Shown here in pieces: positions 1-64,000 of a stretch of DNA of 64,000 bases (positions are counted from its first letter, which is position 1; each line of letters begins with the position of its first letter). Origin of the DNA: Cyclobacteriaceae bacterium. GTDB lineage: Bacteria; Bacteroidota; Bacteroidia; Cytophagales; Cyclobacteriaceae. The notes under the pieces were generated by a model. That model had not been told where the DNA came from. It did not search any database and saw nothing but the letters and a program-made list of their open reading frames with translations. A program made the translations under genes and the position numbers. The stretch spans positions 124,001 to 188,000 of the forward strand of contig JAEUTZ010000017.1 in the NCBI GenBank assembly GCA_016787725.1. The letters run 5' to 3'.

Positions 1-2
1 CG

Positions 3-467
3 CAGGTATATTCTATTGAAGTGGAAGCGAAGGGCCATGTAAGTCTATCCGAGAAGCTGGATATCCACACCTTCGAAATGCAAACGCTCGAAATGAATTT
101 TAAACTTCAGCCAATCGAGGTGGGCGCTGTAGTAAGTTTGAAAAGTGTTCTTTTTGAAATTGGAACCACAGACCTGTTGGAGGAATCATACGATCAACTC
201 AATGTGGTGGTTGATTTCCTGCAGGCCAATCCGAAGGTAGAGATCGAATTGGAAGGTCATACCGACAACCGGGGCGATCGGGTTAAGAATCAACTGTTGT
301 CGCAACAACGGGTGGATAAAATTAAATCGTATCTGGTGTCGAAGGGAATAAGTGCAAGGCGCATCCGGGGTAAAGGCTATGGCGGTTCGCGCCCGATTGC
401 TACCAATGATACGGAAGAGGCGCGCAGGCTTAACAGGCGTGTAGAGTTTCGGATTGTAAAAGATTAA
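3..467 (+). CDS. OmpA-family C-terminal domain protein (5' partial)
   Basis: The frame is open to the left edge of the window (in frame from base 3), so the N-terminal part is missing. The visible part is an OmpA-like peptidoglycan-binding domain: EGHTDNRGD carries the conserved Asp, followed by RIRGKGYGG and a closing NRRVEFRI with the conserved Arg. Such domains hold outer-membrane proteins or lipoproteins to peptidoglycan. In Bacteroidota they commonly end longer proteins with TPR or beta-propeller regions, but that part cannot be seen here. A GTG at 21 could be mistaken for a start, but the frame reads cleanly through it. A strong hairpin terminator follows. Confidence 0.9.
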   Translation, partial: QVYSIEVEAKGHVSLSEKLDIHTFEMQTLEMNFKLQPIEVGAVVSLKSVLFEIGTTDLLEESYDQLNVVVDFLQANPKVEIELEGHTDNRGDRVKNQLLSQQRVDKIKSYLVSKGISARRIRGKGYGGSRPIATNDTEEARRLNRRVEFRIVKD

Positions 468-492
468 AGTCTGAGCGTGAGGCCGGTAAAAA

Positions 493-524
493 AAAAGAGC
501 TCCGTCTTTCGACAGAGCTCTTTT
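493..524. terminator. Bidirectional intrinsic terminator
   Basis: AAAAGAGCTC at 493-502 pairs perfectly with GAGCTCTTTT at 515-524; inside, GTC and GAC extend the stem around a TTTC loop. An A-run precedes and a T-run follows, so it can end both the OmpA-domain gene (+) and the SWIB gene (-), which converge on it. Confidence 0.9.
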
Positions 525-543
525 GACAAGTCATCAGCAAGAA

Positions 544-897
544 TTATTTCACATTCTTTCCAATCAACTTGGCCAGATCAAACATAGACACCTGGCTCTT
601 GCCTCCGAAAACTACTTTGAGTTTGTCATCGGCATTGATCATGCGCTTGTTCTTCTGGTCCTGCAAGCCATTCTTCTTAATGTACACCCACATCTTCTTG
701 ATGATTTCAGTGCGAGGCACAGGCTTGTTTCCAATAACCGCGGCCAAACCAGGGCTGGGTGTAAGTGCTACCATGAAGGCTGCATTGGGCTTGCGAGCCG
801 ACTTCTTCTTTGCGGCTTTCTTCGCCACCTTCTTGGCTGACTTCTTCACAGCCTTCTTGGCTGTTTTCTTTGCTGCTTTCTTAGCTTTTTTTGCCAT
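544..897 (-). CDS. SWIB/MDM2-domain protein with Lys/Ala-rich histone-like tail
   Basis: The product is 117 residues in two parts. Residues 1-36 are almost only Lys and Ala in repeated KKxxKK blocks, like histone H1 tails and bacterial Hc1/AlgP proteins. Residues about 38-115 form a SWIB domain, recognisable from the order FMVALTPSP, LAAVIG, VPRTEIIKKMWVYIKKNGLQ, RMINADDKL, VFG and FDLAKLI. Stand-alone SWIB proteins are known in Bacteroidota and Chlamydiae; the domain is otherwise eukaryotic. A nucleoid-associated, DNA-compacting role is inferred from the basic tail, not shown. It converges on the OmpA-domain gene across a shared terminator. Confidence 0.88.
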   Translation of the reverse strand: MAKKAKKAAKKTAKKAVKKSAKKVAKKAAKKKSARKPNAAFMVALTPSPGLAAVIGNKPVPRTEIIKKMWVYIKKNGLQDQKNKRMINADDKLKVVFGGKSQVSMFDLAKLIGKNVK

Positions 898-957
898 AGC
901 AATTAATAGTGTTTAGTGGTTTCTCCGGAGTAGTTTGTAGATGTCCGGAATTGGGCT

Positions 958-965
958 CAAATGTA
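958..965 (-). promoter_or_regulatory. Putative -7 box for the SWIB gene
   Basis: On the minus strand this reads TACATTTG, an exact match to the Bacteroidota -7 consensus TAnnTTTG, about 60 nt upstream of the SWIB start. No good TTG -33 box sits at the expected spacing, so support is partial. Further upstream a hairpin (CAATTTC at 999-1005 with GAAATTG at 1014-1020) lies between this gene and the methyltransferase remnant. Confidence 0.45.
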
Positions 966-1058
966 ACAAGTTATCTGAATATATTATGCTAATGTTATCA
1001 ATTTCCCATAGGAGAAATTGTATAAATTCATTGTTGATAACAGATCAACAAACTGCTT

Positions 1059-1561
1059 ATGAAACGAATTCATGCTCTTGAATGGGAAGATTTAAGATGG
1101 TTTCCGAATGCCTGGCGCGACTATGGTACCGACTACCTCCAGTTCATTGCCAACCAGTTTAACATCTATCAACTGATCATTCCCATACTCGAACGTGGGC
1201 TTGCTTGCACGGGTAACGCGTGGCTTGATTGTGCATCGAGTGGGGCGGAGGATTGATTAATTAATCTGATTAAACATCTCCATAGGCACTATCCGAATCT
1301 TTCCATCATCCTCTCTGATTTTTATCCGAACGACCAGGCTTTTGAACGAACCAAAAGACTAAGTGAAGGGATAGTTGACTATGAAAATCAATCAGTTAAT
1401 GATTTGAATGTTCCCCGCATTTACGAAGTCGCATCCGCACCCTGTTTGAAGCGTTTCATCATTTTAACGAAGAAGATGCGCCAGGCAGCTATTCAATCAA
1501 ACAATCCGTTGACGACAGGAAGCCAATCGAATTTTCGAGCCACTCAGTAGGCAGCCCCTAA
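1059..1561 (+). pseudogene. Decayed class I SAM-dependent methyltransferase
   Basis: An intact-looking start (MKRIHALEWEDLRWFPNAWR, then DYLQFI) leads to WLDCASSGAED and a TGA at 1254-1256, where a methyltransferase of this type would have its glycine-rich SAM motif. The same frame then continues with meaningful sequence (HYPNLSIILSDFYPNDQAF) up to about 1430. From 1436 a different frame (+2 relative to the start) reads RTLFEAFHHFNEEDA and runs to a stop at 1559-1561. This is one gene broken by an in-frame stop, at least one frameshift and probably a small deletion. The family was recognised from memory of small Bacteroidota methyltransferases with an FHHF segment. No functional product is expected. 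Confidence 0.75.
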
Positions 1562-1567
1562 TCAGGT

Positions 1568-3256
1568 TTAAAACCCTTTGGCGGCATCATCTCCCCGGGA
1601 ATAATCGGCACCCGCTTCCAGTTTTCCGTCCGGCAGCACAAGAATGGCATCAACGCGACCAATCGATCTTCGGGGTGTGATGGTATGACCCAGACTCACC
1701 AACGTAAGGCTGTCCTTTTTTGAAAGAGCGCCCGTTTCAGGAATGATGGCATCCGGTAACCATTGGGCATGCACCCGCTTCGCATTCACTGCTTCCTGCA
1801 TGCCCATCTCATGTTCCACAACATTCAGAATAACTTGAAAGACGGAGGTAATTATGGTGGAGCCACCGGGTGAGCCAACCACCATAAACAACCTTCCATC
1901 TTTCTCAAGGATGGTTGGAGTCATGGCACTGAGCATGCGTTTGTTGGGTTCAATCTTGTTGGCTTCCGCACCCACGACACCAAACATGTTGGGCACACCG
2001 GGCTTGGCACTGAAATCATCCATCTCATTATTTAAGAAGAACCCTGCGCCAGGTACCACCACGTGCGAGCCAAACCACCCGTTAAGAGTCGTAGTTACGG
2101 CCACTGCATTGCCTTGCGGATCGACAATGGAAAAATGCGTGGTCTCCTCAGATTCATAGCCGACAATTACACCGGCCTTCACTTCTGCACTCGGGGTTGC
2201 CCGAGTCGGATCAAAGGTGCTCATCCGCTCATCGTTGTATTGATCTTCTATTAATTGTTTTATGGGTGCTGTGTAAAAATCAGGATCACCCAAATAAATC
2301 GAGCGATCGGCATACACCCTGCGCTCCGCTTCCGTCATCAGGTGAATGGTCTTTACCGTATTGAAACCCCAGTCCTTAACGGGAAAGGGTTCTACCGACT
2401 TCAACAGTTGTACCAGGCACACCCCTCCACTGGAAGAAGGAGGCATCGAAATAATTTTGTACTCTTTGTAATTGGCAATGATGGGATCACGCCAAACAGA
2501 AGCATAGCTTTTAAGATCCTCCAGGGTAATCAGTCCTTTCCCGCGTTGCATTTCAGCAACCAGATGTTCTGCGGTGATGCCTTCATAGAAACCAGCCCGG
2601 CCCTGGTCACGAATCAACTCCAACGTGTGTCCCAATTCCGTCCATTTGATCGTATCGCCCGCCTGCCATAAATCGCGAATTAAAAAATCGGGTGTTACGG
2701 TATTATATTTGATCAGGTCTTCCTTCATCTCGTTGAACCAGGCAGCTTCCCGCTCGGATAACGTAAATCCGCCCAGCGCAAGATCAATGGCCGGTTGAAC
2801 AAGTTCTTTCCAGGGAAGGGTGCCGTATTTTTTGTGTGCAGCAGCCATACCATCAACAGAGCCGGGCACTCCGGAAGCGAGGTGACCCTGGGTACTTAAT
2901 TCCGGAATCACATTACCTTCCTTGTCCAGGTACATCTCGGTGGTGGCAGCTGCCGGAGCTTTCTCTCGGAAATCCAGTGTGGTTGTGCTGCCATCCTTCA
3001 TGCGGATTACCATGAATCCACCACCCCCAATGTTCCCCGCTGCGGGAAACACCACTGCCAATGCAAAGTGTGTGGCAATAGCCGCATCGATGGCATTGCC
3101 CCCACGTTTCATAATGTCTGTGCCCACCTGGGAGGCGAGCGCATGGGCCGACACCACCATGGCCGAGTCGGTCATCAAACCAACGACTTTTTCTTGCCTG
3201 GAAGTTTGACATGCAAGGACCGTAGCGGCCAACAAAAGAACAAAGAAGCGCTTCAT
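1568..3256 (-). CDS. ggt: Gamma-glutamyltransferase (glutathione hydrolase precursor)
   Basis: An N-terminal nucleophile hydrolase that cleaves gamma-glutamyl bonds (glutathione and related compounds) outside the cytoplasm. The 562 residues match the usual family length. The leader [16 protein letters not shown] has a lipobox, so it is probably a lipoprotein. The glycines of [10 protein letters not shown] (about 75-84) and LDFREKAP (about 94-101) match the gamma-glutamyl pocket. The autocatalytic Thr is expected to be Thr372 in TTHFSIVD, the new N-terminus of the small subunit after self-cleavage, and GSPGGST (about 461-467) completes the active site. It is divergent from the TetR gene, with only about 56 nt between the starts, so control by that regulator is possible but not shown. 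Confidence 0.95.
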
Positions 3257-3312
3257 AGAGTAAGAGGTTGGTTATATGGGCTTAAATGTATTACTTCCGA
3301 GCGAAGAATGCC

Positions 3313-3942
3313 ATGAGCCTTAGAAAAGAAAAAGCAGCCCGATTGAAGCTGAGTGTCTTGGACCACACCCTCCGGCTGATCGGGAAAAAATCATTTGATG
3401 ATTTGTATGTAGAGGAGATTTGTGCCAAAGTAAAAATCTCAAAAGTCACCCTGTTTAAATACTTCCCTCAGAAAGAAGATATTCTTCTTTATTATTTCCG
3501 GATCTGGTGTTTACGCAGGGCAGTCGATTTTCGGGATAAGCCCCGCGAGGGAGTGGCTGGTATCACCTTCTTGTTTGATAAGCTTGCCGAAGATTGCGAG
3601 TCACACCCGGGCATTATTCTGAGTTTGTTTGCTTACCTGGCCGATCTTAAACGCCCCCCCAAACCATTTCCGGTGAAGGTGGAAGAGAAAAAGTTTCTTT
3701 TTCCGGATGAAAAAGAAATTCATCTGGTCGAAATTCAATCGCTGGATCAGATGTTCGAGAAACTGGCGCTCGAAGCCATCTTTAAAAAGGAAATCACCAA
3801 GACCGCATCTACCCGCGATCTCACCAATCTCTTAAGTGCAATCTTTTATGGATCGGTGGTGACCGCTCACAACCAACAACTCAGTCCGGTTAAAATCTAT
3901 TTCCGAAGGAATATTGAATTGGTATTGAAAGGACTAGCTTAA
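3313..3942 (+). CDS. TetR/AcrR-family transcriptional regulator
   Basis: A 209-residue protein with an N-terminal TetR-type helix-turn-helix: the pattern YVEEICAKVKISKVTLFKYF followed by PQKEDIL is the family signature. The rest (about 70-209) is the helical ligand and dimer domain, with no recognisable ligand clue. The ATG at 3313 was preferred over an upstream in-frame ATG at 3286 because the extra nine residues (MYYFRAKNA) do not resemble family starts and would crowd the divergent promoter region shared with ggt. The divergent layout suggests it may control ggt or itself. Confidence 0.88.
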   Translation: MSLRKEKAARLKLSVLDHTLRLIGKKSFDDLYVEEICAKVKISKVTLFKYFPQKEDILLYYFRIWCLRRAVDFRDKPREGVAGITFLFDKLAEDCESHPGIILSLFAYLADLKRPPKPFPVKVEEKKFLFPDEKEIHLVEIQSLDQMFEKLALEAIFKKEITKTASTRDLTNLLSAIFYGSVVTAHNQQLSPVKIYFRRNIELVLKGLA

Positions 3943-3962
3943 TAAATAAGCCGTCAATCTGG

Positions 3963-4157
3963 CTATTTCATCCGTACCAACTTGGTTCGCTTACGTTCAA
4001 CCAAGTGAATATGACGGGCTCCGATGGGGATGTCAATAAGATAACGATTTCCACGGGCCCACACTTTATGGGTTTTTGGTTTTACCACGCGCTGGCCTGA
4101 CGAACCGCACGCCATTACAAGGGCACCTACGAAAAGGAAGGGTAAGACCTTTTTCAT
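3963..4157 (-). CDS. Small predicted lipoprotein
   Basis: A 64-residue protein whose leader MKKVLPFLFVGALVMACGSS ends in a lipobox with Cys17, so the mature form is a lipid-anchored peptide of about 48 residues rich in Lys, Arg and His (for example HIHLVERKRTKL). No function is recognised. It converges on the TetR gene with 20 nt between the stops. Confidence 0.6.
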   Translation of the reverse strand: MKKVLPFLFVGALVMACGSSGQRVVKPKTHKVWARGNRYLIDIPIGARHIHLVERKRTKLVRMK

Positions 4158-4228
4158 TCCTGAATATCGAACATTAAAAATAGCTTTTTATTTTATTCAC
4201 AGGCGAGTAACTTACAAAAGCATTCGAT

Positions 4229-4543
4229 ATGAAGACTTTCGAAACCCTTTCCGAGGCACTTGCGGACTTGAAAAAGCGCGGCTATATCCATGACTTCAAT
4301 CTTCATCCACATTGGATCGAATGTCCGCCTTTAAACATACAATTGAAACCCACGGAATTTCATGTGGATGAAGTGCATCGCTTTGAAGGGATGACCAATC
4401 CCGATGACAGCTCGATCTTAATGGCGATCCAATCAACCTCCGGGATTAAAGGCATTTTAGTGGATGCCTATGGCGTCTATGCAGAATCATTAAGTCCTGA
4501 AATGATCAAGCGCTTAACCATCGATTCCAGAACTTCGCATTAA
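4229..4543 (+). CDS. Conserved hypothetical protein of about 100 residues
   Basis: A compact soluble 104-residue protein beginning MKTFETLSEALADLKKRGY and including FHVDEVHRFEGMTNPDDSSI. This family is widespread in Bacteroidota and is sometimes labelled phosphoribosylpyrophosphate synthetase in databases, but no PRPP-synthetase motif is visible and that label looks wrong. There is no signal peptide or membrane segment. The stop lies 10 nt before the next start, so the two are probably co-transcribed, although the products share no obvious theme. Confidence 0.75.
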   Translation: MKTFETLSEALADLKKRGYIHDFNLHPHWIECPPLNIQLKPTEFHVDEVHRFEGMTNPDDSSILMAIQSTSGIKGILVDAYGVYAESLSPEMIKRLTIDSRTSH

Positions 4544-4553
4544 GCTAGAAAGG

Positions 4554-7322
4554 ATGCGATTCCTCCTGATCTCCCTTTTCTGTTGGATGGCTTTGGGCTC
4601 GTTGGGGCAACCACAGTTGAATAACCTGGTGCTATCCGGTAATCGGATCTCGAAAGTGGTGGTTAGTAATCAGGAGTATATGTTTGACAGGCCACTCGTC
4701 ACGTTGGAAATCAATCAGAGGGAATTTGCATCGGATTCAAGTGCGCCCCTGGCGATCACGTTCAATTACTCCATTACAGCAAGCGGGTTGACGGGTGCCC
4801 TTGTTTTTACGAACACTTCCAACGATACCGTATCGTTAGCCAACGTTGTACCCTGGGGGCGCGAGTTCAACGAGGTCTACCTTACGGGGTTGGGAAATCA
4901 CCGGCTTTCCCGCACCCATTTATTTTTGCCGGGCAAACAGCCTGTTAATGTAATCGTTCCCGACAATGCATGGGAGTTGGGCTATACCGGGGCGAAGGTG
5001 AATGAACAATACAGCCTATACGCACTGGTAAGGCGTGATCTGACTTCGCTCAAGAAAGCAATCCGCAGGCGATTCGAAACGCTCCTGGCACCCGGTGGAT
5101 CAGTTTCCTACAACTTTTATTCAAATGTCTATTCGGGTGTATGGCAAAATGGATTGCAGGACGCCTTTCAACGGAATTACCTCTATGATGTTAACCCGTT
5201 TGATGAAACGCTTTTTAAACGGCCTGACCTGGCCTGGATCAGAAGCGCCTACGTGATGCATCTGATGATGGCCTGGGACAAGGACTATTATGACCAGAAC
5301 GGAGGTATAAACATTCACAAGTTTATCAAAGCCGGTAAATCACTCTACGGTGGCGATGATGTGATTTGCCTTTGGCCTACTTGGCCCACGTTGGGGGTAG
5401 ATCAACGCAATCAATTTGATTTGTATCGCGATTTACCAGGGGGTCTGAAGTCCTTACGAAACATAGCAGATTCTCTTCGAAGTCAGGGAACTAAATTTTT
5501 TGTGGCCTACAATCCCTGGGATGATGGTACCCGGGCCGAAGGACATTTGCAGGGGTTGGCCGACTTGATCAAAGCTACCTCTGCGGATGGTGTCGTGTTG
5601 GATACGAAAGGTGAATCCAGTAAGGAATTACAATTGGCTGCCGATCAGGTTAAGCCTGGGGTGGTGATGTACAGCGAGGGTATGGCCGTACCGAAGGACA
5701 TGCCTGGAATTATCAGCGGGCGCGTGCACAATGCCTTGTACTATCCACCGCTGCTCAACCTGAACAAGTTTATCCGGCCCGACTTTGCCATTTTCCGCGT
5801 AGCCGAAGTGTATAAGGAGCCTATACAACGGGAATATGCTGTGGCGTTCTTCAATGGGTATGGAACCGAGATCAACCAATTTGCTCCGGGTCACCCGGAG
5901 TGGGAAGATGCTCAATACCGATATCTGGGAAAAACCACCCGCATCCTGCGAGAAAACAGTTCCGCATTTAACCAGCCCTATCTACCCTTACTGCCAACCA
6001 GGAAGGATAGTGTTTGGGTAAACCGGTGGATCGATCCCGAACGGAAAAAGGAAGTGTATACTATTTTAAGTATGAAGCCTGAAGGATTGCATGTACCCTT
6101 GTTTGCAGGTGAGCTTTCCGAACAAACGCATTGGATTGATTTATGGAAACATGAAGAAGTGGTTTTTAAAAAGGAGGGCGATAAGGCACTTGCAGTTGTT
6201 AACATCGATGGCTTTGATGCCCGCAACCTGGGTACGAATAATGAGGGGGAGGTTTCCTGTCTTGCCCGATTTGAGAAAAGACTGAACGCGCAGATCACGG
6301 GTGATAAAATTACTGGATCATCGAAGGGGATGTCGGTAAAACTCTGGCTGGGAAATCCCGCCTATGATAAAACACCTCTTTTGGTTCCTACAACGGAGCG
6401 ATTTGAAATCTCCATTGCCCAACAACTTGCCCATTATGAAGGAAAGATTGTTATACAGGCATTTCAACAAGACGAATTGGTAGATGAACAGATCTTGTTT
6501 CTCAAACCCGGAATACCACGTTTGATCAGCAGTTCGGCAAAGACGGCAGTTGTTAGAAAGCTGCCGCAGGAAATGGTGTTGATCGCAGGCGGCTCATTCA
6601 AGATTCGCTATTCGCAAGGGGATGAATTCATTCCTTATCCGAAGCAGAACGAAGGGGAAACCATTCAACTGCACTCCTTTGCCATGGATCGCTATCCGGT
6701 TACGAATCGCGACTTTAAACGCTTTTTAGAAAGCAGCAACTATCAACCTGTTGATTCAGCAAATTTCCTGAAACATTGGCACAACGGAACTTTTCCGGCC
6801 GGACAGGAGAATTTTCCGGTTACCTACGTTGCTTATGAAGATGCACAAGCTTATGCAGCCTGGGCCGGCAAGCGATTGCCAACGGAATGGGAGTGGCAGT
6901 ATGCCGCCCAAACTTCAAAAGGGAACGAGTGGCCCTGGCAGCAAACCAAACCGGTAACCCGCGAGGAGACCTATGTTACCGAAACCCTCACCGTGAAGAA
7001 TATTAAAGGGATTGATCCACAACATGCCAACCTGGGCGATGGGAGATTGTATCCGGTCGGCAAATATAATAGGGGCATCAATCCAAACGGGCTCTATGAT
7101 CTATCGGGGTGTGTATGGCAATTGACCAATGATGTTTACGAAAGTGGTAGCTATCGGTATATTCTGATGAAGGGTGGCAGCTACTTTAAGCCGTCTTCCA
7201 GTTGGTGGTACGTACAGGGAGGACCGCGTGAGTTGCATTACCGGCAATTTCTGCTCCGGGTTTCGCCAGGGTTTGAGCGCAATGCCACGGTTGGGTTTCG
7301 GTGTGTGAAAGATGTAAATTGA
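4554..7322 (+). CDS. Secreted glycosidase-like protein fused to a formylglycine-generating-enzyme (SUMF1) domain
   Basis: A 922-residue protein with a cleavable signal (MRFLLISLFCWMALGSLG). Residues about 20-210 look like a beta-sandwich; about 230-480 resemble a glycosidase-like TIM barrel (HKFIKAGKSLYGGDDVICLW, SADGVVLDTKGE, VVMYSEGMA). From about residue 672 an FGE-sulfatase/SUMF1-type domain is clear: EMVLIAGGSFKIRY, MDRYPVTNRDFKRFL, FPVTYVAYEDAQAYAAWAGK, RLPTEWEWQYAA, NPNGLYDLSGCVWQL and GFRCVKD. Most bacterial members of that domain family are not true formylglycine generators; whether this copy keeps the catalytic cysteines cannot be told by eye. Substrate unknown; a carbohydrate is inferred from the barrel. 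No sulfatase is nearby. Confidence 0.75.
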   Translation: MRFLLISLFCWMALGSLGQPQLNNLVLSGNRISKVVVSNQEYMFDRPLVTLEINQREFASDSSAPLAITFNYSITASGLTGALVFTNTSNDTVSLANVVPWGREFNEVYLTGLGNHRLSRTHLFLPGKQPVNVIVPDNAWELGYTGAKVNEQYSLYALVRRDLTSLKKAIRRRFETLLAPGGSVSYNFYSNVYSGVWQNGLQDAFQRNYLYDVNPFDETLFKRPDLAWIRSAYVMHLMMAWDKDYYDQNGGINIHKFIKAGKSLYGGDDVICLWPTWPTLGVDQRNQFDLYRDLPGGLKSLRNIADSLRSQGTKFFVAYNPWDDGTRAEGHLQGLADLIKATSADGVVLDTKGESSKELQLAADQVKPGVVMYSEGMAVPKDMPGIISGRVHNALYYPPLLNLNKFIRPDFAIFRVAEVYKEPIQREYAVAFFNGYGTEINQFAPGHPEWEDAQYRYLGKTTRILRENSSAFNQPYLPLLPTRKDSVWVNRWIDPERKKEVYTILSMKPEGLHVPLFAGELSEQTHWIDLWKHEEVVFKKEGDKALAVVNIDGFDARNLGTNNEGEVSCLARFEKRLNAQITGDKITGSSKGMSVKLWLGNPAYDKTPLLVPTTERFEISIAQQLAHYEGKIVIQAFQQDELVDEQILFLKPGIPRLISSSAKTAVVRKLPQEMVLIAGGSFKIRYSQGDEFIPYPKQNEGETIQLHSFAMDRYPVTNRDFKRFLESSNYQPVDSANFLKHWHNGTFPAGQENFPVTYVAYEDAQAYAAWAGKRLPTEWEWQYAAQTSKGNEWPWQQTKPVTREETYVTETLTVKNIKGIDPQHANLGDGRLYPVGKYNRGINPNGLYDLSGCVWQLTNDVYESGSYRYILMKGGSYFKPSSSWWYVQGGPRELHYRQFLLRVSPGFERNATVGFRCVKDVN

Positions 7323-7325
7323 ATT

Positions 7326-7823
7326 TTGGTGAATAGACCAAGAATTAAAATCGAATGGAAGGCGGCCGATTGGTGGATGGAAGGGATTGCGATAACAATT
7401 TTCGTTGGAACGACTCTGCATATACTATCTCAGTATAGGAGCCTTCCGGATTCAATACCGACACATTTTTCATTTTCCGGTGAGGCCGATTCTTATGGAC
7501 CGAAGTCATCGCTTTGGTGGGTGGTAGGGATTAACGTGGCGCTCTATGGATTATTGACAGGAGTAGCCAGAATCCCTCATCATTTCAACTACCTAACTGA
7601 TATTTCACCCCAAAATGCTAAGCGGCAATATACGGCTTCAGTGCGGTTGATTCGGTACTTAAAAATGATAATAAGTTGCTTATTCGCTTATCTTAGCATT
7701 GAAATGATTTTGGGAGCAAAGCCTGAAACAAGTTCTGAGTTAAGCTATATGTTTCTGCCGGTTACATTAACTTTGATAGTTGGTGGAATTATTTATTATT
7801 TAATTAAAGTCAGTTCAAAATAG
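7326..7823 (+). CDS. DUF1648-domain membrane protein
   Basis: A 165-residue membrane protein with about four hydrophobic segments. The pattern SLPDSIPTHFSFSGEADSYGPK is the DUF1648 signature, found in small integral membrane proteins and SdpI-like immunity proteins. The first usable starts are TTG 7326 or GTG 7329, three to six bases after the stop of the upstream gene; ATG 7377 is possible but would remove a charged lead and part of the first helix. Function unknown. Confidence 0.7.
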   Translation: MVNRPRIKIEWKAADWWMEGIAITIFVGTTLHILSQYRSLPDSIPTHFSFSGEADSYGPKSSLWWVVGINVALYGLLTGVARIPHHFNYLTDISPQNAKRQYTASVRLIRYLKMIISCLFAYLSIEMILGAKPETSSELSYMFLPVTLTLIVGGIIYYLIKVSSK

Positions 7824-7831
7824 AATGAAAT

Positions 7832-9148
7832 ATGAAACAGTCTCGCAGATCCTTCATTAAAACATCTTCCAAGGTAATGGCAGCTGCCGGCATCTCTACG
7901 GCATTGCCCTGGCAATCGATAGCCCAAGCCAAAAGTCTCATTTCCGCCAATGATAAAATCAATGTGGGCGTGATAGGCGTCAACGGTATGGGTTGGTCCG
8001 ACCTAACCTCCTTCATGAAAATTCCGGAAGTGAATGTGGTGGGGCTGTGCGATGTGGATGACAATGTGTTGAACTTCCGGAAATATGAACTCGCAAAAAA
8101 CGGGATCCAGACAAAGACCTATGCCGACTACCGTAAGCTGCTGGAGAATAAAGACATTGATGTGGTGATCATTGGAACTCCGGACCACTGGCATTGTTTG
8201 CAGATGGTGGAAGCGTGCGAGGCCGGCAAAGATGTGTATGTAGAAAAGCCGATCGGCAATTCGATCGAGGAATGTAACGTGATGGTGGCGGCTCAGAAGA
8301 AATACAATCGGGCGGTGCAGGTGGGGCAGTGGCAACGGAGTATGCCGCATTTTGTGGATGCCTTGAATTTTATTCGCTCGGGTAAGCTTGGAAAGATACG
8401 CACTGTAAAAGCCTGGGCCTATCAGGGTTGGATGCGCAACATTGAAGTGAAGCCGGATGGTCCGGTGCCGGCCGGAGTAGATTACAATATGTGGTTAGGA
8501 CCTGCTCCAAAACGTGCATTTAATCCGAATCGCTTTCATTTTCAGTTCCGGTGGTTCTGGGATTATGCCGGTGGGTTGATGACCGATTGGGGTGTGCACC
8601 TGATTGACTATGCATTGCTGGGCATGGATGCTTCCTTTCCAAAATCAGCAGTTGCGCTGGGGGGCAAGTATGCCTATCCGGATGGCGCTCATGAAACACC
8701 CGACACGCTGGCTACCGTGTATGAGTTCGATGGCTACAACATGTTGTGGGAACATGCGCAGAGCATCAGCAACGGCAACTATGGTAAGGATCATGGCATC
8801 TCTTACATCGGCAACAATGGCACACTTGTGCTGTGGCGCGGGGGCTGGGAAGTGATTCCGGATGAAAGACGAATGGAAGCCGTTCCGGTTCAACCCAACA
8901 AAGGATCCGGTTTGGATTTGCACACCGTTAATTTTGTACAAGCCGTCAAGAGTCGCGACTTCTCGAAACTCACCTGCCCGATTCAGGCCGGTGCTCACGT
9001 AGCCTTGGTATGTCAAATGGGGAACATCTCGTACAAGACTGGAAGCAAAGTAAGCTGGGATGCTGCTAAAGGAAAGTTCAACGAAGAGAAGGCCAATGGA
9101 TTAATGTCTGCTAAGTACAGTAATGGATACAAGGTGCCGAAAGTATAA
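7832..9148 (+). CDS. Gfo/Idh/MocA-family oxidoreductase, Tat-exported
   Basis: A 438-residue NAD(P)-dependent dehydrogenase of the glucose-fructose oxidoreductase family. The leader has a twin-arginine motif (SRRSFIKTSSK), so the folded, cofactor-loaded enzyme is predicted to be exported to the periplasm. A Rossmann start NVGVIGVNGMG follows, then IIGTPDHWH and EKPIGNS with the catalytic Lys of the EKP motif. The C-terminal half carries GGLMTDWGVHLIDYALLG, typical of the substrate domain. The likely role is oxidation or epimerisation of a sugar or polyol; the substrate cannot be read from sequence. It starts 8 nt after the DUF1648 gene. Confidence 0.88.
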   Translation: MKQSRRSFIKTSSKVMAAAGISTALPWQSIAQAKSLISANDKINVGVIGVNGMGWSDLTSFMKIPEVNVVGLCDVDDNVLNFRKYELAKNGIQTKTYADYRKLLENKDIDVVIIGTPDHWHCLQMVEACEAGKDVYVEKPIGNSIEECNVMVAAQKKYNRAVQVGQWQRSMPHFVDALNFIRSGKLGKIRTVKAWAYQGWMRNIEVKPDGPVPAGVDYNMWLGPAPKRAFNPNRFHFQFRWFWDYAGGLMTDWGVHLIDYALLGMDASFPKSAVALGGKYAYPDGAHETPDTLATVYEFDGYNMLWEHAQSISNGNYGKDHGISYIGNNGTLVLWRGGWEVIPDERRMEAVPVQPNKGSGLDLHTVNFVQAVKSRDFSKLTCPIQAGAHVALVCQMGNISYKTGSKVSWDAAKGKFNEEKANGLMSAKYSNGYKVPKV

Positions 9149-9170
9149 GGTATAAATAATTTCACCGTTT

Positions 9171-9201
9171 TTTGCATTCCTAGCCGGTAGCGCTATATTT
9201 G
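9171..9201 (+). promoter_or_regulatory. Bacteroidota-type promoter of tRNA-Asp
   Basis: TTTG at 9171-9174 and TATATTTG at 9194-9201 are separated by 19 nt, an exact match to the TTG / TAnnTTTG pattern of the Bacteroidota primary sigma factor. Transcription would start about 7 nt after the -7 box, just before the mature tRNA at 9217. Confidence 0.8.
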
Positions 9202-9216
9202 CAGCCTGTTTTTAAA

Positions 9217-9290
9217 GGACCGGTAGTTCAGCTGGTTAGAATGCCTGCCTGTCACGCAGGAGGTCGCGGGTTCGAGTCCCGTCCGGTCCG
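9217..9290 (+). tRNA. tRNA-Asp (anticodon GTC)
   Basis: The acceptor arms GGACCGG (9217-9223) and CCGGTCC (9283-9289) pair perfectly, with G9290 as discriminator. The D arm is read in AGTTCAGCTGGTTAGA. The anticodon stem is CCTGC/GCAGG around CT-GTC-AC, placing anticodon GTC at 9251-9253. The T arm is GCGGG-TTCGAGT-CCCGT. CCA is not encoded (the genome reads GCA), so it must be added enzymatically. Confidence 0.97.
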
Positions 9291-9300
9291 CAAAATTAAC

Positions 9301-9329
9301 CCCCAATTCGACACGATTTGGGGTTTTTT
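9301..9329 (+). terminator. Intrinsic terminator after tRNA-Asp
   Basis: CCCCAA at 9301-9306 pairs with TTGGGG and is followed by a run of six T. It lies 10 nt after the tRNA, so the tRNA is a single-gene transcript. Confidence 0.85.
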
Positions 9330-9598
9330 GTTTCCGTCCTCATCGGAATTTCGAAGCTGTGACTATTTCTTCGTAGCGCTATTCCTTTCGAGAATACTGC
9401 AAATGAGTAAACGTTGACTTCAAATGTACGCAGAGGCCGAGGCGATGACTACGCCTTGGAAATGGGCGCATATTGAAGTTCCACTTTCCTTAATCTAAGT
9501 AAGATTTTTGTGTACAATGTCAAAAAGCAATTGATCGAATGTGATCCTGGTAACTTATTTTTATAGACATGTTTAGACTTTAAATTTTATCATTCCTT
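9330..9598. other. Intergenic, no feature recognised
   Basis: About 270 bases between the tRNA terminator and the next gene. No convincing coding frame, tRNA or repeat was seen; the last 100 bases are AT-rich and presumably hold the promoter of the following beta-barrel gene, but no clear TAnnTTTG box was found. Confidence 0.5.
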
Positions 9599-10801
9599 AT
9601 GAAGTATACCTTATTAATTCTATGTACAATTTTTTCCATCAACCTGGCATCCGGTCAAGCTACCTGGCGAAAGGGCTCAATAACAAAAAATGACGGCACC
9701 GAATTAACCGGTGAGATCAACGACAAGGAATGGTCGGTGAATCCAAAGGAGATCGAGTTTCGTGAGAATGGGGGCACACTCCAGAAGTATACCGTACATC
9801 AGATTAAGAGCTTTTCCACGGCCCGTCCGGCCCGGTATGAAGCCTTTGCCATTGAATACGATGGTGATGATCAGAATGTAAACCGGCTCTCCACCAACCG
9901 AAGCCCGTTAACCCTTAATAAAGACACGTTATTTCTTCGGGTGATTGTCAACGCACAGGTTGGTCTTTTTGAGTTTGTGGATGCCAATGGACGCATTCAT
10001 TACTTTACGAATCAGGAGCAAGGGGTTGAAGAACTACTGAACCGGAAGTATAAAGATGCCACCAACAGCAGCCTGGTAGGAGTGAATGAGAAATTCAAGC
10101 AGCAATTGCTGTTGAAGGCCGGTAATTGCCCGGAATTGCATTCAACTATTAGACAACTTAAGTACAACGAAGGGGCGCTGCAAAACCTGGTAGCAAAAAT
10201 AAATACATGCAACGGACAGGAAATTAAACCTATTTGGGTAGGAGAGACTATAACCAAAAAATCCAATCTTGGAATTGTTGCGCAAGTATTTCTCAGCAAT
10301 CCCGAGTATACCTTTTTGGTTGCAGATTTCAGTGAAGTAAATTTCGGAGGCGGGATATTTTATGAGATCTACAGTAAGAAGAAGCCCAACCGGATCTCTC
10401 TTTACAATGAACTTTTATACAAACAGGTGAATCAGGAAGGGGTTTCGGTATTTGGTTCTGCGGCTACGATCAAGTTTAGCAGGATTAAAATGATTAACTC
10501 CTACCGGTTCAGTTACCCGGATAAGCATGATGGCCGATTTTTCTGGGGCATCGGAATTGGTACTGGAGTACGGTTCAATACTACTGTTAACGAGCGGGAG
10601 AGCATCGCTGGATATCCCGATTACAGTGGTTCAGAGTTTGAACTTGGCGTGATGGTGAATGCCGGGAAAACATTCGCCCTGTCAAAATCACTTAAACTTA
10701 ACGCAGACTTTCGTTATGAAATTGAGCAAAGTCCGTTTGGTTCGTCCGAATTTTTTGGCGCTCATAATTTGGGCGTTTGTATTGGCATAGTATTGAAATA
10801 A
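9599..10801 (+). CDS. Predicted outer-membrane beta-barrel protein
   Basis: A 400-residue protein with a signal peptide (MKYTLLILCTIFSINLASGQ). Residues about 20-110 (WRKGSITKNDGTELTGEIND, EIEFRENG) form a small beta-domain seen in Bacteroidota envelope proteins. A central part (about 130-205) is helical. The C-terminal half (about 210-400) has alternating hydrophobic and polar strands typical of an outer-membrane barrel and ends in a strand (NLGVCIGIVLK). Substrate and partners are unknown; the gene stands alone. Confidence 0.7.
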   Translation: MKYTLLILCTIFSINLASGQATWRKGSITKNDGTELTGEINDKEWSVNPKEIEFRENGGTLQKYTVHQIKSFSTARPARYEAFAIEYDGDDQNVNRLSTNRSPLTLNKDTLFLRVIVNAQVGLFEFVDANGRIHYFTNQEQGVEELLNRKYKDATNSSLVGVNEKFKQQLLLKAGNCPELHSTIRQLKYNEGALQNLVAKINTCNGQEIKPIWVGETITKKSNLGIVAQVFLSNPEYTFLVADFSEVNFGGGIFYEIYSKKKPNRISLYNELLYKQVNQEGVSVFGSAATIKFSRIKMINSYRFSYPDKHDGRFFWGIGIGTGVRFNTTVNERESIAGYPDYSGSEFELGVMVNAGKTFALSKSLKLNADFRYEIEQSPFGSSEFFGAHNLGVCIGIVLK

Positions 10802-10852
10802 AATGCTGATTAAGAGATTCATTTATTTGAAGTAGTTTCGACTTAACCAACC

Positions 10853-11135
10853 TTTTTTAGCGCGCGTTTGTAACGCGTGCCTTTTTTAGCGCGCGTTTGT
10901 AACGCGTGCCGCTTCCCTCTTTTTTAGCGCGCGTTTGTAACGCGTGCTACCCCCTGACTAATTTGTAACCCGCTTACAGACTCTTTTTTAGCGCGCATTT
11001 GTAACGCGTGCCGTTTCCCCCTTTTTTAGCGCGCGTTTGTAACGCGTGCCGCTTCTCTTTATCCCGCTTCCTTTTTTAGCTCGCGTTTGTAACGCCTGCT
11101 ACCCCCTGACTAATTTGTAACCCGCTTACAGACTC
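10853..11135 (+). repeat. REP array upstream of the RAYT gene (six units)
   Basis: Six units of about 28 nt start at 10853, 10882, 10920, 10984, 11022 and 11072. Each has a T-run, AG, then a hairpin: GCGCGCGTT, loop TGT, AACGCGTGC (9 bp with one G-T wobble). Units 4 and 6 carry point changes (GCGCGCATT; GCTCGCG with CGCCTGC). A 36-nt spacer beginning TACCCCCTGACTAATTTG is identical at 10948-10983 and 11100-11135, so a unit-plus-spacer block has been duplicated 152 nt apart. The units point toward the transposase gene; inverted copies lie on its other side. Confidence 0.92.
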
Positions 11136-11149
11136 GCTATTTTTAGTAC

Positions 11150-11695
11150 ATGTCAGAGAAGTATAAGTTTGATGATCCTGCCGGGATGTATTTTGTAACC
11201 ATGACAACGGTGGGTTGGGTGGATTTGTTTACGCGACCAGAACTGAAGCACGTTATTGTTGATTCATTGCGTTATTGTCAGAAGGAGAAAGGATTGGTGA
11301 TCCATGCCTGGTGTTTGATGCCCAGTCATCTTCATCTTATTATAAGTTCGGAAAACAGCTTATCAGGTATCCTTCGGGATTTTAAGAAGCATACCTCAAA
11401 GGAGCTGGTGAATACCATTAAGCGTATTCACGAAAGCAGAAGAGGGTGGATCCTGGAGTTATTCAGTGACGTGGCAGATCATTTGAAGCGCGTCAAGAAT
11501 TACAAAGTTTGGCAAGATGGTAATCATCCAGAAATACTCACCTCATCAAAGTTAACGCGGCAGAAATTGAATTACCTTCATAATAATCCGGTGAAGGATG
11601 AAATTGTTGATGAGCCGGAAGAGTATTTGTTTAGTTCAGCAAGAGACTATTGTTCCAACAAGGTGGGGTGTTTGGAGGTTGAGAGAATAGAATAG
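11150..11695 (+). CDS. REP-associated tyrosine transposase (RAYT), Y1/IS200-like
   Basis: A 181-residue single-domain HUH nuclease. The HUH signature is PSHLHLI with His60 and His62. The likely catalytic tyrosine is Tyr142 in LNYLHNNPVKDEI, in the family pattern YxHxNPV followed by PEEYLFSSARDY. RAYTs cut and join single-stranded REP hairpins and are thought to have spread REPs; they are usually single-copy and not self-mobile like an IS. Six REP units lie upstream and two inverted units downstream, the classic arrangement. ATG at 11150 is chosen; it lies just after the second copy of the 36-nt spacer. Confidence 0.92.
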   Translation: MSEKYKFDDPAGMYFVTMTTVGWVDLFTRPELKHVIVDSLRYCQKEKGLVIHAWCLMPSHLHLIISSENSLSGILRDFKKHTSKELVNTIKRIHESRRGWILELFSDVADHLKRVKNYKVWQDGNHPEILTSSKLTRQKLNYLHNNPVKDEIVDEPEEYLFSSARDYCSNKVGCLEVERIE

Positions 11696-11714
11696 AGGCA
11701 AGAATTAAGTAGGG

Positions 11715-11783
11715 GGCACGCGTTACAAACGCGCGCTAAGTCGCTCGGATAAATAGGGGGCACGCGTTACAAACGCGCGCTAA
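11715..11783 (-). repeat. Two inverted REP units downstream of the RAYT gene
   Basis: GGCACGCGTTACAAACGCGC begins at 11715 and again at 11759, each continuing GCTAA. These are exact reverse complements of the hairpin core of the upstream array. The transposase gene is thus bracketed by REPs in opposite orientation. Confidence 0.92.
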
Positions 11784-11849
11784 TTTCAGCTGGTAAAGTT
11801 AGGGGCAAACTTTTGTCTAACTTCACGGTTAAGAAATACAAAGATTATT

Positions 11850-12248
11850 ATGTTCCTAAAGCTCTATGGTATTGCTTTGCCGGTGTTCTTTGCGATCGAC
11901 ATGCTCTGGTTGGGATTCTTGGCCCGCACGTTTTATCAAAATCAGATCGGCTTTTTAATGAAGTCCCCGGTTAACTGGTTGGCCGCCATCATTTTCTATT
12001 TGTTGTTTCTCGTGGGCCTGGTAGTATTTGTGATTGAGCCGGCTGTGGAAAAAAAGGACTGGCTGCTGGCGTTGGGTAAAGGCGCACTGTTTGGATTGAT
12101 CACTTATGCCACATATGACCTCACGAACCTGGCTACACTCAAAGACTGGCCCATAACCGTAGTGTGGGTGGATATGATTTGGGGTACCGTGCTGGCAGCC
12201 AGTGTGAGCACCATAACTTTTTTTATTGCAATAAAGTGGATAGCCTGA
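11850..12248 (+). CDS. DUF2177-family membrane protein
   Basis: A 132-residue protein with four predicted membrane helices. FFAIDMLWLGFLARTFYQNQIGFL and the later GLITYATYDLTNLATLKDWP with VVWVDMIWGTVL are characteristic of DUF2177. Function unknown. The next gene, a DUF1295 protein, overlaps its end, and such pairs suggest a shared membrane or lipid role, which is inference. Confidence 0.8.
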   Translation: MFLKLYGIALPVFFAIDMLWLGFLARTFYQNQIGFLMKSPVNWLAAIIFYLLFLVGLVVFVIEPAVEKKDWLLALGKGALFGLITYATYDLTNLATLKDWPITVVWVDMIWGTVLAASVSTITFFIAIKWIA

Positions 12249-13006
12249 ATGCCTATCTCTGGTTGGCCATCGCACTCTTCGCGTGGGTGGTAATGTGGTA
12301 TGCGATTGCTATTTTTAAAAAGCGCAACGATGTTGCCGATGTAGCGTGGGGCCTGGGTTTTGTATGGCTCGCCTGGCTTGCATTTTTTCAGGGTGGTGGC
12401 AATCATCTCGCCTTGGTGGTAAATGCACTAATTACCGTTTGGGGGTTGCGATTGGCATGGCACATCTACACACGGAATCAAGGCAAGCCGGAAGATTTTC
12501 GCTATGCACAATGGCGCAAGCAATGGAAGCATTTTTACCTCCGCAGCTTTTTTCAGGTGTTTCTCTTACAAGGATTTATTCTTTACGTGATTGCCTGGCC
12601 GGTGTTGTTCATAAACCTGACGGTGCCCTCGCCCCTGGGTTGGCTGGATTATGCAGGCATTGGGATCTGGCTGGTTGGTTTTTCTTTCGAAGCGATAGGC
12701 GACTACCAGTTGAAGCTGTTTAAAAAAAATCCGGCCAACCGTGGAAAGATTATCACCACCGGGTTGTGGCGTTACACACGCCACCCTAACTATTTTGGGG
12801 ATGCGTTACAATGGTGGGGGGTATTTACAATGGCGTGTGCGCTGCCCTCAGGATGGATGACGCTTATCAGTCCGGTTTTGATGACCTATTTGTTACGGTA
12901 TGTTTCGGGTGTGCCGATGTTAGAGCGCAAATATGAAGGCCATCCTGAGTTTGAGGCCTACAAAAGAGAGACAAGTGTTTTCTTTCCGTTACCACCGAAA
13001 AGTTGA
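12236..13006 (+). CDS. DUF1295 / steroid 5-alpha-reductase-like membrane protein
   Basis: About 256 residues with several membrane helices. The C-terminal signature is clear: FEAIGDYQLKLFKKNPANRG, TTGLWRYTRHPNYFGDALQWWG and LLRYVSGVPMLERKYEGHPEFEAYKRET. This family resembles steroid reductases and isoprenylcysteine methyltransferases and probably acts on a lipid substrate. An open frame extends back to an ATG at 12164, but those extra residues lie wholly inside the DUF2177 gene. A GTG at 12236 (VDSLNAYLWLAIALF) gives a short overlap and a normal first helix, so it is preferred; the exact start is uncertain. Confidence 0.8.
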   Translation: MDSLNAYLWLAIALFAWVVMWYAIAIFKKRNDVADVAWGLGFVWLAWLAFFQGGGNHLALVVNALITVWGLRLAWHIYTRNQGKPEDFRYAQWRKQWKHFYLRSFFQVFLLQGFILYVIAWPVLFINLTVPSPLGWLDYAGIGIWLVGFSFEAIGDYQLKLFKKNPANRGKIITTGLWRYTRHPNYFGDALQWWGVFTMACALPSGWMTLISPVLMTYLLRYVSGVPMLERKYEGHPEFEAYKRETSVFFPLPPKS

Positions 13007-13345
13007 GCGCAGTTTACTCCTGATGAAGCCGGGAAAGCCGCCAGGCGGGTGGCAGAGCTTTCTTTTGCAAAAAATAAACCGTCAGAATAGGGCCAAGAAC
13101 TGCAACGAAGACGAAGAAAGACCAGACCTATCAGCTAATGCCCGCCAAAACAAAGCCTAACCAGTCTGGCTGAAAATGCTCCAATTCCAAGTTCTAAGTG
13201 CCTGATAACAAGATTCCTTCATAAAAGCCATTCAATAGGGACGAATTTCTGAATTCACGGAAAGGAGGCCTTTCTTACATCAAACATCCCGATTACAAAA
13301 TTCTCTTAATTTTGTGGTCTTGTTTATAAACTTTAACTCCGGGCA
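13007..13345. other. Intergenic with a possible minus-strand coding remnant
   Basis: About 340 bases without an intact gene. On the minus strand from 13193 to 13014 one frame reads like a membrane protein end (EHFQPDWLGFVLAGIS, then WSFFVFVAVLGPILTVYFLQ) but is broken by adjacent TGA and TAG stops at 13128-13133 and has no start codon. It may be the wreck of a small membrane-protein gene. The rest of the stretch holds only the accA promoter region. Confidence 0.35.
13307..13314 (+). promoter_or_regulatory. Putative -7 box for accA
   Basis: TAATTTTG matches TAnnTTTG exactly and lies about 31 nt before the accA start. No matching TTG was found at the usual distance upstream. Confidence 0.45.
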
Positions 13346-14296
13346 ATGAATCTTTTGGATTTCGAAAAGCCCATCGCAGAATTGGAGGCGAAGCTTGCCG
13401 ATATGAAACACTTAGCCAATGGTAGTGACGATACGGTAAAAGCAGCCATCCAGGCGTTGGAAAAGAAAATAACCGACTTAAAAAAAGAGACGTTCGATAA
13501 TCTTACCGGCTGGCAGCGGGTGCAACTTTCACGTCACCCCGACCGGCCTTATACACTTGATTATATTTACGAAATCACAACCGACTTTATTGAATTGCAT
13601 GGGGATCGTACGGTCGGGGATGACAAAGCCATGGTCGGAGGGTTGGGTACCATTGATGGCCAAACATTTATGATGATTGGTCAGCAAAAAGGTCGCAACA
13701 CCAAGCAGCGTCAACTGCGCAACTTCGGGATGGCCAATCCGGAAGGGTATCGCAAGGCCCTGCGGCTGATGAAGATGGCCGAGAAATTCAATAAGCCGAT
13801 TATTACCTTCATTGATACGCCCGGTGCGTTCCCGGGCCTGGAAGCTGAAGAGCGGGGCCAGGGCGAAGCCATTGCCCGGAACCTGAAAGAGATGTTCATG
13901 CTGAAGGTGCCCGTCATTTGCATCATCATTGGCGAGGGGGCATCCGGTGGGGCCTTGGGGATTGCCATTGGTGATCGCGTACTGATGCTGGAGAATACCT
14001 GGTATTCGGTGATCTCGCCCGAATCCTGTTCGTCTATCTTGTGGCGTAGCTGGGATTACAAAGAGCAAGCGGCTGAAGTGTTGAAACTGACGGCCAAAGA
14101 CATGCTCGGCAACAAGCTGATTGATGGCATCATTAAAGAACCGCTTGGCGGTGCCCATACCGATGTAAAGGGCATGGCCGCAGAAGTAAAGAAAGTGATC
14201 CTGCACCACTTCCATGAACTAAACAAACTTTCACCGCAAGACCGGATCAATCAACGGATTGATAAGTTTTGTGCCATGGGAGTCGTTAAAGAATAA
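13346..14296 (+). CDS. accA: Acetyl-CoA carboxylase carboxyltransferase subunit alpha
   Basis: This subunit, with AccD, transfers CO2 from carboxybiotin to acetyl-CoA to make malonyl-CoA, the first committed step of fatty acid synthesis. The 316 residues match the family length. Visible hallmarks are the N-terminal helices ([18 protein letters not shown]), [33 protein letters not shown], the crotonase-like core [40 protein letters not shown] and [16 protein letters not shown], and [11 protein letters not shown]. accD is not next to it, which is normal in many genomes. Confidence 0.97.
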
Positions 14297-14300
14297 TTTC

Positions 14301-14363
14301 AAATTCAAAGATTCAAAATTCAAAATCTGTATCTTGAATTTTAAATTTTCGAATCTTGAATTT
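14301..14363. repeat. Long imperfect inverted repeat between accA and the MBL gene
   Basis: AAATTCAAAGATTCAAAATT begins at 14301 and pairs, with a few bulges, with the arm reading TTTTAAATTTTCGAATCTTG and on to about 14363. Nearly 27 of about 30 positions can pair. It could act as a terminator or attenuator for accA. Its right arm covers the proposed start of the next gene, so folding could also limit its translation. A related AATTCAAAATTC string occurs near 34499. Confidence 0.6.
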
Positions 14364-15192
14364 GCATGTAATCAATACCGGATTTTTTAAGTTGGATGGT
14401 GGGGCCATGTTTGGCGTGGTGCCCAAGTCCATTTGGCAAAAGACGAATCCGGCTGATGAAAATAACCTGTGCTCCTGGGCCATGCGATGCTTGCTCATCG
14501 AATCGGGCAATCAGTTAATACTTATTGATAATGGATTGGGCGATAAGCAAGACGCCAAATTTTTCAGTCATTATTATCTCTATGGGGAGGATAATCTTGT
14601 GAATTCCCTGCGGCAGGAGGGATTTACTACACAGGATATTACTGACATGTTTCTAACGCATTTGCACTTCGATCATTGTGGGGGCGGGGTTAAACGGGTG
14701 GGTGATAAATTGATTCCGGCTTTTTCTGATGCCACATACTGGTCGAATGCGGATCATTGGCAATGGGCAACCCAACCCAATGCCCGTGAAAAAGCGAGTT
14801 TCCTTTCCGAGAATATCCTACCGATGCAACAGAGTGGTCAATTGAAATTTATTGCTCCCGGTTCCTCTCCCTTTGAATTCATGGACATCTTCTATGCCTC
14901 CGGCCATACCGACAAGATGATGATTCCAAAAATCCGGTATAAGAATCATACGATCTGCTTCATGGCCGACCTGTTGCCTTCTGTGGGGCATATTCCATTG
15001 CCTTATGTGATGGGCTATGACACCCGGCCACTTATTACCCTTGAAGAGAAGGCTGCCTTCCTGAAGGAGGCTGCGGATCATAACTACATCTTGTTTCTCG
15101 AACACGATCCGGTGAACGAATGCTGTACAGTAAAACATACAGAGAAAGGCGTACGGCTGGACCGAACCTTTAGCTTGAACGAAATCCTATGA
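14356..15192 (+). CDS. Metallo-beta-lactamase-fold hydrolase
   Basis: A 278-residue enzyme with the zinc motif THLHFDHCGG (His102, His104, Asp106, His107), a further His in ASGHTDKMM, and Asp in MADLLPS. The family includes lactonases and other ester or phosphodiester hydrolases; the substrate is unknown. There is no signal peptide, so it is cytoplasmic. No ATG precedes the conserved LHVINTGFFKLDGGAMFG, so TTG at 14356 (or 14362) must be the start. Its stop overlaps the next start by 4 nt (ATGA), and translational coupling with the patatin gene is likely. Confidence 0.85.
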   Translation: MNLHVINTGFFKLDGGAMFGVVPKSIWQKTNPADENNLCSWAMRCLLIESGNQLILIDNGLGDKQDAKFFSHYYLYGEDNLVNSLRQEGFTTQDITDMFLTHLHFDHCGGGVKRVGDKLIPAFSDATYWSNADHWQWATQPNAREKASFLSENILPMQQSGQLKFIAPGSSPFEFMDIFYASGHTDKMMIPKIRYKNHTICFMADLLPSVGHIPLPYVMGYDTRPLITLEEKAAFLKEAADHNYILFLEHDPVNECCTVKHTEKGVRLDRTFSLNEIL

Positions 15193-15956
15193 CTCGCGGC
15201 TTGGTACTTTCGGGCGGGGGTGCAAGGGGTATTGCACACATTGGCATCCTGAAAGCATTAGATGAAATGAACATACGCGTTCATCACCTTTCGGGCACCA
15301 GTGCCGGTGCTATTGTAGGCGCGTTGTATGCACAAGGCTATCCACCCGATCAGATTTTTGACTTGGTTAAAAATGTGAGTGTGTTCAAGTCTGTTCGGCC
15401 GGCATTTGCCTGGACCGGATTGTTAACGATGGACGGATTGAAGGAAGTGTTGTTAAAGAACATTCCCCACAATGACTTTAGTAAACTCAAAATACCCTTC
15501 ACGGTGGCAGCTACGGATATCCGCAAGGGCAAGATTCATTATTTCCAGTCAGGTGAGTTAGCGTCCGCCATCATCGCGTCCAGCAGTATTCCAGCCATCT
15601 TTAATCCGGTTCAATTGAATGGAAATCTGTATGTGGATGGGGGGCTGTTAGACAACCTACCTGTTAAACCGATTCGGGCAACCTGCGATGTGGTTGTCGG
15701 TTGCCATTGCAATCATGTCAGTCCCGACTTTGATGTGACCAATATGAAGCTGGTAGTAGAGCGCAGCCTGCTGATTGCAATTCATGTCAATACTGTAGTG
15801 AGTCGAAATCAGTGCGATGTGTATATTGAGCCTCCGCGTATGGACCGGTTTAGCAGCCTGGACTTGAGCAAGGCCCACGAGATTTTTGAATTTGGGTATC
15901 GGTTTACGAAGGAGAATTTCCTGCCACACCATTTTGAAAAGGTGGAAGCGTTATGA
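15189..15956 (+). CDS. Patatin-like phospholipase
   Basis: A 255-residue lipid acyl hydrolase with the full catalytic dyad: oxyanion loop GGGARG (9-14), nucleophile Ser38 in GTSAG, and Asp150 in YVDGGLLDNLP. It resembles the RssA/YchK group of small bacterial patatins and has no signal peptide, so it probably acts on membrane phospholipid from the cytoplasm. It overlaps both neighbours by 4 nt (ATGA at each junction), putting it in one operon with the MBL hydrolase and urocanate hydratase. Confidence 0.9.
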   Translation: MTRGLVLSGGGARGIAHIGILKALDEMNIRVHHLSGTSAGAIVGALYAQGYPPDQIFDLVKNVSVFKSVRPAFAWTGLLTMDGLKEVLLKNIPHNDFSKLKIPFTVAATDIRKGKIHYFQSGELASAIIASSSIPAIFNPVQLNGNLYVDGGLLDNLPVKPIRATCDVVVGCHCNHVSPDFDVTNMKLVVERSLLIAIHVNTVVSRNQCDVYIEPPRMDRFSSLDLSKAHEIFEFGYRFTKENFLPHHFEKVEAL

Positions 15957-17959
15957 TTTCAGCAGTCCTAGCCTTTAAAGAACAAATTCTACAGGGCATC
16001 CCTGAAGAACTGCCGCCTATGCCCGTGTACGATCCCCAGGCAAATCATGCGCCTAAGCGAAAGGATATTCTCACCACCGAAGAGAAGAAACTGGCATTAA
16101 AGAATGCGTTGCGGTATTTTCATCCACGACATCATAAAACCTTAGCACCTGAATTTTTGCACGAGTTGCAAACCTACGGGCGAATCTACATGTACCGATT
16201 TCGCCCCGCGTATCCGATGTATGCCCGCCCACTCAATGAGTATCCGGCAAGAACACAGCAGGCTGCCGCTATCATGTTAATGATTCAGAACAATCTGGAT
16301 CCTGCTGTCGCTCAGCATCCGCATGAACTAATTACCTATGGGGGCAATGGAGCAGTATTCCAAAACTGGGCGCAATACCTGCTCACGATGAAGTACCTGG
16401 CCACCATGTCTGAAGAGCAAACCTTGCATATGTATTCGGGGCACCCGATGGGGTTGTTTCCCTCTTCCAAAGAAGCACCGCGCGTGGTGGTAACCAATGG
16501 TATGATGATTCCGAATTACTCCAAACCGGATGACTGGGAGCGCTTCAATGCCCTGGGGGTTACACAATATGGTCAGATGACAGCCGGCAGCTATATGTAC
16601 ATTGGTCCGCAAGGCATTGTACATGGAACGAACATTACTATCCTAAACGCAGGAAGAAAAATTTCGAAACACGGAGAAGGACTTGCCGGAAAAGTATTTC
16701 TTACCTCGGGCCTGGGTGGCATGAGCGGAGCACAGCCCAAAGCAGGAACCATTGCCGGCTGCATAACCGTGGTAGCGGAGGTAAATGATAAGGCTACTAA
16801 AAAGCGTCATGAACAAGGGTGGGTAGATGAAGTAGTTCCATCCATCGAAAAGTTGGTGGCTCGGGTACAACGGGCCAAAGAAAAAAAAGAAGTTGTTTCT
16901 ATCGCCTATACCGGAAACATTGTTGAGGTGTGGGAAGCTTTTGATCAGCATTCGATTTATGTTGACATAGGATCGGACCAGACTTCCTTACACAATCCGT
17001 GGGCGGGTGGATACTATCCGGTTGGATTATCGTACGAGGAATCGAATCGATTAATGGCAGCCGATCCAGATGCATTTAAAAAACAAGTCCAGACTTCCTT
17101 GTGCAGGCAGGCAGCCGCGATCAATCGCCATACTGCGCGGGGCACATACTTCTTTGATTATGGCAATGCCTTTCTCCTGGAGGCTTCGCGAGCCGGAGCG
17201 GATGTGATGGCGGCCGATCGCATTAATTTCCGGTATCCTTCCTATGTGCAGGACATCATGGGCCCCATGTGTTTTGATTTTGGATTCGGACCGTTCCGGT
17301 GGGTTTGCACGTCCGGCAAGGAAGCAGATTTGGATTATACAGATCAACTGGCAGCCGAGGTGCTGGAGACGATGGCATCCTCTGCGGCTCCGGAAATTCA
17401 ATCTCAGTTGAATGACAACATTCATTGGATTAAATCGGCCAAGGCCAACAAGCTCGTAGTCGGATCGAAGGCCAGAATTTTATATGCGCATGCCGAAGGA
17501 AGAATCAGAATTGCAATGGCTTTTAATCAGGCAATCCGTGCAAACAAAATCGGGCCGGTGGTATTAGGCCGCGACCATCATGATGTTTCCGGAACAGATA
17601 GTCCGTACCGGGAAACGTCCAACATTTATGACGGTTCGCAATTTACAGCAGACATGGCGATCCATAATGTGATTGGGGATTCTTTCCGGGGTGCCACCTG
17701 GGTATCGATCCACAATGGAGGCGGTGTAGGGTGGGGCGAAGTGATTAATGGAGGATTTGGAATGCTGTTGGATGGAACTGATGCGGCTGACCGCAAACTA
17801 AAGAGTATGCTTTACTTTGATGTGAATAATGGTATCGCCAGAAGAGCCTGGGCTCAAAATCCGGGTGCGTTGTTTACCATCGAAAAGGAACTATCGGAAT
17901 TCATGCAGGTAACAATTCCCTATGCAGCTGATTCCAAATTATTGGACGACCTTATCTGA
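15953..17959 (+). CDS. hutU: Urocanate hydratase, long form
   Basis: Converts urocanate to imidazolone propionate in histidine degradation, using tightly bound NAD+ as an electrophile. Family motifs are plain: PARTQQAAAIMLMIQNNLDP, ELITYGGNGAVFQNW, MYSGHPMGLFPS, QMTAGSYMYIGPQGIVHGT, KVFLTSGLGGMSGAQPKA, and IHNGGGVGWGEVINGGFG near the end. At 668 residues it is about 110 longer than the well-studied 550-residue enzymes, as in other Bacteroidota and relatives. The other hut genes (hutH, hutI) are not in the window. It overlaps the patatin gene by 4 nt. Confidence 0.95.
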   Translation: MISAVLAFKEQILQGIPEELPPMPVYDPQANHAPKRKDILTTEEKKLALKNALRYFHPRHHKTLAPEFLHELQTYGRIYMYRFRPAYPMYARPLNEYPARTQQAAAIMLMIQNNLDPAVAQHPHELITYGGNGAVFQNWAQYLLTMKYLATMSEEQTLHMYSGHPMGLFPSSKEAPRVVVTNGMMIPNYSKPDDWERFNALGVTQYGQMTAGSYMYIGPQGIVHGTNITILNAGRKISKHGEGLAGKVFLTSGLGGMSGAQPKAGTIAGCITVVAEVNDKATKKRHEQGWVDEVVPSIEKLVARVQRAKEKKEVVSIAYTGNIVEVWEAFDQHSIYVDIGSDQTSLHNPWAGGYYPVGLSYEESNRLMAADPDAFKKQVQTSLCRQAAAINRHTARGTYFFDYGNAFLLEASRAGADVMAADRINFRYPSYVQDIMGPMCFDFGFGPFRWVCTSGKEADLDYTDQLAAEVLETMASSAAPEIQSQLNDNIHWIKSAKANKLVVGSKARILYAHAEGRIRIAMAFNQAIRANKIGPVVLGRDHHDVSGTDSPYRETSNIYDGSQFTADMAIHNVIGDSFRGATWVSIHNGGGVGWGEVINGGFGMLLDGTDAADRKLKSMLYFDVNNGIARRAWAQNPGALFTIEKELSEFMQVTIPYAADSKLLDDLI

Positions 17960-17962
17960 GGT

Positions 17963-18511
17963 ATGTTGCGACCCGTGTATCTATTGATTTTTAAAATGCT
18001 GGGATGGCGAATCGAAGGCGATTTTCCCAAAGCACTAAAAAAATACATTGTAGCCGTGGCACCCCACACCAGCAATTGGGATTTCCCGCTGGGAGTGATG
18101 GCCCGTAGTATCCTGCGCATGCAGAAGGCCCGGTTCCTTGGAAAGGATTCTCTATTCAAACCTCCATTTGGCTGGTTCTTTCGTTCGTTGGGTGGTTATC
18201 CGGTCGATCGATCGAAAAGCCATGATGTGGTACAACAGGTGGTGGATATCTTTAACAAACATGATCAGTTCATTTTAGCATTGGCACCCGAAGGCACCCG
18301 TAAGAAAGTGGATAAATTAAAGACCGGCTTTTATTACATCGCCAAAGGAGCCGGGATCCCGATCATTCCGGTAGGGTTTGATTTTTCGCAAAAACGGATC
18401 GTCATCCGGGAACCGTTTTATCCAACGGATGATGCGGAGGCTGACTTTAATGAGCTGCGAAGTTTCTATCGAACCATGCGTGGAAAAAATCCGCAGTGGG
18501 GCATCGACTGA
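17963..18511 (+). CDS. 1-acyl-sn-glycerol-3-phosphate acyltransferase-like (PlsC family)
   Basis: A 182-residue acyltransferase of the PlsC/AGPAT family, which adds an acyl chain to lysophosphatidate or a similar acceptor. The catalytic HX4D block is HTSNWD (His35, Asp40); GGYPVDRS and the block ALAPEGTRKKVDKLKTGFYY are the glycerophosphate-binding motifs. It is shorter than classical PlsC and has one N-terminal hydrophobic stretch. It starts 3 nt after hutU, so it is co-transcribed. Confidence 0.85.
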   Translation: MLRPVYLLIFKMLGWRIEGDFPKALKKYIVAVAPHTSNWDFPLGVMARSILRMQKARFLGKDSLFKPPFGWFFRSLGGYPVDRSKSHDVVQQVVDIFNKHDQFILALAPEGTRKKVDKLKTGFYYIAKGAGIPIIPVGFDFSQKRIVIREPFYPTDDAEADFNELRSFYRTMRGKNPQWGID

Positions 18512-18574
18512 TAACAGGTTACAACAATCCAGGGTATTCTTCGTAATTTGATCTTAAACTAACCCATCACGATT

Positions 18575-19153
18575 ATGAAAAAGATACTGATTTCATTGTG
18601 CATGTGTGTTTTCGCCTCCTCAGTGCAGGCACAGTTTATTAAACAGGGTTCGATTATAGGCGGGGGAAGCTTTGATTTTCATACCGAAAAAGTGAAGGAT
18701 TCAAATTCAAAAGGTTCTTCCTTCAACCTGATTCCGTTTGCCGGATATCTGGTGATGGACAACCTGGTGGTGGGGGCCAACCTGGAGTATGGCTCTTCCA
18801 ATGCTGAATCAGGAAGTCCCTCAAACATTACCATCAAAAGCAATTCGGTCATGTTTGGTCCGCTCATTCGTTATTACATGGATCAGGGGCTATTTGTTCA
18901 CGGGCAATATAATTTCGGTAGCTCGAAGGATACCTATAATTTTGGAACCGGAGAAACCACCGATAAGTATAGTAAGTCACAAATCAGGGTAGGCGTTGGG
19001 TACGCAGCCCGGATTACGGATACCGTATTATTTGAACCCATCATCGGATATTACTCCCACACAGAGAAAGATAAATCAACCGATAACAAATCCACCACCA
19101 GCGGCATCTTTATCATGGGTGGGTTTACTATCATACTAAAAACCGTCCAGTAG
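18575..19153 (+). CDS. Small outer-membrane beta-barrel protein
   Basis: A 192-residue protein with signal peptide MKKILISLCMCVFASSVQAQ. The mature part has about eight amphipathic strands (IGGGSFDFHTE, FNLIPFAGYLVMDNLVVGAN, IRYYMDQGLFVHGQYNFG, IFIMGGFTIILK), typical of OmpA/OmpW-sized barrels in Bacteroidota. No ligand is indicated. The following gene encodes another barrel. Confidence 0.75.
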   Translation: MKKILISLCMCVFASSVQAQFIKQGSIIGGGSFDFHTEKVKDSNSKGSSFNLIPFAGYLVMDNLVVGANLEYGSSNAESGSPSNITIKSNSVMFGPLIRYYMDQGLFVHGQYNFGSSKDTYNFGTGETTDKYSKSQIRVGVGYAARITDTVLFEPIIGYYSHTEKDKSTDNKSTTSGIFIMGGFTIILKTVQ

Positions 19154-19175
19154 CGTTTATTTGAAAATTCGGCCC

Positions 19176-19183
19176 TATCTTTG
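19176..19183 (+). promoter_or_regulatory. Putative -7 box before the second beta-barrel gene
   Basis: TATCTTTG matches TAnnTTTG exactly and lies 27 nt before the start at 19211. The nearest TTG (19161-19163) is only 12 nt upstream, shorter than the usual spacing. Confidence 0.5.
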
Positions 19184-19210
19184 ATAGACTGAATGTAAAA
19201 CCAATCATTT

Positions 19211-19822
19211 ATGAAAAAAATACTTTTTGGAGTAGTGACTCTCGTTGGCCTTGCGATGGTGGAATCGGCTTCGGCCCAGGTGCAATTTTCGTTGGGCATT
19301 AAAGGAGGTGTTAACTTTGCCTCCGTCAATGTTACCAATGCGAAGGCCACCTGGGATGGAAAGACCGGATTTCATGGGGGTGCATTTGCGCTTTTCAAAG
19401 TTACCGCTTTTGCTGTTCAGCCCGAATTGATTTTTTCGCAACAAGGCTCAACCGTTACCTTGAATACCCAGGATCTGAATGCCAACTTCAGTTACCTGAA
19501 TGTACCGATCATGGCCAAGTTTTACTTACCACTTGGGTTGAACTTGCAACTGGGACCTCAGTTTGGCTTTTTAACTTCGGCTGAATCGGACTATAATCCC
19601 ATCACTAACACACCGACCAGTACGGATTTAACGGAATACTATAAGAATTCAGATTTCAGTGTAGGAATGGGTGTAGGGTGGGACCTTCCCTTTGGTTTAA
19701 CCATCGATGCACGGTATAATTTAGGGATCAGCGAAATTAATGATAACGCCTCATTGGAAGCCGCAAAAAATCAAGTGTTTCAACTTTCAGTAGGGTATAA
19801 ACTGATCAAGCTGGGTAAATAA
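19211..19822 (+). CDS. Porin-family outer-membrane beta-barrel (PorT-like)
   Basis: A 203-residue protein with signal peptide MKKILFGVVTLVGLAMVESA and an AxA-type cleavage site. FSLGIKGGVNFASVNV, FHGGAFALFKVTAFAVQPEL, FSYLNVPIMAKFYLPLGLNL and LQLGPQFGFL form the standard strand pattern of the Bacteroidota outer-membrane barrel family that includes PorT. It ends in a strand, VGYKLIKLGK. An own promoter and a strong terminator make it a likely single-gene unit. Confidence 0.82.
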   Translation: MKKILFGVVTLVGLAMVESASAQVQFSLGIKGGVNFASVNVTNAKATWDGKTGFHGGAFALFKVTAFAVQPELIFSQQGSTVTLNTQDLNANFSYLNVPIMAKFYLPLGLNLQLGPQFGFLTSAESDYNPITNTPTSTDLTEYYKNSDFSVGMGVGWDLPFGLTIDARYNLGISEINDNASLEAAKNQVFQLSVGYKLIKLGK

Positions 19823-19842
19823 TTCATTGCAGCAAATAGATA

Positions 19843-19871
19843 AGCCATCCTGTTAGGATGGCTTTTTTTTT
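19843..19871 (+). terminator. Intrinsic terminator
   Basis: AGCCATCC, loop TGTTA, GGATGGCT and then nine T. An 8-bp perfect stem directly after the beta-barrel gene. Confidence 0.93.
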
Positions 19872-19901
19872 GGATCCGATCGTTTAATTTCGCGCCTTGC
19901 C

Positions 19902-21176
19902 ATGAATTACCAGGAAACGCTCGCCTACTTGTACAAAAACCTGCCCATGTTTCAACGGGTGGGTGCGATCGCCTATAAAAAAGATTTAACCAATACTTTA
20001 CAATTGTGCAAAGCCTTAGGCAATCCACATCATACGTTTAAAAGTTTGCATGTGGCCGGTACGAATGGAAAGGGAAGTTCGTCTCACATGCTGGCGGCTA
20101 TTTTGCAGTCGGCCGGATATAATACCGGGCTCTATACCTCACCGCACCTCAAAGAATTTACAGAGCGCATCAAGGTAAATGGTTCTGAAATCAGTCAGGA
20201 TTTCGTAGTTGACTTTGTGGAGCGAATGAAGCCTTCGATCGAAACGATTAAACCATCTTTCTTCGAGATTACTGTGGCCATGGCCTTCGATTATTTTGCT
20301 CACGAGCACATCGATGTGGCCGTAGTGGAAACCGGCCTCGGAGGCCGGTTGGATTCGACCAATGTGATTACGCCATGCCTGTCATTAATCACCAACATCA
20401 GTTGGGACCACATGGATTTGTTGGGTGACACGCTTCCCAAAATAGCATTTGAGAAAGCGGGCATTATCAAAGTGGGCGTTCCGGTAGTCGTCAGCGAATA
20501 CCAACCCGAAGTAGCCGATGTCTTTCGTATCAAAACAACAGAAACCAACAGCAAGATTCAGTTTGCGTCCGAAGAGTATCAGATTCAATCAAAACAACCC
20601 GGAACGTTTGAAGTCATCGATCATGATCATAGTACTACGTATACATTAGATCTCATGGGCGGCTATCAAAAGAAAAACCTGGCCGGAGTGCTGGCAGCAG
20701 TCGATCAGTTGAGATCGCAGGGATTTAAAATTTCAGAGCAGGCGGTTCGAGCCGGCTTGGCCAATACCACCAGACTTACGGGTCTCAAGGGTCGCTGGCA
20801 AACGATTGGAACAAATCCATTGACGATTTGCGATACGGGTCATAATGAGTCGGGCATTCAGGAAATTCTGGAGAACCTGAAGTCTGTTCCTTATCGGCAA
20901 TTGCATTGGGTATGGGGTATGGTAGGCGACAAAGACGTAAGCAAAATACTAAGCCTGCTGCCGAAAGACGCACACTATTACTTCTGTCAGGCATCGATAC
21001 CGAGGGCGATGCAGGTGGAAGCCCTCGTTGAGAAGGCTTTGTTCGCGGGGTTGCGTGGAGAAACCGTAAAGGATGTCAATCAGGCGCTTGCCCAGGCCCG
21101 GTTGAAAAGCAACCCGGACGATTTGATTCTGATTGGAGGAAGTACTTTTGTGGTGGCTGAACTTAACGATTTGTGA
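19902..21176 (+). CDS. folC: Bifunctional folylpolyglutamate synthase/dihydrofolate synthase
   Basis: A 424-residue Mur-ligase-like enzyme that couples glutamate to dihydropteroate and adds further glutamates to folates, using ATP. The P-loop is VAGTNGKGSSSHM (about 48-60), followed by GLYTSPHLKEFTERIKVNG, the Mur-type VVETGLGGRLDSTNV, ISWDHMDLLGDTLPKIAFEKAGIIK and the C-terminal domain ICDTGHNESGI. Length and motif order match FolC. The stop overlaps the GTG start of trmB. Confidence 0.95.
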   Translation: MNYQETLAYLYKNLPMFQRVGAIAYKKDLTNTLQLCKALGNPHHTFKSLHVAGTNGKGSSSHMLAAILQSAGYNTGLYTSPHLKEFTERIKVNGSEISQDFVVDFVERMKPSIETIKPSFFEITVAMAFDYFAHEHIDVAVVETGLGGRLDSTNVITPCLSLITNISWDHMDLLGDTLPKIAFEKAGIIKVGVPVVVSEYQPEVADVFRIKTTETNSKIQFASEEYQIQSKQPGTFEVIDHDHSTTYTLDLMGGYQKKNLAGVLAAVDQLRSQGFKISEQAVRAGLANTTRLTGLKGRWQTIGTNPLTICDTGHNESGIQEILENLKSVPYRQLHWVWGMVGDKDVSKILSLLPKDAHYYFCQASIPRAMQVEALVEKALFAGLRGETVKDVNQALAQARLKSNPDDLILIGGSTFVVAELNDL

Positions 21177-21832
21177 AGAGTAAACTAAAACGGTTCGAGA
21201 TCATCGCCACACGCGATAATGTGCTGGAACCCGGCAAAGAAATTTACTTGAATATTAAGGGAAACTGGAAATCGTTGTATTTCAAAAACAACAATCCCAT
21301 TACAGTGGAGCTGGCCTGTGGCCGGGGTGAATATTCAGTCGGGATGGCGCGCCAGTTTTTGAATCGCAATTTTATTGGGGTTGATAAAAAAGGCGACCGG
21401 CTTTGGAAGGGGAGTACGTGGGCGGTGGAAGATCAGTTGTCCAATGTTGGCTTTCTGCGCACCGAAATCCTCTTTTTGGAGAGTTTTTTTGAAGCCGGAG
21501 AAATCGATGAACTCTGGCTTACTTTTCCCGACCCCCGTCCGCGCAAACGCGATATCAAACGCAGACTCTCCAGTAGCCGGTATCTTGAAATGTATAAGAA
21601 AGTATTGAAGCCGGGAGGTTACTTCCGTTTTAAAACCGACAATACGGATCTTTTCAACTTTACCCTGGAGGAATTATCGTTGAGGAGTGATTTGGAAGAC
21701 TTTGAGTCAACACACGACCTGTACGCTTCTCCCTTGCGACCCGAATGTTATGATATTAAAACCCGGTATGAAGAAATGTTTGCTGCGCAGGGCGAGAAGA
21801 TAAAATACCTCCGGTTCCGGTTTCGTCATTAA
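21173..21832 (+). CDS. trmB: tRNA (guanine-N7-)-methyltransferase
   Basis: A 219-residue SAM-dependent enzyme that makes m7G46 in tRNA variable loops. The SAM motif is VELACGRGEYSVGMA, the acidic loop NFIGVDKKGDR, and the signature LWLTFPDPRPRKRDIKRRL carries the conserved PDP. KTDNTDLFNFTLEEL closes the fold. GTG at 21173 is the start: it overlaps the folC stop (GTGA) and no upstream start fits. Confidence 0.92.
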   Translation: MKSKLKRFEIIATRDNVLEPGKEIYLNIKGNWKSLYFKNNNPITVELACGRGEYSVGMARQFLNRNFIGVDKKGDRLWKGSTWAVEDQLSNVGFLRTEILFLESFFEAGEIDELWLTFPDPRPRKRDIKRRLSSSRYLEMYKKVLKPGGYFRFKTDNTDLFNFTLEELSLRSDLEDFESTHDLYASPLRPECYDIKTRYEEMFAAQGEKIKYLRFRFRH

Positions 21833-21895
21833 CAGTTTAGTAATGCACCCATGATGTTGGGATAATGGCTGCTTCCGACCTTTGTCAGTAAGTTA

Positions 21896-22747
21896 ATGGG
21901 AAAAAGAAAACGCGAAGTAGAACTCGTTATTATCTCAGACACACACCTGGGCACCTATGGCTGCCACGCTGAAGAACTTCTCCGCTATTTAAAATCCATC
22001 AAGCCCAAGCGGTTAATCCTAAATGGTGATATCATCGATATGTGGCAGTTCAGTAAGCGATACTGGCCTAAAAGTCATATGCAAGTGGTGAAGCATCTTA
22101 CAGGGCTCATCGCTAAAGGCACCAAGATCACCTACCTTACCGGAAACCACGATGAGATGCTGCGGAAGTTTGCCGGTTTTCGGCTCAGCTCGTTTCAGAT
22201 TGCTAACAAAAAGGTGCTTTCGCTAAATGGAAAATCAGCCTGGATTTTTCATGGCGATGTATTTGATGTAACCATGAAATATTCGAAGTGGCTTGCCAAA
22301 CTGGGCGCCATTGGTTATGACACCTTAATTTTGATTAACTCCTTTGTAAACTTTGTCTTGAAACTTTTTGGCCGCAGCAAGATCTCTTTGTCAAAGCGCG
22401 TGAAGGATAGCGTAAAGCAAGCAGTTACCTTCATCAATGATTTTGAAAAGACGGCTGCAGAAATCGCCATCTCCAACGGATTCCAATATGTGATTTGCGG
22501 TCATATCCATCATCCGGAGATGAGAAAGATTACGACCGAGGAAGGCGAGGTGATGTATCTGAATTCGGGCGATTGGGTTGAGAATTTAACCGCCCTCGAA
22601 TACAACGAGGGCCAATGGCGGATTTATAAGTACAACGAGGATGCAAAGACGAAGTCAATGAAAATACCCAAAACGGCAAAAAGCCAAATGAATAATGAGG
22701 AAATTTTTAAGGACCTTGTCAATGAATTTCTCAACCTGAAGAAATGA
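21896..22747 (+). CDS. Metallophosphoesterase, UDP-2,3-diacylglucosamine diphosphatase-like
   Basis: A 283-residue calcineurin-type phosphoesterase. The di-metal motifs are IISDTHLG, LNGDIIDMW, LTGNHDEML, WIFHGDVFD and VICGHIHHPEM. Closest in pattern to the LpxH-like UDP-2,3-diacylglucosamine diphosphatases annotated in Bacteroidota, which act in lipid A synthesis; the pairing with a glycosyltransferase could also mean another glycolipid role. A long basic insert (about 135-190) is typical of this subgroup. The stop overlaps the next start by 4 nt. Confidence 0.82.
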   Translation: MGKRKREVELVIISDTHLGTYGCHAEELLRYLKSIKPKRLILNGDIIDMWQFSKRYWPKSHMQVVKHLTGLIAKGTKITYLTGNHDEMLRKFAGFRLSSFQIANKKVLSLNGKSAWIFHGDVFDVTMKYSKWLAKLGAIGYDTLILINSFVNFVLKLFGRSKISLSKRVKDSVKQAVTFINDFEKTAAEIAISNGFQYVICGHIHHPEMRKITTEEGEVMYLNSGDWVENLTALEYNEGQWRIYKYNEDAKTKSMKIPKTAKSQMNNEEIFKDLVNEFLNLKK

Positions 22748-23733
22748 ATATACTCTACGCTATTCAAGGAACAGGCAATGGCCATCTAAGTCGAGCGGTA
22801 GACATCATCCCGGAACTTAAGAAATACGGCAAACTTGATTTGTTTGTGAGTGGCGCCCAGGCGGAGATCGTGCTGCCCTATCCGGTAAAATATAAATCGA
22901 AGGGGCTGAGTTTCTTTTTTGGTAAACAAGGCGGCATTAACTTTCTCAAAACTTTTCAAAGAAATAGTTCGAAAGATGTTATTCAGGAGATCAAAAGTTT
23001 TCCGGTAGAGAAGTATGATCTGGTGGTAAATGATTTTGAACCCATTACGGCCTGGGCTTGTAAAAAACGTGAGGTGCCCATAATCGGACTCAGCCATCAA
23101 TCCGCATTGCTATCAAAAAAGTCTCCGCGGCCCAGGGTCATCGATCCCTTTGGAGAGTGGCTGCTGAAAAACTATGCCCCGGTAAAAAAGTATGTGGGGT
23201 TTCATTTTGAACAATACGATAAAAATATCTTCACACCGGTGGTGCGCACAGCCATCCGCGAAGCCAAGGTGAAAGACCTTGGACATTATACGATTTATTT
23301 GCCGGCCTACGATGATAAGAAGTTGGTGCAATTGCTTTTAAAAATCCCCAAGGTGCGGTGGCATATTTTTTCCAAGCATACAAAACGACCCTACCATGTG
23401 GGCCGGATTTCGGTGTATCCGGTCAGTGGTCAGGATTTTATTGAAAGTGTAGTAACGGGATCGGGGGTGTTATGCGGGGCTGGCTTTGAAACCCCGGCTG
23501 AAGTTATTCACTTGAATAAAAAGTTACTGGTGGTGCCCATGAAAGCCCAATACGAGCAACACTGCAATGCCGCCTCGCTCAAGAAGATGGGTGTACCGGT
23601 ATTAAAGAAAGTGAAAAAGAAGTCCATCCGGAAAATTGAGCGTTGGTTGGAAGAAGGTCAGCCCTTGGACACTTCATTTCCAGATATTGCAGGGGCCGCT
23701 GTGGAGAAGGCCCTTTCAAAAATATCAGAATAA
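22744..23733 (+). CDS. Glycosyltransferase-family protein (GT-B fold)
   Basis: A 329-residue protein starting NILYAIQGTGNGHLSRAVDI, the nucleotide-sugar transferase start with a GxGNGHLSR loop as in MurG-like and MGT-like GT-B enzymes. The C-terminal half has GSGVLCGAGFETPAEVIHLN and LVVPMKAQYEQHCNAASLKK, matching the donor-binding region. Acceptor unknown. Translationally coupled to the phosphoesterase (ATGA overlap), so the two probably act on the same envelope glycolipid. Confidence 0.85.
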   Translation: MNILYAIQGTGNGHLSRAVDIIPELKKYGKLDLFVSGAQAEIVLPYPVKYKSKGLSFFFGKQGGINFLKTFQRNSSKDVIQEIKSFPVEKYDLVVNDFEPITAWACKKREVPIIGLSHQSALLSKKSPRPRVIDPFGEWLLKNYAPVKKYVGFHFEQYDKNIFTPVVRTAIREAKVKDLGHYTIYLPAYDDKKLVQLLLKIPKVRWHIFSKHTKRPYHVGRISVYPVSGQDFIESVVTGSGVLCGAGFETPAEVIHLNKKLLVVPMKAQYEQHCNAASLKKMGVPVLKKVKKKSIRKIERWLEEGQPLDTSFPDIAGAAVEKALSKISE

Positions 23734-23736
23734 ACT

Positions 23737-24303
23737 TTAGTCTGCTTCCAGTAATTCCAGCACGGAGGCCAGGGCCTCATAATCTTTAAGCCCGGGTCTG
23801 ATTTCCTGATTGCCGCTAACCGTTATCCCGGAAATGGGCAAGGTGAGAAGTTGATCGATGGAATAGGGACATGAATCAAAGTCGATTAACACATCATAGT
23901 GTCCCGCTATTTCAGTAAGAATTTTGCGATCCAACTCCAGGGTACCAGAAAGGCTTGAAATGACCAGCATGGAAATATTTGTAGTAATGCCCGGGTTGGC
24001 ATTCAACTCTGTCCATTGGTTCAAGGACAGCGATACAATCAATTGATTGCGATGGTAAAAGGCATTGAGTAGGGTGAGCGGAATCTGCACCCAGGTGTCC
24101 GGATAGGATTGAATTTGATTCGGATTTTGAGTCGTTACTTCCAGAACAAATTGCGGTCCGCTTACCCAACCGGTTATCTCGGCAAGGGTTTTGGGATCTA
24201 TGTCTGAAACCGGGAAACCCAGCCAATCAACACCCATGCCGGCACAATACCGGGCATCGCTCAGGTTGGTGATGTTTCCTGCTTTTACTTTCGTTTTTAG
24301 CAT
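23737..24303 (-). CDS. Phosphoribosylanthranilate isomerase (TrpF)-like paralogue
   Basis: A 188-residue protein whose start KVKAGNITNLSDARYCAGMG is the TrpF pattern (normally KxCGxTxxEDA) in altered form: the catalytic Cys that precedes Gly is replaced (KAGNIT). The end SGNQEIRPGLKDYEALASVL matches the TrpF phosphate-binding and C-terminal helix region with GxxEIRPG. With the Cys lost and the barrel short, it may not catalyse the Amadori step. No trp genes are adjacent. Function unknown. Confidence 0.6.
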   Translation of the reverse strand: MLKTKVKAGNITNLSDARYCAGMGVDWLGFPVSDIDPKTLAEITGWVSGPQFVLEVTTQNPNQIQSYPDTWVQIPLTLLNAFYHRNQLIVSLSLNQWTELNANPGITTNISMLVISSLSGTLELDRKILTEIAGHYDVLIDFDSCPYSIDQLLTLPISGITVSGNQEIRPGLKDYEALASVLELLEAD

Positions 24304-24351
24304 GGCTCAAATATCAAAAAGAAAAAATAACTTTGAAACGAATCCCTTCGA

Positions 24352-25062
24352 ATGAGGCGCCTCGGTAAGATCCTGATTGTATTTATCCTCACGATTTCAT
24401 GTTCGGAAGATCCGATTGAACTGGATTTTGGCTATGCTTATCAGCCTTTGCGGGTGGGCCTTAGTTGGGTATATGGGGTAGAGGAGACTTCGATTGTACA
24501 ATCAATCGAAACGACTTTGCGCTACGAATTAAAGGTTACGCTTATCGATTCCTTTAAAACGGATGCCGGAATTTATTCCTATTGGCTGCAACGCCAAACC
24601 CGGAGTGATGAGAGTCAGTCCTGGATGGAGTTAGACACCTGGTCAGTCCAACAAACTGCCAATCAATTAATACAAAACGAATCGAACATTACCTTTGTCA
24701 AACTGGTTTTTCCCCCGGCAACAGGGGTAACGTGGAATGGAAACCAGTACAACAACCTCGCAAAGAATGGAAATATTTTTAACGGCCAGGGCAGCGAATT
24801 TTATCTGCTTGCTGATGTCGGGGAAGCGATCGAATTACCTTTCGGGCAGCGCTTTGAGAAAACATTAACCGTCATCCACAATGATTTTGAGGATGCCATC
24901 GTTGGCCAGGATAAGCGTTACGAAGTGTTTGCGGAAGGGGTGGGCCTCATTTACAAAGAGGTTAATCAGTTGGAGTATTGCTCAACACCTGCCTGCCTGG
25001 GACAACAAAAGGTGGATCGTGGGGTTATATACAAGCAAACACTGAAGTCGCATGCGTGGTAA
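24352..25062 (+). CDS. Predicted lipoprotein
   Basis: A 236-residue protein with a lipobox leader (MRRLGKILIVFILTISCSED, Cys17). The mature part begins FGYAYQPLRVGLSWVYGVEE and is mostly beta; the pattern resembles a family of Bacteroidota lipoproteins without known function. A TAACTTTG box at 24328-24335 fits the -7 consensus about 17 nt before the start. It overlaps the next gene by 11 nt, so it is probably made together with the subtilase. Confidence 0.65.
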   Translation: MRRLGKILIVFILTISCSEDPIELDFGYAYQPLRVGLSWVYGVEETSIVQSIETTLRYELKVTLIDSFKTDAGIYSYWLQRQTRSDESQSWMELDTWSVQQTANQLIQNESNITFVKLVFPPATGVTWNGNQYNNLAKNGNIFNGQGSEFYLLADVGEAIELPFGQRFEKTLTVIHNDFEDAIVGQDKRYEVFAEGVGLIYKEVNQLEYCSTPACLGQQKVDRGVIYKQTLKSHAW

Positions 25063-26662
25063 AGTAGTGTTTATTGGATTGTTGATGATGAGCGGCATGG
25101 TGGAAGCCCAGGTCAATCGCTACTTTATCTATTTCAAAGACAAAACCGGAACCCCCTTTACCATTTCACAGCCTGCTCAGTTTTTAAGTGCAAAGAGTAT
25201 CGCCCGAAGGCAAAAACAAAACATTGTAATCACCGAGGAAGATCTTCCGGTCAATCCAGCCTATGTAGCAGACGTTAAGGCAACCGGAGCAAAGACATTT
25301 TTTACCTCCCGGTGGTGGAATGGGGTATTGGTTGAAACTTCTCCTATTACATTACCGTCTATAACCGCCCTGCCCTTTGTAAAAGAAGTAATTTTTGTAG
25401 CCCCGGGAAATAAGTTGCAGGGTGGAAGAAAATCAAAGTATAAAGCCCGGAAATACGATACGGCCGAAGATCCGGTAAATCAGTTTCAGCTTACTCAATT
25501 GGGTCTTGATCAGATGCACATGGATGGTTATCGTGGGGAGGGTATTTCCATCGCCATCTTCGACAGTGGCTTTCAGGGAGTGAATGTGACGGCACCCTTT
25601 GCAGCGTTGTTCACCGAAAAGCGGATTAAACAGACCTACAACTTCGTACTGAACACGAATTCGGTTTATGAATTGGATGATCATGGCACCGAAGTAATGT
25701 CCGTGATGGCCGCGTTCTCCAACGGATCGTATACTGGAGGCGCACACAAAGCAGATTATTTTCTGTACCTGACTGAAGATGTTACAAGCGAATACCGGAT
25801 TGAAGAATTCAACTGGGCGTTTGCAGCCGAACGGGCCGACAGTGCCGGGGTGGATGTCATCAACTCATCATTAGGGTACAATACGTTTGATGATGCTTCG
25901 ATGGATTATCAACCTGCTGATTTAGATGGCAATACAGCACTGATTACAAGAACTGCCCGGAAAGCGATGGCGCGGGGAATGATTGTGGTATGCAGTGCCG
26001 GCAACGAAGGCAGTTCATCCTGGAAGTTCGTTACACCACCGGCCGATGCCGTTGGGATTCTTGCAGTAGGGTCGGTAACTATGTCGGGTGTGCCCAGCAG
26101 TTTCAGTTCGATCGGACCCACTGCTGATAACCGATGGAAACCCGATGTGGTAGCGTTAGGATCCGGCACCAGCGTTGTCAAAGCCAGCGGTGCGATTGGC
26201 ACGGCCAGTGGTACTTCGGTGGCCAGCCCGTTGGTGGCCAGTTTAACAGCGGGTGTCTGGCAGGCATATCCTACCTTAACAGCAACCGAGGTGTACGACC
26301 TGATTATCGGCTCAGCCAGCCGGGCGTTAACGCCAACGAACTCATTGGGGTATGGTATTCCGCATTATGAATCGGTGATCAGTAGTCAAAAGTCGGTTGA
26401 TCCGGATGCCGCCTGGATTTCGGTATTTCCAAATCCGGTCGTTAATACGGGTTTTAATGCGACCTTAAAGGAACCCAAAGGGGCGTCCCTGCTGATCACT
26501 ATTTACGATGTTCGGGGAAGTCGTATGGTAGAGTGGACCGAGGTGATTTCGGAACAAAACAATCCCTTGATGGTCGATGTCAGTACCTATCCTCCCGGTT
26601 TATATCTGGTGCAATTCCGACAAGGAAACGCTACTGCCCATGTCCGCATCCTAAGGAGGTAA
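25052..26662 (+). CDS. S8 (subtilisin) serine peptidase with T9SS sorting domain
   Basis: A 536-residue secreted protease. The signal peptide ends at VEAQ; about 20-130 is an inhibitor-like propeptide; the catalytic triad is Asp171 (IFDSGFQG), His211 (DDHGTEVMS) and Ser389 (ASGTSVASP), with Asn318 (SAGNEGS) for the oxyanion hole. The last 85 residues are a T9SS type A sorting domain (WISVFPNPVV, ITIYDVRGSRMVEW, GLYLVQFRQGNATAHVRILR), so it is exported across the outer membrane and anchored or released. Likely a nutrient or maturation protease. Confidence 0.93.
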   Translation: MRGKVVFIGLLMMSGMVEAQVNRYFIYFKDKTGTPFTISQPAQFLSAKSIARRQKQNIVITEEDLPVNPAYVADVKATGAKTFFTSRWWNGVLVETSPITLPSITALPFVKEVIFVAPGNKLQGGRKSKYKARKYDTAEDPVNQFQLTQLGLDQMHMDGYRGEGISIAIFDSGFQGVNVTAPFAALFTEKRIKQTYNFVLNTNSVYELDDHGTEVMSVMAAFSNGSYTGGAHKADYFLYLTEDVTSEYRIEEFNWAFAAERADSAGVDVINSSLGYNTFDDASMDYQPADLDGNTALITRTARKAMARGMIVVCSAGNEGSSSWKFVTPPADAVGILAVGSVTMSGVPSSFSSIGPTADNRWKPDVVALGSGTSVVKASGAIGTASGTSVASPLVASLTAGVWQAYPTLTATEVYDLIIGSASRALTPTNSLGYGIPHYESVISSQKSVDPDAAWISVFPNPVVNTGFNATLKEPKGASLLITIYDVRGSRMVEWTEVISEQNNPLMVDVSTYPPGLYLVQFRQGNATAHVRILRR

Positions 26663-26688
26663 AGTTTAGCAAAGATGAATCCGGTAGT

Positions 26689-26696
26689 TATCTTTG
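26689..26696 (+). promoter_or_regulatory. Putative -7 box for rpe
   Basis: TATCTTTG matches TAnnTTTG exactly, 19 nt before the rpe ATG. At the expected upstream distance only a weak TTTAG (26665-26669) is seen. Confidence 0.5.
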
Positions 26697-26715
26697 CCGT
26701 GGTTAACATCCTTGC

Positions 26716-27381
26716 ATGAATCCTTTGATTGCTCCTTCCATTCTGGCCGCTGATTTTGCCAACCTGCAACGTGAGATCGCAATGATCAACGAAAGTGCGG
26801 CCGACTACATCCATGTTGATGTGATGGATGGTGTTTTCGTGCCCAATATCTCCTTTGGCATGCCAGTGATTAAAGCGGTAAAGAAGCACGCCCGGAAGCC
26901 ACTCGATGTACACTTGATGATCGTTGAACCTGAGCGGTACGTGGAAGCGTTTAAAGAAGTGGGTGCAGACATTTTATCCGTGCACATTGAAGCCAGTACA
27001 CACCTGCACCGTACGATTCAGCAAATTAAGGCAGCCGGTATGAAAGCCGGGGTGGCAGTGAATCCGCATACTTCCGTTTCGCAATTACGCGATGTATTGG
27101 CCGATCTTGATCTGGTGTGCCTGATGTCGGTCAATCCCGGCTTTGGTGGTCAGAAATTCATTCATAATACGTATCGCAAAGTAGCGGAGTTGCGGTCGCT
27201 GATTGAACAAACCCACTCAAATGCATTAATCGAAATTGACGGAGGCGTGAATGAGGACAATGCCCAACCGTTGATGGAGGCCGGTGCCCACGTGCTGGTG
27301 GCAGGTAATTTTGTTTTCTCTGCATTCGATCCAAAATCTGTAATTCAACGTTTAAAGGACGTGGGCCAATCATTGGCTTGA
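26716..27381 (+). CDS. rpe: Ribulose-phosphate 3-epimerase
   Basis: A 221-residue TIM-barrel enzyme of the pentose phosphate pathway, interconverting ribulose 5-phosphate and xylulose 5-phosphate. Hallmarks: LIAPSILAADFANL, YIHVDVMDGVFVPNISFG with the catalytic Asp, LDVHLMIVEPERY, VHIEAS, LVCLMSVNPGFGGQKFI and IEIDGGVNEDNA with the second catalytic Asp, then VAGNFVF. Length is normal for the family. Confidence 0.96.
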   Translation: MNPLIAPSILAADFANLQREIAMINESAADYIHVDVMDGVFVPNISFGMPVIKAVKKHARKPLDVHLMIVEPERYVEAFKEVGADILSVHIEASTHLHRTIQQIKAAGMKAGVAVNPHTSVSQLRDVLADLDLVCLMSVNPGFGGQKFIHNTYRKVAELRSLIEQTHSNALIEIDGGVNEDNAQPLMEAGAHVLVAGNFVFSAFDPKSVIQRLKDVGQSLA

Positions 27382-27409
27382 ATTTTGGTTCACATTTAAT
27401 GGCATGTGC

Positions 27410-27982
27410 ATGAAAAATCTTGGCTTCCTCCTTCTTATTATTTTATGCGGGTCATGTGCCCGTACCGTTAATCGAATAGATCCTAACCAGGCCATTGATT
27501 TAAGCGGACGGTGGAACGATACAGACTCCCGGATTGTGGCTGAAAAAATGACGGCCGATTTGTTATCAAGTCAACGGTTTCAGGAATATGCCAGAGCGCT
27601 TGGCAAGAAGCCGGTGATTATTGTAGGCGAGATCAGGAACCGAACCAGTGAGCATATTGATGCCAGCAACTACATCAAGAAATTTGAAGTGGCCATCTTC
27701 AATTCCGGCCAGGCCGATCTTGTTGAATCGGATACGTTTCGAGATAAATTGCGGGAGGAGCGCGCCCAACAACAAGACTTTTCCAACCCGGCTACCCTGG
27801 CCCAGTGGGGGCTGGAGACCGGGGCCAACCTGATGCTATTTGGTGAGATGACCTCCGAAACGGATGTCTACAACAACAGCCGGGTTGTGAATTACCTCAC
27901 TACGCTTTTTCTTACGGACATGGAAACGAACAGGCGAATCTGGTATGGCCAGCAGGAGATCAAGAAACAGATCAAAAATTAA
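27410..27982 (+). CDS. LpoB-like penicillin-binding protein activator lipoprotein
   Basis: About 190 residues with a lipobox (LLIILCGSC) and a short linker. The body matches the LpoB family: IDLSGRWNDTDSRIVAEKM, KPVIIVGEIRNRTSEHID, FNSGQADLVES and WGLETGANLMLFGEM. In Proteobacteria LpoB is an outer-membrane lipoprotein that switches on PBP1b; related proteins also pair with COG3014 lipoproteins, as here. ATG 27410 is preferred to 27404 because it gives the usual MKN start. It follows rpe closely. Confidence 0.85.
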   Translation: MKNLGFLLLIILCGSCARTVNRIDPNQAIDLSGRWNDTDSRIVAEKMTADLLSSQRFQEYARALGKKPVIIVGEIRNRTSEHIDASNYIKKFEVAIFNSGQADLVESDTFRDKLREERAQQQDFSNPATLAQWGLETGANLMLFGEMTSETDVYNNSRVVNYLTTLFLTDMETNRRIWYGQQEIKKQIKN

Positions 27983-27991
27983 TTCAGTTGC

Positions 27992-29404
27992 GTGAGGGGG
28001 TTACCATCATACCAATCGCTGACGCTGTTCAGCATTCTGATAGTGACCACTTCCTGTGCAACGTATTATCAATCGAATAGCGGGTTCAATCAGGAGTTCG
28101 AACAGGGCAATCTTGACAATGCCTTGTCCAACCTGCAGGCCGATGGAAAGGAAGCAAAAGGTAAACGGGAATTTCTCTACTATGTAAACAACGGCCTGGT
28201 ATTGTCGATGATGGGTCGGTATACCGAGAGCAATGAATACTTTGAGAAGGCCTACCTGTTTGGTGAAGATTACCGGAAAAATTATCTGAATGAAGCGGCT
28301 TCGTATTTAACCAACCCGATGATCACCGCGTACCGGGGCGAGGATCATGAACATTTGATGCTGTTGTATTACAAAGCGTTGAATTTTTTAAAGATGGGTA
28401 AAACCAATGAGGCCCTCGTGGAATGCAGGCGCTTGAACATCCGGCTGCAACAACTCAGCGATCGCTACGAAAATGAAAATAAGTTTCAACGGGATGCCTT
28501 CATCCATACCTTGATGGGAATCATCTACGAAGCCGACAAAGACTATAACAATGCCTTCATTGCCTACCGGAATTCGCTGGAGATTTATGAAACGGACTAT
28601 GATCAGTTGTTTAATCTTTCCATTCCGGAGCAGTTGAAACAGGACTTGCTGCGCACCGCCTGGCGCAGCGGCTTAACGGATGAGTTTGCCTATTACAAAG
28701 AAAAGTTCGGCCTTCCTGACTATACGGTTGAACCATCTACAGGAGGTGAAGTGGTCTTCTTTTGGCACAATGGACTGAGTCCAATCAAGACGGAGTGGAG
28801 TCTCAATTTTGCAGTCGATCGCAGGGGGGATATGGTGTACTTCTACAACCGGGAGTTGGGTATCAGTTTTCCATTCTCGCTGGAAGGCTATGACGATCGT
28901 GAAAAAAATGGATTGGCTCAAATGGAATTTTTTCGGGTGGCCTTGCCTCGCTACATCGAACGTCCCACGTACTACCTGGATGCAACCCTTCAGGTCTCTG
29001 ATCATGCTTATCCGCTTTACTTACTGGAGGATGTGAACAAGATTGCCTTTAAAAGTCTACAACAACGGATGACACTCGAATTGAGCAAAGCTTTATTGCG
29101 GGTGGCATTGAAAAAAGCAGTGGAGCATCAGATCAAGCAAGAAGATAAGACCCTGGGTTCCGTACTCGGCATGATTAACGTACTGACCGAAAAAGCGGAT
29201 ACACGCAATTGGCAAACACTTCCACATAGTATTTACTACTCGCGCATCCCGTTGCCCGAGGGCGAAAGCACGGTAACCCTGCAATTACGGGACCCCGGCA
29301 ACACCTTGCAGGAGTATCAGTTTACGTATTCAGTAAAACCGGGTCAGATCCTTTTCCATACCTTCAGTTCGTTGGAGAGCCGGAATGTCGGTTCGGGATA
29401 TTGA
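27992..29404 (+). CDS. COG3014-type lipoprotein with TPR-like repeats
   Basis: A 470-residue lipoprotein (leader ends VTTSC). Residues about 30-210 hold helical TPR-like repeats (GNLDNALSNLQADGKEAKGK, GRYTESNEYFEKAYLFGED, KTNEALVECRRLNIRLQQL). The C-terminal half is mostly beta (GGEVVFFWHNGLSPIK, YPLYLLEDVNKIAFKSL). COG3014 proteins are usually encoded next to LpoB-like lipoproteins, the arrangement seen here, and are thought to work with them at the outer membrane. The only fitting start is GTG at 27992, 9 nt after the LpoB-like gene. Confidence 0.8.
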   Translation: MRGLPSYQSLTLFSILIVTTSCATYYQSNSGFNQEFEQGNLDNALSNLQADGKEAKGKREFLYYVNNGLVLSMMGRYTESNEYFEKAYLFGEDYRKNYLNEAASYLTNPMITAYRGEDHEHLMLLYYKALNFLKMGKTNEALVECRRLNIRLQQLSDRYENENKFQRDAFIHTLMGIIYEADKDYNNAFIAYRNSLEIYETDYDQLFNLSIPEQLKQDLLRTAWRSGLTDEFAYYKEKFGLPDYTVEPSTGGEVVFFWHNGLSPIKTEWSLNFAVDRRGDMVYFYNRELGISFPFSLEGYDDREKNGLAQMEFFRVALPRYIERPTYYLDATLQVSDHAYPLYLLEDVNKIAFKSLQQRMTLELSKALLRVALKKAVEHQIKQEDKTLGSVLGMINVLTEKADTRNWQTLPHSIYYSRIPLPEGESTVTLQLRDPGNTLQEYQFTYSVKPGQILFHTFSSLESRNVGSGY

Positions 29405-29410
29405 GTCCTT

Positions 29411-29441
29411 TTTGCCAACCGTTGGATACCTGCTATCTTTA
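29411..29441 (+). promoter_or_regulatory. Putative promoter with very short leader
   Basis: TTTG at 29411-29414 and TATCTTTA at 29434-29441 are 19 nt apart, one mismatch from the TTG / TAnnTTTG consensus. The ATG of the next gene is at 29449, so the transcript would begin at or within a base or two of the start codon (leaderless or nearly so). Confidence 0.5.
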
Positions 29442-29448
29442 AGCCTTC

Positions 29449-30489
29449 ATGAGGCAAGTCCTGAACGTATGTCACTTATCTCTGCTCCTGGGAGCACAGC
29501 TCTTTCCGGGATGGTTGCTGGCCCAGGATGATGAGAAGCCGACATTCCCGTTAGAAACCATTTACGCCAAACGCGAGAAAAATGCGGTCCGTGGTTTCAT
29601 CACCCATTTTAAACTTAGTTTAAGTACTGGAGCGGGGTCTACGTTCATGAAACATGACCTTGATAATTTTGGCGTCTTCCAACGCCCGGGGTACGCACCG
29701 CGAATCTTTCCGGTGGGGACTTCGGTATTTCCAAAATATTCCAACTGGGTTAACCTGGTAAGCACGGATACCTTGTCCCTGATGCCGGATTCTTTTTTGG
29801 TTAGTGGCGACACCGCTCAATTGAGATTTAAGGGGAAGGCATTGAATATTCCGATCAATCTGACACTTCATTATGAGTTTCTGAAGCGGTACCGGATTGG
29901 CGGGGGATATTCCTTTGAAGCTATCTTTCTTAGGGATTTTAATTCGACAACCTTTCAAGACCGGATCGGTTCGTTTCAACCAACCAACCCTTCCGGTATC
30001 ATGAAAAAATACTACGGCTTTGCCGGGGTTTCGTTTTATCGCCTCGACCAATTCTTATTCACAGGCGATGTTCAGATTGGCGGGTATAACCCCGGAAACA
30101 ATTTCACCAAATCCTTAATCACGAAAGGGGTGTATGTGAATCTGGGGGTTACGGTGGAGCAGGAATTTTCTGAAAACCTGCGTGTATTCATCAGACCTTC
30201 ATACGACATCAAGAAGTATACCCTCAGCATACCCGGGAGTGGTGGCAACTCCATCGTTCACAAGATGAATGCAGCCTATGTACAATTTGGATTGACCTAC
30301 TCCTTGCCGGAATTGCCTAAGTGTTTCTTAAAGGATTGCAAGATTCAGATGAACCATGCCCATGGCAATAAAGAGTACCGAAGTCGCGTCCATCCGTTCT
30401 ATAAGAAGCAGAACCCCGGGTATGGTGAGAACCACCCCAAACTGATTAAAGACAAGGCGAAAAACAAGCGGAAACTGAACCCGTATTAG
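29449..30489 (+). CDS. Predicted outer-membrane beta-barrel with basic C-terminal tail
   Basis: A 346-residue protein with a signal peptide ending LLAQ. The body has many amphipathic strands (FKLSLSTGAGSTFMKHDL, LNIPINLTLHYEFL, YRIGGGYSFEAIFL, YYGFAGVSFYRLDQFLFTG, VYVNLGVTVEQEF) fitting a barrel of 10-12 strands. Unusually it does not end in a strand but in a Lys/Arg/His-rich tail of about 55 residues (KCFLKDCKIQMNHAHGNKEY onward, ending KDKAKNKRKLNPY), which might reach into the periplasm or bind peptidoglycan. Function unknown. Confidence 0.7.
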   Translation: MRQVLNVCHLSLLLGAQLFPGWLLAQDDEKPTFPLETIYAKREKNAVRGFITHFKLSLSTGAGSTFMKHDLDNFGVFQRPGYAPRIFPVGTSVFPKYSNWVNLVSTDTLSLMPDSFLVSGDTAQLRFKGKALNIPINLTLHYEFLKRYRIGGGYSFEAIFLRDFNSTTFQDRIGSFQPTNPSGIMKKYYGFAGVSFYRLDQFLFTGDVQIGGYNPGNNFTKSLITKGVYVNLGVTVEQEFSENLRVFIRPSYDIKKYTLSIPGSGGNSIVHKMNAAYVQFGLTYSLPELPKCFLKDCKIQMNHAHGNKEYRSRVHPFYKKQNPGYGENHPKLIKDKAKNKRKLNPY

Positions 30490-30639
30490 GCCCGAAAATA
30501 TGCGGCAGGTCACACTAAAAAAGCTGCATTTAACTCCTGTCTTTCAGCACGATAATTGATCAATTTTCTTTACCTTGCGGCCTTGTTTTTTAAGCCTCTT
30601 AACAACCCCTGATGGCTCCATTTTTAACCCAGTTTACCC

Positions 30640-33156
30640 GTGGCTGACGATAGCACTAACCTTCCCGCAAGGCAGAACATAATTCCGATCAATATTGAAG
30701 ATGAAATGCGAGGTGCCTACATCGATTATTCGATGTCGGTGATCGTATCGCGTGCATTACCCGATGTTCGCGATGGGTTGAAGCCGGTGCATCGGAGGGT
30801 ATTGTTTGGTATGCTGGAGCTTGGTGTTAATTACAACAAGCCCTATAAGAAGTCAGCCAGAATTGTAGGAGAGGTACTCGGTAAGTACCACCCACATGGC
30901 GATGCCTCGGTATACGACACGATGGTTCGGATGGCCCAGGATTGGTCGCTTCGCTATACGCTGGTGGATGGCCAGGGAAACTTTGGCTCCATTGATGGCG
31001 ACTCTCCGGCAGCCATGCGGTATACCGAAGCCCGGTTGCGCAGGCTGGCAGAAGAAATGCTGGCCGACATCAACAAAGAAACAGTAGACTTTCAACCCAA
31101 CTTTGACGATTCGTTAACAGAACCCACGGTGTTGCCGGGCAAGGTGCCCAATTTGCTCATCAATGGATCATCCGGCATTGCGGTCGGGATGGCCACTAAC
31201 ATGGCACCTCACAACCTAACGGAAGTGGTAGATGGCATCACCGCTTACATCGACAACCGAGAGATTACCATCCCGGAACTGATGAAGTACATCACTGCTC
31301 CGGATTTTCCTACCGGAGGGATCATTTACGGTCAGTCCGGAGTGCAGGAAGCTTTTATGACGGGCCGGGGCCGGATTGTAGTACGCGCCAAAGCGGAGAT
31401 TGTTACGAACAGTCATGGCCGGGATCAGATCGTGGTGACCGAAGTTCCCTACATGGTGAACAAGGCCCAGATGATTGAGAAGACGGCCGTCCTGATAAAC
31501 GAAAAGAAACTGGAAGGCATCAGCGACATCCGGGACGAATCCGATCGGGATGGGTACCGGGTAGTGTATGATCTGAAGAAGGATGCCATTCCGAACATTG
31601 TCTTGAACAATCTCTTCAAGTACACCCAGCTACAATCCTCCTTTGGGGTTAATAATGTGGCGTTGGTTAAAGGCCGGCCTCAAACCCTTAACCTCAAGGA
31701 TTTGATTGTTCATTTCGTTGATCACCGCCATGAAGTAGTTGTCCGCAGAACAAAATTTGAGCTGAGCGAAGCGGAGAAGCGTGCCCACATTCTGGAGGGG
31801 TACCTGATTGCACTCGATCACCTGGACGAAGTCATTGCCTTGATCCGCAATTCCAGAGATCCAGAAATTGCAAAGCAGGGCTTGATGTCGCAATTCAATC
31901 TTTCAGAAATCCAGTCGAAAGCGATTCTGGAAATGCGCTTGCAACGGCTAACCGGTCTGGAGCGGGAGAAGATTCAAAATGAATACGAAGAAGTAAAAGC
32001 GTTGATTGCCCGGTTAAACGAGATCCTGGCCAGTGAGCCTGTGCGGATGGGGATCATTAAAGATGAACTTCAGGATTTGAAGGAGCGCTACGGTGACAAG
32101 CGCAGAACCGAGGTGGTGCACAATGAAGACGACATCACCTTTGAAGACATGATCCCCAACGAAGAGATGGTGATCACGGTTTCGAATCAAGGGTATGTAA
32201 AGCGAACTTCGCTTTCTGAATACAGAACACAGGGCCGGGGTGGGATCGGATCGAAAGCAGCCGGCACCAAAGAGGATGACTTTACCGAGCATTTGTTTAT
32301 TGCCCAAGCGCATAATTATTTGTTGATCTTTACGGAACAGGGCCAGGTGTATTGGAAGAAAGCTTATGAAATTCCGGAAGGAAACAAGACCTCCAAAGGG
32401 CGCGCGATCCAAAACCTGCTGAACATTCAACCGGGAGACCGGGTGAAAGCCATCCTGAATGTGAAAGACCTGGTGGATGAAACCTACATCAACAACACGT
32501 TTGTGATTCTCTGTACTGAACGGGGCACCATTAAGAAAACTTCGCTGGAAGCGTACTCACGGCCACGCGCCAACGGCATTGCGGCCATTACCATCAACGA
32601 AGGCGACCGCCTGTTGAATGCAGCGTTGACAAATGGCACGAATGACATCATTATTGCAAAGAGTGAAGGCAAGGCCGTACGCTTTAATGAAAGTGATGTT
32701 CGCCCGATGGGCCGTACTGCGGCCGGGGTACGAGCGGCTACGCTGGAGTCGGAGGAAGATAAGGTCATTGGCATGGTTTGTATTGCCCGGCCGGATGCCA
32801 ACCTGTTGGTGGTATCGGAAAAAGGATATGGAAAACGGTCTTCGATTGATGACTATCGTATTACCCGCAGGGGTGGAAAAGGGGTTAAAACGATTAACAT
32901 CACTGAAAAAACTGGCAAGCTTGTTGCAATCAAGGAAGTGGTTGACAATGATGATTTGATGATTATCAATAAGTCGGGCATTAGTATTCGCATCAGCGTA
33001 ACGGAATTGCGTGTCATGGGCCGGGCCACTCAAGGCGTGCGGCTGATCAAACTGAATGAGGACGATGCCATTTCTTCGGTGGAGAAAATTCAGAAGATGG
33101 AAGGGGATGCAGACACCACTAAGGAAAGTGAATTACCCACGAGTGAAACAGAATAA
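30640..33156 (+). CDS. gyrA: DNA gyrase subunit A
   Basis: The 838-residue breakage-reunion subunit of gyrase. The N-terminal part has [14 protein letters not shown]-like sequence, [19 protein letters not shown], and the catalytic Tyr128 in AMRYTEARL. The C-terminal half has six blade repeats, and the gyrase-box-like [12 protein letters not shown] at about 528 supports gyrase rather than topoisomerase IV. GTG at 30640 is used as the start, since the family start region follows directly. At the position equivalent to E. coli Ser83 it has Ala (GDAS), with the Asp87 equivalent kept. Confidence 0.95.
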
Positions 33157-33193
33157 ACCAAACTATATAACTTGAACTAAACCTTTAATTGAA

Positions 33194-34411
33194 ATGAAAA
33201 AGTTAGCCATCCTGTTAATTGGGTGTATGCCTTTTGTAGCACTTGCGCAGAAGGAGATTAAACCGAGCGTACCGAATGCAGAGAAAGCCCTTCGTGCAGG
33301 TAAAATTGATGAGGCCAAAGCCATTATTGACGCCACTACTTCCAGTCAGGAGTACATGGTCGATAAAAAAGGAAACCCCAGCAAGAATGCTGCAAAGGCC
33401 TGGTTTTTAAAGGGCGTTGTGTACGCAGCCATTGACACCACCAAAGAACAAAAATTCAAGTCGCTGGTACCGGATGGATTCCCGATTGCGAAGGAGTCGT
33501 TCGACAAAGCCAAGGCCCTGGATCAGGATAAGACACCGGCCTTTTTAAATGACCCTACCGGCTTTCCGATGATGAACGATCAGGTGAATGCTTATTTGGC
33601 ACAGAGCTACTATAACGTGGCGATCTCGGCTTTTCAGGATGAAAAGAACTATAAAAAAGCATTTGAATATACCGAGCGCACGTTGTACTTCATTCCGAAC
33701 GATACTTCCGTGTTGATGAATGCCGGTGTGTTCTTCGGCCCGGCCGCGGATGAGTATGACAAGTCGATCGAGTATATTAAGAAGTACCAGGCAAAAGGGG
33801 GTTCCTCACCCGATGCCAACATCATGTTGTTCAGCATATACCGCGATCAGAAGAAAGACAACGAAGCCGCGCTGAGTCTGGCGAAGGAATTGGTGGCAAA
33901 ATACCCTAACAATCCGGAATACCCGAAGTTCGAGTTAGACATGTACATTAAATTGAACCGCTTGCCGGAAGCCAAAGCCGTGATGGAACGCCAGGCGGCC
34001 GCTGATCCGAATGACAAAGAATCACGGTACTACCTGGGTGTTATCAGCAATGAGCTAAAGCAACCGGAGGAAGCCAAAAAATGGTATGAAGAGTCCATTA
34101 AACTGGATGCGAAATACTTCGAACCTCAATTGGGGTTGGCTGAAATCGTTTACCTGGATGCCAAGAAGGTAAAAGATGAGATGAACCAATTGGGTAACTC
34201 CAAGGAGGATTTCAATAAGAAAGTGGCCCTTGACAAGCAGTATCAGGATAAATTGAGAGTTGCCCTGCCGTATTGGGAGAAATGTGAAAAATTAAGCCCG
34301 GACGAAGGCAAGGTGTTGGATGTGTTGTACCTGATCTATTCCGATCTGGAAATGACAGCTCAGGTTACCCGCATCGAGAAAAGGATGAAGGCTTTGGGAC
34401 TACTTGATTAA
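33194..34411 (+). CDS. Periplasmic tetratricopeptide-repeat protein
   Basis: A 405-residue protein with a signal peptide (MKKLAILLIGCMPFVALAQ) and TPR units throughout (VPNAEKALRAGKIDEAKAII, DEKNYKKAFEYTERTLYFIP, YPKFELDMYIKLNRLPEAKA, EEAKKWYEESIKLDAKYF). It probably acts as a scaffold in the periplasm; no partner is indicated. It lies 37 nt after gyrA and ends before a strong terminator, so it may be co-transcribed with gyrA. Confidence 0.82.
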   Translation: MKKLAILLIGCMPFVALAQKEIKPSVPNAEKALRAGKIDEAKAIIDATTSSQEYMVDKKGNPSKNAAKAWFLKGVVYAAIDTTKEQKFKSLVPDGFPIAKESFDKAKALDQDKTPAFLNDPTGFPMMNDQVNAYLAQSYYNVAISAFQDEKNYKKAFEYTERTLYFIPNDTSVLMNAGVFFGPAADEYDKSIEYIKKYQAKGGSSPDANIMLFSIYRDQKKDNEAALSLAKELVAKYPNNPEYPKFELDMYIKLNRLPEAKAVMERQAAADPNDKESRYYLGVISNELKQPEEAKKWYEESIKLDAKYFEPQLGLAEIVYLDAKKVKDEMNQLGNSKEDFNKKVALDKQYQDKLRVALPYWEKCEKLSPDEGKVLDVLYLIYSDLEMTAQVTRIEKRMKALGLLD

Positions 34412-34430
34412 GATTAGTTTCTTGTTTAAA

Positions 34431-34462
34431 AAAAAAAGAGGCTCCTGCGAGCCTCTTTTTTT
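34431..34462. terminator. Bidirectional intrinsic terminator
   Basis: A-run, GAGGCTC (34438-34444), loop CTGC, GAGCCTC (34449-34455), then seven T. It can end both the TPR gene (+) and the ABC-F gene (-). Confidence 0.93.
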
Positions 34463-34538
34463 ATTCAGTCAGTTTCAACGGTATTCCTATGACTTACCAA
34501 ATTCAAAATTCACGTTCAAAATTTATCTGATTTGTGCC

Positions 34539-36164
<1,626 letters not shown>

Positions 36165-36336
36165 TTATCGATCAAAATAAACCGCAAAGGTAGGCAAAAG
36201 CCTGCGAATGAAATGAGCGAATTAAACAACCGTTTGCATTCAATACCTGCCGTAGATTATCTCTACGTGTGACATATGTCATTTTTTACAGTTAAATTCA
36301 ATCATAATATCGCGCGTTCATTTTAACATAAACCTT

Positions 36337-36822
36337 ATGAAATCAAGCCACTTTACTACGGGGCAAAACAACAGCCTCATTTTGTTGCGGATCCTTATTG
36401 GATGGCATTTTTTGTACGAAGGCGTTTTGAAGATGTATAACCCGGCCTGGACTGCAAAGGGGTACTTGTTGAGCGCCTCTTTTTTTAAGCCCTTCTTTGC
36501 CTGGCTCGCTGGCGATACCATGATTTCCATTGTGGATACGCTCAACATCGTGGGGTTGGTAGCAGTGGGCGCTGCATTGATTATCGGTCTTAAAATCCGG
36601 TGGGCAGCGATTGGCGGCATTGCGTTACTCGCCTTGTATTATGTGGCCCATCCGCCCTTCCCCGGCCTCGAGCAAGGTCCGGCAGAAGGAAGCTATTGGA
36701 TAGTAAACAAGAACCTGATCGAGATCGGGGCACTGGTCGTGCTGTACCAATTTCCGGCCTATGCAGCCTTTGGTCTGGAACGATTCTTTAGTCGAAAAAA
36801 AGCTGAACCCGCTCATGGATAA
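36337..36822 (+). CDS. DoxX-family membrane protein
   Basis: A 161-residue protein with four membrane helices, recognised from LLRILIGWHFLYEGVLKMYN near the N-terminus and NIVGLVAVGAALIIGLKIR. DoxX-like proteins are small quinone-linked or redox-associated membrane proteins. Its stop lies 24 nt before the oxidoreductase gene, and DoxX genes beside Gfo/Idh/MocA oxidoreductases are common in Bacteroidota, which suggests (inference) passing electrons from the exported oxidoreductase to the membrane. Confidence 0.82.
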   Translation: MKSSHFTTGQNNSLILLRILIGWHFLYEGVLKMYNPAWTAKGYLLSASFFKPFFAWLAGDTMISIVDTLNIVGLVAVGAALIIGLKIRWAAIGGIALLALYYVAHPPFPGLEQGPAEGSYWIVNKNLIEIGALVVLYQFPAYAAFGLERFFSRKKAEPAHG

Positions 36823-36846
36823 TCCTCAACCTTAACTGAAGCAACT

Positions 36847-38478
36847 ATGAAAAATGACGATAACCTCTTTAGCTCCTGGAGCAGGAGAGACCTGCTGAAA
36901 AGTCTGGCCGGTATTCCCGTGTTGGGTACCGTTTGGTTTGCCGGTGCAAAACTGACTGGTGATGCCAAGCGCGAAAAACAATTTTTACTGGAGACCCTCA
37001 ACATCAAAGCGGCTCCACCGCCCGCTACGGGACCGATGAGTGGCAATCCGATCCGATTGGGGATTATCGGTTTCGGAATCCGTGGTGAGCAACTTTGCCG
37101 GGCCCTGGGCTTTGCCACCAAAGAGTGGATTGCCAATATGAAAGAGGCGGCTGAGAAAAACCCGAACGACACCCGACTTAAGGAATTTCTGGCGCAGGAA
37201 AACCTGAACATTAAAATCACGGCTGTTTGCGACATCTTTGATGTGAATGCAGAACGGGTGATCGATTCATTCTCCACTCCGGAAAACAAAGTAACCCGAT
37301 TTGCTACCCACACCGAAATGTTTAGTAGCGGGCAGGTGGATGCAGTAGTCATTGCCACGCCCGACCATTGGCATGCACCCATGGCCATTGAAGCAGTCAA
37401 TGCGGGTATTCATGTTTATGTAGAAAAGCCCATGACGCACAATGTTTCGGAAACCTATTCGCTGCGGGATGCCGTTCGAAATAATCCGAAGGTGGTCTTT
37501 CAGGTAGGGCACCAGCATCGGCAAACACAGAGCTTCTTAACGGCCATGGACATCATCGCCAAAAAGACGCTGGGTCATGTGTCGCTCGTTACCACCAATA
37601 CCAATCGCAATGATGATAACGGGGCCTGGCAATATGATATTCATGAAAAAGCTTCGCCTGAAACCATCAATTGGGATCAGTTTCTGGGCAACGCACCGAA
37701 GGTACCCTTCAATAAGGAACACTTCTTCCGCTGGCGCAAGTGGTGGGCCTATGGTTCGGGCTTGTCGGGCGACTTGTTAACACACGACTACGACCGTATC
37801 AACTGTTTGCTGAAGATGGGTATTCCGGCATCGGTTACCGCATCGGGTGGGATTTATACTCATAATGATGGGCGCAATGTTCCTGACGTAATGCAGGTAA
37901 ACATGGAGTTTCCGGATTACAGCACCGGCAGCAGTCAGGAACCCGGTAAGGAGAAGGGGATGACGTTTGTTTACAGTGCCACGCTGGGCAATCAATTTGA
38001 TCGGGGAACCCACTTGATGGGGCATGATGCTACCATGGATTTGGGCAACATGATTACTATTTATGCCGATGCAAGAAGCACCCGCTACGCTGACCTGATT
38101 AAAGAAAAGCGGATTGACCCCATGGTTCCCATCTATCAATACAACCCGATGGCAAACGCCACGGATGCCGTAACCAGTGCCACCGCCAAGTACTTTGCCA
38201 ACAAAGGATTGCTGTGGACGTATCGGGATGGCAAGCGTGTAGACTCTACCTTTTTACACATGCGGGAATGGCTCAGCTGTATTCGCAATGGCGGAACACC
38301 AAGTTGTTCCATTGTGGAAGGATTTCAGGAAGCCATCTCCGCACACATGGCGGGCTTGTCTTATAAGTTGGGCCGCAGGATTGAATGGGACGCAGCTTCT
38401 GAGAAAATCATTGCCAAACCCGGTGAAGATCTGGATGCTGCCTTGCTGGCCAACCAGGAGAAAGTAGTTTCTGTATAA
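36847..38478 (+). CDS. Gfo/Idh/MocA-family oxidoreductase, Tat-exported
   Basis: A 543-residue oxidoreductase, longer than the copy at 7832. The leader has a twin-arginine motif (SRRDLLKSLAG). The Rossmann start is LGIIGFGIRGEQL, with VIATPDHWHAPMAIEAVNAG and EKPMTHN (catalytic EKP Lys). GSGLSGDLLTHDYDRINCLL matches the substrate domain. An insert after the first Rossmann strand (about 90-125) and the extended C-terminus explain the length. Substrate unknown; a sugar or polyol is inferred. Confidence 0.87.
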   Translation: MKNDDNLFSSWSRRDLLKSLAGIPVLGTVWFAGAKLTGDAKREKQFLLETLNIKAAPPPATGPMSGNPIRLGIIGFGIRGEQLCRALGFATKEWIANMKEAAEKNPNDTRLKEFLAQENLNIKITAVCDIFDVNAERVIDSFSTPENKVTRFATHTEMFSSGQVDAVVIATPDHWHAPMAIEAVNAGIHVYVEKPMTHNVSETYSLRDAVRNNPKVVFQVGHQHRQTQSFLTAMDIIAKKTLGHVSLVTTNTNRNDDNGAWQYDIHEKASPETINWDQFLGNAPKVPFNKEHFFRWRKWWAYGSGLSGDLLTHDYDRINCLLKMGIPASVTASGGIYTHNDGRNVPDVMQVNMEFPDYSTGSSQEPGKEKGMTFVYSATLGNQFDRGTHLMGHDATMDLGNMITIYADARSTRYADLIKEKRIDPMVPIYQYNPMANATDAVTSATAKYFANKGLLWTYRDGKRVDSTFLHMREWLSCIRNGGTPSCSIVEGFQEAISAHMAGLSYKLGRRIEWDAASEKIIAKPGEDLDAALLANQEKVVSV

Positions 38479-38497
38479 CGGCTTTATTCACTTCACA

Positions 38498-38533
38498 AGA
38501 AGGCCCAATGGTTCACACCGGAGGGCTTTTTCT
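38498..38533 (+). terminator. Intrinsic terminator
   Basis: GAAGGCCC pairs, with one bulge, with GGGCTTTTTC across a 14-nt loop and is followed by T-rich sequence, directly after the oxidoreductase gene. Confidence 0.65.
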
Positions 38534-38636
38534 TTTGTAAATATTCCGCTTACCTGACAACGGTCATTTTTATTGCCGGGTATAGCCGGTAATATCGGGT
38601 GTTGTTCGAGGGATCGAAAAATTAAATCTCATCGCT

Positions 38637-39032
38637 ATGAAAACCAGCAAGCAAGCAGGCATTTGGATGGATTATTCAAAGGCCTTCGTTTTGGAAGTGA
38701 ATCGTGATGTCATCACCCGTCAGGTGATTGAGTCCGACTTTACGTACGAGGAAAAGCAGCACAGTTATGCCCGCAATGAAGGCTTAATGCACAAGAAGGA
38801 ACAGCGGTTGGAAGGCGAGTATTTCAAGGCCATCATGAAGGCTATTCAAAACTATCAAGAGGTGGTGTTGCTTGGGCCCGGGGATGCCAAGAGTGAACTC
38901 TTCAATCGCATTACTTCCAATCCGCATTTCAAGCACGTTCGCATTTCGGTTGAACCGGCTGACAAGTTAACCGACAACCAGCTGGTGGCGTTTGTCAAGG
39001 ATTATTTTCATGTAGCAACACCAACCCGTTGA
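38637..39032 (+). CDS. Conserved small protein, eRF1/Dom34-like fold suspected
   Basis: A 131-residue soluble protein (AGIWMDYSKAFVLEVNRDVI, EEKQHSYARNEGLMHKKEQR, QEVVLLGPGDAKSELFNRI, KLTDNQLVAFVKDYF). The GPGDAKSELFNRI segment and overall order recall the C-terminal domain of release-factor-like or host-attachment proteins common in Bacteroidota and often annotated as hypothetical. A link to stalled ribosomes is only a guess. Three nt separate it from the next gene. Confidence 0.65.
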   Translation: MKTSKQAGIWMDYSKAFVLEVNRDVITRQVIESDFTYEEKQHSYARNEGLMHKKEQRLEGEYFKAIMKAIQNYQEVVLLGPGDAKSELFNRITSNPHFKHVRISVEPADKLTDNQLVAFVKDYFHVATPTR

Positions 39033-39035
39033 TGT

Positions 39036-39644
39036 ATGCGTGTAACAAAAGAAGGCCTCCGCAACCAGGTTGGGGAGAAACTGGTTCTGATACAACAGGA
39101 ACTGGATGAACTCGCCCTGCAACTTTCGCTTGGGAAAGCCGAAGCCCGCGATAAGTTTGAAGAACTGAAGGTTGAATTTCGCAACAAGGTTACTGCCTTA
39201 AAGCTTCAGCTTCATCAATCAGGGGAAACCATCCGGCCCGAAGTGATTCGAACCCTGGAAGAGTTTGAACTTCAATTGGCGCTGGGGAAGGCCGAAACCA
39301 AAGACCGGTTTCACGAGCAGAAGATTAAAATTCTTCAGTCGCTTAATACCCTGGAACAGGCCGGGATAGAATGGATGAAAACGTTTGATTCTAAGTTCTT
39401 CACACACGAAACGGAGAAGTTTAAACTCAAGTTGGAGATTCTGCGGCTGCGCTTCGATCTCAAGGCCTTTGAGATGAAAGACGCTTATCGGGGAACGATG
39501 CCAGCGTTGCGCAGGGAGTTGGAGCGAATCCATCATCGGCTGCAACAGCGCATAAACTCGGGTTCATCCCGATACGATGATTTTACAGATGAACTCTCGC
39601 TGGCGTATAAACATCTTAAGAAGGCGGTAACAGATCTGGTATGA
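39036..39644 (+). CDS. Coiled-coil protein with internal repeats
   Basis: A 202-residue, highly charged, fully helical protein without signal or membrane segment. It holds an internal repeat: ALQLSLGKAEARDKFEELK (about 26-44), ELQLALGKAETKDRFHEQK (about 73-91) and a weaker third copy RLRFDLKAFEMKDAYRGTM. The repeat spacing suggests an elongated coiled coil built by duplication. No family was recognised. It overlaps the following membrane protein by 4 nt (ATGA). Confidence 0.7.
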   Translation: MRVTKEGLRNQVGEKLVLIQQELDELALQLSLGKAEARDKFEELKVEFRNKVTALKLQLHQSGETIRPEVIRTLEEFELQLALGKAETKDRFHEQKIKILQSLNTLEQAGIEWMKTFDSKFFTHETEKFKLKLEILRLRFDLKAFEMKDAYRGTMPALRRELERIHHRLQQRINSGSSRYDDFTDELSLAYKHLKKAVTDLV

Positions 39645-40057
39645 AAAGAAAGAAGCCATACGGCTCCTTGGCTTGGTGGAGTTCCGTGGTACTCCTGCTG
39701 TTATTGGGTTTCTCTGCCAGCTTTGGCGGACTCGCACTCATTCTGGATCCCTCCGGGCGCACGTTGGGCATGTCTATGGCCGGGTTGGAAGGAACCTACT
39801 TCCCCGACTATGAAGTCCCGGGCTTTATTCTGTTTTTTGTGCTCGGGATTTTTAGTCTGGTGGCTTCCGTATTTGTGATGATGAAGAACCCGTACTTTGC
39901 AACGTTCATATTCATTCAAGGAGCGTTGCTTACCGGTTGGATTCTGGTGCAGGTATACCTCTTACCCGAGACCCATGTGCTGCAGTTAATTTATTTTTTC
40001 GTTGGGATTTTATTGATGCTTTTAGGGAACTTGCAGAAGAGCAAACGGGCGTTATAA
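39641..40057 (+). CDS. Small integral membrane protein
   Basis: A 138-residue protein with four hydrophobic segments (about 12-35, 60-80, 86-106 and 112-130). The loop between the first two (DPSGRTLGMSMAGLEGTYFPDYEVPG) matches a family of small membrane proteins with a lumenal loop ending in a DYxxPG turn. Coupled by a 4-nt overlap to the coiled-coil gene and 15 nt before the next gene. Function unknown. Confidence 0.7.
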   Translation: MKRKKPYGSLAWWSSVVLLLLLGFSASFGGLALILDPSGRTLGMSMAGLEGTYFPDYEVPGFILFFVLGIFSLVASVFVMMKNPYFATFIFIQGALLTGWILVQVYLLPETHVLQLIYFFVGILLMLLGNLQKSKRAL

Positions 40058-40072
40058 ACCCCCACCGGATTT

Positions 40073-41080
40073 GTGGATACCCTAACACACGGAGTACTTG
40101 GTGCATGCCTGGGCGAGTTGCTGGGTGGGCGACAGCTTGGAAGAAAAGCATTGCTTGCCGGAGCTATTGCCCAGAACCTACCGGATGCGGATGTGGTGTG
40201 TGCACTCTGGCTCGATCCGGCCGCAAATGTGCTGGCCCACCGGGGACTTACCCATTCGTTCTTTTTTGCCGTGCTGATTACACCCCTTTTAGCATACGGA
40301 TTAACTCAGTGGCGGTATTCAGTCGCCCCCTTTTCATTCTGGTTGAAGTTTCTGGGCGCACAAATTTTTGTTCATGATTTGATGGATGGATTCAACGCCT
40401 ATGGTACGGGCTGGTTCGAACCGTTCTCACACCTGCGCGTCTCATTTCATACGTTGTTTGTTTCGGATCCGCTTTTCTTCATTCCCCTCGTGTTGGGTAC
40501 GGGGTATCTTCTTCTTGCCGGCAATCAACAACCGCGGAGGAACTGGTATGCAGGCCTTGCCCTGGGTGCGAGTGGGCTTTATCTGGCCGGATGTGTTTGG
40601 GTAAAAGAAAGGGTGTACAAGGACGTGGCGGCAGCGATTTCAAAACAAGAGTTGGTGCAGGATAACTACCTGATTACCCCGACACCGTTCAACAGCTTGC
40701 TTTGGTTTATCACGACCAAACACGACTCAGGCAGTTGGGTTGGGTATCGCTCCGTTTGGGATCGACATCCCGACATCCACTTCGAATTTTTTCCAAGGAA
40801 TGATTCCTTGTTGCAACCATTAACGCGAACCAAAGAGATTGAAAACCTGAGACGCTTCTCGCAAGGGTATTATACCGTTGAACAATCAGGCGATACATTG
40901 GTGTGGAATGATTTACGCTTTGGTCAAATGATGGGATGGCAGCATCCGAGGACCGGATTTGTTTTCCATTACTATCTTGCCCCCGAGATTGATAATACGG
41001 TGGTGTTGCAGCGCGGCCGGTTTGCTGGTTGGGATGAGACGACCCTGCACAACCTGATCAGCCGGATTCGCGGGCGCTGA
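40073..41080 (+). CDS. Membrane-bound metal-dependent hydrolase (YdjM/DUF457 family)
   Basis: A 335-residue membrane protein. The family signature is the N-terminal MDTLTHGVLGACLGE, IAQNLPDADVV and HRGLTHSFFFA, with His and Asp residues that would bind metal near the membrane, as in LexA-regulated YdjM-type proteins. Several helices follow, then a soluble C-terminal part. GTG at 40073 is the start because the THG motif follows at once. It converges directly on the phospholipase D gene: the two stops abut. Confidence 0.85.
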   Translation: MDTLTHGVLGACLGELLGGRQLGRKALLAGAIAQNLPDADVVCALWLDPAANVLAHRGLTHSFFFAVLITPLLAYGLTQWRYSVAPFSFWLKFLGAQIFVHDLMDGFNAYGTGWFEPFSHLRVSFHTLFVSDPLFFIPLVLGTGYLLLAGNQQPRRNWYAGLALGASGLYLAGCVWVKERVYKDVAAAISKQELVQDNYLITPTPFNSLLWFITTKHDSGSWVGYRSVWDRHPDIHFEFFPRNDSLLQPLTRTKEIENLRRFSQGYYTVEQSGDTLVWNDLRFGQMMGWQHPRTGFVFHYYLAPEIDNTVVLQRGRFAGWDETTLHNLISRIRGR

Positions 41081-42268
41081 TCACTTTTGTTTTTCCTGAC
41101 GGAAATAGAATGTGAAGAGAAAGAAGATGAAGCGCACGATTTCATAGGCCACCCGGTGAATGAATTTATTCCAGAGGGAGGTTTTGCGTTCAAAGATTTC
41201 GGGAGTGATCCGGTCGCAATCCCGTTGAAGGATGTCTTCCAGCGCATGGCCTACCTGGTGCGCGAACGGTTTGTTATGGATATCGAGGTTCAGTTCCAGG
41301 CTGGCATAGGCACTGATGTTGTTGAAATTGTAAGATCCGATCGTCACCCATTGGCCATCGTAGGTGGCAATCTTGCCGTGCACCACCTTCTTTCGGTACT
41401 CATAGATTTCAATGTTCCTCCGTAGCAACCACGGGTAAAAAAAACGCTCGGCCATTTTTGCGATGGTGACGTCAGAGATTTTCGTGAGGATGATGCGGAC
41501 CTTCACACCCCGTGCGGCTGCCAATCGCAAGTTCTTTCGAAACACCCGACCGGGCAAGAAATAACTGGACATCAGGGTTATTTGCTGTTGGGCCCGATGA
41601 AACATCTCAATGTAGCTGCGCGAGATTTGATTTTTGTTTCTCACCCAATCATTTACCCGCATGCGGATATAACAATCCTGATCGGTTTCAATGGGCGACC
41701 GCATAGAAGCCAACAACACTACTTTCCGGTTACTCCGATACCACATTTGCAGGCAACGGTTATGCAATTCAACGGAAATCTGACCTTTCACATACACCGC
41801 CCAGTCCATCCAGGCCGGGTGGTGTGGCATGTCGTTGTAGTGGTTGCTGATGTTGATGCCGCCCACCAGACCATGCACACCATCGGCCACAAAGATCTTG
41901 TGGTGCATTCTGCGGCCAACGTAAAACCGTTTGCCCCGCAGCACCGGTTCAAACCACCGGAAATGGATGCAACACTTTTCCAGGCTGACGATCACTTCCG
42001 GTGGCAGGGAACGGGACGCATAGCCATCCAGCAACAAAAACACTTTCACACCCCGCTGGGCAGCACGAATCAGGGCGTTGGTAATGCGCGTACCGGTTTC
42101 ATCCTGCTCATAGATGTACACTTGCAAATGAATGGATTCAAGAGCCTGATGGATCAAGGTTTCCAACAACTGAAAGTACGGTGCACCACCCCGTATTAAT
42201 TCGACAGTATTGTGTGAGGTGTAGCCACTGCCCGGGTCGAAGGACTGTATAATTTTTCTGTCAGCCAT
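41081..42268 (-). CDS. Phospholipase D-like protein (cardiolipin synthase family)
   Basis: A 395-residue protein with two HKD motifs: HHKIFVADG (His122, Lys124, Asp129) and HGKIATYDG (His297, Lys299, Asp304), each followed by the GxxN/GSxN block (GGINISNHY; GSYNFNNIS). This is the ClsB/ClsC-like arrangement, with no N-terminal membrane anchor but a hydrophobic, basic C-terminal tail (FIFFLFTFYFRQ). It likely makes cardiolipin or remodels phospholipid at the membrane. Confidence 0.88.
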   Translation of the reverse strand: MADRKIIQSFDPGSGYTSHNTVELIRGGAPYFQLLETLIHQALESIHLQVYIYEQDETGTRITNALIRAAQRGVKVFLLLDGYASRSLPPEVIVSLEKCCIHFRWFEPVLRGKRFYVGRRMHHKIFVADGVHGLVGGINISNHYNDMPHHPAWMDWAVYVKGQISVELHNRCLQMWYRSNRKVVLLASMRSPIETDQDCYIRMRVNDWVRNKNQISRSYIEMFHRAQQQITLMSSYFLPGRVFRKNLRLAAARGVKVRIILTKISDVTIAKMAERFFYPWLLRRNIEIYEYRKKVVHGKIATYDGQWVTIGSYNFNNISAYASLELNLDIHNKPFAHQVGHALEDILQRDCDRITPEIFERKTSLWNKFIHRVAYEIVRFIFFLFTFYFRQEKQK

Positions 42269-42316
42269 GCACGTTTACCGGGGGTTGCCTATCTTGCTCT
42301 TGTTAAAGCGAAATCT

Positions 42317-43030
42317 ATGCAAAGTATCGAAAATAAGGTCGTGTTGATTACGGGGGGTAGTCGCGGAATCGGGTATGGGATTGCGGCTGCGTTGATGCAG
42401 TTCGGAGCCCGGGTGGCCATCACCAGCCGCACACAAGCGGGTGCCGATGATGCCGCGAACCGGTTGAATCAATTGGGTAAAGACCGCGCGCTGGGCATCG
42501 CTGCCGATGTACGCGATTTGAAGTCGCAGCAACAAGCGGTAGACCTGGTGTTGCAGAAGTGGGGACAACTGGATGTGGTGGTCGCCAATGCTGGCCTGGG
42601 CTATTTTGCATCCGTGGAGACGTTGACGGAAGAACAATGGCGCGAAACCATTGACACCAACCTGACCGGAGTGTTTTTTACCATGAAAGCAAGCATTGAG
42701 GCCTTGAAGAAATCCAGCGGATACATCATTACCATCGCGAGTCTGGCGGGCACCAATTTCTTTGAAAGCGGATCGGCTTACAATGCCAGCAAGTGTGGGT
42801 TGGTGGGGTTCACCCAAGCGGCCATGCTGGACTTGCGCAAACATGGAATTAAAGTTGCGACCATCATGCCCGGCTCGGTGGCCACGGAGTTCAATGCCCA
42901 TGAACCCTCTGCCCTGGATGGGTGGAAAATACAACCGGAAGACATCGGGCAACTGGTGGTGAGCCTGCTGCAAATGAATCCGCGCACGTTGCCGAGCAAG
43001 ATTGAAGTGCGCCCCAGCTTGCCGAGGTAA
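42317..43030 (+). CDS. Short-chain dehydrogenase/reductase
   Basis: A 237-residue classical SDR: cofactor loop TGGSRGIGYGIA, NAGLG, catalytic Ser in IASLAG, and Tyr/Lys in SAYNASKCG. PGSVATEF follows as usual. Arg in SRTQ after the second strand suggests NADPH preference. Substrate unknown. It is divergent from the phospholipase D gene. Confidence 0.92.
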   Translation: MQSIENKVVLITGGSRGIGYGIAAALMQFGARVAITSRTQAGADDAANRLNQLGKDRALGIAADVRDLKSQQQAVDLVLQKWGQLDVVVANAGLGYFASVETLTEEQWRETIDTNLTGVFFTMKASIEALKKSSGYIITIASLAGTNFFESGSAYNASKCGLVGFTQAAMLDLRKHGIKVATIMPGSVATEFNAHEPSALDGWKIQPEDIGQLVVSLLQMNPRTLPSKIEVRPSLPR

Positions 43031-43036
43031 GTGATT

Positions 43037-43489
43037 TCAAGGCGTATGCGACCAAAGCATAAACTGTTCTTTCATGTCTTCGGGCAATACCGCAACAATG
43101 TCGTGTAATTCCCCGGCCGAAACGTAATCGGCAATCGTTTTTATAACTGCTTCGGTGGCTTCAATGGCATCGCTTTCACCCGAGAAATCGCGCCAGGCTG
43201 AGCTGCCGTCATCGCGCATCACGGCTTCACAAAACTCAGTCATTGTTTTGAGCTTCTCATGGTGCCTGGTTGGCTGCCAGCCTTCTATATAAAGGGCTTT
43301 GATCACCATGGGCAACTGAGCAATTAATTGAAATGATTCTTGCAAAGTAAGCCGGTTGCGCAACGCATGTAATACGCTTCGCAATACGCGCCCCGCACGA
43401 TCGCGATTTTCAGGATCGCCCAGGCGTGCTGCCAGCCGGTTTACAAACTCATTGCCTTTAGCAGCATGTTTTTCGAAATGGAGTGGCAT
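43037..43489 (-). CDS. DUF2267-family protein
   Basis: A 150-residue soluble helical protein. The pattern AGRVLRSVLHALRNRLTLQE, AQLPMVIKALYIEGWQP and LPEDMKEQFMLW is the DUF2267 signature. Members often sit beside other stress genes; here the ribosome-hibernation-like protein is 23 nt upstream in the same direction, so the two are probably co-transcribed. Function unknown. Confidence 0.85.
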   Translation of the reverse strand: MPLHFEKHAAKGNEFVNRLAARLGDPENRDRAGRVLRSVLHALRNRLTLQESFQLIAQLPMVIKALYIEGWQPTRHHEKLKTMTEFCEAVMRDDGSSAWRDFSGESDAIEATEAVIKTIADYVSAGELHDIVAVLPEDMKEQFMLWSHTP

Positions 43490-43512
43490 GTGGTTTCTAT
43501 TTAAAGGTTTAC

Positions 43513-43857
43513 TTATTCCAATTCTTCATCATTTACATACCGGTCTGCCGGTATTTCTGCTTTTTTATTCAGCTTCTCTTTGTGCTTCCGGATTTGACGC
43601 TCCAGATTCTGACAGGTTTCTTCTGCCGCGATTTCAAAGCTACCTGACTGCTCGCGGGCATACAGGTCGTTGCCCGGTACGGCCAGCCTGGCTTCCACTA
43701 TAAAATAGTCTTGCTGTCCATTTTTCTCCTTCTTCAGTACCAAGTGGCATTGCATCACGCGGTCAAACATCTTTTCGAAGCGATCGAATTTCTCCTGCAG
43801 CATGATTTCCGTTTTTTCGCTAATGCGAACGCGGGGGGATTGAATTACGTATTGCAT
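43513..43857 (-). CDS. HPF/RaiA-family ribosome-associated protein (short form)
   Basis: About 114 residues matching the S30AE/HPF fold: MQYVIQSPRVRISEKTEIML, KFDRFEKMFDRVMQCHLVL, FIVEARLAVPGNDLYAREQS and EETCQNLERQIRKHKEKLN. It would bind the 30S decoding region and promote ribosome inactivation in stationary phase. Only the N-terminal domain is present, as in short HPF or YfiA. An ATG three codons upstream (43866) is also possible; 43857 matches family starts better. Confidence 0.85.
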   Translation of the reverse strand: MQYVIQSPRVRISEKTEIMLQEKFDRFEKMFDRVMQCHLVLKKEKNGQQDYFIVEARLAVPGNDLYAREQSGSFEIAAEETCQNLERQIRKHKEKLNKKAEIPADRYVNDEELE

Positions 43858-43944
43858 ACGAGGCAAGGTTTAACCCTTGTGTTAAGGTGAAACTTCTCAG
43901 CCGTTAACCTGCAATCAAGATGTAAAACCTATGACAAAAATTAA

Positions 43945-43958
43945 ATGACCGAAGTCAT
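43945..43958 (-). terminator. Possible terminator of uxuA
   Basis: ATGAC / GTCAT with a TTCG tetraloop on the minus strand, followed by TTTAATTTTTG. A short but stable hairpin just beyond the uxuA stop. Confidence 0.5.
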
Positions 43959-43982
43959 GTTCAAAAAAAATATTTATCGTGT

Positions 43983-45167
43983 TTATCGATTAGCGATTGA
44001 ATAGGCAAGGCCGCGTTCCAATCCGCGCAGCTCTGCCAATCCGCGCAAGCGACCAATGGCTGAATAGCCCGGGTTTGTTTTCTTAGTCAGGTCGTCCAGC
44101 ATTTGATGGCCGTGGTCGGGCCGCATGGGAATGGCTTGCCCTGTTTTTTGCATGAGGATGACAATTTCTTTTACCACCTGCACCATATCGGTATCTCCTT
44201 CCAGGTGGTCGGCTTCAACGAAGTTTCCCTCTGCATCGCGCGTGGTGTTGCGCAAATGTAAAAAGTGAATATGCTTGCCCAGCCTGCGCACCATGCCAGG
44301 CAAGTCGTTATCGGTCCGTACGCCATACGAGCCGGTGCAAAAACATAACCCGTTCGCAGGGGAGGGCGCTGCCTCCAATAAGTCCCGCGCATCCTGTTCC
44401 GTACTCACCACCCGGGGCAAGCCAAGCACCGGATAGGGCGGATCGTCCGGGTGGATGGCGAGTTTAAGACCCACCGTTTCGGCCACCGGCACCACTTGCT
44501 GTAAGAAATAGAAGAGGTTCTGTTTCAAATCCCGGGCGGTGAGGTGTGCATACGAAGCAAACAAAGACAGCATCTCCTCCGGGGTGAAGGCCACATTGCC
44601 TCCGGGCAATCCCATCAGCAACGTGCGGTATAAAGTTTCCTGCCCGGCTTCGGAGAGTTTTTTGAATAATGCTTCGGCTCTTTGTATTTCTTCGCCTGAA
44701 TAGTCCACCGCAGCCCCCGGGCGTTTCAACAGGAAGAGATCGAATGCGATGAATGCCGCCTTTTCAAAACGCAAGGCCCGGCTGCCATCAGGCATGGGGT
44801 AGGCCAGGTCGGTACGCAGCCAATCCAGAATGGGCATGAAGTTATACGTGACCACCTTGAGCCCACAGGCTGCTACGTTGCGCAAGCTCGCTTTATAGTT
44901 TTCCAGATAGTGCGTGTAATTGCCCGATCGCTTTTTTATGTCTTCATGCACCGGCAAACTTTCTATGACGGTCCACGTTAAGCCGGTCGATTCGATTTCT
45001 GATTTGCGTTGTTGGATTTCCGTTTGAGTCCACACCGCACCCACCGGAATGTGATGCAGGGCGGTAACCACTCCGGTACAACCTGCCTGCCGGATGTGGG
45101 CCAGGCTCACCGGATCGGAGGGACCGAACCAGCGCATGGTTTGTTCCATGTAAATGGGTGTGTTCAT
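43983..45167 (-). CDS. uxuA: Mannonate dehydratase
   Basis: A 394-residue TIM-barrel enzyme that dehydrates D-mannonate to 2-keto-3-deoxygluconate in glucuronate breakdown. Signature parts: [59 protein letters not shown] (metal His), [11 protein letters not shown] (metal Cys) and RPDHGHQM near the C-terminus. ATG 45167 ([15 protein letters not shown]) is preferred; an ATG seven codons earlier gives an unlikely MSFILKL start. No other uronate genes are nearby. Confidence 0.95.
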
Positions 45168-45305
45168 TAGTTTCAAAATAAAGGACATTGAGCGTTGGAA
45201 AAAAGCGTTTCATCGTGAATTGGCAGGCCACCATTAACGCCAACAATATTTCGTTGTTATTACCGTATCTTTAACGAATTGTTTAGTTCAGATACTGTGA
45301 CTTTT

Positions 45306-46562
45306 ATGATGAATCGATTGCTTCAGGGTTGTTGTGTCCTTGTTTGTGGTGGGATTTTGTTCTTAGCATCCTGTGCCCCTCCAGAAGATGAAGATACCGC
45401 TCCGGTCATTCCGGAAGGCGTGCAAATCAACGAGATTTATGCTGCAGGTGAAGATTGGGTGGAGCTATATAACAGTCTGGAAACCAGTAAAGATATCGGT
45501 GGTTACTTCATCTACGATAACGCGGCCTCCAAGTATAAACTTCCGGTTGGCACTTCGATCCCCGCCAAGGGGTTTCTTGTGTTTGTTTGCAATGATCTTG
45601 GAACCGGCTTGAATACGAATTTCAAGCTGACTTCGGAAGGCGAAACGGTATACCTGGAGAACGCCAGCGGCACCTTGATTGACCGGATTGAATATCCGGC
45701 TATTGGTGCGGGGCAATCGTATGGAAGGTTTCCGGATGGCACCGACAATCTGGCCATCTCCGGATCGCAGACACGAGGAGCAACGAATGGCGGCAACCAG
45801 ACTCCTGCCATTGTCAGCACGACCCGCGAACCGCTGGTGCCGGGTCTCAATCAAACGGTAACCATTAAAGCTTCTTTGGTCAGTGCCCAGCAGCTAACCG
45901 GAGTGAATTTATATTTCCGGTTTAATAACGGCAGCTTCAGTACGTTGCGAATGACCTTACAAAACCAGCAATACACCGCCACGTTACCGGCACAAACTAC
46001 TACCGGCACGGTAGAATATTATCTCGAAGCCATTGGCGCCAACGGCACCAAGTCGTATGAACCGGCTTCCGCACCCAACAAGGTGTTGAGTTATTTGCTG
46101 AACACCGATCCGTTGCCAAACCTGTTCATCAACGAGTTTATGGCCTATAACCTGTCGTGTTGTCCGGACAGGGATTCCGGCACGGACGAGTTTGACGACT
46201 GGATAGAAATTTACAATGCCGGTTCGGTGGCAATTAACCTTGGCGGAATGTATTTGTCGGATAACAAAGCCAATCCGTTCAACCACCGGCTACCCACCGA
46301 TGATCCGGCAAGCACGACTCTTGGTCCTGGAGAATTTCTGATTGTGTGGGCTGATAATTCTCCTGAACAAGGACCGTTGCATCTTGATTTTGCGCTGAGC
46401 AATGCCGGAGAAGCCGTTGGGTTGTATTATATTGACGGAAGAAAGATAGACGAGTATACCTTCGGGGCTCAGAGTGCCAATGTTTCCTGGGGCCGCACCA
46501 CGAATGGCGCCAGTACCTGGAAGGCGTTCAGCACTCCCACACCCGCAGCCTCAAACCAGTGA
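45306..46562 (+). CDS. Lipoprotein with two lamin-tail (LTD) domains
   Basis: About 418 residues; lipobox leader ending LASC. Two lamin-tail domains flank a beta-linker: the first at about 40-140 (VQINEIYAAGEDWVELYN, GYFIYDNAASKYKLP, GFLVFVCND), the second at about 270-410 (LFINEFMAYNLSCCPDRDSG, DDWIEIYNAGSVAINLGGMY, LGPGEFLIVWADNSP, GLYYIDG). The middle (about 180-265) looks Fn3-like. LTDs occur in bacterial surface proteins, often with CotH domains. ATG 45306 (or the next codon, 45309) begins the leader. First gene of a five-gene block; 7 nt to the next. Confidence 0.85.
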   Translation: MMNRLLQGCCVLVCGGILFLASCAPPEDEDTAPVIPEGVQINEIYAAGEDWVELYNSLETSKDIGGYFIYDNAASKYKLPVGTSIPAKGFLVFVCNDLGTGLNTNFKLTSEGETVYLENASGTLIDRIEYPAIGAGQSYGRFPDGTDNLAISGSQTRGATNGGNQTPAIVSTTREPLVPGLNQTVTIKASLVSAQQLTGVNLYFRFNNGSFSTLRMTLQNQQYTATLPAQTTTGTVEYYLEAIGANGTKSYEPASAPNKVLSYLLNTDPLPNLFINEFMAYNLSCCPDRDSGTDEFDDWIEIYNAGSVAINLGGMYLSDNKANPFNHRLPTDDPASTTLGPGEFLIVWADNSPEQGPLHLDFALSNAGEAVGLYYIDGRKIDEYTFGAQSANVSWGRTTNGASTWKAFSTPTPAASNQ

Positions 46563-46569
46563 CCACCGC

Positions 46570-47244
46570 ATGTTAGAACTATTTCCCGATCAGCCTGTTT
46601 ATGAATACCCGCAACTGATCAACATCACGTATTCTTTTCTCTGGGCGTTTTTGTTGGCCTCCGTCATTGCGATTACGCACAAGCTTACGTTTACCGGGGA
46701 TTACTATCCTAAAAACTTCTTTCAATCGCTGGTACTGGGTTCGGTTGTAACGACCCTGGTGATGATGGCCATTGGCGATAGCCTGGCGCGAGGGTTGGGT
46801 GTGTTTGGGGCCATGGCCATCATTCGCTTTCGCACCCGCATCGATGATCCACGGGACGTCTTGTTTTTGTTTGCGGCTCTGAGTACCGGGCTGGCCATCG
46901 GTGTGTATGGATTCACCATTTCGTTTGTAGGCGCTTTACTCTTCTGCCTGGTGGCGGTGTTGTTGCATGCCTCGCCCTTCCGCAGTTATGCCCATCACAG
47001 CCATTTGTATTTTACCCTGGCCAAAGGCGACCGACTCGACTCGGTATTGAAGGTGGTGTCGTTGCATTGCACCGAAGTACGGGTGATCACCCTGTTGGTG
47101 AATAAAGAGAATGCCTTGCGCTATCACTACGCCATCTCGTTAAGGAAGCACCACACAAAAGAACAGTTGATGGAGGCGTTGAGTGGGGTGGAGGGCGTTC
47201 GGCAGTTGAAGATTTCATCTAATCAAGCAGAGCAACCGTTATGA
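46570..47244 (+). CDS. DUF4956 integral membrane protein
   Basis: A 224-residue protein with about five membrane helices in the first 145 residues. GSVVTTLVMMAIGDSLARGL, GVFGAMAIIRFRTRIDDPRD and VLFLFAALSTGLAIGVYGFT are characteristic of DUF4956, a membrane family often seen with VTC-type polyphosphate polymerase and CotH genes. About 80 residues of soluble domain (ACT-like strands: VRVITLLVNKENALRYHYAI) follow. ATG 46570 is chosen; the frame upstream runs back into the LTD gene. It overlaps the HlyD-type gene by 4 nt. Confidence 0.88.
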   Translation: MLELFPDQPVYEYPQLINITYSFLWAFLLASVIAITHKLTFTGDYYPKNFFQSLVLGSVVTTLVMMAIGDSLARGLGVFGAMAIIRFRTRIDDPRDVLFLFAALSTGLAIGVYGFTISFVGALLFCLVAVLLHASPFRSYAHHSHLYFTLAKGDRLDSVLKVVSLHCTEVRVITLLVNKENALRYHYAISLRKHHTKEQLMEALSGVEGVRQLKISSNQAEQPL

Positions 47245-48230
47245 TCACCCCCCGGTACAATTGGTTTTACATCTTCACGGGCGCCATGTTCCTGGTCATG
47301 CTCTACATCAGTGGCCGGTATTTCAAAGGCAGTGGCGATGCGGCCATCGGGCTAGCCCAAACCAAAACGTATACGATCAGCGCAGAAAAATCGGCCCAGG
47401 TAAAGGCGGTAAATGTGGTGCCGGGGATGCAGGTGAAAGCCGGAGATTTACTCATTGAACTTACCAGCCAGGAGTTGGAGATCGAAATTGCCAAGCTCAC
47501 CAACCGGATTGCGGTGCTAAAGTCCGAGCGCTCAGAGAAGGCCAAGCTGGCTGCCGCTGAGATCGCCTATATCAAGGCCGAGAACGACATCGTGCTGGAG
47601 GAACTGGATGCCGAGATACAACAAACCACCAGCGAGCTGAACATGAATGCAGCCCTCACCAAAGAGCATATATCGGACCAGAAACAACCATCAGAGTCGC
47701 CCTTGGTGATTAAGATCAATTCGCTGAAGCAGCAAAAGAAAATGCACCTGCTGGCACAGGAAATAAAAATCAAAGATGTATTACAGGAAAGTTCCACTGA
47801 GCAGCAGTTGTTGGAGAATCAAGTGGTGTTGCTGGAAAGTGAGTTGACGTTGTTAAAGAGCGAAAAGAGCAACCTGATTAAGCATGCTTCGGCTCCCGGT
47901 GTCATTAAGAATGTTTATGTAAAATCCGGGGAGCAGGTAAGTGCCTATGCCCCCTTGCTGGAGATCAATCCGTTGCGGCCCACCACCGTGGTGGTATACC
48001 TAATTGGTAAGAAAGGCGAGCCCTATGCCATTGGTGCCTCGGTATCCGTTTCGGCTTACGACCAGGTGCGCAACCAGGTAGCCGGAAGAGTGATTGGCTA
48101 CGGTTCGGTGACGGAATTGCCCGAAATTTTGCAGAAGTCGACCGCGGTGAAAGCGTTTGGGCAAGAAGTCTTTATTGAAGTGCCGGCCGAGAATCAGTTG
48201 GCAAACGGAGAAAAGGTATTGGTGCGATGA
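47241..48230 (+). CDS. HlyD-type periplasmic adaptor (membrane fusion protein)
   Basis: A 329-residue protein with one N-terminal membrane anchor (about 8-22). A lipoyl half (VKAVNVVPGMQVKAGDLLIE) leads into a long coiled-coil hairpin (about 75-215, rich in Glu, Lys and Leu) and back to the second half (LIKHASAPGVIKNVYVKSGE), then a beta-barrel domain. This is the adaptor of tripartite export systems, bridging an inner-membrane partner and a TolC channel. Here the only inner-membrane partner in the block is DUF4956. ATGA overlaps at both ends couple it to its neighbours. Confidence 0.9.
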   Translation: MITPRYNWFYIFTGAMFLVMLYISGRYFKGSGDAAIGLAQTKTYTISAEKSAQVKAVNVVPGMQVKAGDLLIELTSQELEIEIAKLTNRIAVLKSERSEKAKLAAAEIAYIKAENDIVLEELDAEIQQTTSELNMNAALTKEHISDQKQPSESPLVIKINSLKQQKKMHLLAQEIKIKDVLQESSTEQQLLENQVVLLESELTLLKSEKSNLIKHASAPGVIKNVYVKSGEQVSAYAPLLEINPLRPTTVVVYLIGKKGEPYAIGASVSVSAYDQVRNQVAGRVIGYGSVTELPEILQKSTAVKAFGQEVFIEVPAENQLANGEKVLVR

Positions 48231-49462
48231 GGATGTGCCTCCTTTTATTGTTGGCCTTCCCGGTGCAAGGCCAGGTTTCGATGGATGATTTTTTATCGGC
48301 TGCCCAACAGGAGCCCACGGTACAGGCATTCAACAGTCAGCAGAATTTTTTGAGTACAAAAAAGTCGTACCGGCTGGCGCCTATTCAAAAGCTGGAGTTT
48401 CGAAGCGAGAGCAATCAGCTTGACCGCACCCGGCAGGATTATGCCTTGCGCATCAACCCGGTCAACCCGTGGGAGATGAACCGCACAAACAGGTATTTCA
48501 AAACCTACCAGGAGTTGTTGCAACTCGATCGTGACCGCGTGTTGAAAGAATCGCTGTTGGTGCGTTACAATGTGATCATCGGGTGGATGTACTACCAGGA
48601 GATCCGCGGCCTGAAAGCGGAAGACAAACGCATCACCGAGAAGTTATTGGCAATCCTGGAGGGCCAGCGCTTCTCCGGATTCTTTGATGCCGAAGATTAT
48701 GTGGAGTTGAAACTGGATCAGGTGGATAAGACGATTGAACTGGAGGAGACCTTGTTTGAAATTGAAAACCAGCGCAGAAGGGTAGAGGCGTTGTATGAAT
48801 CGGCCCGGTTGAAGGCGATCCACTGGCCACAGGAGGCCATCCTCGCTGTGGATCAAGTGATGGCCGTGGTGGATAGTTTGATGATGCAGCCCGTGCAGGC
48901 AGGGGAAGTGGCCTATCGCCAAAAGCAGTTGGACCTGGCCACTACCGAATGGCAACTCGAAAAAGCAAATGTGAATGTGGGTTTTCTGCAAACCGAATAT
49001 CAACCCTGGCGCGAGGAGCAGGGTCGCAGGCCGTGGAGCATTGGCTTTGGGGTTACCTTGCCGGTATTCAATCCGAATAAAGGCGATATGGCCAAACGAA
49101 AACTGGAGGCCCTGGAGGCGGAAGGTGAACGCGACCTGGCACAAAACGAACAACAAGCAGGGCGCGAGATTAGTCGCGAGAAGCTGAAGAGTTTAATCCA
49201 GCGGTATCGCGAAGTACTGACCATGACCGAAGAATTGAATGTTGGCGCGCTGGCGACTACGCTGCAACAGATTAATGACAGCAACCCAATGGCTGCGGTG
49301 CGGGTGCAAAACAACCTGATCAAATTGAAGACCATGGCGGCACGACTGAAGCAGGAGATTTATTTAAGTTACCTTGAGTTTCTTAATTATTCAGAAGCAT
49401 TGCAACAACAACCGCTGGTTAATTACCTGTCACCGACCCTGACCAACCTACCGGTAAAATGA
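48227..49462 (+). CDS. TolC-type outer-membrane channel protein
   Basis: A 411-residue protein with a signal peptide (MRMCLLLLLAFPVQGQ). It is mostly long helices with heptad pattern (LQLDRDRVLKESLLVRYNVI, LETVDKTIELE-like region, AKRKLEALEAEGERDLAQNE) and the strand IGFGVTLPVFNPNKG, which is the OEP/TolC arrangement of two repeated helical hairpins and barrel strands. It would be the outer channel for the upstream HlyD-type adaptor. Overlaps: 4 nt with both neighbours. Confidence 0.85.
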   Translation: MRMCLLLLLAFPVQGQVSMDDFLSAAQQEPTVQAFNSQQNFLSTKKSYRLAPIQKLEFRSESNQLDRTRQDYALRINPVNPWEMNRTNRYFKTYQELLQLDRDRVLKESLLVRYNVIIGWMYYQEIRGLKAEDKRITEKLLAILEGQRFSGFFDAEDYVELKLDQVDKTIELEETLFEIENQRRRVEALYESARLKAIHWPQEAILAVDQVMAVVDSLMMQPVQAGEVAYRQKQLDLATTEWQLEKANVNVGFLQTEYQPWREEQGRRPWSIGFGVTLPVFNPNKGDMAKRKLEALEAEGERDLAQNEQQAGREISREKLKSLIQRYREVLTMTEELNVGALATTLQQINDSNPMAAVRVQNNLIKLKTMAARLKQEIYLSYLEFLNYSEALQQQPLVNYLSPTLTNLPVK

Positions 49463-51639
49463 GTCGATTGTTATGGATAGTGGGTCTTGTATTGCTGAGT
49501 GGAGCTGCCGCTGCGCAGACCGTGAACCATTGGGAGACAGTCGTCTATGACAGCATGCAATGGCGCTATTGGGTAGGCACCTCCAATCCCGGAGCAACCT
49601 GGAATACAGTTTCTTTCAACGATGCAGCGTGGCCCGTAGGACGGGGGGGTGTTGGGTATGGGGATGGCGATGATCGCACCGTCATCAGTCCGGTATTGTC
49701 TGTGTTTTTGCGCAAGAAGTTTACCCTCACCAACCGCGATAAAATTCTGGATGCCTTGCTGCATGTGGATTATGATGATGGTTTTATCGCATACCTGAAT
49801 GGTGTGGAGATTGCGCGGGCGGTGATGCCCACCGGTACGGTAGCGTTTAACCAGCCGAGTGCCGGCTTGCACGAAGCGCTGCTGTATCAGAACCAAGCCC
49901 CGGAAGGATTCTTGCTTAAGGCAACGCAAATCAACAGTCTGCTGGTGGCCGGGGAGAACACGCTGGCAGTACAGGTGCATAATGACAACATCAACTCCAG
50001 TGATCTTTCTTCCCGCGTTTTCTTTTCTGTGGGCATCACCGACAACAGTCAAACGTATTTGCCTACCCCTGCATGGTTTACCGGTCCCTTTGCATTTACT
50101 TCCTCTAATCTGCCCGTGATGGTGATCACCACTCAGGGTCAACCGATCCCGGATGATCCGCGCATCCCGGCACACCTGGGTATTATTGACAATGGCCCAG
50201 GCAATCGAAACACCCTTACCGACCCATTCACGAACTACGATGGCCGCATCAACATCGAAACAAGAGGGGAGTCGTCACAAATGTTTCCGAAGAAATCGTA
50301 TAGCATCGAAACTCAAACTGAAACCGGAGCCAATTTCAATGCTGCCTTGCTCGGCATGCCACCCGAAAATGACTGGGTGTTGTATGCACCATATACCGAT
50401 AAAACCATGTTGCGCGATGTGCTTGCCTTTCAACTCGGACAAGACCTTGGTCACTACGCACCCCGGTACCGGTTTGTGGAGTTGGTGATCAATGACGATT
50501 ACAAGGGCGTGTATGTGCTGATGGAAAAGATCAAGCGCGATAAGAACCGGGTGGACATTGCCGAACTGCAACCGCAGGATCTGAGTGGCGATGAGGTAAC
50601 AGGAGGGTATGTGTTGCGGATAGACAAGATCGATGGCAACGATTATCCGGCCTGGACCGCCACGCCTACACCCATGCTGCCGAATGAACAGGATGTGCGG
50701 CTGCAGTATTTCGATCCGGCCGGGGAGGAGTTGGCGGATGCGCAGCGGAATTACATCCGCACTCATCTGCAAACCTTTCAGTCGGCCTTAACGACTGCCA
50801 ACTTCACCAATCATCAAACCGGGTATAGGAAATACCTCGATGTGCCCTCGGCAGTGGATTTTATTCTGGTTAACGAGCTCGGCAAAAATGTCGATGCCTT
50901 TTTATTCAGCACGTATTTGTACAAAGCGAAGGACAGCGATGGGGGCAAGTTGTTTATGGGACCACTGTGGGATTTTAATCTGGCCTTTGGCAATGTCGAT
51001 TACCTGGCCAACGCACAGTTTGCACCGGGCTGGATGTATGCCGACCAGGGCCGGAGTATTTACTGGTTCAGGCGCATGGTGCAAGATCCGGACTTTGCCA
51101 CCAGCATGACCTGCCGGTGGGTAACGCTGCGCAGCGGCTTTATGACCAACGCGTACTTTATGAATACGATTGATTCCCTGGCGGCTGTCCTGCAAGAGGC
51201 ACAAGTTCGCAACTTCCAACGTTGGCCTATATTGGGTACGTATGTTTGGCCCAATCAGTTTATCGGGCAAACGTATGCCCAGGAGATTGGCTTCTTAAAA
51301 CAATGGATTCTGGAACGGCTCGTGTGGATGGACAATAACATGCCTGGCAATTGTGCCGTGGTTACCGGAACAGAGCCTGAAGCAAAGGTAGAGGTGTTTC
51401 CAAATCCGTTTCAACAATCTGTTCGGATCAGAATTAATAGCCATCTGAAAATCAATACGATGCAGGTGGTTGACTTAATGGGTCGGGAAGTGATTCGGCA
51501 GTCCGTTACGGCATTCGAATTGGAATGGGATGGCCGGGATGCTGCGGGCACAGCCGTTGCACCCGGGATGTATTTATTGCGGGTCCTTTCGAGTAATGGT
51601 GCACTGTTAAAACAGGTGAAGTTGATCAAAACTTTTTGA
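49459..51639 (+). CDS. CotH-kinase-family protein with T9SS sorting domain
   Basis: A 726-residue secreted protein. After a signal peptide (LSGAAAAQ) comes a jelly-roll region (about 22-195: WRYWVGTSNPGATWNTVSF, FLRKKFTL, DGFIAYLNGVEIARAV). The CotH-kinase domain (about 210-590) has ETRGESSQMFPKKSYSIET, NDWVLYAPYTDKTMLRDVLA and YKGVYVLMEKIKRDKNRVDI, then LWDFNLAFGN. CotH proteins are atypical kinases, known for spore-coat proteins. The C-terminus is a T9SS type A sorting domain (VEVFPNPFQQSVRI, VVDLMGREVIRQ, PGMYLLRVLSSNG), so it is surface-exposed. Last gene of the block. Confidence 0.92.
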   Translation: MSRLLWIVGLVLLSGAAAAQTVNHWETVVYDSMQWRYWVGTSNPGATWNTVSFNDAAWPVGRGGVGYGDGDDRTVISPVLSVFLRKKFTLTNRDKILDALLHVDYDDGFIAYLNGVEIARAVMPTGTVAFNQPSAGLHEALLYQNQAPEGFLLKATQINSLLVAGENTLAVQVHNDNINSSDLSSRVFFSVGITDNSQTYLPTPAWFTGPFAFTSSNLPVMVITTQGQPIPDDPRIPAHLGIIDNGPGNRNTLTDPFTNYDGRINIETRGESSQMFPKKSYSIETQTETGANFNAALLGMPPENDWVLYAPYTDKTMLRDVLAFQLGQDLGHYAPRYRFVELVINDDYKGVYVLMEKIKRDKNRVDIAELQPQDLSGDEVTGGYVLRIDKIDGNDYPAWTATPTPMLPNEQDVRLQYFDPAGEELADAQRNYIRTHLQTFQSALTTANFTNHQTGYRKYLDVPSAVDFILVNELGKNVDAFLFSTYLYKAKDSDGGKLFMGPLWDFNLAFGNVDYLANAQFAPGWMYADQGRSIYWFRRMVQDPDFATSMTCRWVTLRSGFMTNAYFMNTIDSLAAVLQEAQVRNFQRWPILGTYVWPNQFIGQTYAQEIGFLKQWILERLVWMDNNMPGNCAVVTGTEPEAKVEVFPNPFQQSVRIRINSHLKINTMQVVDLMGREVIRQSVTAFELEWDGRDAAGTAVAPGMYLLRVLSSNGALLKQVKLIKTF

Positions 51640-51760
51640 GTCGTAGTTTTCTATATCAAACCATTCAAGTACCTGTCCCCCTGAGGTTCTTGAAGGGTGA
51701 CCTTCGTAAACTAAATAGATCATTGCAAGTCATACTTCGACAGGCTTGACAAGTTTAATT

Positions 51761-52085
51761 GGATAACCGGTTTTGATTTTGGGGATTCTTCGCGAGACTC
51801 TTTTTCTTATTCTGGTATCAGCTCGATTAGAAGGAAGTGTTATTCTATTCAACGTTGCGTTCGCGAGCCGCTCTGAATTGCATCTCGTCTATTAAATCCA
51901 GAGCCAGGGTGGGATGTGCCTGGAGGCGAAGGATCCCAAGTAGAAGCCGGATAACTGGTTTTAGTTGGGGGATTCTTTCCGCCATAGGCTGCGTGTTGGT
52001 GCTTATCGCACGATCGGCACGATGAAAGGATCCGAATTCCAATGCAACGTTGCAATCACGAGCCGCTCTGAACTGCTTTGAGCTA
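51761..52085. repeat. Diverged tandem duplication of about 190 bp
   Basis: The 440 bases between the CotH gene and the next gene hold no intact gene but two related blocks: GGATAACCGG at 51761 with GGATAACTGG at 51949, and CAACGTTGCG at 51850 with CAACGTTGCA at 52045, each followed by a GAGCCGCTCTGAA string. The offset is about 190 bp. A minus-strand frame repeats QFRAAR twice, but has no clear gene character. The upstream part, 51640-51760, shows nothing recognisable. Confidence 0.6.
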
Positions 52086-52757
52086 ACGAAACTCCCAACG
52101 GAAGTAAACCCCATAATTTTCTTTTAACGTTTTGTCAGGACCGTATACATCCAGGTTGGCGCCAGGACCGAAGCTGAAGGCGTTGCGTTGTAACCCCAGC
52201 CGCAGGTAAAAGAAGCTGCGGTCATGAAATTCACTATCGGAGTTGTAACTGTACAGCCCCTGAGCGCGACTGTAGAGTGACCACCGGGCATTGAGTTTGG
52301 GTTTATACTCCACGAGCGCAAACACTTCGTAATTATGATCGGCCGTGAGCAGATACCGCCCGTTCACCACGATTAAGTAGGTGGGTTTCGCGGATACAAA
52401 CTGCGGACCCACCACGGGATGCATCCCACTTTTATTATTCATGGCCATGCCGACAAAGGCTCCGAAGCCTTTCCAGAACCGATACGAAGCCTGCACGGGG
52501 ATGGCCAGTTCCGTCTCGTTGGGATCGTTGTTGTAGCCAGCTTGGAATACCGCAATGGTAAACAACCCGAAGCGACTGCCAGGAGCAAAGGGCTTGGAGA
52601 TAAGCGATTGAAAGAACAGCCGGTTGTTGCCCAGCATCAGTTCGATCGGTACGGGTGGACTGACCGGAACATGAGTGGTTTGTGCGGAGGCGAAGAGAGA
52701 AAATAGGAAACCGAGGATCCCAACAAAAGCACAGCACAATTTAGGTAGGGGATTCAC
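52083..52757 (-). CDS. Predicted outer-membrane beta-barrel protein
   Basis: A 224-residue protein with a signal peptide ending FASAQ. The mature part has amphipathic strands (FGLFTIAVFQAGYN, TELAIPVQASYRFWKGFGAF, YLIVVNGRYLLTADHNYEVF, FYLRLGLQRNAFSFGPGANL) and ends in an aromatic strand (NYGVYFRWEFR) with the terminal Phe-Arg typical of outer-membrane barrels. No family or ligand was recognised. Confidence 0.7.
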   Translation of the reverse strand: MNPLPKLCCAFVGILGFLFSLFASAQTTHVPVSPPVPIELMLGNNRLFFQSLISKPFAPGSRFGLFTIAVFQAGYNNDPNETELAIPVQASYRFWKGFGAFVGMAMNNKSGMHPVVGPQFVSAKPTYLIVVNGRYLLTADHNYEVFALVEYKPKLNARWSLYSRAQGLYSYNSDSEFHDRSFFYLRLGLQRNAFSFGPGANLDVYGPDKTLKENYGVYFRWEFR

Positions 52758-53147
52758 GGTAGGATTTTGATACCCGAAGTAAGGTGAATCCGGGGGAATT
52801 ACAAGAGGGGCAGTTATGGCTAGAAGACGGATTGCCGCAGGATTATGCAGTGATCAACAAATATTACTTAACATAATATAAATTATATAACTCTTTCCTC
52901 GCTAAGTTCCTGACGCGCAGTTCTATAATTATATATTGAGCAAGAAAGTATTTTTTCCCACGCGCAATGAGTGCACCAGCCGCACCAAGCATAAGTAATG
53001 CAGGCCGCACAAATGCCTGGCGCCAGCCAAAGCCAGCATCACACATGCTTGATCCATCGCTCTAAGATCAATTCAATTGAGTTGCAATAAAGCTCACTGG
53101 ATTAGTTCATTAGGTTCGCCATGGAACTTCAAAGGTGTTCGCACCTT

Positions 53148-53250
53148 ATTTTTCTTTTGTCCTTTTTGCCTTGATGCAAAAAGAACGAAAAAAATCAAGA
53201 GCCAAATATGCTTCCACACACGTGCATGCGCGCCACCCCGCATTTGGCTC
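53148..53250. repeat. Nested hairpin element
   Basis: TTTTTGC, loop CTTGAT, GCAAAAA forms a perfect 7-bp stem extended by T-rich and A-rich flanks. Next to it GAGCCAAATATGC (53199-53211) pairs with GCATTTGGCTC (53240-53250) with one 2-nt bulge. This looks like a non-coding dispersed element; similar TTTTGCCTTGATGCAAAA hairpins are familiar from other Bacteroidota genomes. Confidence 0.55.
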
Positions 53251-53277
53251 GGGCCACCGCGCAGCGTTCCCAGGAAC

Positions 53278-53309
53278 AAAAAAACCCCTGATTTCTCAGA
53301 GGTTTTTTG
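53278..53309. terminator. Bidirectional terminator-like hairpin
   Basis: A-run, ACCCCTGA, loop TTTC, TCAGAGGT, T-run; one mismatch in an 8-bp stem. It lies about 90 nt before the Abi gene and could insulate it from upstream transcription. Confidence 0.7.
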
Positions 53310-53400
53310 TGTCTTCAGATTGGTTACGCTACCCAAAGGTAGGAGGCTTGACCAACCATAACAGTACAAATATACGGAAAATCTATACTTTTAACAAAGT

Positions 53401-54069
53401 ATGGATTACGCCAAATTAGAGCAGTACGTATCAAAACCGCGACTGGACAGGTACTTAATAAGCTGTTCAAATTCACAGGCGCGTGCAATCAATCTATATG
53501 CTGAGAACATAAAGGTTTCGCAGGCATTTTATCCGTTAATGAATTTATTTGAAACGTTTTTACGCAACAATATCAATGATAATCTAAGCACCCATTTTTC
53601 AGATAGCGCATGGATCATTAACCAAAAGACGGGTTTTATGAGTGACCCATCACTTGGACCCAAGTATCGTATGAAAAAATGTGTAATAGACGCTGAATTT
53701 AATATTCGTGGTACAATTACTCCAGGCAAGATCGTGTCGGAACAAAGTCTAGGCTTTTGGACAAGTCTTTTTGAGCCGAGTCATTATTCATTAATAAGCG
53801 GAAGTGTTATCGGATGTTTTCCTAACAAACCCGCAACGGCAAATCGCAATACCATCGCAAATTACCTGAAACGGATTCGAGAATTTAGAAACCGCATATA
53901 CCACAACGAGGCAATATGCTTCAACAATATCACTATCGACTTCATTCATGCCAGTGCCATAAAATCAGATATCTATACATTGCTCGACTGGATGGATGCT
54001 GATCTCAAACCTTACGTGCAGCAGTTTGACAATATTAGTACTGCCATAGTTCAAGCTCAAGCTGTTTAG
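53401..54069 (+). CDS. Abi-like HEPN-domain protein
   Basis: A 222-residue helical protein. The motif EFRNRIYHNEAI (Arg163-x4-His168) is the RX4-6H signature of HEPN ribonucleases and sits in the last third, as in Abi_2/AbiD/AbiF-type abortive-infection proteins. FYPLMNLFETFLRNNIN near the N-terminus and QSLGFWTSLFEPSHYS are further Abi-like segments. It would cleave RNA upon phage infection and stop growth, by family analogy. No antitoxin is seen beside it. The gene is AT-rich compared with the flanking core genes and is bracketed by hairpin elements, consistent with horizontal gain. Confidence 0.82.
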   Translation: MDYAKLEQYVSKPRLDRYLISCSNSQARAINLYAENIKVSQAFYPLMNLFETFLRNNINDNLSTHFSDSAWIINQKTGFMSDPSLGPKYRMKKCVIDAEFNIRGTITPGKIVSEQSLGFWTSLFEPSHYSLISGSVIGCFPNKPATANRNTIANYLKRIREFRNRIYHNEAICFNNITIDFIHASAIKSDIYTLLDWMDADLKPYVQQFDNISTAIVQAQAV

Positions 54070-54130
54070 TCCTACTACTCGCGATCGTACTTAAACATAA
54101 CACAAGTTACGGGCGTGCGGAATAGAAAGC

Positions 54131-54227
54131 CGCAAGGGTGCGCTGCGCCTGCTCGTAAAAAAATCTCCACCCTCCCCTCCTGCCAACCCGCATTCATCGG
54201 GTAGTATTTTTTTTACGGCAGCCCTTG
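54131..54227. repeat. Palindromic element downstream of the Abi gene
   Basis: CGTAAAAAAAT (54154-54164) pairs with ATTTTTTTTACG (54206-54217), and outside it CGCAAGGG (54131-54138) pairs with CCCTTGC (54222-54228 region). The loop is pyrimidine-rich (CTCCACCCTCCCCTCC). A non-coding inverted repeat; no gene is seen in it. Confidence 0.6.
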
Positions 54228-54269
54228 CACCTTTCCATCCGATCCCGTGGGGTTGCGCTATGTTTAAAT

Positions 54270-54437
54270 ATATACTTCGTGTCAATGTTGGCGGCTGGTG
54301 GCTGCTGCTTGGCGTTTGGCGTTCAGGTTCTCCGTTTGCGTTTCGCGTGTGGCGTTCAAGCCCACGCGAGTATTTCCTCAGGTTCTTGTGGCTTGAGGTT
54401 GCAGTTTCAGAGCTCCCGTTTTAGGGGGCTCTTTTTT
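54270..54437 (+). ncRNA. Candidate structured small RNA (unproven)
   Basis: A G/T-rich stretch with several hairpins and a clean terminator but no coding frame of note. CGCGTGTGG pairs with CCCACGCG (around 54345-54367), CCTCA with TGAGG (around 54376-54398), and the terminator closes at 54437. The Abi stop is about 340 nt upstream, too far for this to be simply its terminator. The start is a guess; no clear TAnnTTTG box was found. Confidence 0.35.
54409..54437 (+). terminator. Strong intrinsic terminator
   Basis: AGAGCTCCC, loop GTTTTA, GGGGGCTCT and T-run: 9 bp with one T-G wobble. It ends whatever is transcribed from the Abi side before the HTH gene. Confidence 0.9.
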
Positions 54438-54446
54438 CTAGTTCAT

Positions 54447-54479
54447 TAATTTTGATTAATTTTAATAAAATTTGATTAA
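54447..54479 (+). promoter_or_regulatory. Promoter box and direct-repeat operator of the HTH/methyltransferase operon
   Basis: TAATTTTG at 54447-54454 matches TAnnTTTG. TTTGATTAA occurs at 54451-54459 and again at 54471-54479, exactly 20 bp apart (two helical turns), the second ending just before the TTG start at 54483. The layout suits a self-regulating small HTH protein that binds both repeats and blocks its own promoter and start. Confidence 0.6.
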
Positions 54480-54482
54480 GCC

Positions 54483-54704
54483 TTGGAGACTAAGCTTCAG
54501 AAAATCTTGAATGAAGAAGGAATAAGTAAAGCCGCTTTGGGGAGGGCTGATGGATTGAATCCAACAACAGTCCATTTTCTATGCAAGGATTCAAAGTACC
54601 ATAAAAGGACACGAGCTTTAACTAAGCATAATGTTTTGAATGCAATTAAAGCCCTTGGGAGAAGTAAAAAAGACTACAGACTCGAAGAAGTATTCCCGGC
54701 ATAA
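54483..54704 (+). CDS. Small helix-turn-helix regulator (controller-like)
   Basis: A 73-residue protein with an HTH_XRE-like pattern: LQKILNEEGISKAALGRADG, then LNPTTVHFLCKD. Its place directly in front of a DNA methyltransferase (2 nt between stop and start) recalls the controller proteins of restriction-modification systems, which delay nuclease production. TTG 54483 is the only usable start: an in-frame TAA lies at 54477-54479. Two direct repeats lie just upstream. Confidence 0.72.
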   Translation: METKLQKILNEEGISKAALGRADGLNPTTVHFLCKDSKYHKRTRALTKHNVLNAIKALGRSKKDYRLEEVFPA

Positions 54705-54706
54705 GT

Positions 54707-55858
54707 ATGGTAAAAGAAAATAATATATCCGCTGTCTTAGATGCGGCAGCTTCAAAGAAGAGAGTCTCGGGATTTACGCATGACTTTTACAATTACCCTG
54801 CTCGATTTTCGCCATTACTTGCAAGAGAAATAATTAAGTCCTTTAGCCAGCCTGGTGACCTTGTGCTCGATCCATTTATGGGCGGTGGGACAACTCTAGT
54901 TGAAGCCAAGGTATTAGGGCGACATGCAATTGGATTTGATATAAGTTCACTGTCTTCTTTTCTTTCAAGTGTAAAATTGAATCCACTTCCCAAGAACAGA
55001 TTTTCTTTCTACAGCAACTGGGTTCGTACCACACTTCTAGAACTCAATTGTCATAAAGATGTAAAGCGCCCGACTGAATGGATTTCCAAGGGATATCAAA
55101 GAAATTTATCAAACAAGCAAACATGGCCGATAAGGAAGGTCATCGAACAATTTCTTGAATCACTCGATGGAGCCACTAACGATGAACTCGAGAAGAATTT
55201 CATGAGATGTGTACTACTAAAAACTTCTCAATGGGCACTTGATTCAAAGAAAGTAATCCCCAATGTTCAACAGTTCAAACTCAAGTTGATTGAGAATTTT
55301 GAAAGTATGATTGAAGGCGCTGAAGATTTTTGGAGCTCAAGCAACAATTCTTTGACATTGACAATCAATAAACCCGCTGACTGCATTCACAATCACACTG
55401 AATTATTTATTAATAGACAACCAAAACTCGTTTTAACATCCCCGCCATATCCTGGGATTCATGTCGTCTACCACAGGTGGCAGGTCTTTGGTAAAAGAGA
55501 AACACCAGCTCCTTTTTGGATTGCTAATAGTCTCGATGGTCATGGTCTTTCTCATTATGCTATGGGAGATAGAAAACAAAAAGGGCTTTCAACATATTTC
55601 TCGAACATTAAGAACTCGTTCGCTTCAGTAAGAAAAGTATGTAATGATGATACAATTGTGATTCAAGTGCTGGCCTTTTCCGATATTAAATGGCAACTTC
55701 CAAAATATTTAAGGACAATGGAAGAAGCTGGCTTTGTAGAATTTATCCCAAATGAGCAGAGAATTTGGCGAGACGTTCCAAATAGAAAATGGTATGCTCA
55801 TCAGAAGGGCAGAACTTCAAGCAGCCAGGAAGTTATACTGTTTCATAAAACTATGTAG
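54707..55858 (+). CDS. Site-specific DNA methyltransferase (N4-cytosine/N6-adenine type)
   Basis: A 383-residue SAM-dependent DNA methyltransferase. Motif X-like start FTHDFYNYPARFSPLLA, motif I DPFMGGGTTLVEA (55-67) and GFDIS, then a stretch of about 170 residues that may hold the target-recognition part, and catalytic motif IV TSPPYPG (244-250). The order X-I-TRD-IV is the alpha arrangement; SPPY is common in N4-cytosine enzymes but also in N6-adenine ones. Its 3' end overlaps by 8 nt the 3' end of the convergent ATPase gene, which suggests one linked module. Confidence 0.88.
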   Translation: MVKENNISAVLDAAASKKRVSGFTHDFYNYPARFSPLLAREIIKSFSQPGDLVLDPFMGGGTTLVEAKVLGRHAIGFDISSLSSFLSSVKLNPLPKNRFSFYSNWVRTTLLELNCHKDVKRPTEWISKGYQRNLSNKQTWPIRKVIEQFLESLDGATNDELEKNFMRCVLLKTSQWALDSKKVIPNVQQFKLKLIENFESMIEGAEDFWSSSNNSLTLTINKPADCIHNHTELFINRQPKLVLTSPPYPGIHVVYHRWQVFGKRETPAPFWIANSLDGHGLSHYAMGDRKQKGLSTYFSNIKNSFASVRKVCNDDTIVIQVLAFSDIKWQLPKYLRTMEEAGFVEFIPNEQRIWRDVPNRKWYAHQKGRTSSSQEVILFHKTM

Positions 55859-58298
55859 TTGACTTTTGCTTTGACATGGCCAACATCAGACGAGCCGACT
55901 CAAGGGCTTGCTTGACTTGCATTTGAGCTACACGGCTTCGTTCTTTTTCCAACTCAGTGTTTATTTTCAATTCATCTTCCTCCGGGATATTGCTATCCTT
56001 TTTACTATTGAGTTGAAGTATTGCATGGTATCCTATCCAAACTTTGTAATTAGTTTCAAAAAACTTGTAAAGCAATGGTTCTTCCCTTTTCAATTTCTCA
56101 ATCATATTATAAAAAGGTGTAAAGACTGTGGAGTACCATACAATGGTTTTACTGCCCATACTTTGGGGATTATATGCAACGGTGCTCACATTATCAGACT
56201 CAGAAGTGCAGTTAGGCCACACCTGATTCCATTTGTCTGAATTATCATCGGGGTTAATTGGCAAGACCTCAAAATCTGGAATAAATCCCTTTTCTTCTTT
56301 TGCGGGCTTCTCTTTTGGTAAAATTATCTCATACATTATCGAGGCTTTTAGTTGATCACCATTCGGTTTTGTAAGAGTTACGACCACCTCTCCGATATCG
56401 CCCACTTTGGCATTCTCCACAGTTTTCAATCTCCATTTTGTTCGCCCTCCATGTAGGGGAAAGTGAGAGGCAATATCTAAAGATTCAGGTTCTATCTTCA
56501 ATCGTATGTCCTTTTCAAATTGCGAGTCAGCATCCGTTTCAACTTGGATGAGTGCAGTCCCGTTCAACCGAACTCTCAATTCAGATTTTGGAGAAACGAT
56601 TTCGAACCGTGTGACTTCAGGGAAAGGCAAAGTTTGAAGAGGTGGAAGCGGTTCGGGCCCAGGCCCCGGAGGTTTGGGGTCAGGGCGGTCGATTGGTTCA
56701 CCCAATCCGCCCGGTCTTGTAACATCGCCCTGAGCACTCGGTTCAAAACCGGCTTCTTGCAGCAATTTTACAATTTGTTTTTTGACTTCATCATCGGTAG
56801 TTTCAGTCACTTCTTTAATAGCCTTTTCTACCAACTCGTTCTCAATTTTTAATAGTTCAGAATCCTCGCTTAAGATTCTCCTAACCTCTTGTTTAATGCT
56901 TTCGAGTACGTCTCCATCTTTTAGACTCTCACGATTAGTTGTAAACAATTTTCTTTTTGTGTCCATCGGAGCCTCTGTCGCATCAATGTGAATAACTAAA
57001 TGCTTGGAAACCGAATCCAACGAGAGATCCTTCATCAGCTGACTTGCGGTCAATTCCCCTTGATTTTGACCGTTAACAGTTAGAACTGCGAGATGTCTAG
57101 TCTGCACAAACAGCGCGTTAGAATATTCACGTAAAGAGTAATACTCTTCACCTGTCTTCTTATTTTTCTTTTTTCGTTCATTAAACACAACCCAATACTC
57201 TACTTTTATGCAGGTACTAACCGCTCCGTGCGGTTTGATGTATGTTATCGGTCTATATAATTTTACTGATGTGTTGGAGTTATCCAACTCCTCTTCGGAG
57301 AGTGCTACTAATTTCATCAACCGATTTCTACTCCCCCCTACAATTTGCTGATTTACTTTGTTGTCCCGTAGGTCAATGATTTGAAATGGTATTAACGGAT
57401 CGAAGAGGGAGCAATGCAGATAATGATAAAGATTTCCTTCTGATGGACTTATGTCTTTGTGGATATTTGTAAGTCGAAATGAATAGTGACGTACGAGGGT
57501 ACCTCTCCTAATTTCATTAATTCTTAACTTTTCAATTCCAGGATAAGTAATGACCGGTTCATTAGATTTAAAAGATGGGGTGACTATTTCACCTTTTCCA
57601 TCCTTGATAGCTAAATAGGCATAACAATTCTCTTTGTATTCCTCGCCTAGATGAATCTCTTTAATTACAGTAAATGAAATTATCTCGGGGTTTTCATGGT
57701 GTCGCGAAAAAATAAAAACGTAATCACTGAAGGCCAGTGTTGATGACCCTCCTTGTCCAAATGCTCCAATCAGAAATTTTTTGGTGATTTTATTTCCCTC
57801 TTGCAAACTAAGGATTGTTGATGGGAATTTCTCTGGAGTAATACCAATCCCAAAGTCAATTACGTCAATCGTAGGAGCTTCACGTGTATCTGATGGATTG
57901 ATTACCACTCCGACCTTTCTGTCAAACCCTCCCCCGCCATAATTCCAGTTGAATAGACCAGATTCAGAGGTACTATAGGGTCTACCAAACCATTCATTAA
58001 CAGCTGCCTGAGGACTTAATGGTTTCGATGCAGCTTTGCTAGAGTGATCTTCCAAAACCGCATCTATCGCGTTGGTGATTCGCTCCGTCAAACTTCTTCC
58101 AGGTTTACTAGCCAACCCTATAGTAGAATAATTACTTGTCTTGTTTCCGTATGGTTGCCAAAAAAGACCCAGACCAATTGGATTTGATAAGCCCACATCT
58201 TTGTGATCACCAATCTCATGGAGTACGTCCATTATCTGCTTTGGAGTAGTTGTTGGGAGTAACCTATTAAAAAGGTCTTGAGCTGAATTAATAGCCAT
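55851..58298 (-). CDS. Large GHKL-type ATPase (MutL/MORC/Hsp90-like)
   Basis: An 815-residue protein with a GHKL ATPase domain in the first 220 residues: N-box ERITNAIDAVLED (Glu72, Asn76), G1 box DFGIG (148-152) and G2 box GAFGQGG (178-184). An S5-like transducer region probably follows (to about 480). A helical part, a Pro-rich linker (about 540-570: PDPKPPGPGPEPLPPL) and an Ig-like beta-sandwich (about 575-690) come next, and the C-terminus is helical and charged. No nuclease motif was recognised. Prokaryotic MutL/MORC-like GHKL ATPases linked to restriction-modification are known; this one faces a methyltransferase. It is the last gene of a three-gene minus-strand operon. Confidence 0.8.
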   Translation of the reverse strand: MAINSAQDLFNRLLPTTTPKQIMDVLHEIGDHKDVGLSNPIGLGLFWQPYGNKTSNYSTIGLASKPGRSLTERITNAIDAVLEDHSSKAASKPLSPQAAVNEWFGRPYSTSESGLFNWNYGGGGFDRKVGVVINPSDTREAPTIDVIDFGIGITPEKFPSTILSLQEGNKITKKFLIGAFGQGGSSTLAFSDYVFIFSRHHENPEIISFTVIKEIHLGEEYKENCYAYLAIKDGKGEIVTPSFKSNEPVITYPGIEKLRINEIRRGTLVRHYSFRLTNIHKDISPSEGNLYHYLHCSLFDPLIPFQIIDLRDNKVNQQIVGGSRNRLMKLVALSEEELDNSNTSVKLYRPITYIKPHGAVSTCIKVEYWVVFNERKKKNKKTGEEYYSLREYSNALFVQTRHLAVLTVNGQNQGELTASQLMKDLSLDSVSKHLVIHIDATEAPMDTKRKLFTTNRESLKDGDVLESIKQEVRRILSEDSELLKIENELVEKAIKEVTETTDDEVKKQIVKLLQEAGFEPSAQGDVTRPGGLGEPIDRPDPKPPGPGPEPLPPLQTLPFPEVTRFEIVSPKSELRVRLNGTALIQVETDADSQFEKDIRLKIEPESLDIASHFPLHGGRTKWRLKTVENAKVGDIGEVVVTLTKPNGDQLKASIMYEIILPKEKPAKEEKGFIPDFEVLPINPDDNSDKWNQVWPNCTSESDNVSTVAYNPQSMGSKTIVWYSTVFTPFYNMIEKLKREEPLLYKFFETNYKVWIGYHAILQLNSKKDSNIPEEDELKINTELEKERSRVAQMQVKQALESARLMLAMSKQKSTT

Positions 58299-58334
58299 CT
58301 TAGTTGTAATTAATTTTTCTTATTAGAGTTAAAG

Positions 58335-58514
58335 TCAAGAAGTCAAATGAGCCTGAGGTGCTCGCTTGACAATCCGTTGAGAGATTTTCCTACGCGAGGC
58401 TTTTAACATTAAATACAACTCTTTGAGAGTTATGTCAGGTAACTTATCCAAATGGTCAAATACATTTTCCTTTTCATTCACTACATGATTCGTGTTTTCT
58501 GCTATTAGTGCCAT
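58335..58514 (-). CDS. Small protein (59 residues) in the ATPase operon
   Basis: Reading MALIAENTNHVVNEKENVFD, then HLDKLPDITLKELYLMLKAS and RRKISQRIVKRAPQAHLTS. The first half is acidic, the second strongly basic and probably helical. It lies 9 nt after the upstream 76-residue gene and 36 nt before the ATPase start, all in one direction, which is the main argument that it is real. No family recognised. Confidence 0.5.
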   Translation of the reverse strand: MALIAENTNHVVNEKENVFDHLDKLPDITLKELYLMLKASRRKISQRIVKRAPQAHLTS

Positions 58515-58523
58515 ATGTACACA

Positions 58524-58754
58524 TTAGAATTTAAATTCAGACTTATTTTGCTTGCTCAATTGACCAGAAAATTCTGTCTCCACATCATTCAATTTATCCC
58601 TAAGCACTTTAATCATTTTCCTAACATCGCTTTCGTCATATTCATAGTTATTCCTATTAGCGCATTTTGATAAACTTGAAAGGGTTCGTATTAACCTGTT
58701 AACTCTGTTTCCAGCAACTTTTTCAAACCGTTTTCTCCTACTATTCTTTTCCAT
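58524..58754 (-). CDS. Small basic protein (76 residues), first gene of the ATPase operon
   Basis: The sequence MEKNSRRKRFEKVAGNRVNR, LIRTLSSLSKCANRNNYEY and DESDVRKMIKVLRDKLNDVE is helical and basic at the start. The RxxRLIRTL..KCANRxNYEY pattern recalls small proteins found in restriction-modification or mobile contexts, but this is from memory and unproven. It begins the minus-strand operon that ends in the GHKL ATPase. Confidence 0.6.
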   Translation of the reverse strand: MEKNSRRKRFEKVAGNRVNRLIRTLSSLSKCANRNNYEYDESDVRKMIKVLRDKLNDVETEFSGQLSKQNKSEFKF

Positions 58755-58824
58755 TGATATTTGCAGTTAATTTCTTTACGCAAAATGGACAATAATAGTT
58801 CATATTACCCACTACATTTTACAA

Positions 58825-58849
58825 TTATAGTGTGTATTCCGCACTATAA
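58825..58849. promoter_or_regulatory. Inverted repeat, possible operator of the ATPase operon
   Basis: TTATAGTG (58825-58832) and CACTATAA (58842-58849) form a perfect 8-bp inverted repeat around a 9-nt centre, about 70 nt upstream of the 58754 start. Its spacing suits a dimeric repressor such as the small HTH protein, although it differs from the TTTGATTAA repeats. Confidence 0.45.
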
Positions 58850-58997
58850 ATATTATCTCATGAATCTATAATTATTTAATTATCAGATATTTATATCAAA
58901 AATGGTGGGAATATATTAATTGAGAATATTTTTTGAATATGTACTGGTAGTAGATCGTATCAAGTCGGAATCACCGCTTGCATCGCCACACATTGTG

Positions 58998-59070
58998 CAG
59001 GCCACAAATGCCAACGCTAAGACCAAAGCCTACCCAAAGAGTGTCGCTGCCCCAGCCCGGTGTGAAGAGG
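58998..59070. repeat. Degenerate intergenic repeat, copy 2
   Basis: CAGGCCACAAATGCC, ACCAAAGCC and CCCAAAGAGTGTCGCTGCCC are shared in order, with changes, with copies near 53001 and 62437. Non-coding; see the matching copies. Confidence 0.5.
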
Positions 59071-59203
59071 GAAGATTGGGAATTGAATGCCTGCGCTAAA
59101 AAACTTTCTATGGAAATTGGGTAGGCCCGGATGCTAAAGCTACTTAACATAACGCAATGCCATTATTTAACTCAATTCAGCTTCCAACCCAGCACCCTTG
59201 ATG

Positions 59204-60844
59204 TTATTTTTTTGAAAACATAGCATCCATCAGCACCCACGAATCCGGATCGAGAATAACTTTGTCAGGTTCCGCATCGGTAGCTATTTTCAACACAGCG
59301 GTTCTATCATTCAACAGAAGGGTATGCATGATCGGCTGTTCACGATCGGAATAGTAAACTGCAACCTGAACCGGCATTTTGAACAGACTTCCATCCTTTT
59401 GAATTTGCTTAAGTGAAACCGTTACCTCGTTATTCTTTTTACTGTACTGCCAGGTTCCGCTAATCTGAAGCGCACCGCTTTTATAGAGCCATTGATCAAA
59501 GAAGTCTTTTAAGTCTAATCCGGACGCCAGTTCCATTTCTTCTCTGAAATCATCGGTTGTGGCATTCCGATTCTGGTATTTGTGATAGTAGGCCCTGATG
59601 CCTTTCCAGAAATTCTCTGTACCCATTACGCCTCGCAGCATGTGCAGAATCCAGCTCCCTTTCTGGTACGTGTGCGAGCTGGTAACCAGATTCATATCGT
59701 TCAGATGATCATGTACAATTCTGTAGTTCGGATTTTTCAGATGAAAGGCGTCAACGGTTTTTTTACTGGATGCCAACCCTTTCATGAACGCTTCTTTTCC
59801 GTATTCGTGTTCAATAAATAGCAAGGTGAAGTAGGTGGCAAATCCTTCGCTAAGCCATACATCATCCCAGTCGTATTCGGTGACGGCATTGCCAAACCAT
59901 TGGTGTGCTATTTCATGGATCACCACATTGCGCCATCGCTCGTTTCTGTCGCCTACAACCGAGTTTTCGCTATACAGAATAGCCGATGCGGCCTCCATCC
60001 CACCGCTTACGCTATTCGATTGAATATTGGCAAGCTTTTCATATGCGAAGGGGCCGATCTGATCCGAATAATAAGCGAGCACTTTTTTGGTTGGTTCTGC
60101 AAAGTCATAAAAACCTTTGTCCCTGTCCTGATAGTAAACCCAGGTTTCAATCGACTTGTTGTCGAACTGATCTACATAGTGTACCGCAAAGCGGGCTACA
60201 CCCAGCACATACAGCCAAGTGGCAATGGGCACACCCTGCCGCCAGTGTGTGATCCGGGTTCCATTGGCCTGATCGGTTTCTTCCACTTTCAAACCGTTGG
60301 ATACTACCTGGTAATGGGCTGGTGCGGTCACCATAAATTCGCACGTGGCTTTGTCATACGGATGGTCTACCATGGGCAGCCAGTTCCTTCCTTTGTCGGG
60401 CCAATTATCGCTGAAAAAAGTGCGGTCGCCATATTTATTATTCCCGATTTTAAGGCCACCGGCAGGTATACCCGTATAGGTGATGGTGTAGCGGCTTCGT
60501 TGCTGCGCAACGGATGGTGCCGGTAATGTGATGAGAAGCACATCATTTTCATGGACAAACTTTAATGCGTTGCCATTGGAGGTGACTGTGCTGACCGTCA
60601 TGCCCTTGTTACCTGACTTTTCACTTGTTTTCACCAGGTCGAGCCGCAATACGGTCACGCCCGCTCCTGTGTATTGCACGTCCAAAGTGGCCTCGCATTT
60701 AATTAGGTCTGTTTGGTCCGACAATTCAATCCGGAACGCATAATGCTGTAGGTCGATGTTGGGGTTCTTCGGGTAATTGTCTGCAAATGAAAATGAACAG
60801 AAAAGCAGGACGCAAGCCAGTAAGCACGTAAAAGGTTTAACCAT
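59204..60844 (-). CDS. M1-family aminopeptidase, secreted
   Basis: A 546-residue zinc aminopeptidase with a signal peptide (MVKPFTCLLACVLLFCSFSFA). The zinc site is HEIAHQWFGNAVTEYDWDDV followed by WLSEGFATY (HEXXH with Glu 18 residues on). The exopeptidase motif is GGMEAAS, where most M1 enzymes have GxMEN, so N is replaced by A. The N-terminal beta-domain, catalytic domain and a short C-terminal region are present; the large ERAP-type C-terminal domain is absent. The frame extends 57 nt further upstream, but that would overlap the M24 gene; ATG 60844, 13 nt after its stop, is preferred. Confidence 0.9.
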   Translation of the reverse strand: MVKPFTCLLACVLLFCSFSFADNYPKNPNIDLQHYAFRIELSDQTDLIKCEATLDVQYTGAGVTVLRLDLVKTSEKSGNKGMTVSTVTSNGNALKFVHENDVLLITLPAPSVAQQRSRYTITYTGIPAGGLKIGNNKYGDRTFFSDNWPDKGRNWLPMVDHPYDKATCEFMVTAPAHYQVVSNGLKVEETDQANGTRITHWRQGVPIATWLYVLGVARFAVHYVDQFDNKSIETWVYYQDRDKGFYDFAEPTKKVLAYYSDQIGPFAYEKLANIQSNSVSGGMEAASAILYSENSVVGDRNERWRNVVIHEIAHQWFGNAVTEYDWDDVWLSEGFATYFTLLFIEHEYGKEAFMKGLASSKKTVDAFHLKNPNYRIVHDHLNDMNLVTSSHTYQKGSWILHMLRGVMGTENFWKGIRAYYHKYQNRNATTDDFREEMELASGLDLKDFFDQWLYKSGALQISGTWQYSKKNNEVTVSLKQIQKDGSLFKMPVQVAVYYSDREQPIMHTLLLNDRTAVLKIATDAEPDKVILDPDSWVLMDAMFSKK

Positions 60845-60857
60845 GATCAATTCGAAG

Positions 60858-62312
60858 TTATTTGGATTTAAACGGGAGATCAACAGCCGGACGAAATTCA
60901 ATCAATCCCTTTTCATTAATGGTTCGCTCTACATCCTCGATGCGTGAAGGCACAAAGGCACTGAGATTTTCCACGCCATCGGCAGTAACCAGGGCCATGT
61001 CTTCAATGCGGATGTACAGGCGTTCTTCATGAATCCAGATCATCGGGTCGATGGTAAAGACCATTCCGGGTTGGAGGGCCACACCATGCACGCGACCTAC
61101 ATCATGCACCGCCATGCCCACCGGATGTTGAAAGTGACCGCGAAATTTCAATCCTTCCTCAACGGCTTTAAGGTGAGCAGGCTTCACAAACTTTTTGCCT
61201 TCGAGGTACTGCTTCATGTCGGCAGCTGCCTTGTCTAGCACCTCATTGGACGTAATACCGGGCTTGATGTACCTGAAAAGTGCATCGCGATAGGCCACGA
61301 TGAAATTATACAACTCCCTTTGCTCAGCGGTAAACTTTCCATTAACAGGCCATAGGCGTGTCACATCGCTGGTGTAATAATGATAATCGGGTGCATAGTC
61401 CATCAGCACAAGGTCACCGGCTTTCAATACATCGGTCTTGTGAAAGTAGTGCCCCATATAGGCATTGGTGCCACCCCCGATAATGGAGGCATAGCCATCT
61501 CCGCGCGAGCCATAAAGATGAAAGATGTATTTGGCTGCTGCATCCAGTTGGTATTCGTACACACCCGGCAGGGTTGAACGCATGGCCTCGATAATTCCCA
61601 GACCTGCAATGTGTGTAGCCTTTCGAATCAGTTCTATTTCTTTGGGGCTCTTGATCAGCCGCATGGCATCCAGTGTGGGTGACAGATCGCGGATTTCGAA
61701 CTGCGGAAAACGTTCCTTTATTTTTTGAACAAACATGGCTTCGCGCGAAGGACGTCCGTCCCACGGGTCGGCTGCAGCCCGTGCCTGGGCAAAGAGCAAT
61801 TCATCGCGGCTGTCGTTTCCGTTTTCTGCCGGACTTAGTTCGGTGTATAAAACCGGAGCCGGTGGCCGAATCAGCCCGGTGCTCACCAGGTCGGCTGAAA
61901 GAAACTCAACTCCCTTCACACGATGAACGCCCGTTAACTGCACAATCCACTCTCCGTCTTCAGCCGACAACACCTTTCCTTCATTACTTTCGCGCCCTTC
62001 GTTGCGATGTGGCAAATACAACGTGGCCTGTTTTGTCCGCCCATTAAGCAACAGATAGGCATGTGCCGATTCAATCCCGGTAAGGTAGTAGAATGTGTTC
62101 GACTGCCGGAACACACTAAACCCGGGCAGACCACTGGCACCCTGAATGAGGGCGATGGCCTCATTGCCGATACTCTCCATGATCCGGCCCCTTCGTGAAG
62201 CCAATTCTTCTTTTGAAAAATCGCTTTGGTAATGATGCTTTTCCTGAGCAAAAGTACAGACGAGTGCGAACAGCAATAGCGCACATGCTGCGAAGGTTTT
62301 TATGGATTTCAT
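60858..62312 (-). CDS. M24B-family Xaa-Pro aminopeptidase, secreted
   Basis: A 484-residue metallopeptidase with a signal peptide (ending CTFAQ), acting on N-termini before proline. The N-terminal creatinase-like domain (about 25-180) is followed by the pita-bread fold. Metal ligands: Asp in VLMDYAPDY and TSDVTRLW, His in RGHFQHPVGMAVHD, then FTIDPMIWI where the usual TxEPG Glu is Asp, and Glu in YIRIEDMALVT. It sits upstream of the M1 gene on the same strand, so the pair can strip peptides in the periplasm. Confidence 0.92.
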   Translation of the reverse strand: MKSIKTFAACALLLFALVCTFAQEKHHYQSDFSKEELASRRGRIMESIGNEAIALIQGASGLPGFSVFRQSNTFYYLTGIESAHAYLLLNGRTKQATLYLPHRNEGRESNEGKVLSAEDGEWIVQLTGVHRVKGVEFLSADLVSTGLIRPPAPVLYTELSPAENGNDSRDELLFAQARAAADPWDGRPSREAMFVQKIKERFPQFEIRDLSPTLDAMRLIKSPKEIELIRKATHIAGLGIIEAMRSTLPGVYEYQLDAAAKYIFHLYGSRGDGYASIIGGGTNAYMGHYFHKTDVLKAGDLVLMDYAPDYHYYTSDVTRLWPVNGKFTAEQRELYNFIVAYRDALFRYIKPGITSNEVLDKAAADMKQYLEGKKFVKPAHLKAVEEGLKFRGHFQHPVGMAVHDVGRVHGVALQPGMVFTIDPMIWIHEERLYIRIEDMALVTADGVENLSAFVPSRIEDVERTINEKGLIEFRPAVDLPFKSK

Positions 62313-62436
62313 TAGAATAATTTGTTGGCTTAATTAATTACTTACTATTTGTCAGATAATTTGTAATCGAAAAATAGGCAATTGACCAGACAAATGGAGG
62401 TAGAGGCTTCAATTTTCGGGCGGCAGCAATACCCAT

Positions 62437-62520
62437 TGTCGGGCCGCACTCTCTACCCACTGGCCAAAGCTTCCAAAGAGTGTTGCTGACCCTACCTTCG
62501 GTGAAGGGTAGGGAGCACAG
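62437..62520. repeat. Degenerate intergenic repeat, copy 3, with hairpin
   Basis: CATTGTCGGGCCGCACTC, GGCCAAAGC and CCAAAGAGTGTTGCTGACCC match copy 2 in order. It ends in a hairpin, CCCTACCTTC with GAAGGGTAGGG around GGT. The whole stretch 62313-62784 has no gene; otherwise only a TACTTAAACATG motif (62697-62708) was noted. Confidence 0.55.
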
Positions 62521-62784
62521 TAACATAATTTACTGGCGGGTGTTTTGAAAAATATTCCCGGCATCGCGACCTATCCGATAACCAACAACACCTCTTCGTG
62601 GAGGGCAGTATTCCCAGGATCAAATGATGACATCACTCATTGTTTAAGCGTTTAGCCCGGTGAGCTGGTGTTTCATCTGTGTACCTGCTTTAAGACTACT
62701 TAAACATGTCTTGCACGCGACAAGTTTTGGTAAACTTTATAGATACCATACTGGTTGTATAGGTTGAAACCTCGACCCAAATCA

Positions 62785-63456
62785 ATGAAACTATCCATCA
62801 TTTCCCTTTTCTTGTTGCTCGCAATTACCTCATTTTCACAGGAAAACGGTCCCTCTAATTACGTTGATTTCACCGGAGCCCTTGGCAAGAATCAGGGTAG
62901 TGTTTCAGTTGATTACTTTCATTTGTGGAAAGCAGGTAAAGCCAAAAAGGTTGAAATAGGCTTGGGTGGTCGGTTTACCTCCTACTTCGGCAGTTCACAA
63001 TACTATTCATCTGCCCCAGCCAGCCTGGCTGCCGATGAAAGCAAATCTGACTCATTGTTATTACCAATTACTCAGGTTAATGCACTAAACCTTGCCATTC
63101 ACCTGGGCTATAGGTTATCTGCCAAGGTTGGCTTAGGATTTAACATTGATGCCATTGGATTCTCGTTTGGGGGAAAACAAGCCGGATCTTACATTAACAA
63201 CAATCAAGGATTAGCCGCTTCAGCCAAGCCAACTGCATTCAATATACTCTTGGTTGGCAACAACGATCAGGGCAGTCTGAATTCTGAATTTTACCTACGC
63301 TATTTTGTTAAAGAAGATCTCGCTATTAAGCTGGCGTATCAATACTTGTTTACTGAATACACAACGGATACGGAGGTCCAACAACTGCCTGAAGTCAACG
63401 ACCGATTTCGTAATAAAGCAAGTTTATTCAGTCTGGGCATAACTAAACAATTTTAA
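62785..63456 (+). CDS. Predicted outer-membrane beta-barrel protein
   Basis: A 223-residue protein with a signal peptide (MKLSIISLFLLLAITSFSQ). The body (VDFTGALGKNQGSVSVDYFH, KKVEIGLGGRFTSYFGS, LNLAIHLGYRLSAKVGLGFN, LNSEFYLRYFVKEDLAIKLA, LFSLGITKQF) has the strand pattern and terminal Phe of an outer-membrane barrel. ATG 62785 gives the signal peptide; an ATG ten codons earlier adds an unlikely MYRLKPRPKS. Two nt separate it from the DM13 gene, so they are likely one operon with the YceI gene. Confidence 0.75.
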   Translation: MKLSIISLFLLLAITSFSQENGPSNYVDFTGALGKNQGSVSVDYFHLWKAGKAKKVEIGLGGRFTSYFGSSQYYSSAPASLAADESKSDSLLLPITQVNALNLAIHLGYRLSAKVGLGFNIDAIGFSFGGKQAGSYINNNQGLAASAKPTAFNILLVGNNDQGSLNSEFYLRYFVKEDLAIKLAYQYLFTEYTTDTEVQQLPEVNDRFRNKASLFSLGITKQF

Positions 63457-63458
63457 TC

Positions 63459-63878
63459 ATGAAGAAATTAATGATGCTTTTGGTAATCGGAGCAGCGATG
63501 AGTTGCGATGCGGATGAGGCCACGCCAACCAATCCGGTCAACGATGCCTTTGATGAATCGATGGCCACGTTGCTGCGTGAAGGAACATGGATGGGTAGTG
63601 GAAGTTACACTGTAAGTGGCGTAGCCCAGATCTATGACCACAATGGCAAAAAAGTTTTGTTGTTGAATAATTTCTCATCCAGCAACGGGCCCGATCTAAG
63701 GGTATATTTAAGCACCACTACGGGGGCTGCTTCGTTTGTCAATCTGGGAAAACTGAAGTCCACTAACGGTAAACAAACCTACTCAATACCGGACGGAACG
63801 GATATTGATCAATTCAAGTTTGTGCTCATTTGGTGTCAGCAATTTTCGGTGTTGTTTGGAAAAGCCGAAACTATGTAA
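63459..63878 (+). CDS. DM13-domain lipoprotein
   Basis: A 139-residue lipoprotein (leader ends AAMSC). The DM13 domain (about 40-138) shows GSYTVSGVAQIYDHNGKKVL, GPDLRVYLST, and the closing VLIWCQQFSVLFGKAE with the conserved Cys. DM13 is proposed to bind a redox cofactor or act in electron transfer. Followed after one nt by the YceI gene. Confidence 0.87.
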   Translation: MKKLMMLLVIGAAMSCDADEATPTNPVNDAFDESMATLLREGTWMGSGSYTVSGVAQIYDHNGKKVLLLNNFSSSNGPDLRVYLSTTTGAASFVNLGKLKSTNGKQTYSIPDGTDIDQFKFVLIWCQQFSVLFGKAETM

Positions 63879-63879
63879 C

Positions 63880-64000
63880 ATGCACTTGACCCTTACACTT
63901 TTATTATTCGTCCTTTGTTCTTCGGTAAATGCACAAGTGTACGCACCGGTCGATGCTAAGTCGAAAGTCAGTTTTAAAATCAAGAACTTTGGTGCAACAG
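63880..64000 (+). CDS. YceI-family periplasmic protein (3' partial)
   Basis: Only the first 40 residues lie in the window. A signal peptide (MHLTLTLLLFVLCSSVNAQ) is followed by YAPVDAKSKVSFKIKNFGAT, the start of the YceI/polyisoprenoid-binding domain (SxVxFxIKNxG pattern). The frame is open to the right edge. YceI proteins are small beta-barrels that bind long isoprenoids. ATG 63880 is 1 nt after the DM13 stop. Confidence 0.75.
   Translation, partial: MHLTLTLLLFVLCSSVNAQVYAPVDAKSKVSFKIKNFGAT

Follow-up and report, generated by a model that had tools for sequence, protein, structure and literature searches.

A block of five genes in the 64,000-nt window (the whole stretch of DNA analysed here, from a source genome of 4.21 Mb in 27 contigs) is read here as a restriction module that is mobile, guarded by methylation and of the paraMORC kind, in which a GHKL ATPase would be the restricting half, most likely without a nuclease of its own. 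We put the probability of this reading at roughly 0.43. The open reading frames confirmed the original prediction of an HTH gene and an alpha-arranged DNA methyltransferase gene on the plus strand, facing a minus-strand operon of two small genes and an 815-residue ATPase gene. Their coordinates likewise gave the 8-nt overlap that had been described for the two large genes, which converge and share positions 55851-55858 at their 3' ends. The block is also AT-rich, as claimed, with a GC content per kb of 0.35-0.41 over 55001-59000 versus 0.42-0.54 in the remaining window. The genes are:

54483-54704, plus strand: HTH protein, probable regulator; 73 aa, TTG start; HTH_26 at E=0.0037, below cut-off
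54707-55858, plus strand: DNA methyltransferase (N4-C or N6-A type); 383 aa; Pfam N6_N4_Mtase at E=7.5e-20
55851-58298, minus strand: GHKL ATPase, putative restricting half; 815 aa; motifs, alignment and model
58335-58514, minus strand: 59-aa protein, weakly conserved; 41% identity in locus L026
58524-58754, minus strand: 76-aa helical-hairpin protein, recurrent GHKL ATPase partner; homologue searches and model

The TTG start of the HTH gene is backed by a 77% identical relative in L026, and a different HTH (HTH_3) occupies the corresponding position in L027. Searches of the whole module proteins with Pfam, NCBIfam, PADLOC and PHROGs recognised no nuclease or helicase, in line with what had been reported by eye, and no cognate restriction endonuclease either, the ATPase C-terminus being searched within the whole protein. 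Since a DNA-cutting enzyme was not recognised, foreign DNA may be stopped without cutting.

The methyltransferase carries two catalytic motifs:

54869-54895, plus strand: motif I, DPFMGGGTT; sequence and subfamily alignment columns
55436-55450, plus strand: motif IV, TSPPY; invariant in 6/6 of the subfamily alignment

Motif I precedes motif IV, an order that we take to denote the alpha-like class of methyltransferase. With its Pfam match and these motifs, the protein appears to be the methyltransferase expected of a Type II restriction-modification (R-M) system. The nearest solved chains were N4-cytosine and N6-adenine methylases, the match spanning the motif I region only. A bifunctional methyltransferase-nuclease was considered and rejected, the 383-aa protein having methyltransferase-type matches except for weak ones to DUF4423 and TIGR02147.

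That the 815-residue protein is a GHKL ATPase, as first proposed, was substantiated by its relatives and its model. HATPase_c_3 was matched by six sequences of the 12-member alignment A1 (best E=1.4e-5; the window's own protein was not among the six), and the model of residues 35-495 (mean pLDDT 67) aligned with two-domain GHKL-transducer chains (Hsp90/GyrB/TopoVI/MORC/MutL-like). Searched by itself, the window ATPase gave sub-threshold matches only (Pfam RecG_dom3_C, 0.031; PADLOC PDC-M21A, 0.022) and no match in NCBIfam (limit 1) or PHROGs (limit 0.1). The N-box and glycine-loop motifs of the superfamily were found with eight invariant residues in all 26 sequences of the ATPase alignment, which omits four of the 30 loci (L017, 508 aa; L054 and L056, cut at contig ends; L080, in two frames). 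The features of the protein are:

58053-58088, minus strand: N-box around E72, N76 and D79; all three invariant in 26/26
57843-57857, minus strand: DxGxG motif, D148-G152; D148, G150 and G152 invariant in 26/26
57750-57767, minus strand: glycine loop, G178-G183; G178 and G183 invariant in 26/26
57066-57074, minus strand: NGQ motif (409-411) of the transducer/S5-like domain; 26/26
56319-56621, minus strand: beta-sandwich domain, residues 560-660; AlphaFold2, pLDDT 71-91 in ten-residue blocks of 561-660
55854-56279, minus strand: C-terminal domain, residues 674-815; fold modelled with low confidence, no catalytic set conserved

The original assignment to the MutL/MORC type held for the GHKL-transducer engine, but the signatures of MORC and paraMORC2-5 were absent. 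In the model, residues 35-495 appear to include the S5-type domain that follows GHKL in MORC and paraMORC proteins. The GhXhhpXXRhl S5 motif of MORC proper had no match in the window ATPase, and the paraMORC2 signature matched only at residue 28. paraMORC3/VcSduA/Shedu was rejected by sequence rather than fold, with no DUF4263 in Pfam and no conserved ExK after residue 300; paraMORC4 was rejected with neither a C-terminal TIR match in Pfam nor an Hx[ST]xD motif, and paraMORC5 with no C-terminal HxH match. These exclusions concern paraMORC2-5 only, paraMORC1 having its own conserved C-terminal extension, with no motif published in the portion of text covered. Since the MORC and paraMORC2-5 signatures are absent, the window ATPase is, to judge by its sequence, paraMORC-like rather than MORC.

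The original prediction had hinged on conserved co-occurrence of the methyltransferase and the ATPase, and the pair indeed recurs. In eight modules the ATPase family accompanies the methyltransferase subfamily of the window (the window, L026, L027, L051, L053, L056, L079 and L080); seven are convergent, with 3' ends ranging from a 95-nt overlap to a 14-nt gap, and L056 is tandem. The ATPase-first set comprised 28 loci from 14 genomes, 6 plasmids and 8 viral contigs, with L012, L022 and L026 being one record that was counted once; L079 and L080, found through the methyltransferase, are additional to these and bring the total to 30. Within the 28, the window's methyltransferase subfamily adjoins the ATPase in six (the window, L026, L027, L051, L053 and L056), and the three of these that are viral contigs (3/8: L051, L053 and L056) were found independently of the genomes.

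On a wider view, a DNA-modification gene lies near the ATPase in 21 of the 28 loci (genomes 11/14, plasmids 4/6, viral contigs 6/8), namely an N4/N6 or C5 methylase, Ssp-like phosphorothioation or DndB, L033 being counted on its annotated DndB. ATPases of the MORC/paraMORC kind are expected in such R-M or DNA-modification neighbourhoods. We presume from their motifs that the methylases of L055, L094 and L097 are C5 and that of L050 is D12. SspBCD-like phosphorothioation genes were present in 8/28 loci, with all three in L015, L016, L018, L030 and L032 and two within the stretch in L017, L029 and L086. No modification gene was found by motif, annotation or phmmer with 12 neighbour proteins in G171, G255, G336, L031, L034, L052 and L054 (cut). 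The first of two further observations on the ATPase loci is a lone ATPase relative on a 597-kb viral contig (L052, 7926-10346). The other is that SIR2-like genes adjoin the module or ATPase in L026 (12015-13469), L053 (11795-13339) and L032 (11337-12176); these could possibly be a backup effector.

The two halves of the module have diverged unequally. The methyltransferases of the window, L026 and L027 share 56-58% mutual identity, but the L027 ATPase is only 19% identical to those of the window and L026, which share 77%. In one lineage the ATPase thus seems to have given way to a distant relative at the same position of the same layout, as far as sequence comparison indicates. The ATPase tree, drawn without a statistical test, agrees with replacement in L027, and NG86 dS was saturated for every module gene except the 59-aa gene.

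Searches that started from the methyltransferase gave a more mixed picture. When viral contigs were scanned with the subfamily alignment, nine loci came up, comprising three query contigs (L077, L078 and L082), a weak and unrelated match (L085), a locus cut at the contig end (L084) and four new full-length relatives. The ATPase is next door in L079 and L080 and absent in L081 and L083, so that the claim of a strict pair is weakened. These lone methyltransferases of the subfamily (L081, 4009-5181; L083, 3091-4527) sit amid replication-type phage genes (by eye) on phage-type contigs; they might possibly serve counter-defence through self-methylation against such modules, and other roles are conceivable too. 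Across 292 genomes of the order, the methyltransferase search gave three matches at E<=1e-30. Because the strong two (G000 and G354) are query members, this search adds no independent support; at the weak third match, G374, the 3.6-kb locus contains no ATPase. A looser single-sequence search matched 13/395 phylum genomes, of which the window's own was the sole one to score better than 1e-23. P0001 matched 0 of 50,697 phage records, while P0002 matched none of 72,556 plasmids at E<=1e-10 and, as a single sequence, none of the viral contigs. The contig search of genomes yielded a single relative, which is the G343 record.

The original prediction had treated the two small proteins as equals, and here only one of them kept its place. 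The 76-aa protein is repeatedly found next to two kinds of GHKL ATPase, but the 59-aa protein was found, among the genome loci in which it was sought, only in the window and its nearest relative (the L012/L022/L026 record, 41% identical); it has weak PADLOC matches to VakA (1.9e-4) and PDC-S05 (0.0042). The 76-aa protein is well conserved, its relatives being 39-76% identical to that of the window, and it was modelled as a hairpin of helices (pLDDT 73). It was rejected as a nuclease on the shape of this model and on its best solved match (E=0.065), which is unrelated. The gene lies directly upstream of the ATPase in 10/30 loci (the window, L014, L020, L026, L027, L028, L053, L055, L079 and L080) and was not found in the other 20, which include all eight Ssp-like loci, L051 and L056 (cut upstream).

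A search with the 76-aa protein gave 7/296 phylum genomes, three of them query members; among the four new ones, G151, G198 and G065 have a GHKL-type gene of another, ~600-aa family right after it and G045 has none. The protein also occurs on 11 of 72,556 plasmid records, and in the three that were opened (H1, H4 and H7; loci L035, L036 and L037) a ~600-aa GHKL-type gene follows, that of L036 matching the PADLOC candidate PDC-M33A at 4e-117. One of four viral loci (L057) has the same arrangement, and L058-L060 are without such a gene. The GHKL label for the ~600-aa proteins of L035, L037, L057, L094, L095 and L097 is one that we presume from their motifs. We infer that the 76-aa protein is a partner of the ATPase, which would make it a marker for finding further systems of this type. 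As a separate observation, the 76-aa family precedes GHKL-type genes of the other family in L035-L037, L057, L094, L095 and L097, several of them by a C5 methylase and Vsr. On the phage-type contigs L058, L059 and L060, by comparison, 76-aa relatives were seen with no ATPase nearby, and these might possibly act as a decoy or inhibitor.

The module lies between two of three non-coding elements, and a further gene lies upstream:

52859-53268, no strand: non-coding element A; conserved among same-genus genomes
53401-54069, plus strand: Abi_2/PD-T4-5-like protein, 222 aa; PADLOC PD-T4-5 at 4.8e-14, Abi_2 at 0.006, below cut-off
54088-54437, no strand: non-coding element B; conserved among same-genus genomes
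58980-59171, no strand: non-coding element C; recurs with A and B

The Abi_2/PD-T4-5-like gene sits between elements A and B, encodes RNRIYH, a HEPN-type motif (by eye), and is probably a separate defence gene; the module is located between B and C. The earlier description of repeat-bearing intergenic flanks was partly borne out, by inverted repeats within A and B and by their matches in 47/59 and 18/59 same-genus genomes, many of which are short and partial; the searched flanks (54080-54460 and 58920-59203), however, are single copy in the source genome at E<=0.001. In L026, L188, L189 and L191, A, B and C keep their order while the slots hold other genes, as they do in G337 and G319, which have several C copies. 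Only A and B are visible in the stretches of L187 and L190, and the A-B spacing is 12-60 nt in L184, L186 and L187. Elements B and C have a common AACATAAC-like end, and inverted repeats occur in the elements. Their identity as integron attC sites was considered and not confirmed: the ends share ACTTAACATAAC-like sequence, but no match to the attC core was seen, and no integrase by eye in the stretches. The A-B and B-C slots with variable genes (the window; L026 and L183-L191) form an apparent gene-exchange hotspot, no integrase being seen by eye near the elements in the fetched stretches.

The distribution of the module is sporadic. The ATPase was found in 3/59 same-genus genomes, the window's own included, and in 11/395 phylum genomes. 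The module is absent from all six same-genus stretches around the adjoining M1-type peptidase gene; five of these keep the peptidase pair and L125 has a single gene, L123 being too short to judge. It occurs in Bacteroidota-type genomes and several viral contigs, and integrases adjoin the viral contig loci L049 and L056.

On the reading that we favour, the methyltransferase would mark the cell's own DNA, as its family suggests. GHKL dimers close with ATP, and the ATPase dimer would be an ATP-gated clamp that, with the 76-aa helical partner, engages and stops unmarked DNA. Such a clamp could hold or compact the DNA and so block its replication or expression, most likely without a nuclease. The ATPase family is found next to several modification chemistries, and similar methyltransferases have exchanged their ATPases; on these grounds we take the ATPase to be a stopping engine of general use. 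A bolder version, which we offer tentatively, is a methylation-guarded restriction system without any cutting. The methyltransferase would label self DNA, a prokaryotic MORC-like GHKL clamp with its dedicated 76-aa partner would trap DNA that has no label, and the clamp would be a plug-in half for N4/N6, C5 and phosphorothioation marks, joined by the small partner where the mark is methylation. Several counts speak against the main reading: no modification gene was found in 7/28 ATPase loci, 2/4 new methyltransferase relatives are without the ATPase, and the 76-aa gene was not found in 20/30 loci.

Nucleases beside other members of the ATPase family count against it as well. A MutH-type REase was found in L020, a Vsr-like nuclease in L055 and an HNH nuclease in L016, and we presume genes of L015, L016 and L050 to be GIY-YIG from their motifs, that of L016 without a Pfam match. 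(The labels UvrD in L013 and HEF_HK, for a neighbour annotated 'sensor histidine kinase' of the 681-aa protein in L029, were likewise assumed from motifs; Response_reg_2 was discarded for the 681-aa protein itself, for which Pfam gave no family at E<=0.01.) The nuclease neighbours in L020, L055, L016, L015 and L050 point to other members of the ATPase family cooperating with a nuclease. A rival reading, to which we give less weight than to the main one, is methylation-guarded restriction in which a MutL-like ATPase would detect unmethylated DNA and bring in or switch on a host nuclease or helicase encoded elsewhere, so that the DNA is cut. Against it, no nuclease gene was recognised in the eight same-subfamily modules (by Pfam in L026, L027, L053, L056, L080 and the window, by eye in L051 and L079; several contigs are short), and Bacteroidota-type genomes and several viral contigs would all need a compatible host nuclease. 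As to DNA trapping versus handover to a host nuclease, the sequence itself may fit either.

It is unlikely, in our estimate, that the ATPase bears an unrecognised nuclease of its own in residues 560-815, even though the C-terminal fold is of low confidence and the paraMORC3 protein VcSduA has a C-terminal nuclease (PMC12137116). Past residue 490, the polar or aromatic columns shared by at least 70% of the 26 sequences are T588, D589, Y594, R597, W694, N723, D725 and Y751, and the window ATPase lacks four of them (594, 597, 723 and 725). No conserved ExK past residue 300 and no HxH were found in the ATPase sequence or alignment, and no nuclease-like residues past residue 490 are common to the 26 relatives, the C-terminus being poorly modelled; the matches listed from the fold search of the model all cover the GHKL part. 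The earlier suggestion of an unrecognised effector hidden in the C-terminus thus found no conserved nuclease-like residues to carry it, yet because the last 140 residues are poorly modelled, an effector fold of a new kind may lie there. Lower still do we rate an epigenetic or chromosome-organising pair, in which the ATPase would recognise sites marked by the methyltransferase and thereby control gene activity or DNA structure, with no role in immunity. Eukaryotic MORC ATPases silence, one of them entrapping and condensing DNA (PMC8277788), and the convergent pair has its own HTH gene; the sporadic spread, viral contigs, variable-gene slot, ATPase exchange and PD-T4-5-like neighbour, however, fit defence better. 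For a clamp that restricts, the module offers a convenient case, being small (methyltransferase, ATPase and one recurrent small protein), present in distant hosts and free of a recognised nuclease that would confuse an assay. It therefore poses a direct question: can a MORC-like clamp alone silence foreign DNA, and does methylation protect?

Compared with known systems, the module resembles Type II R-M in its methyltransferase, HTH gene and convergent second gene, but differs in that no restriction endonuclease was recognised in it. BREX, which inhibits phage replication (PMC13326643), is likewise methylation-guarded, as the module is read here; BREX itself was rejected, since no BREX model (PglZ, BrxC or partners) was among the PADLOC matches listed for the six proteins (for the methyltransferase, the best 25 of 64). 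ATPase relatives adjoin SspBCD-like genes such as those of SspBCD-SspE and SspBCD-SspFGH (PMC8092258, PMC12839542), where the window module uses a methyltransferase instead, and at L015-L018, L029, L030, L032 and L086 they are possibly another restricting half for Ssp-type systems. A term search for 'GHKL' and 'MORC' in reviews of phosphorothioation and BREX (PMC10853773, PMC12839542) found neither word. PADLOC candidate PDC-M33 is similar in that a 76-aa relative precedes its component A (L036), but it has a different ATPase family, two further genes and, in several loci, a C5 methylase and Vsr beside it.

Closer relations are found among the GHKL proteins, of which others, too, have been linked to R-M (PMC8011034), and HEPN domains have been reported fused to paraMORCs (PMC3710099). 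VcSduA, a paraMORC3 protein that defends against phages (PMC12137116), shares the GHKL ATPase, but is a single gene with a fused DUF4263 nuclease and no methyltransferase; its activity against phages has been demonstrated. The nearest precedents are the R-M operons in which Iyer, Abhiman and Aravind (2008; PMC2292703) described MORC and paraMORC1-5 ATPases and predicted a role in restriction, also proposing eukaryotic MORC proteins as descendants of prokaryotic relatives. The module shares with these operons the GHKL and S5/transducer engine, adjoining DNA methylases, sporadic occurrence and mobility, but differs from the ~70% of MORC neighbourhoods that have an SFII helicase; a minority had methylases or REases and no helicase. 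No methyltransferase-GHKL defence module of such form was recognised in the open-access literature searched. The original prediction of a form not obviously described therefore survives in part: the 2008 study (PMC2292703) already mentioned in outline that such ATPases occur in R-M neighbourhoods devoid of helicases, so the kind is known, and only the present form appears to be new.
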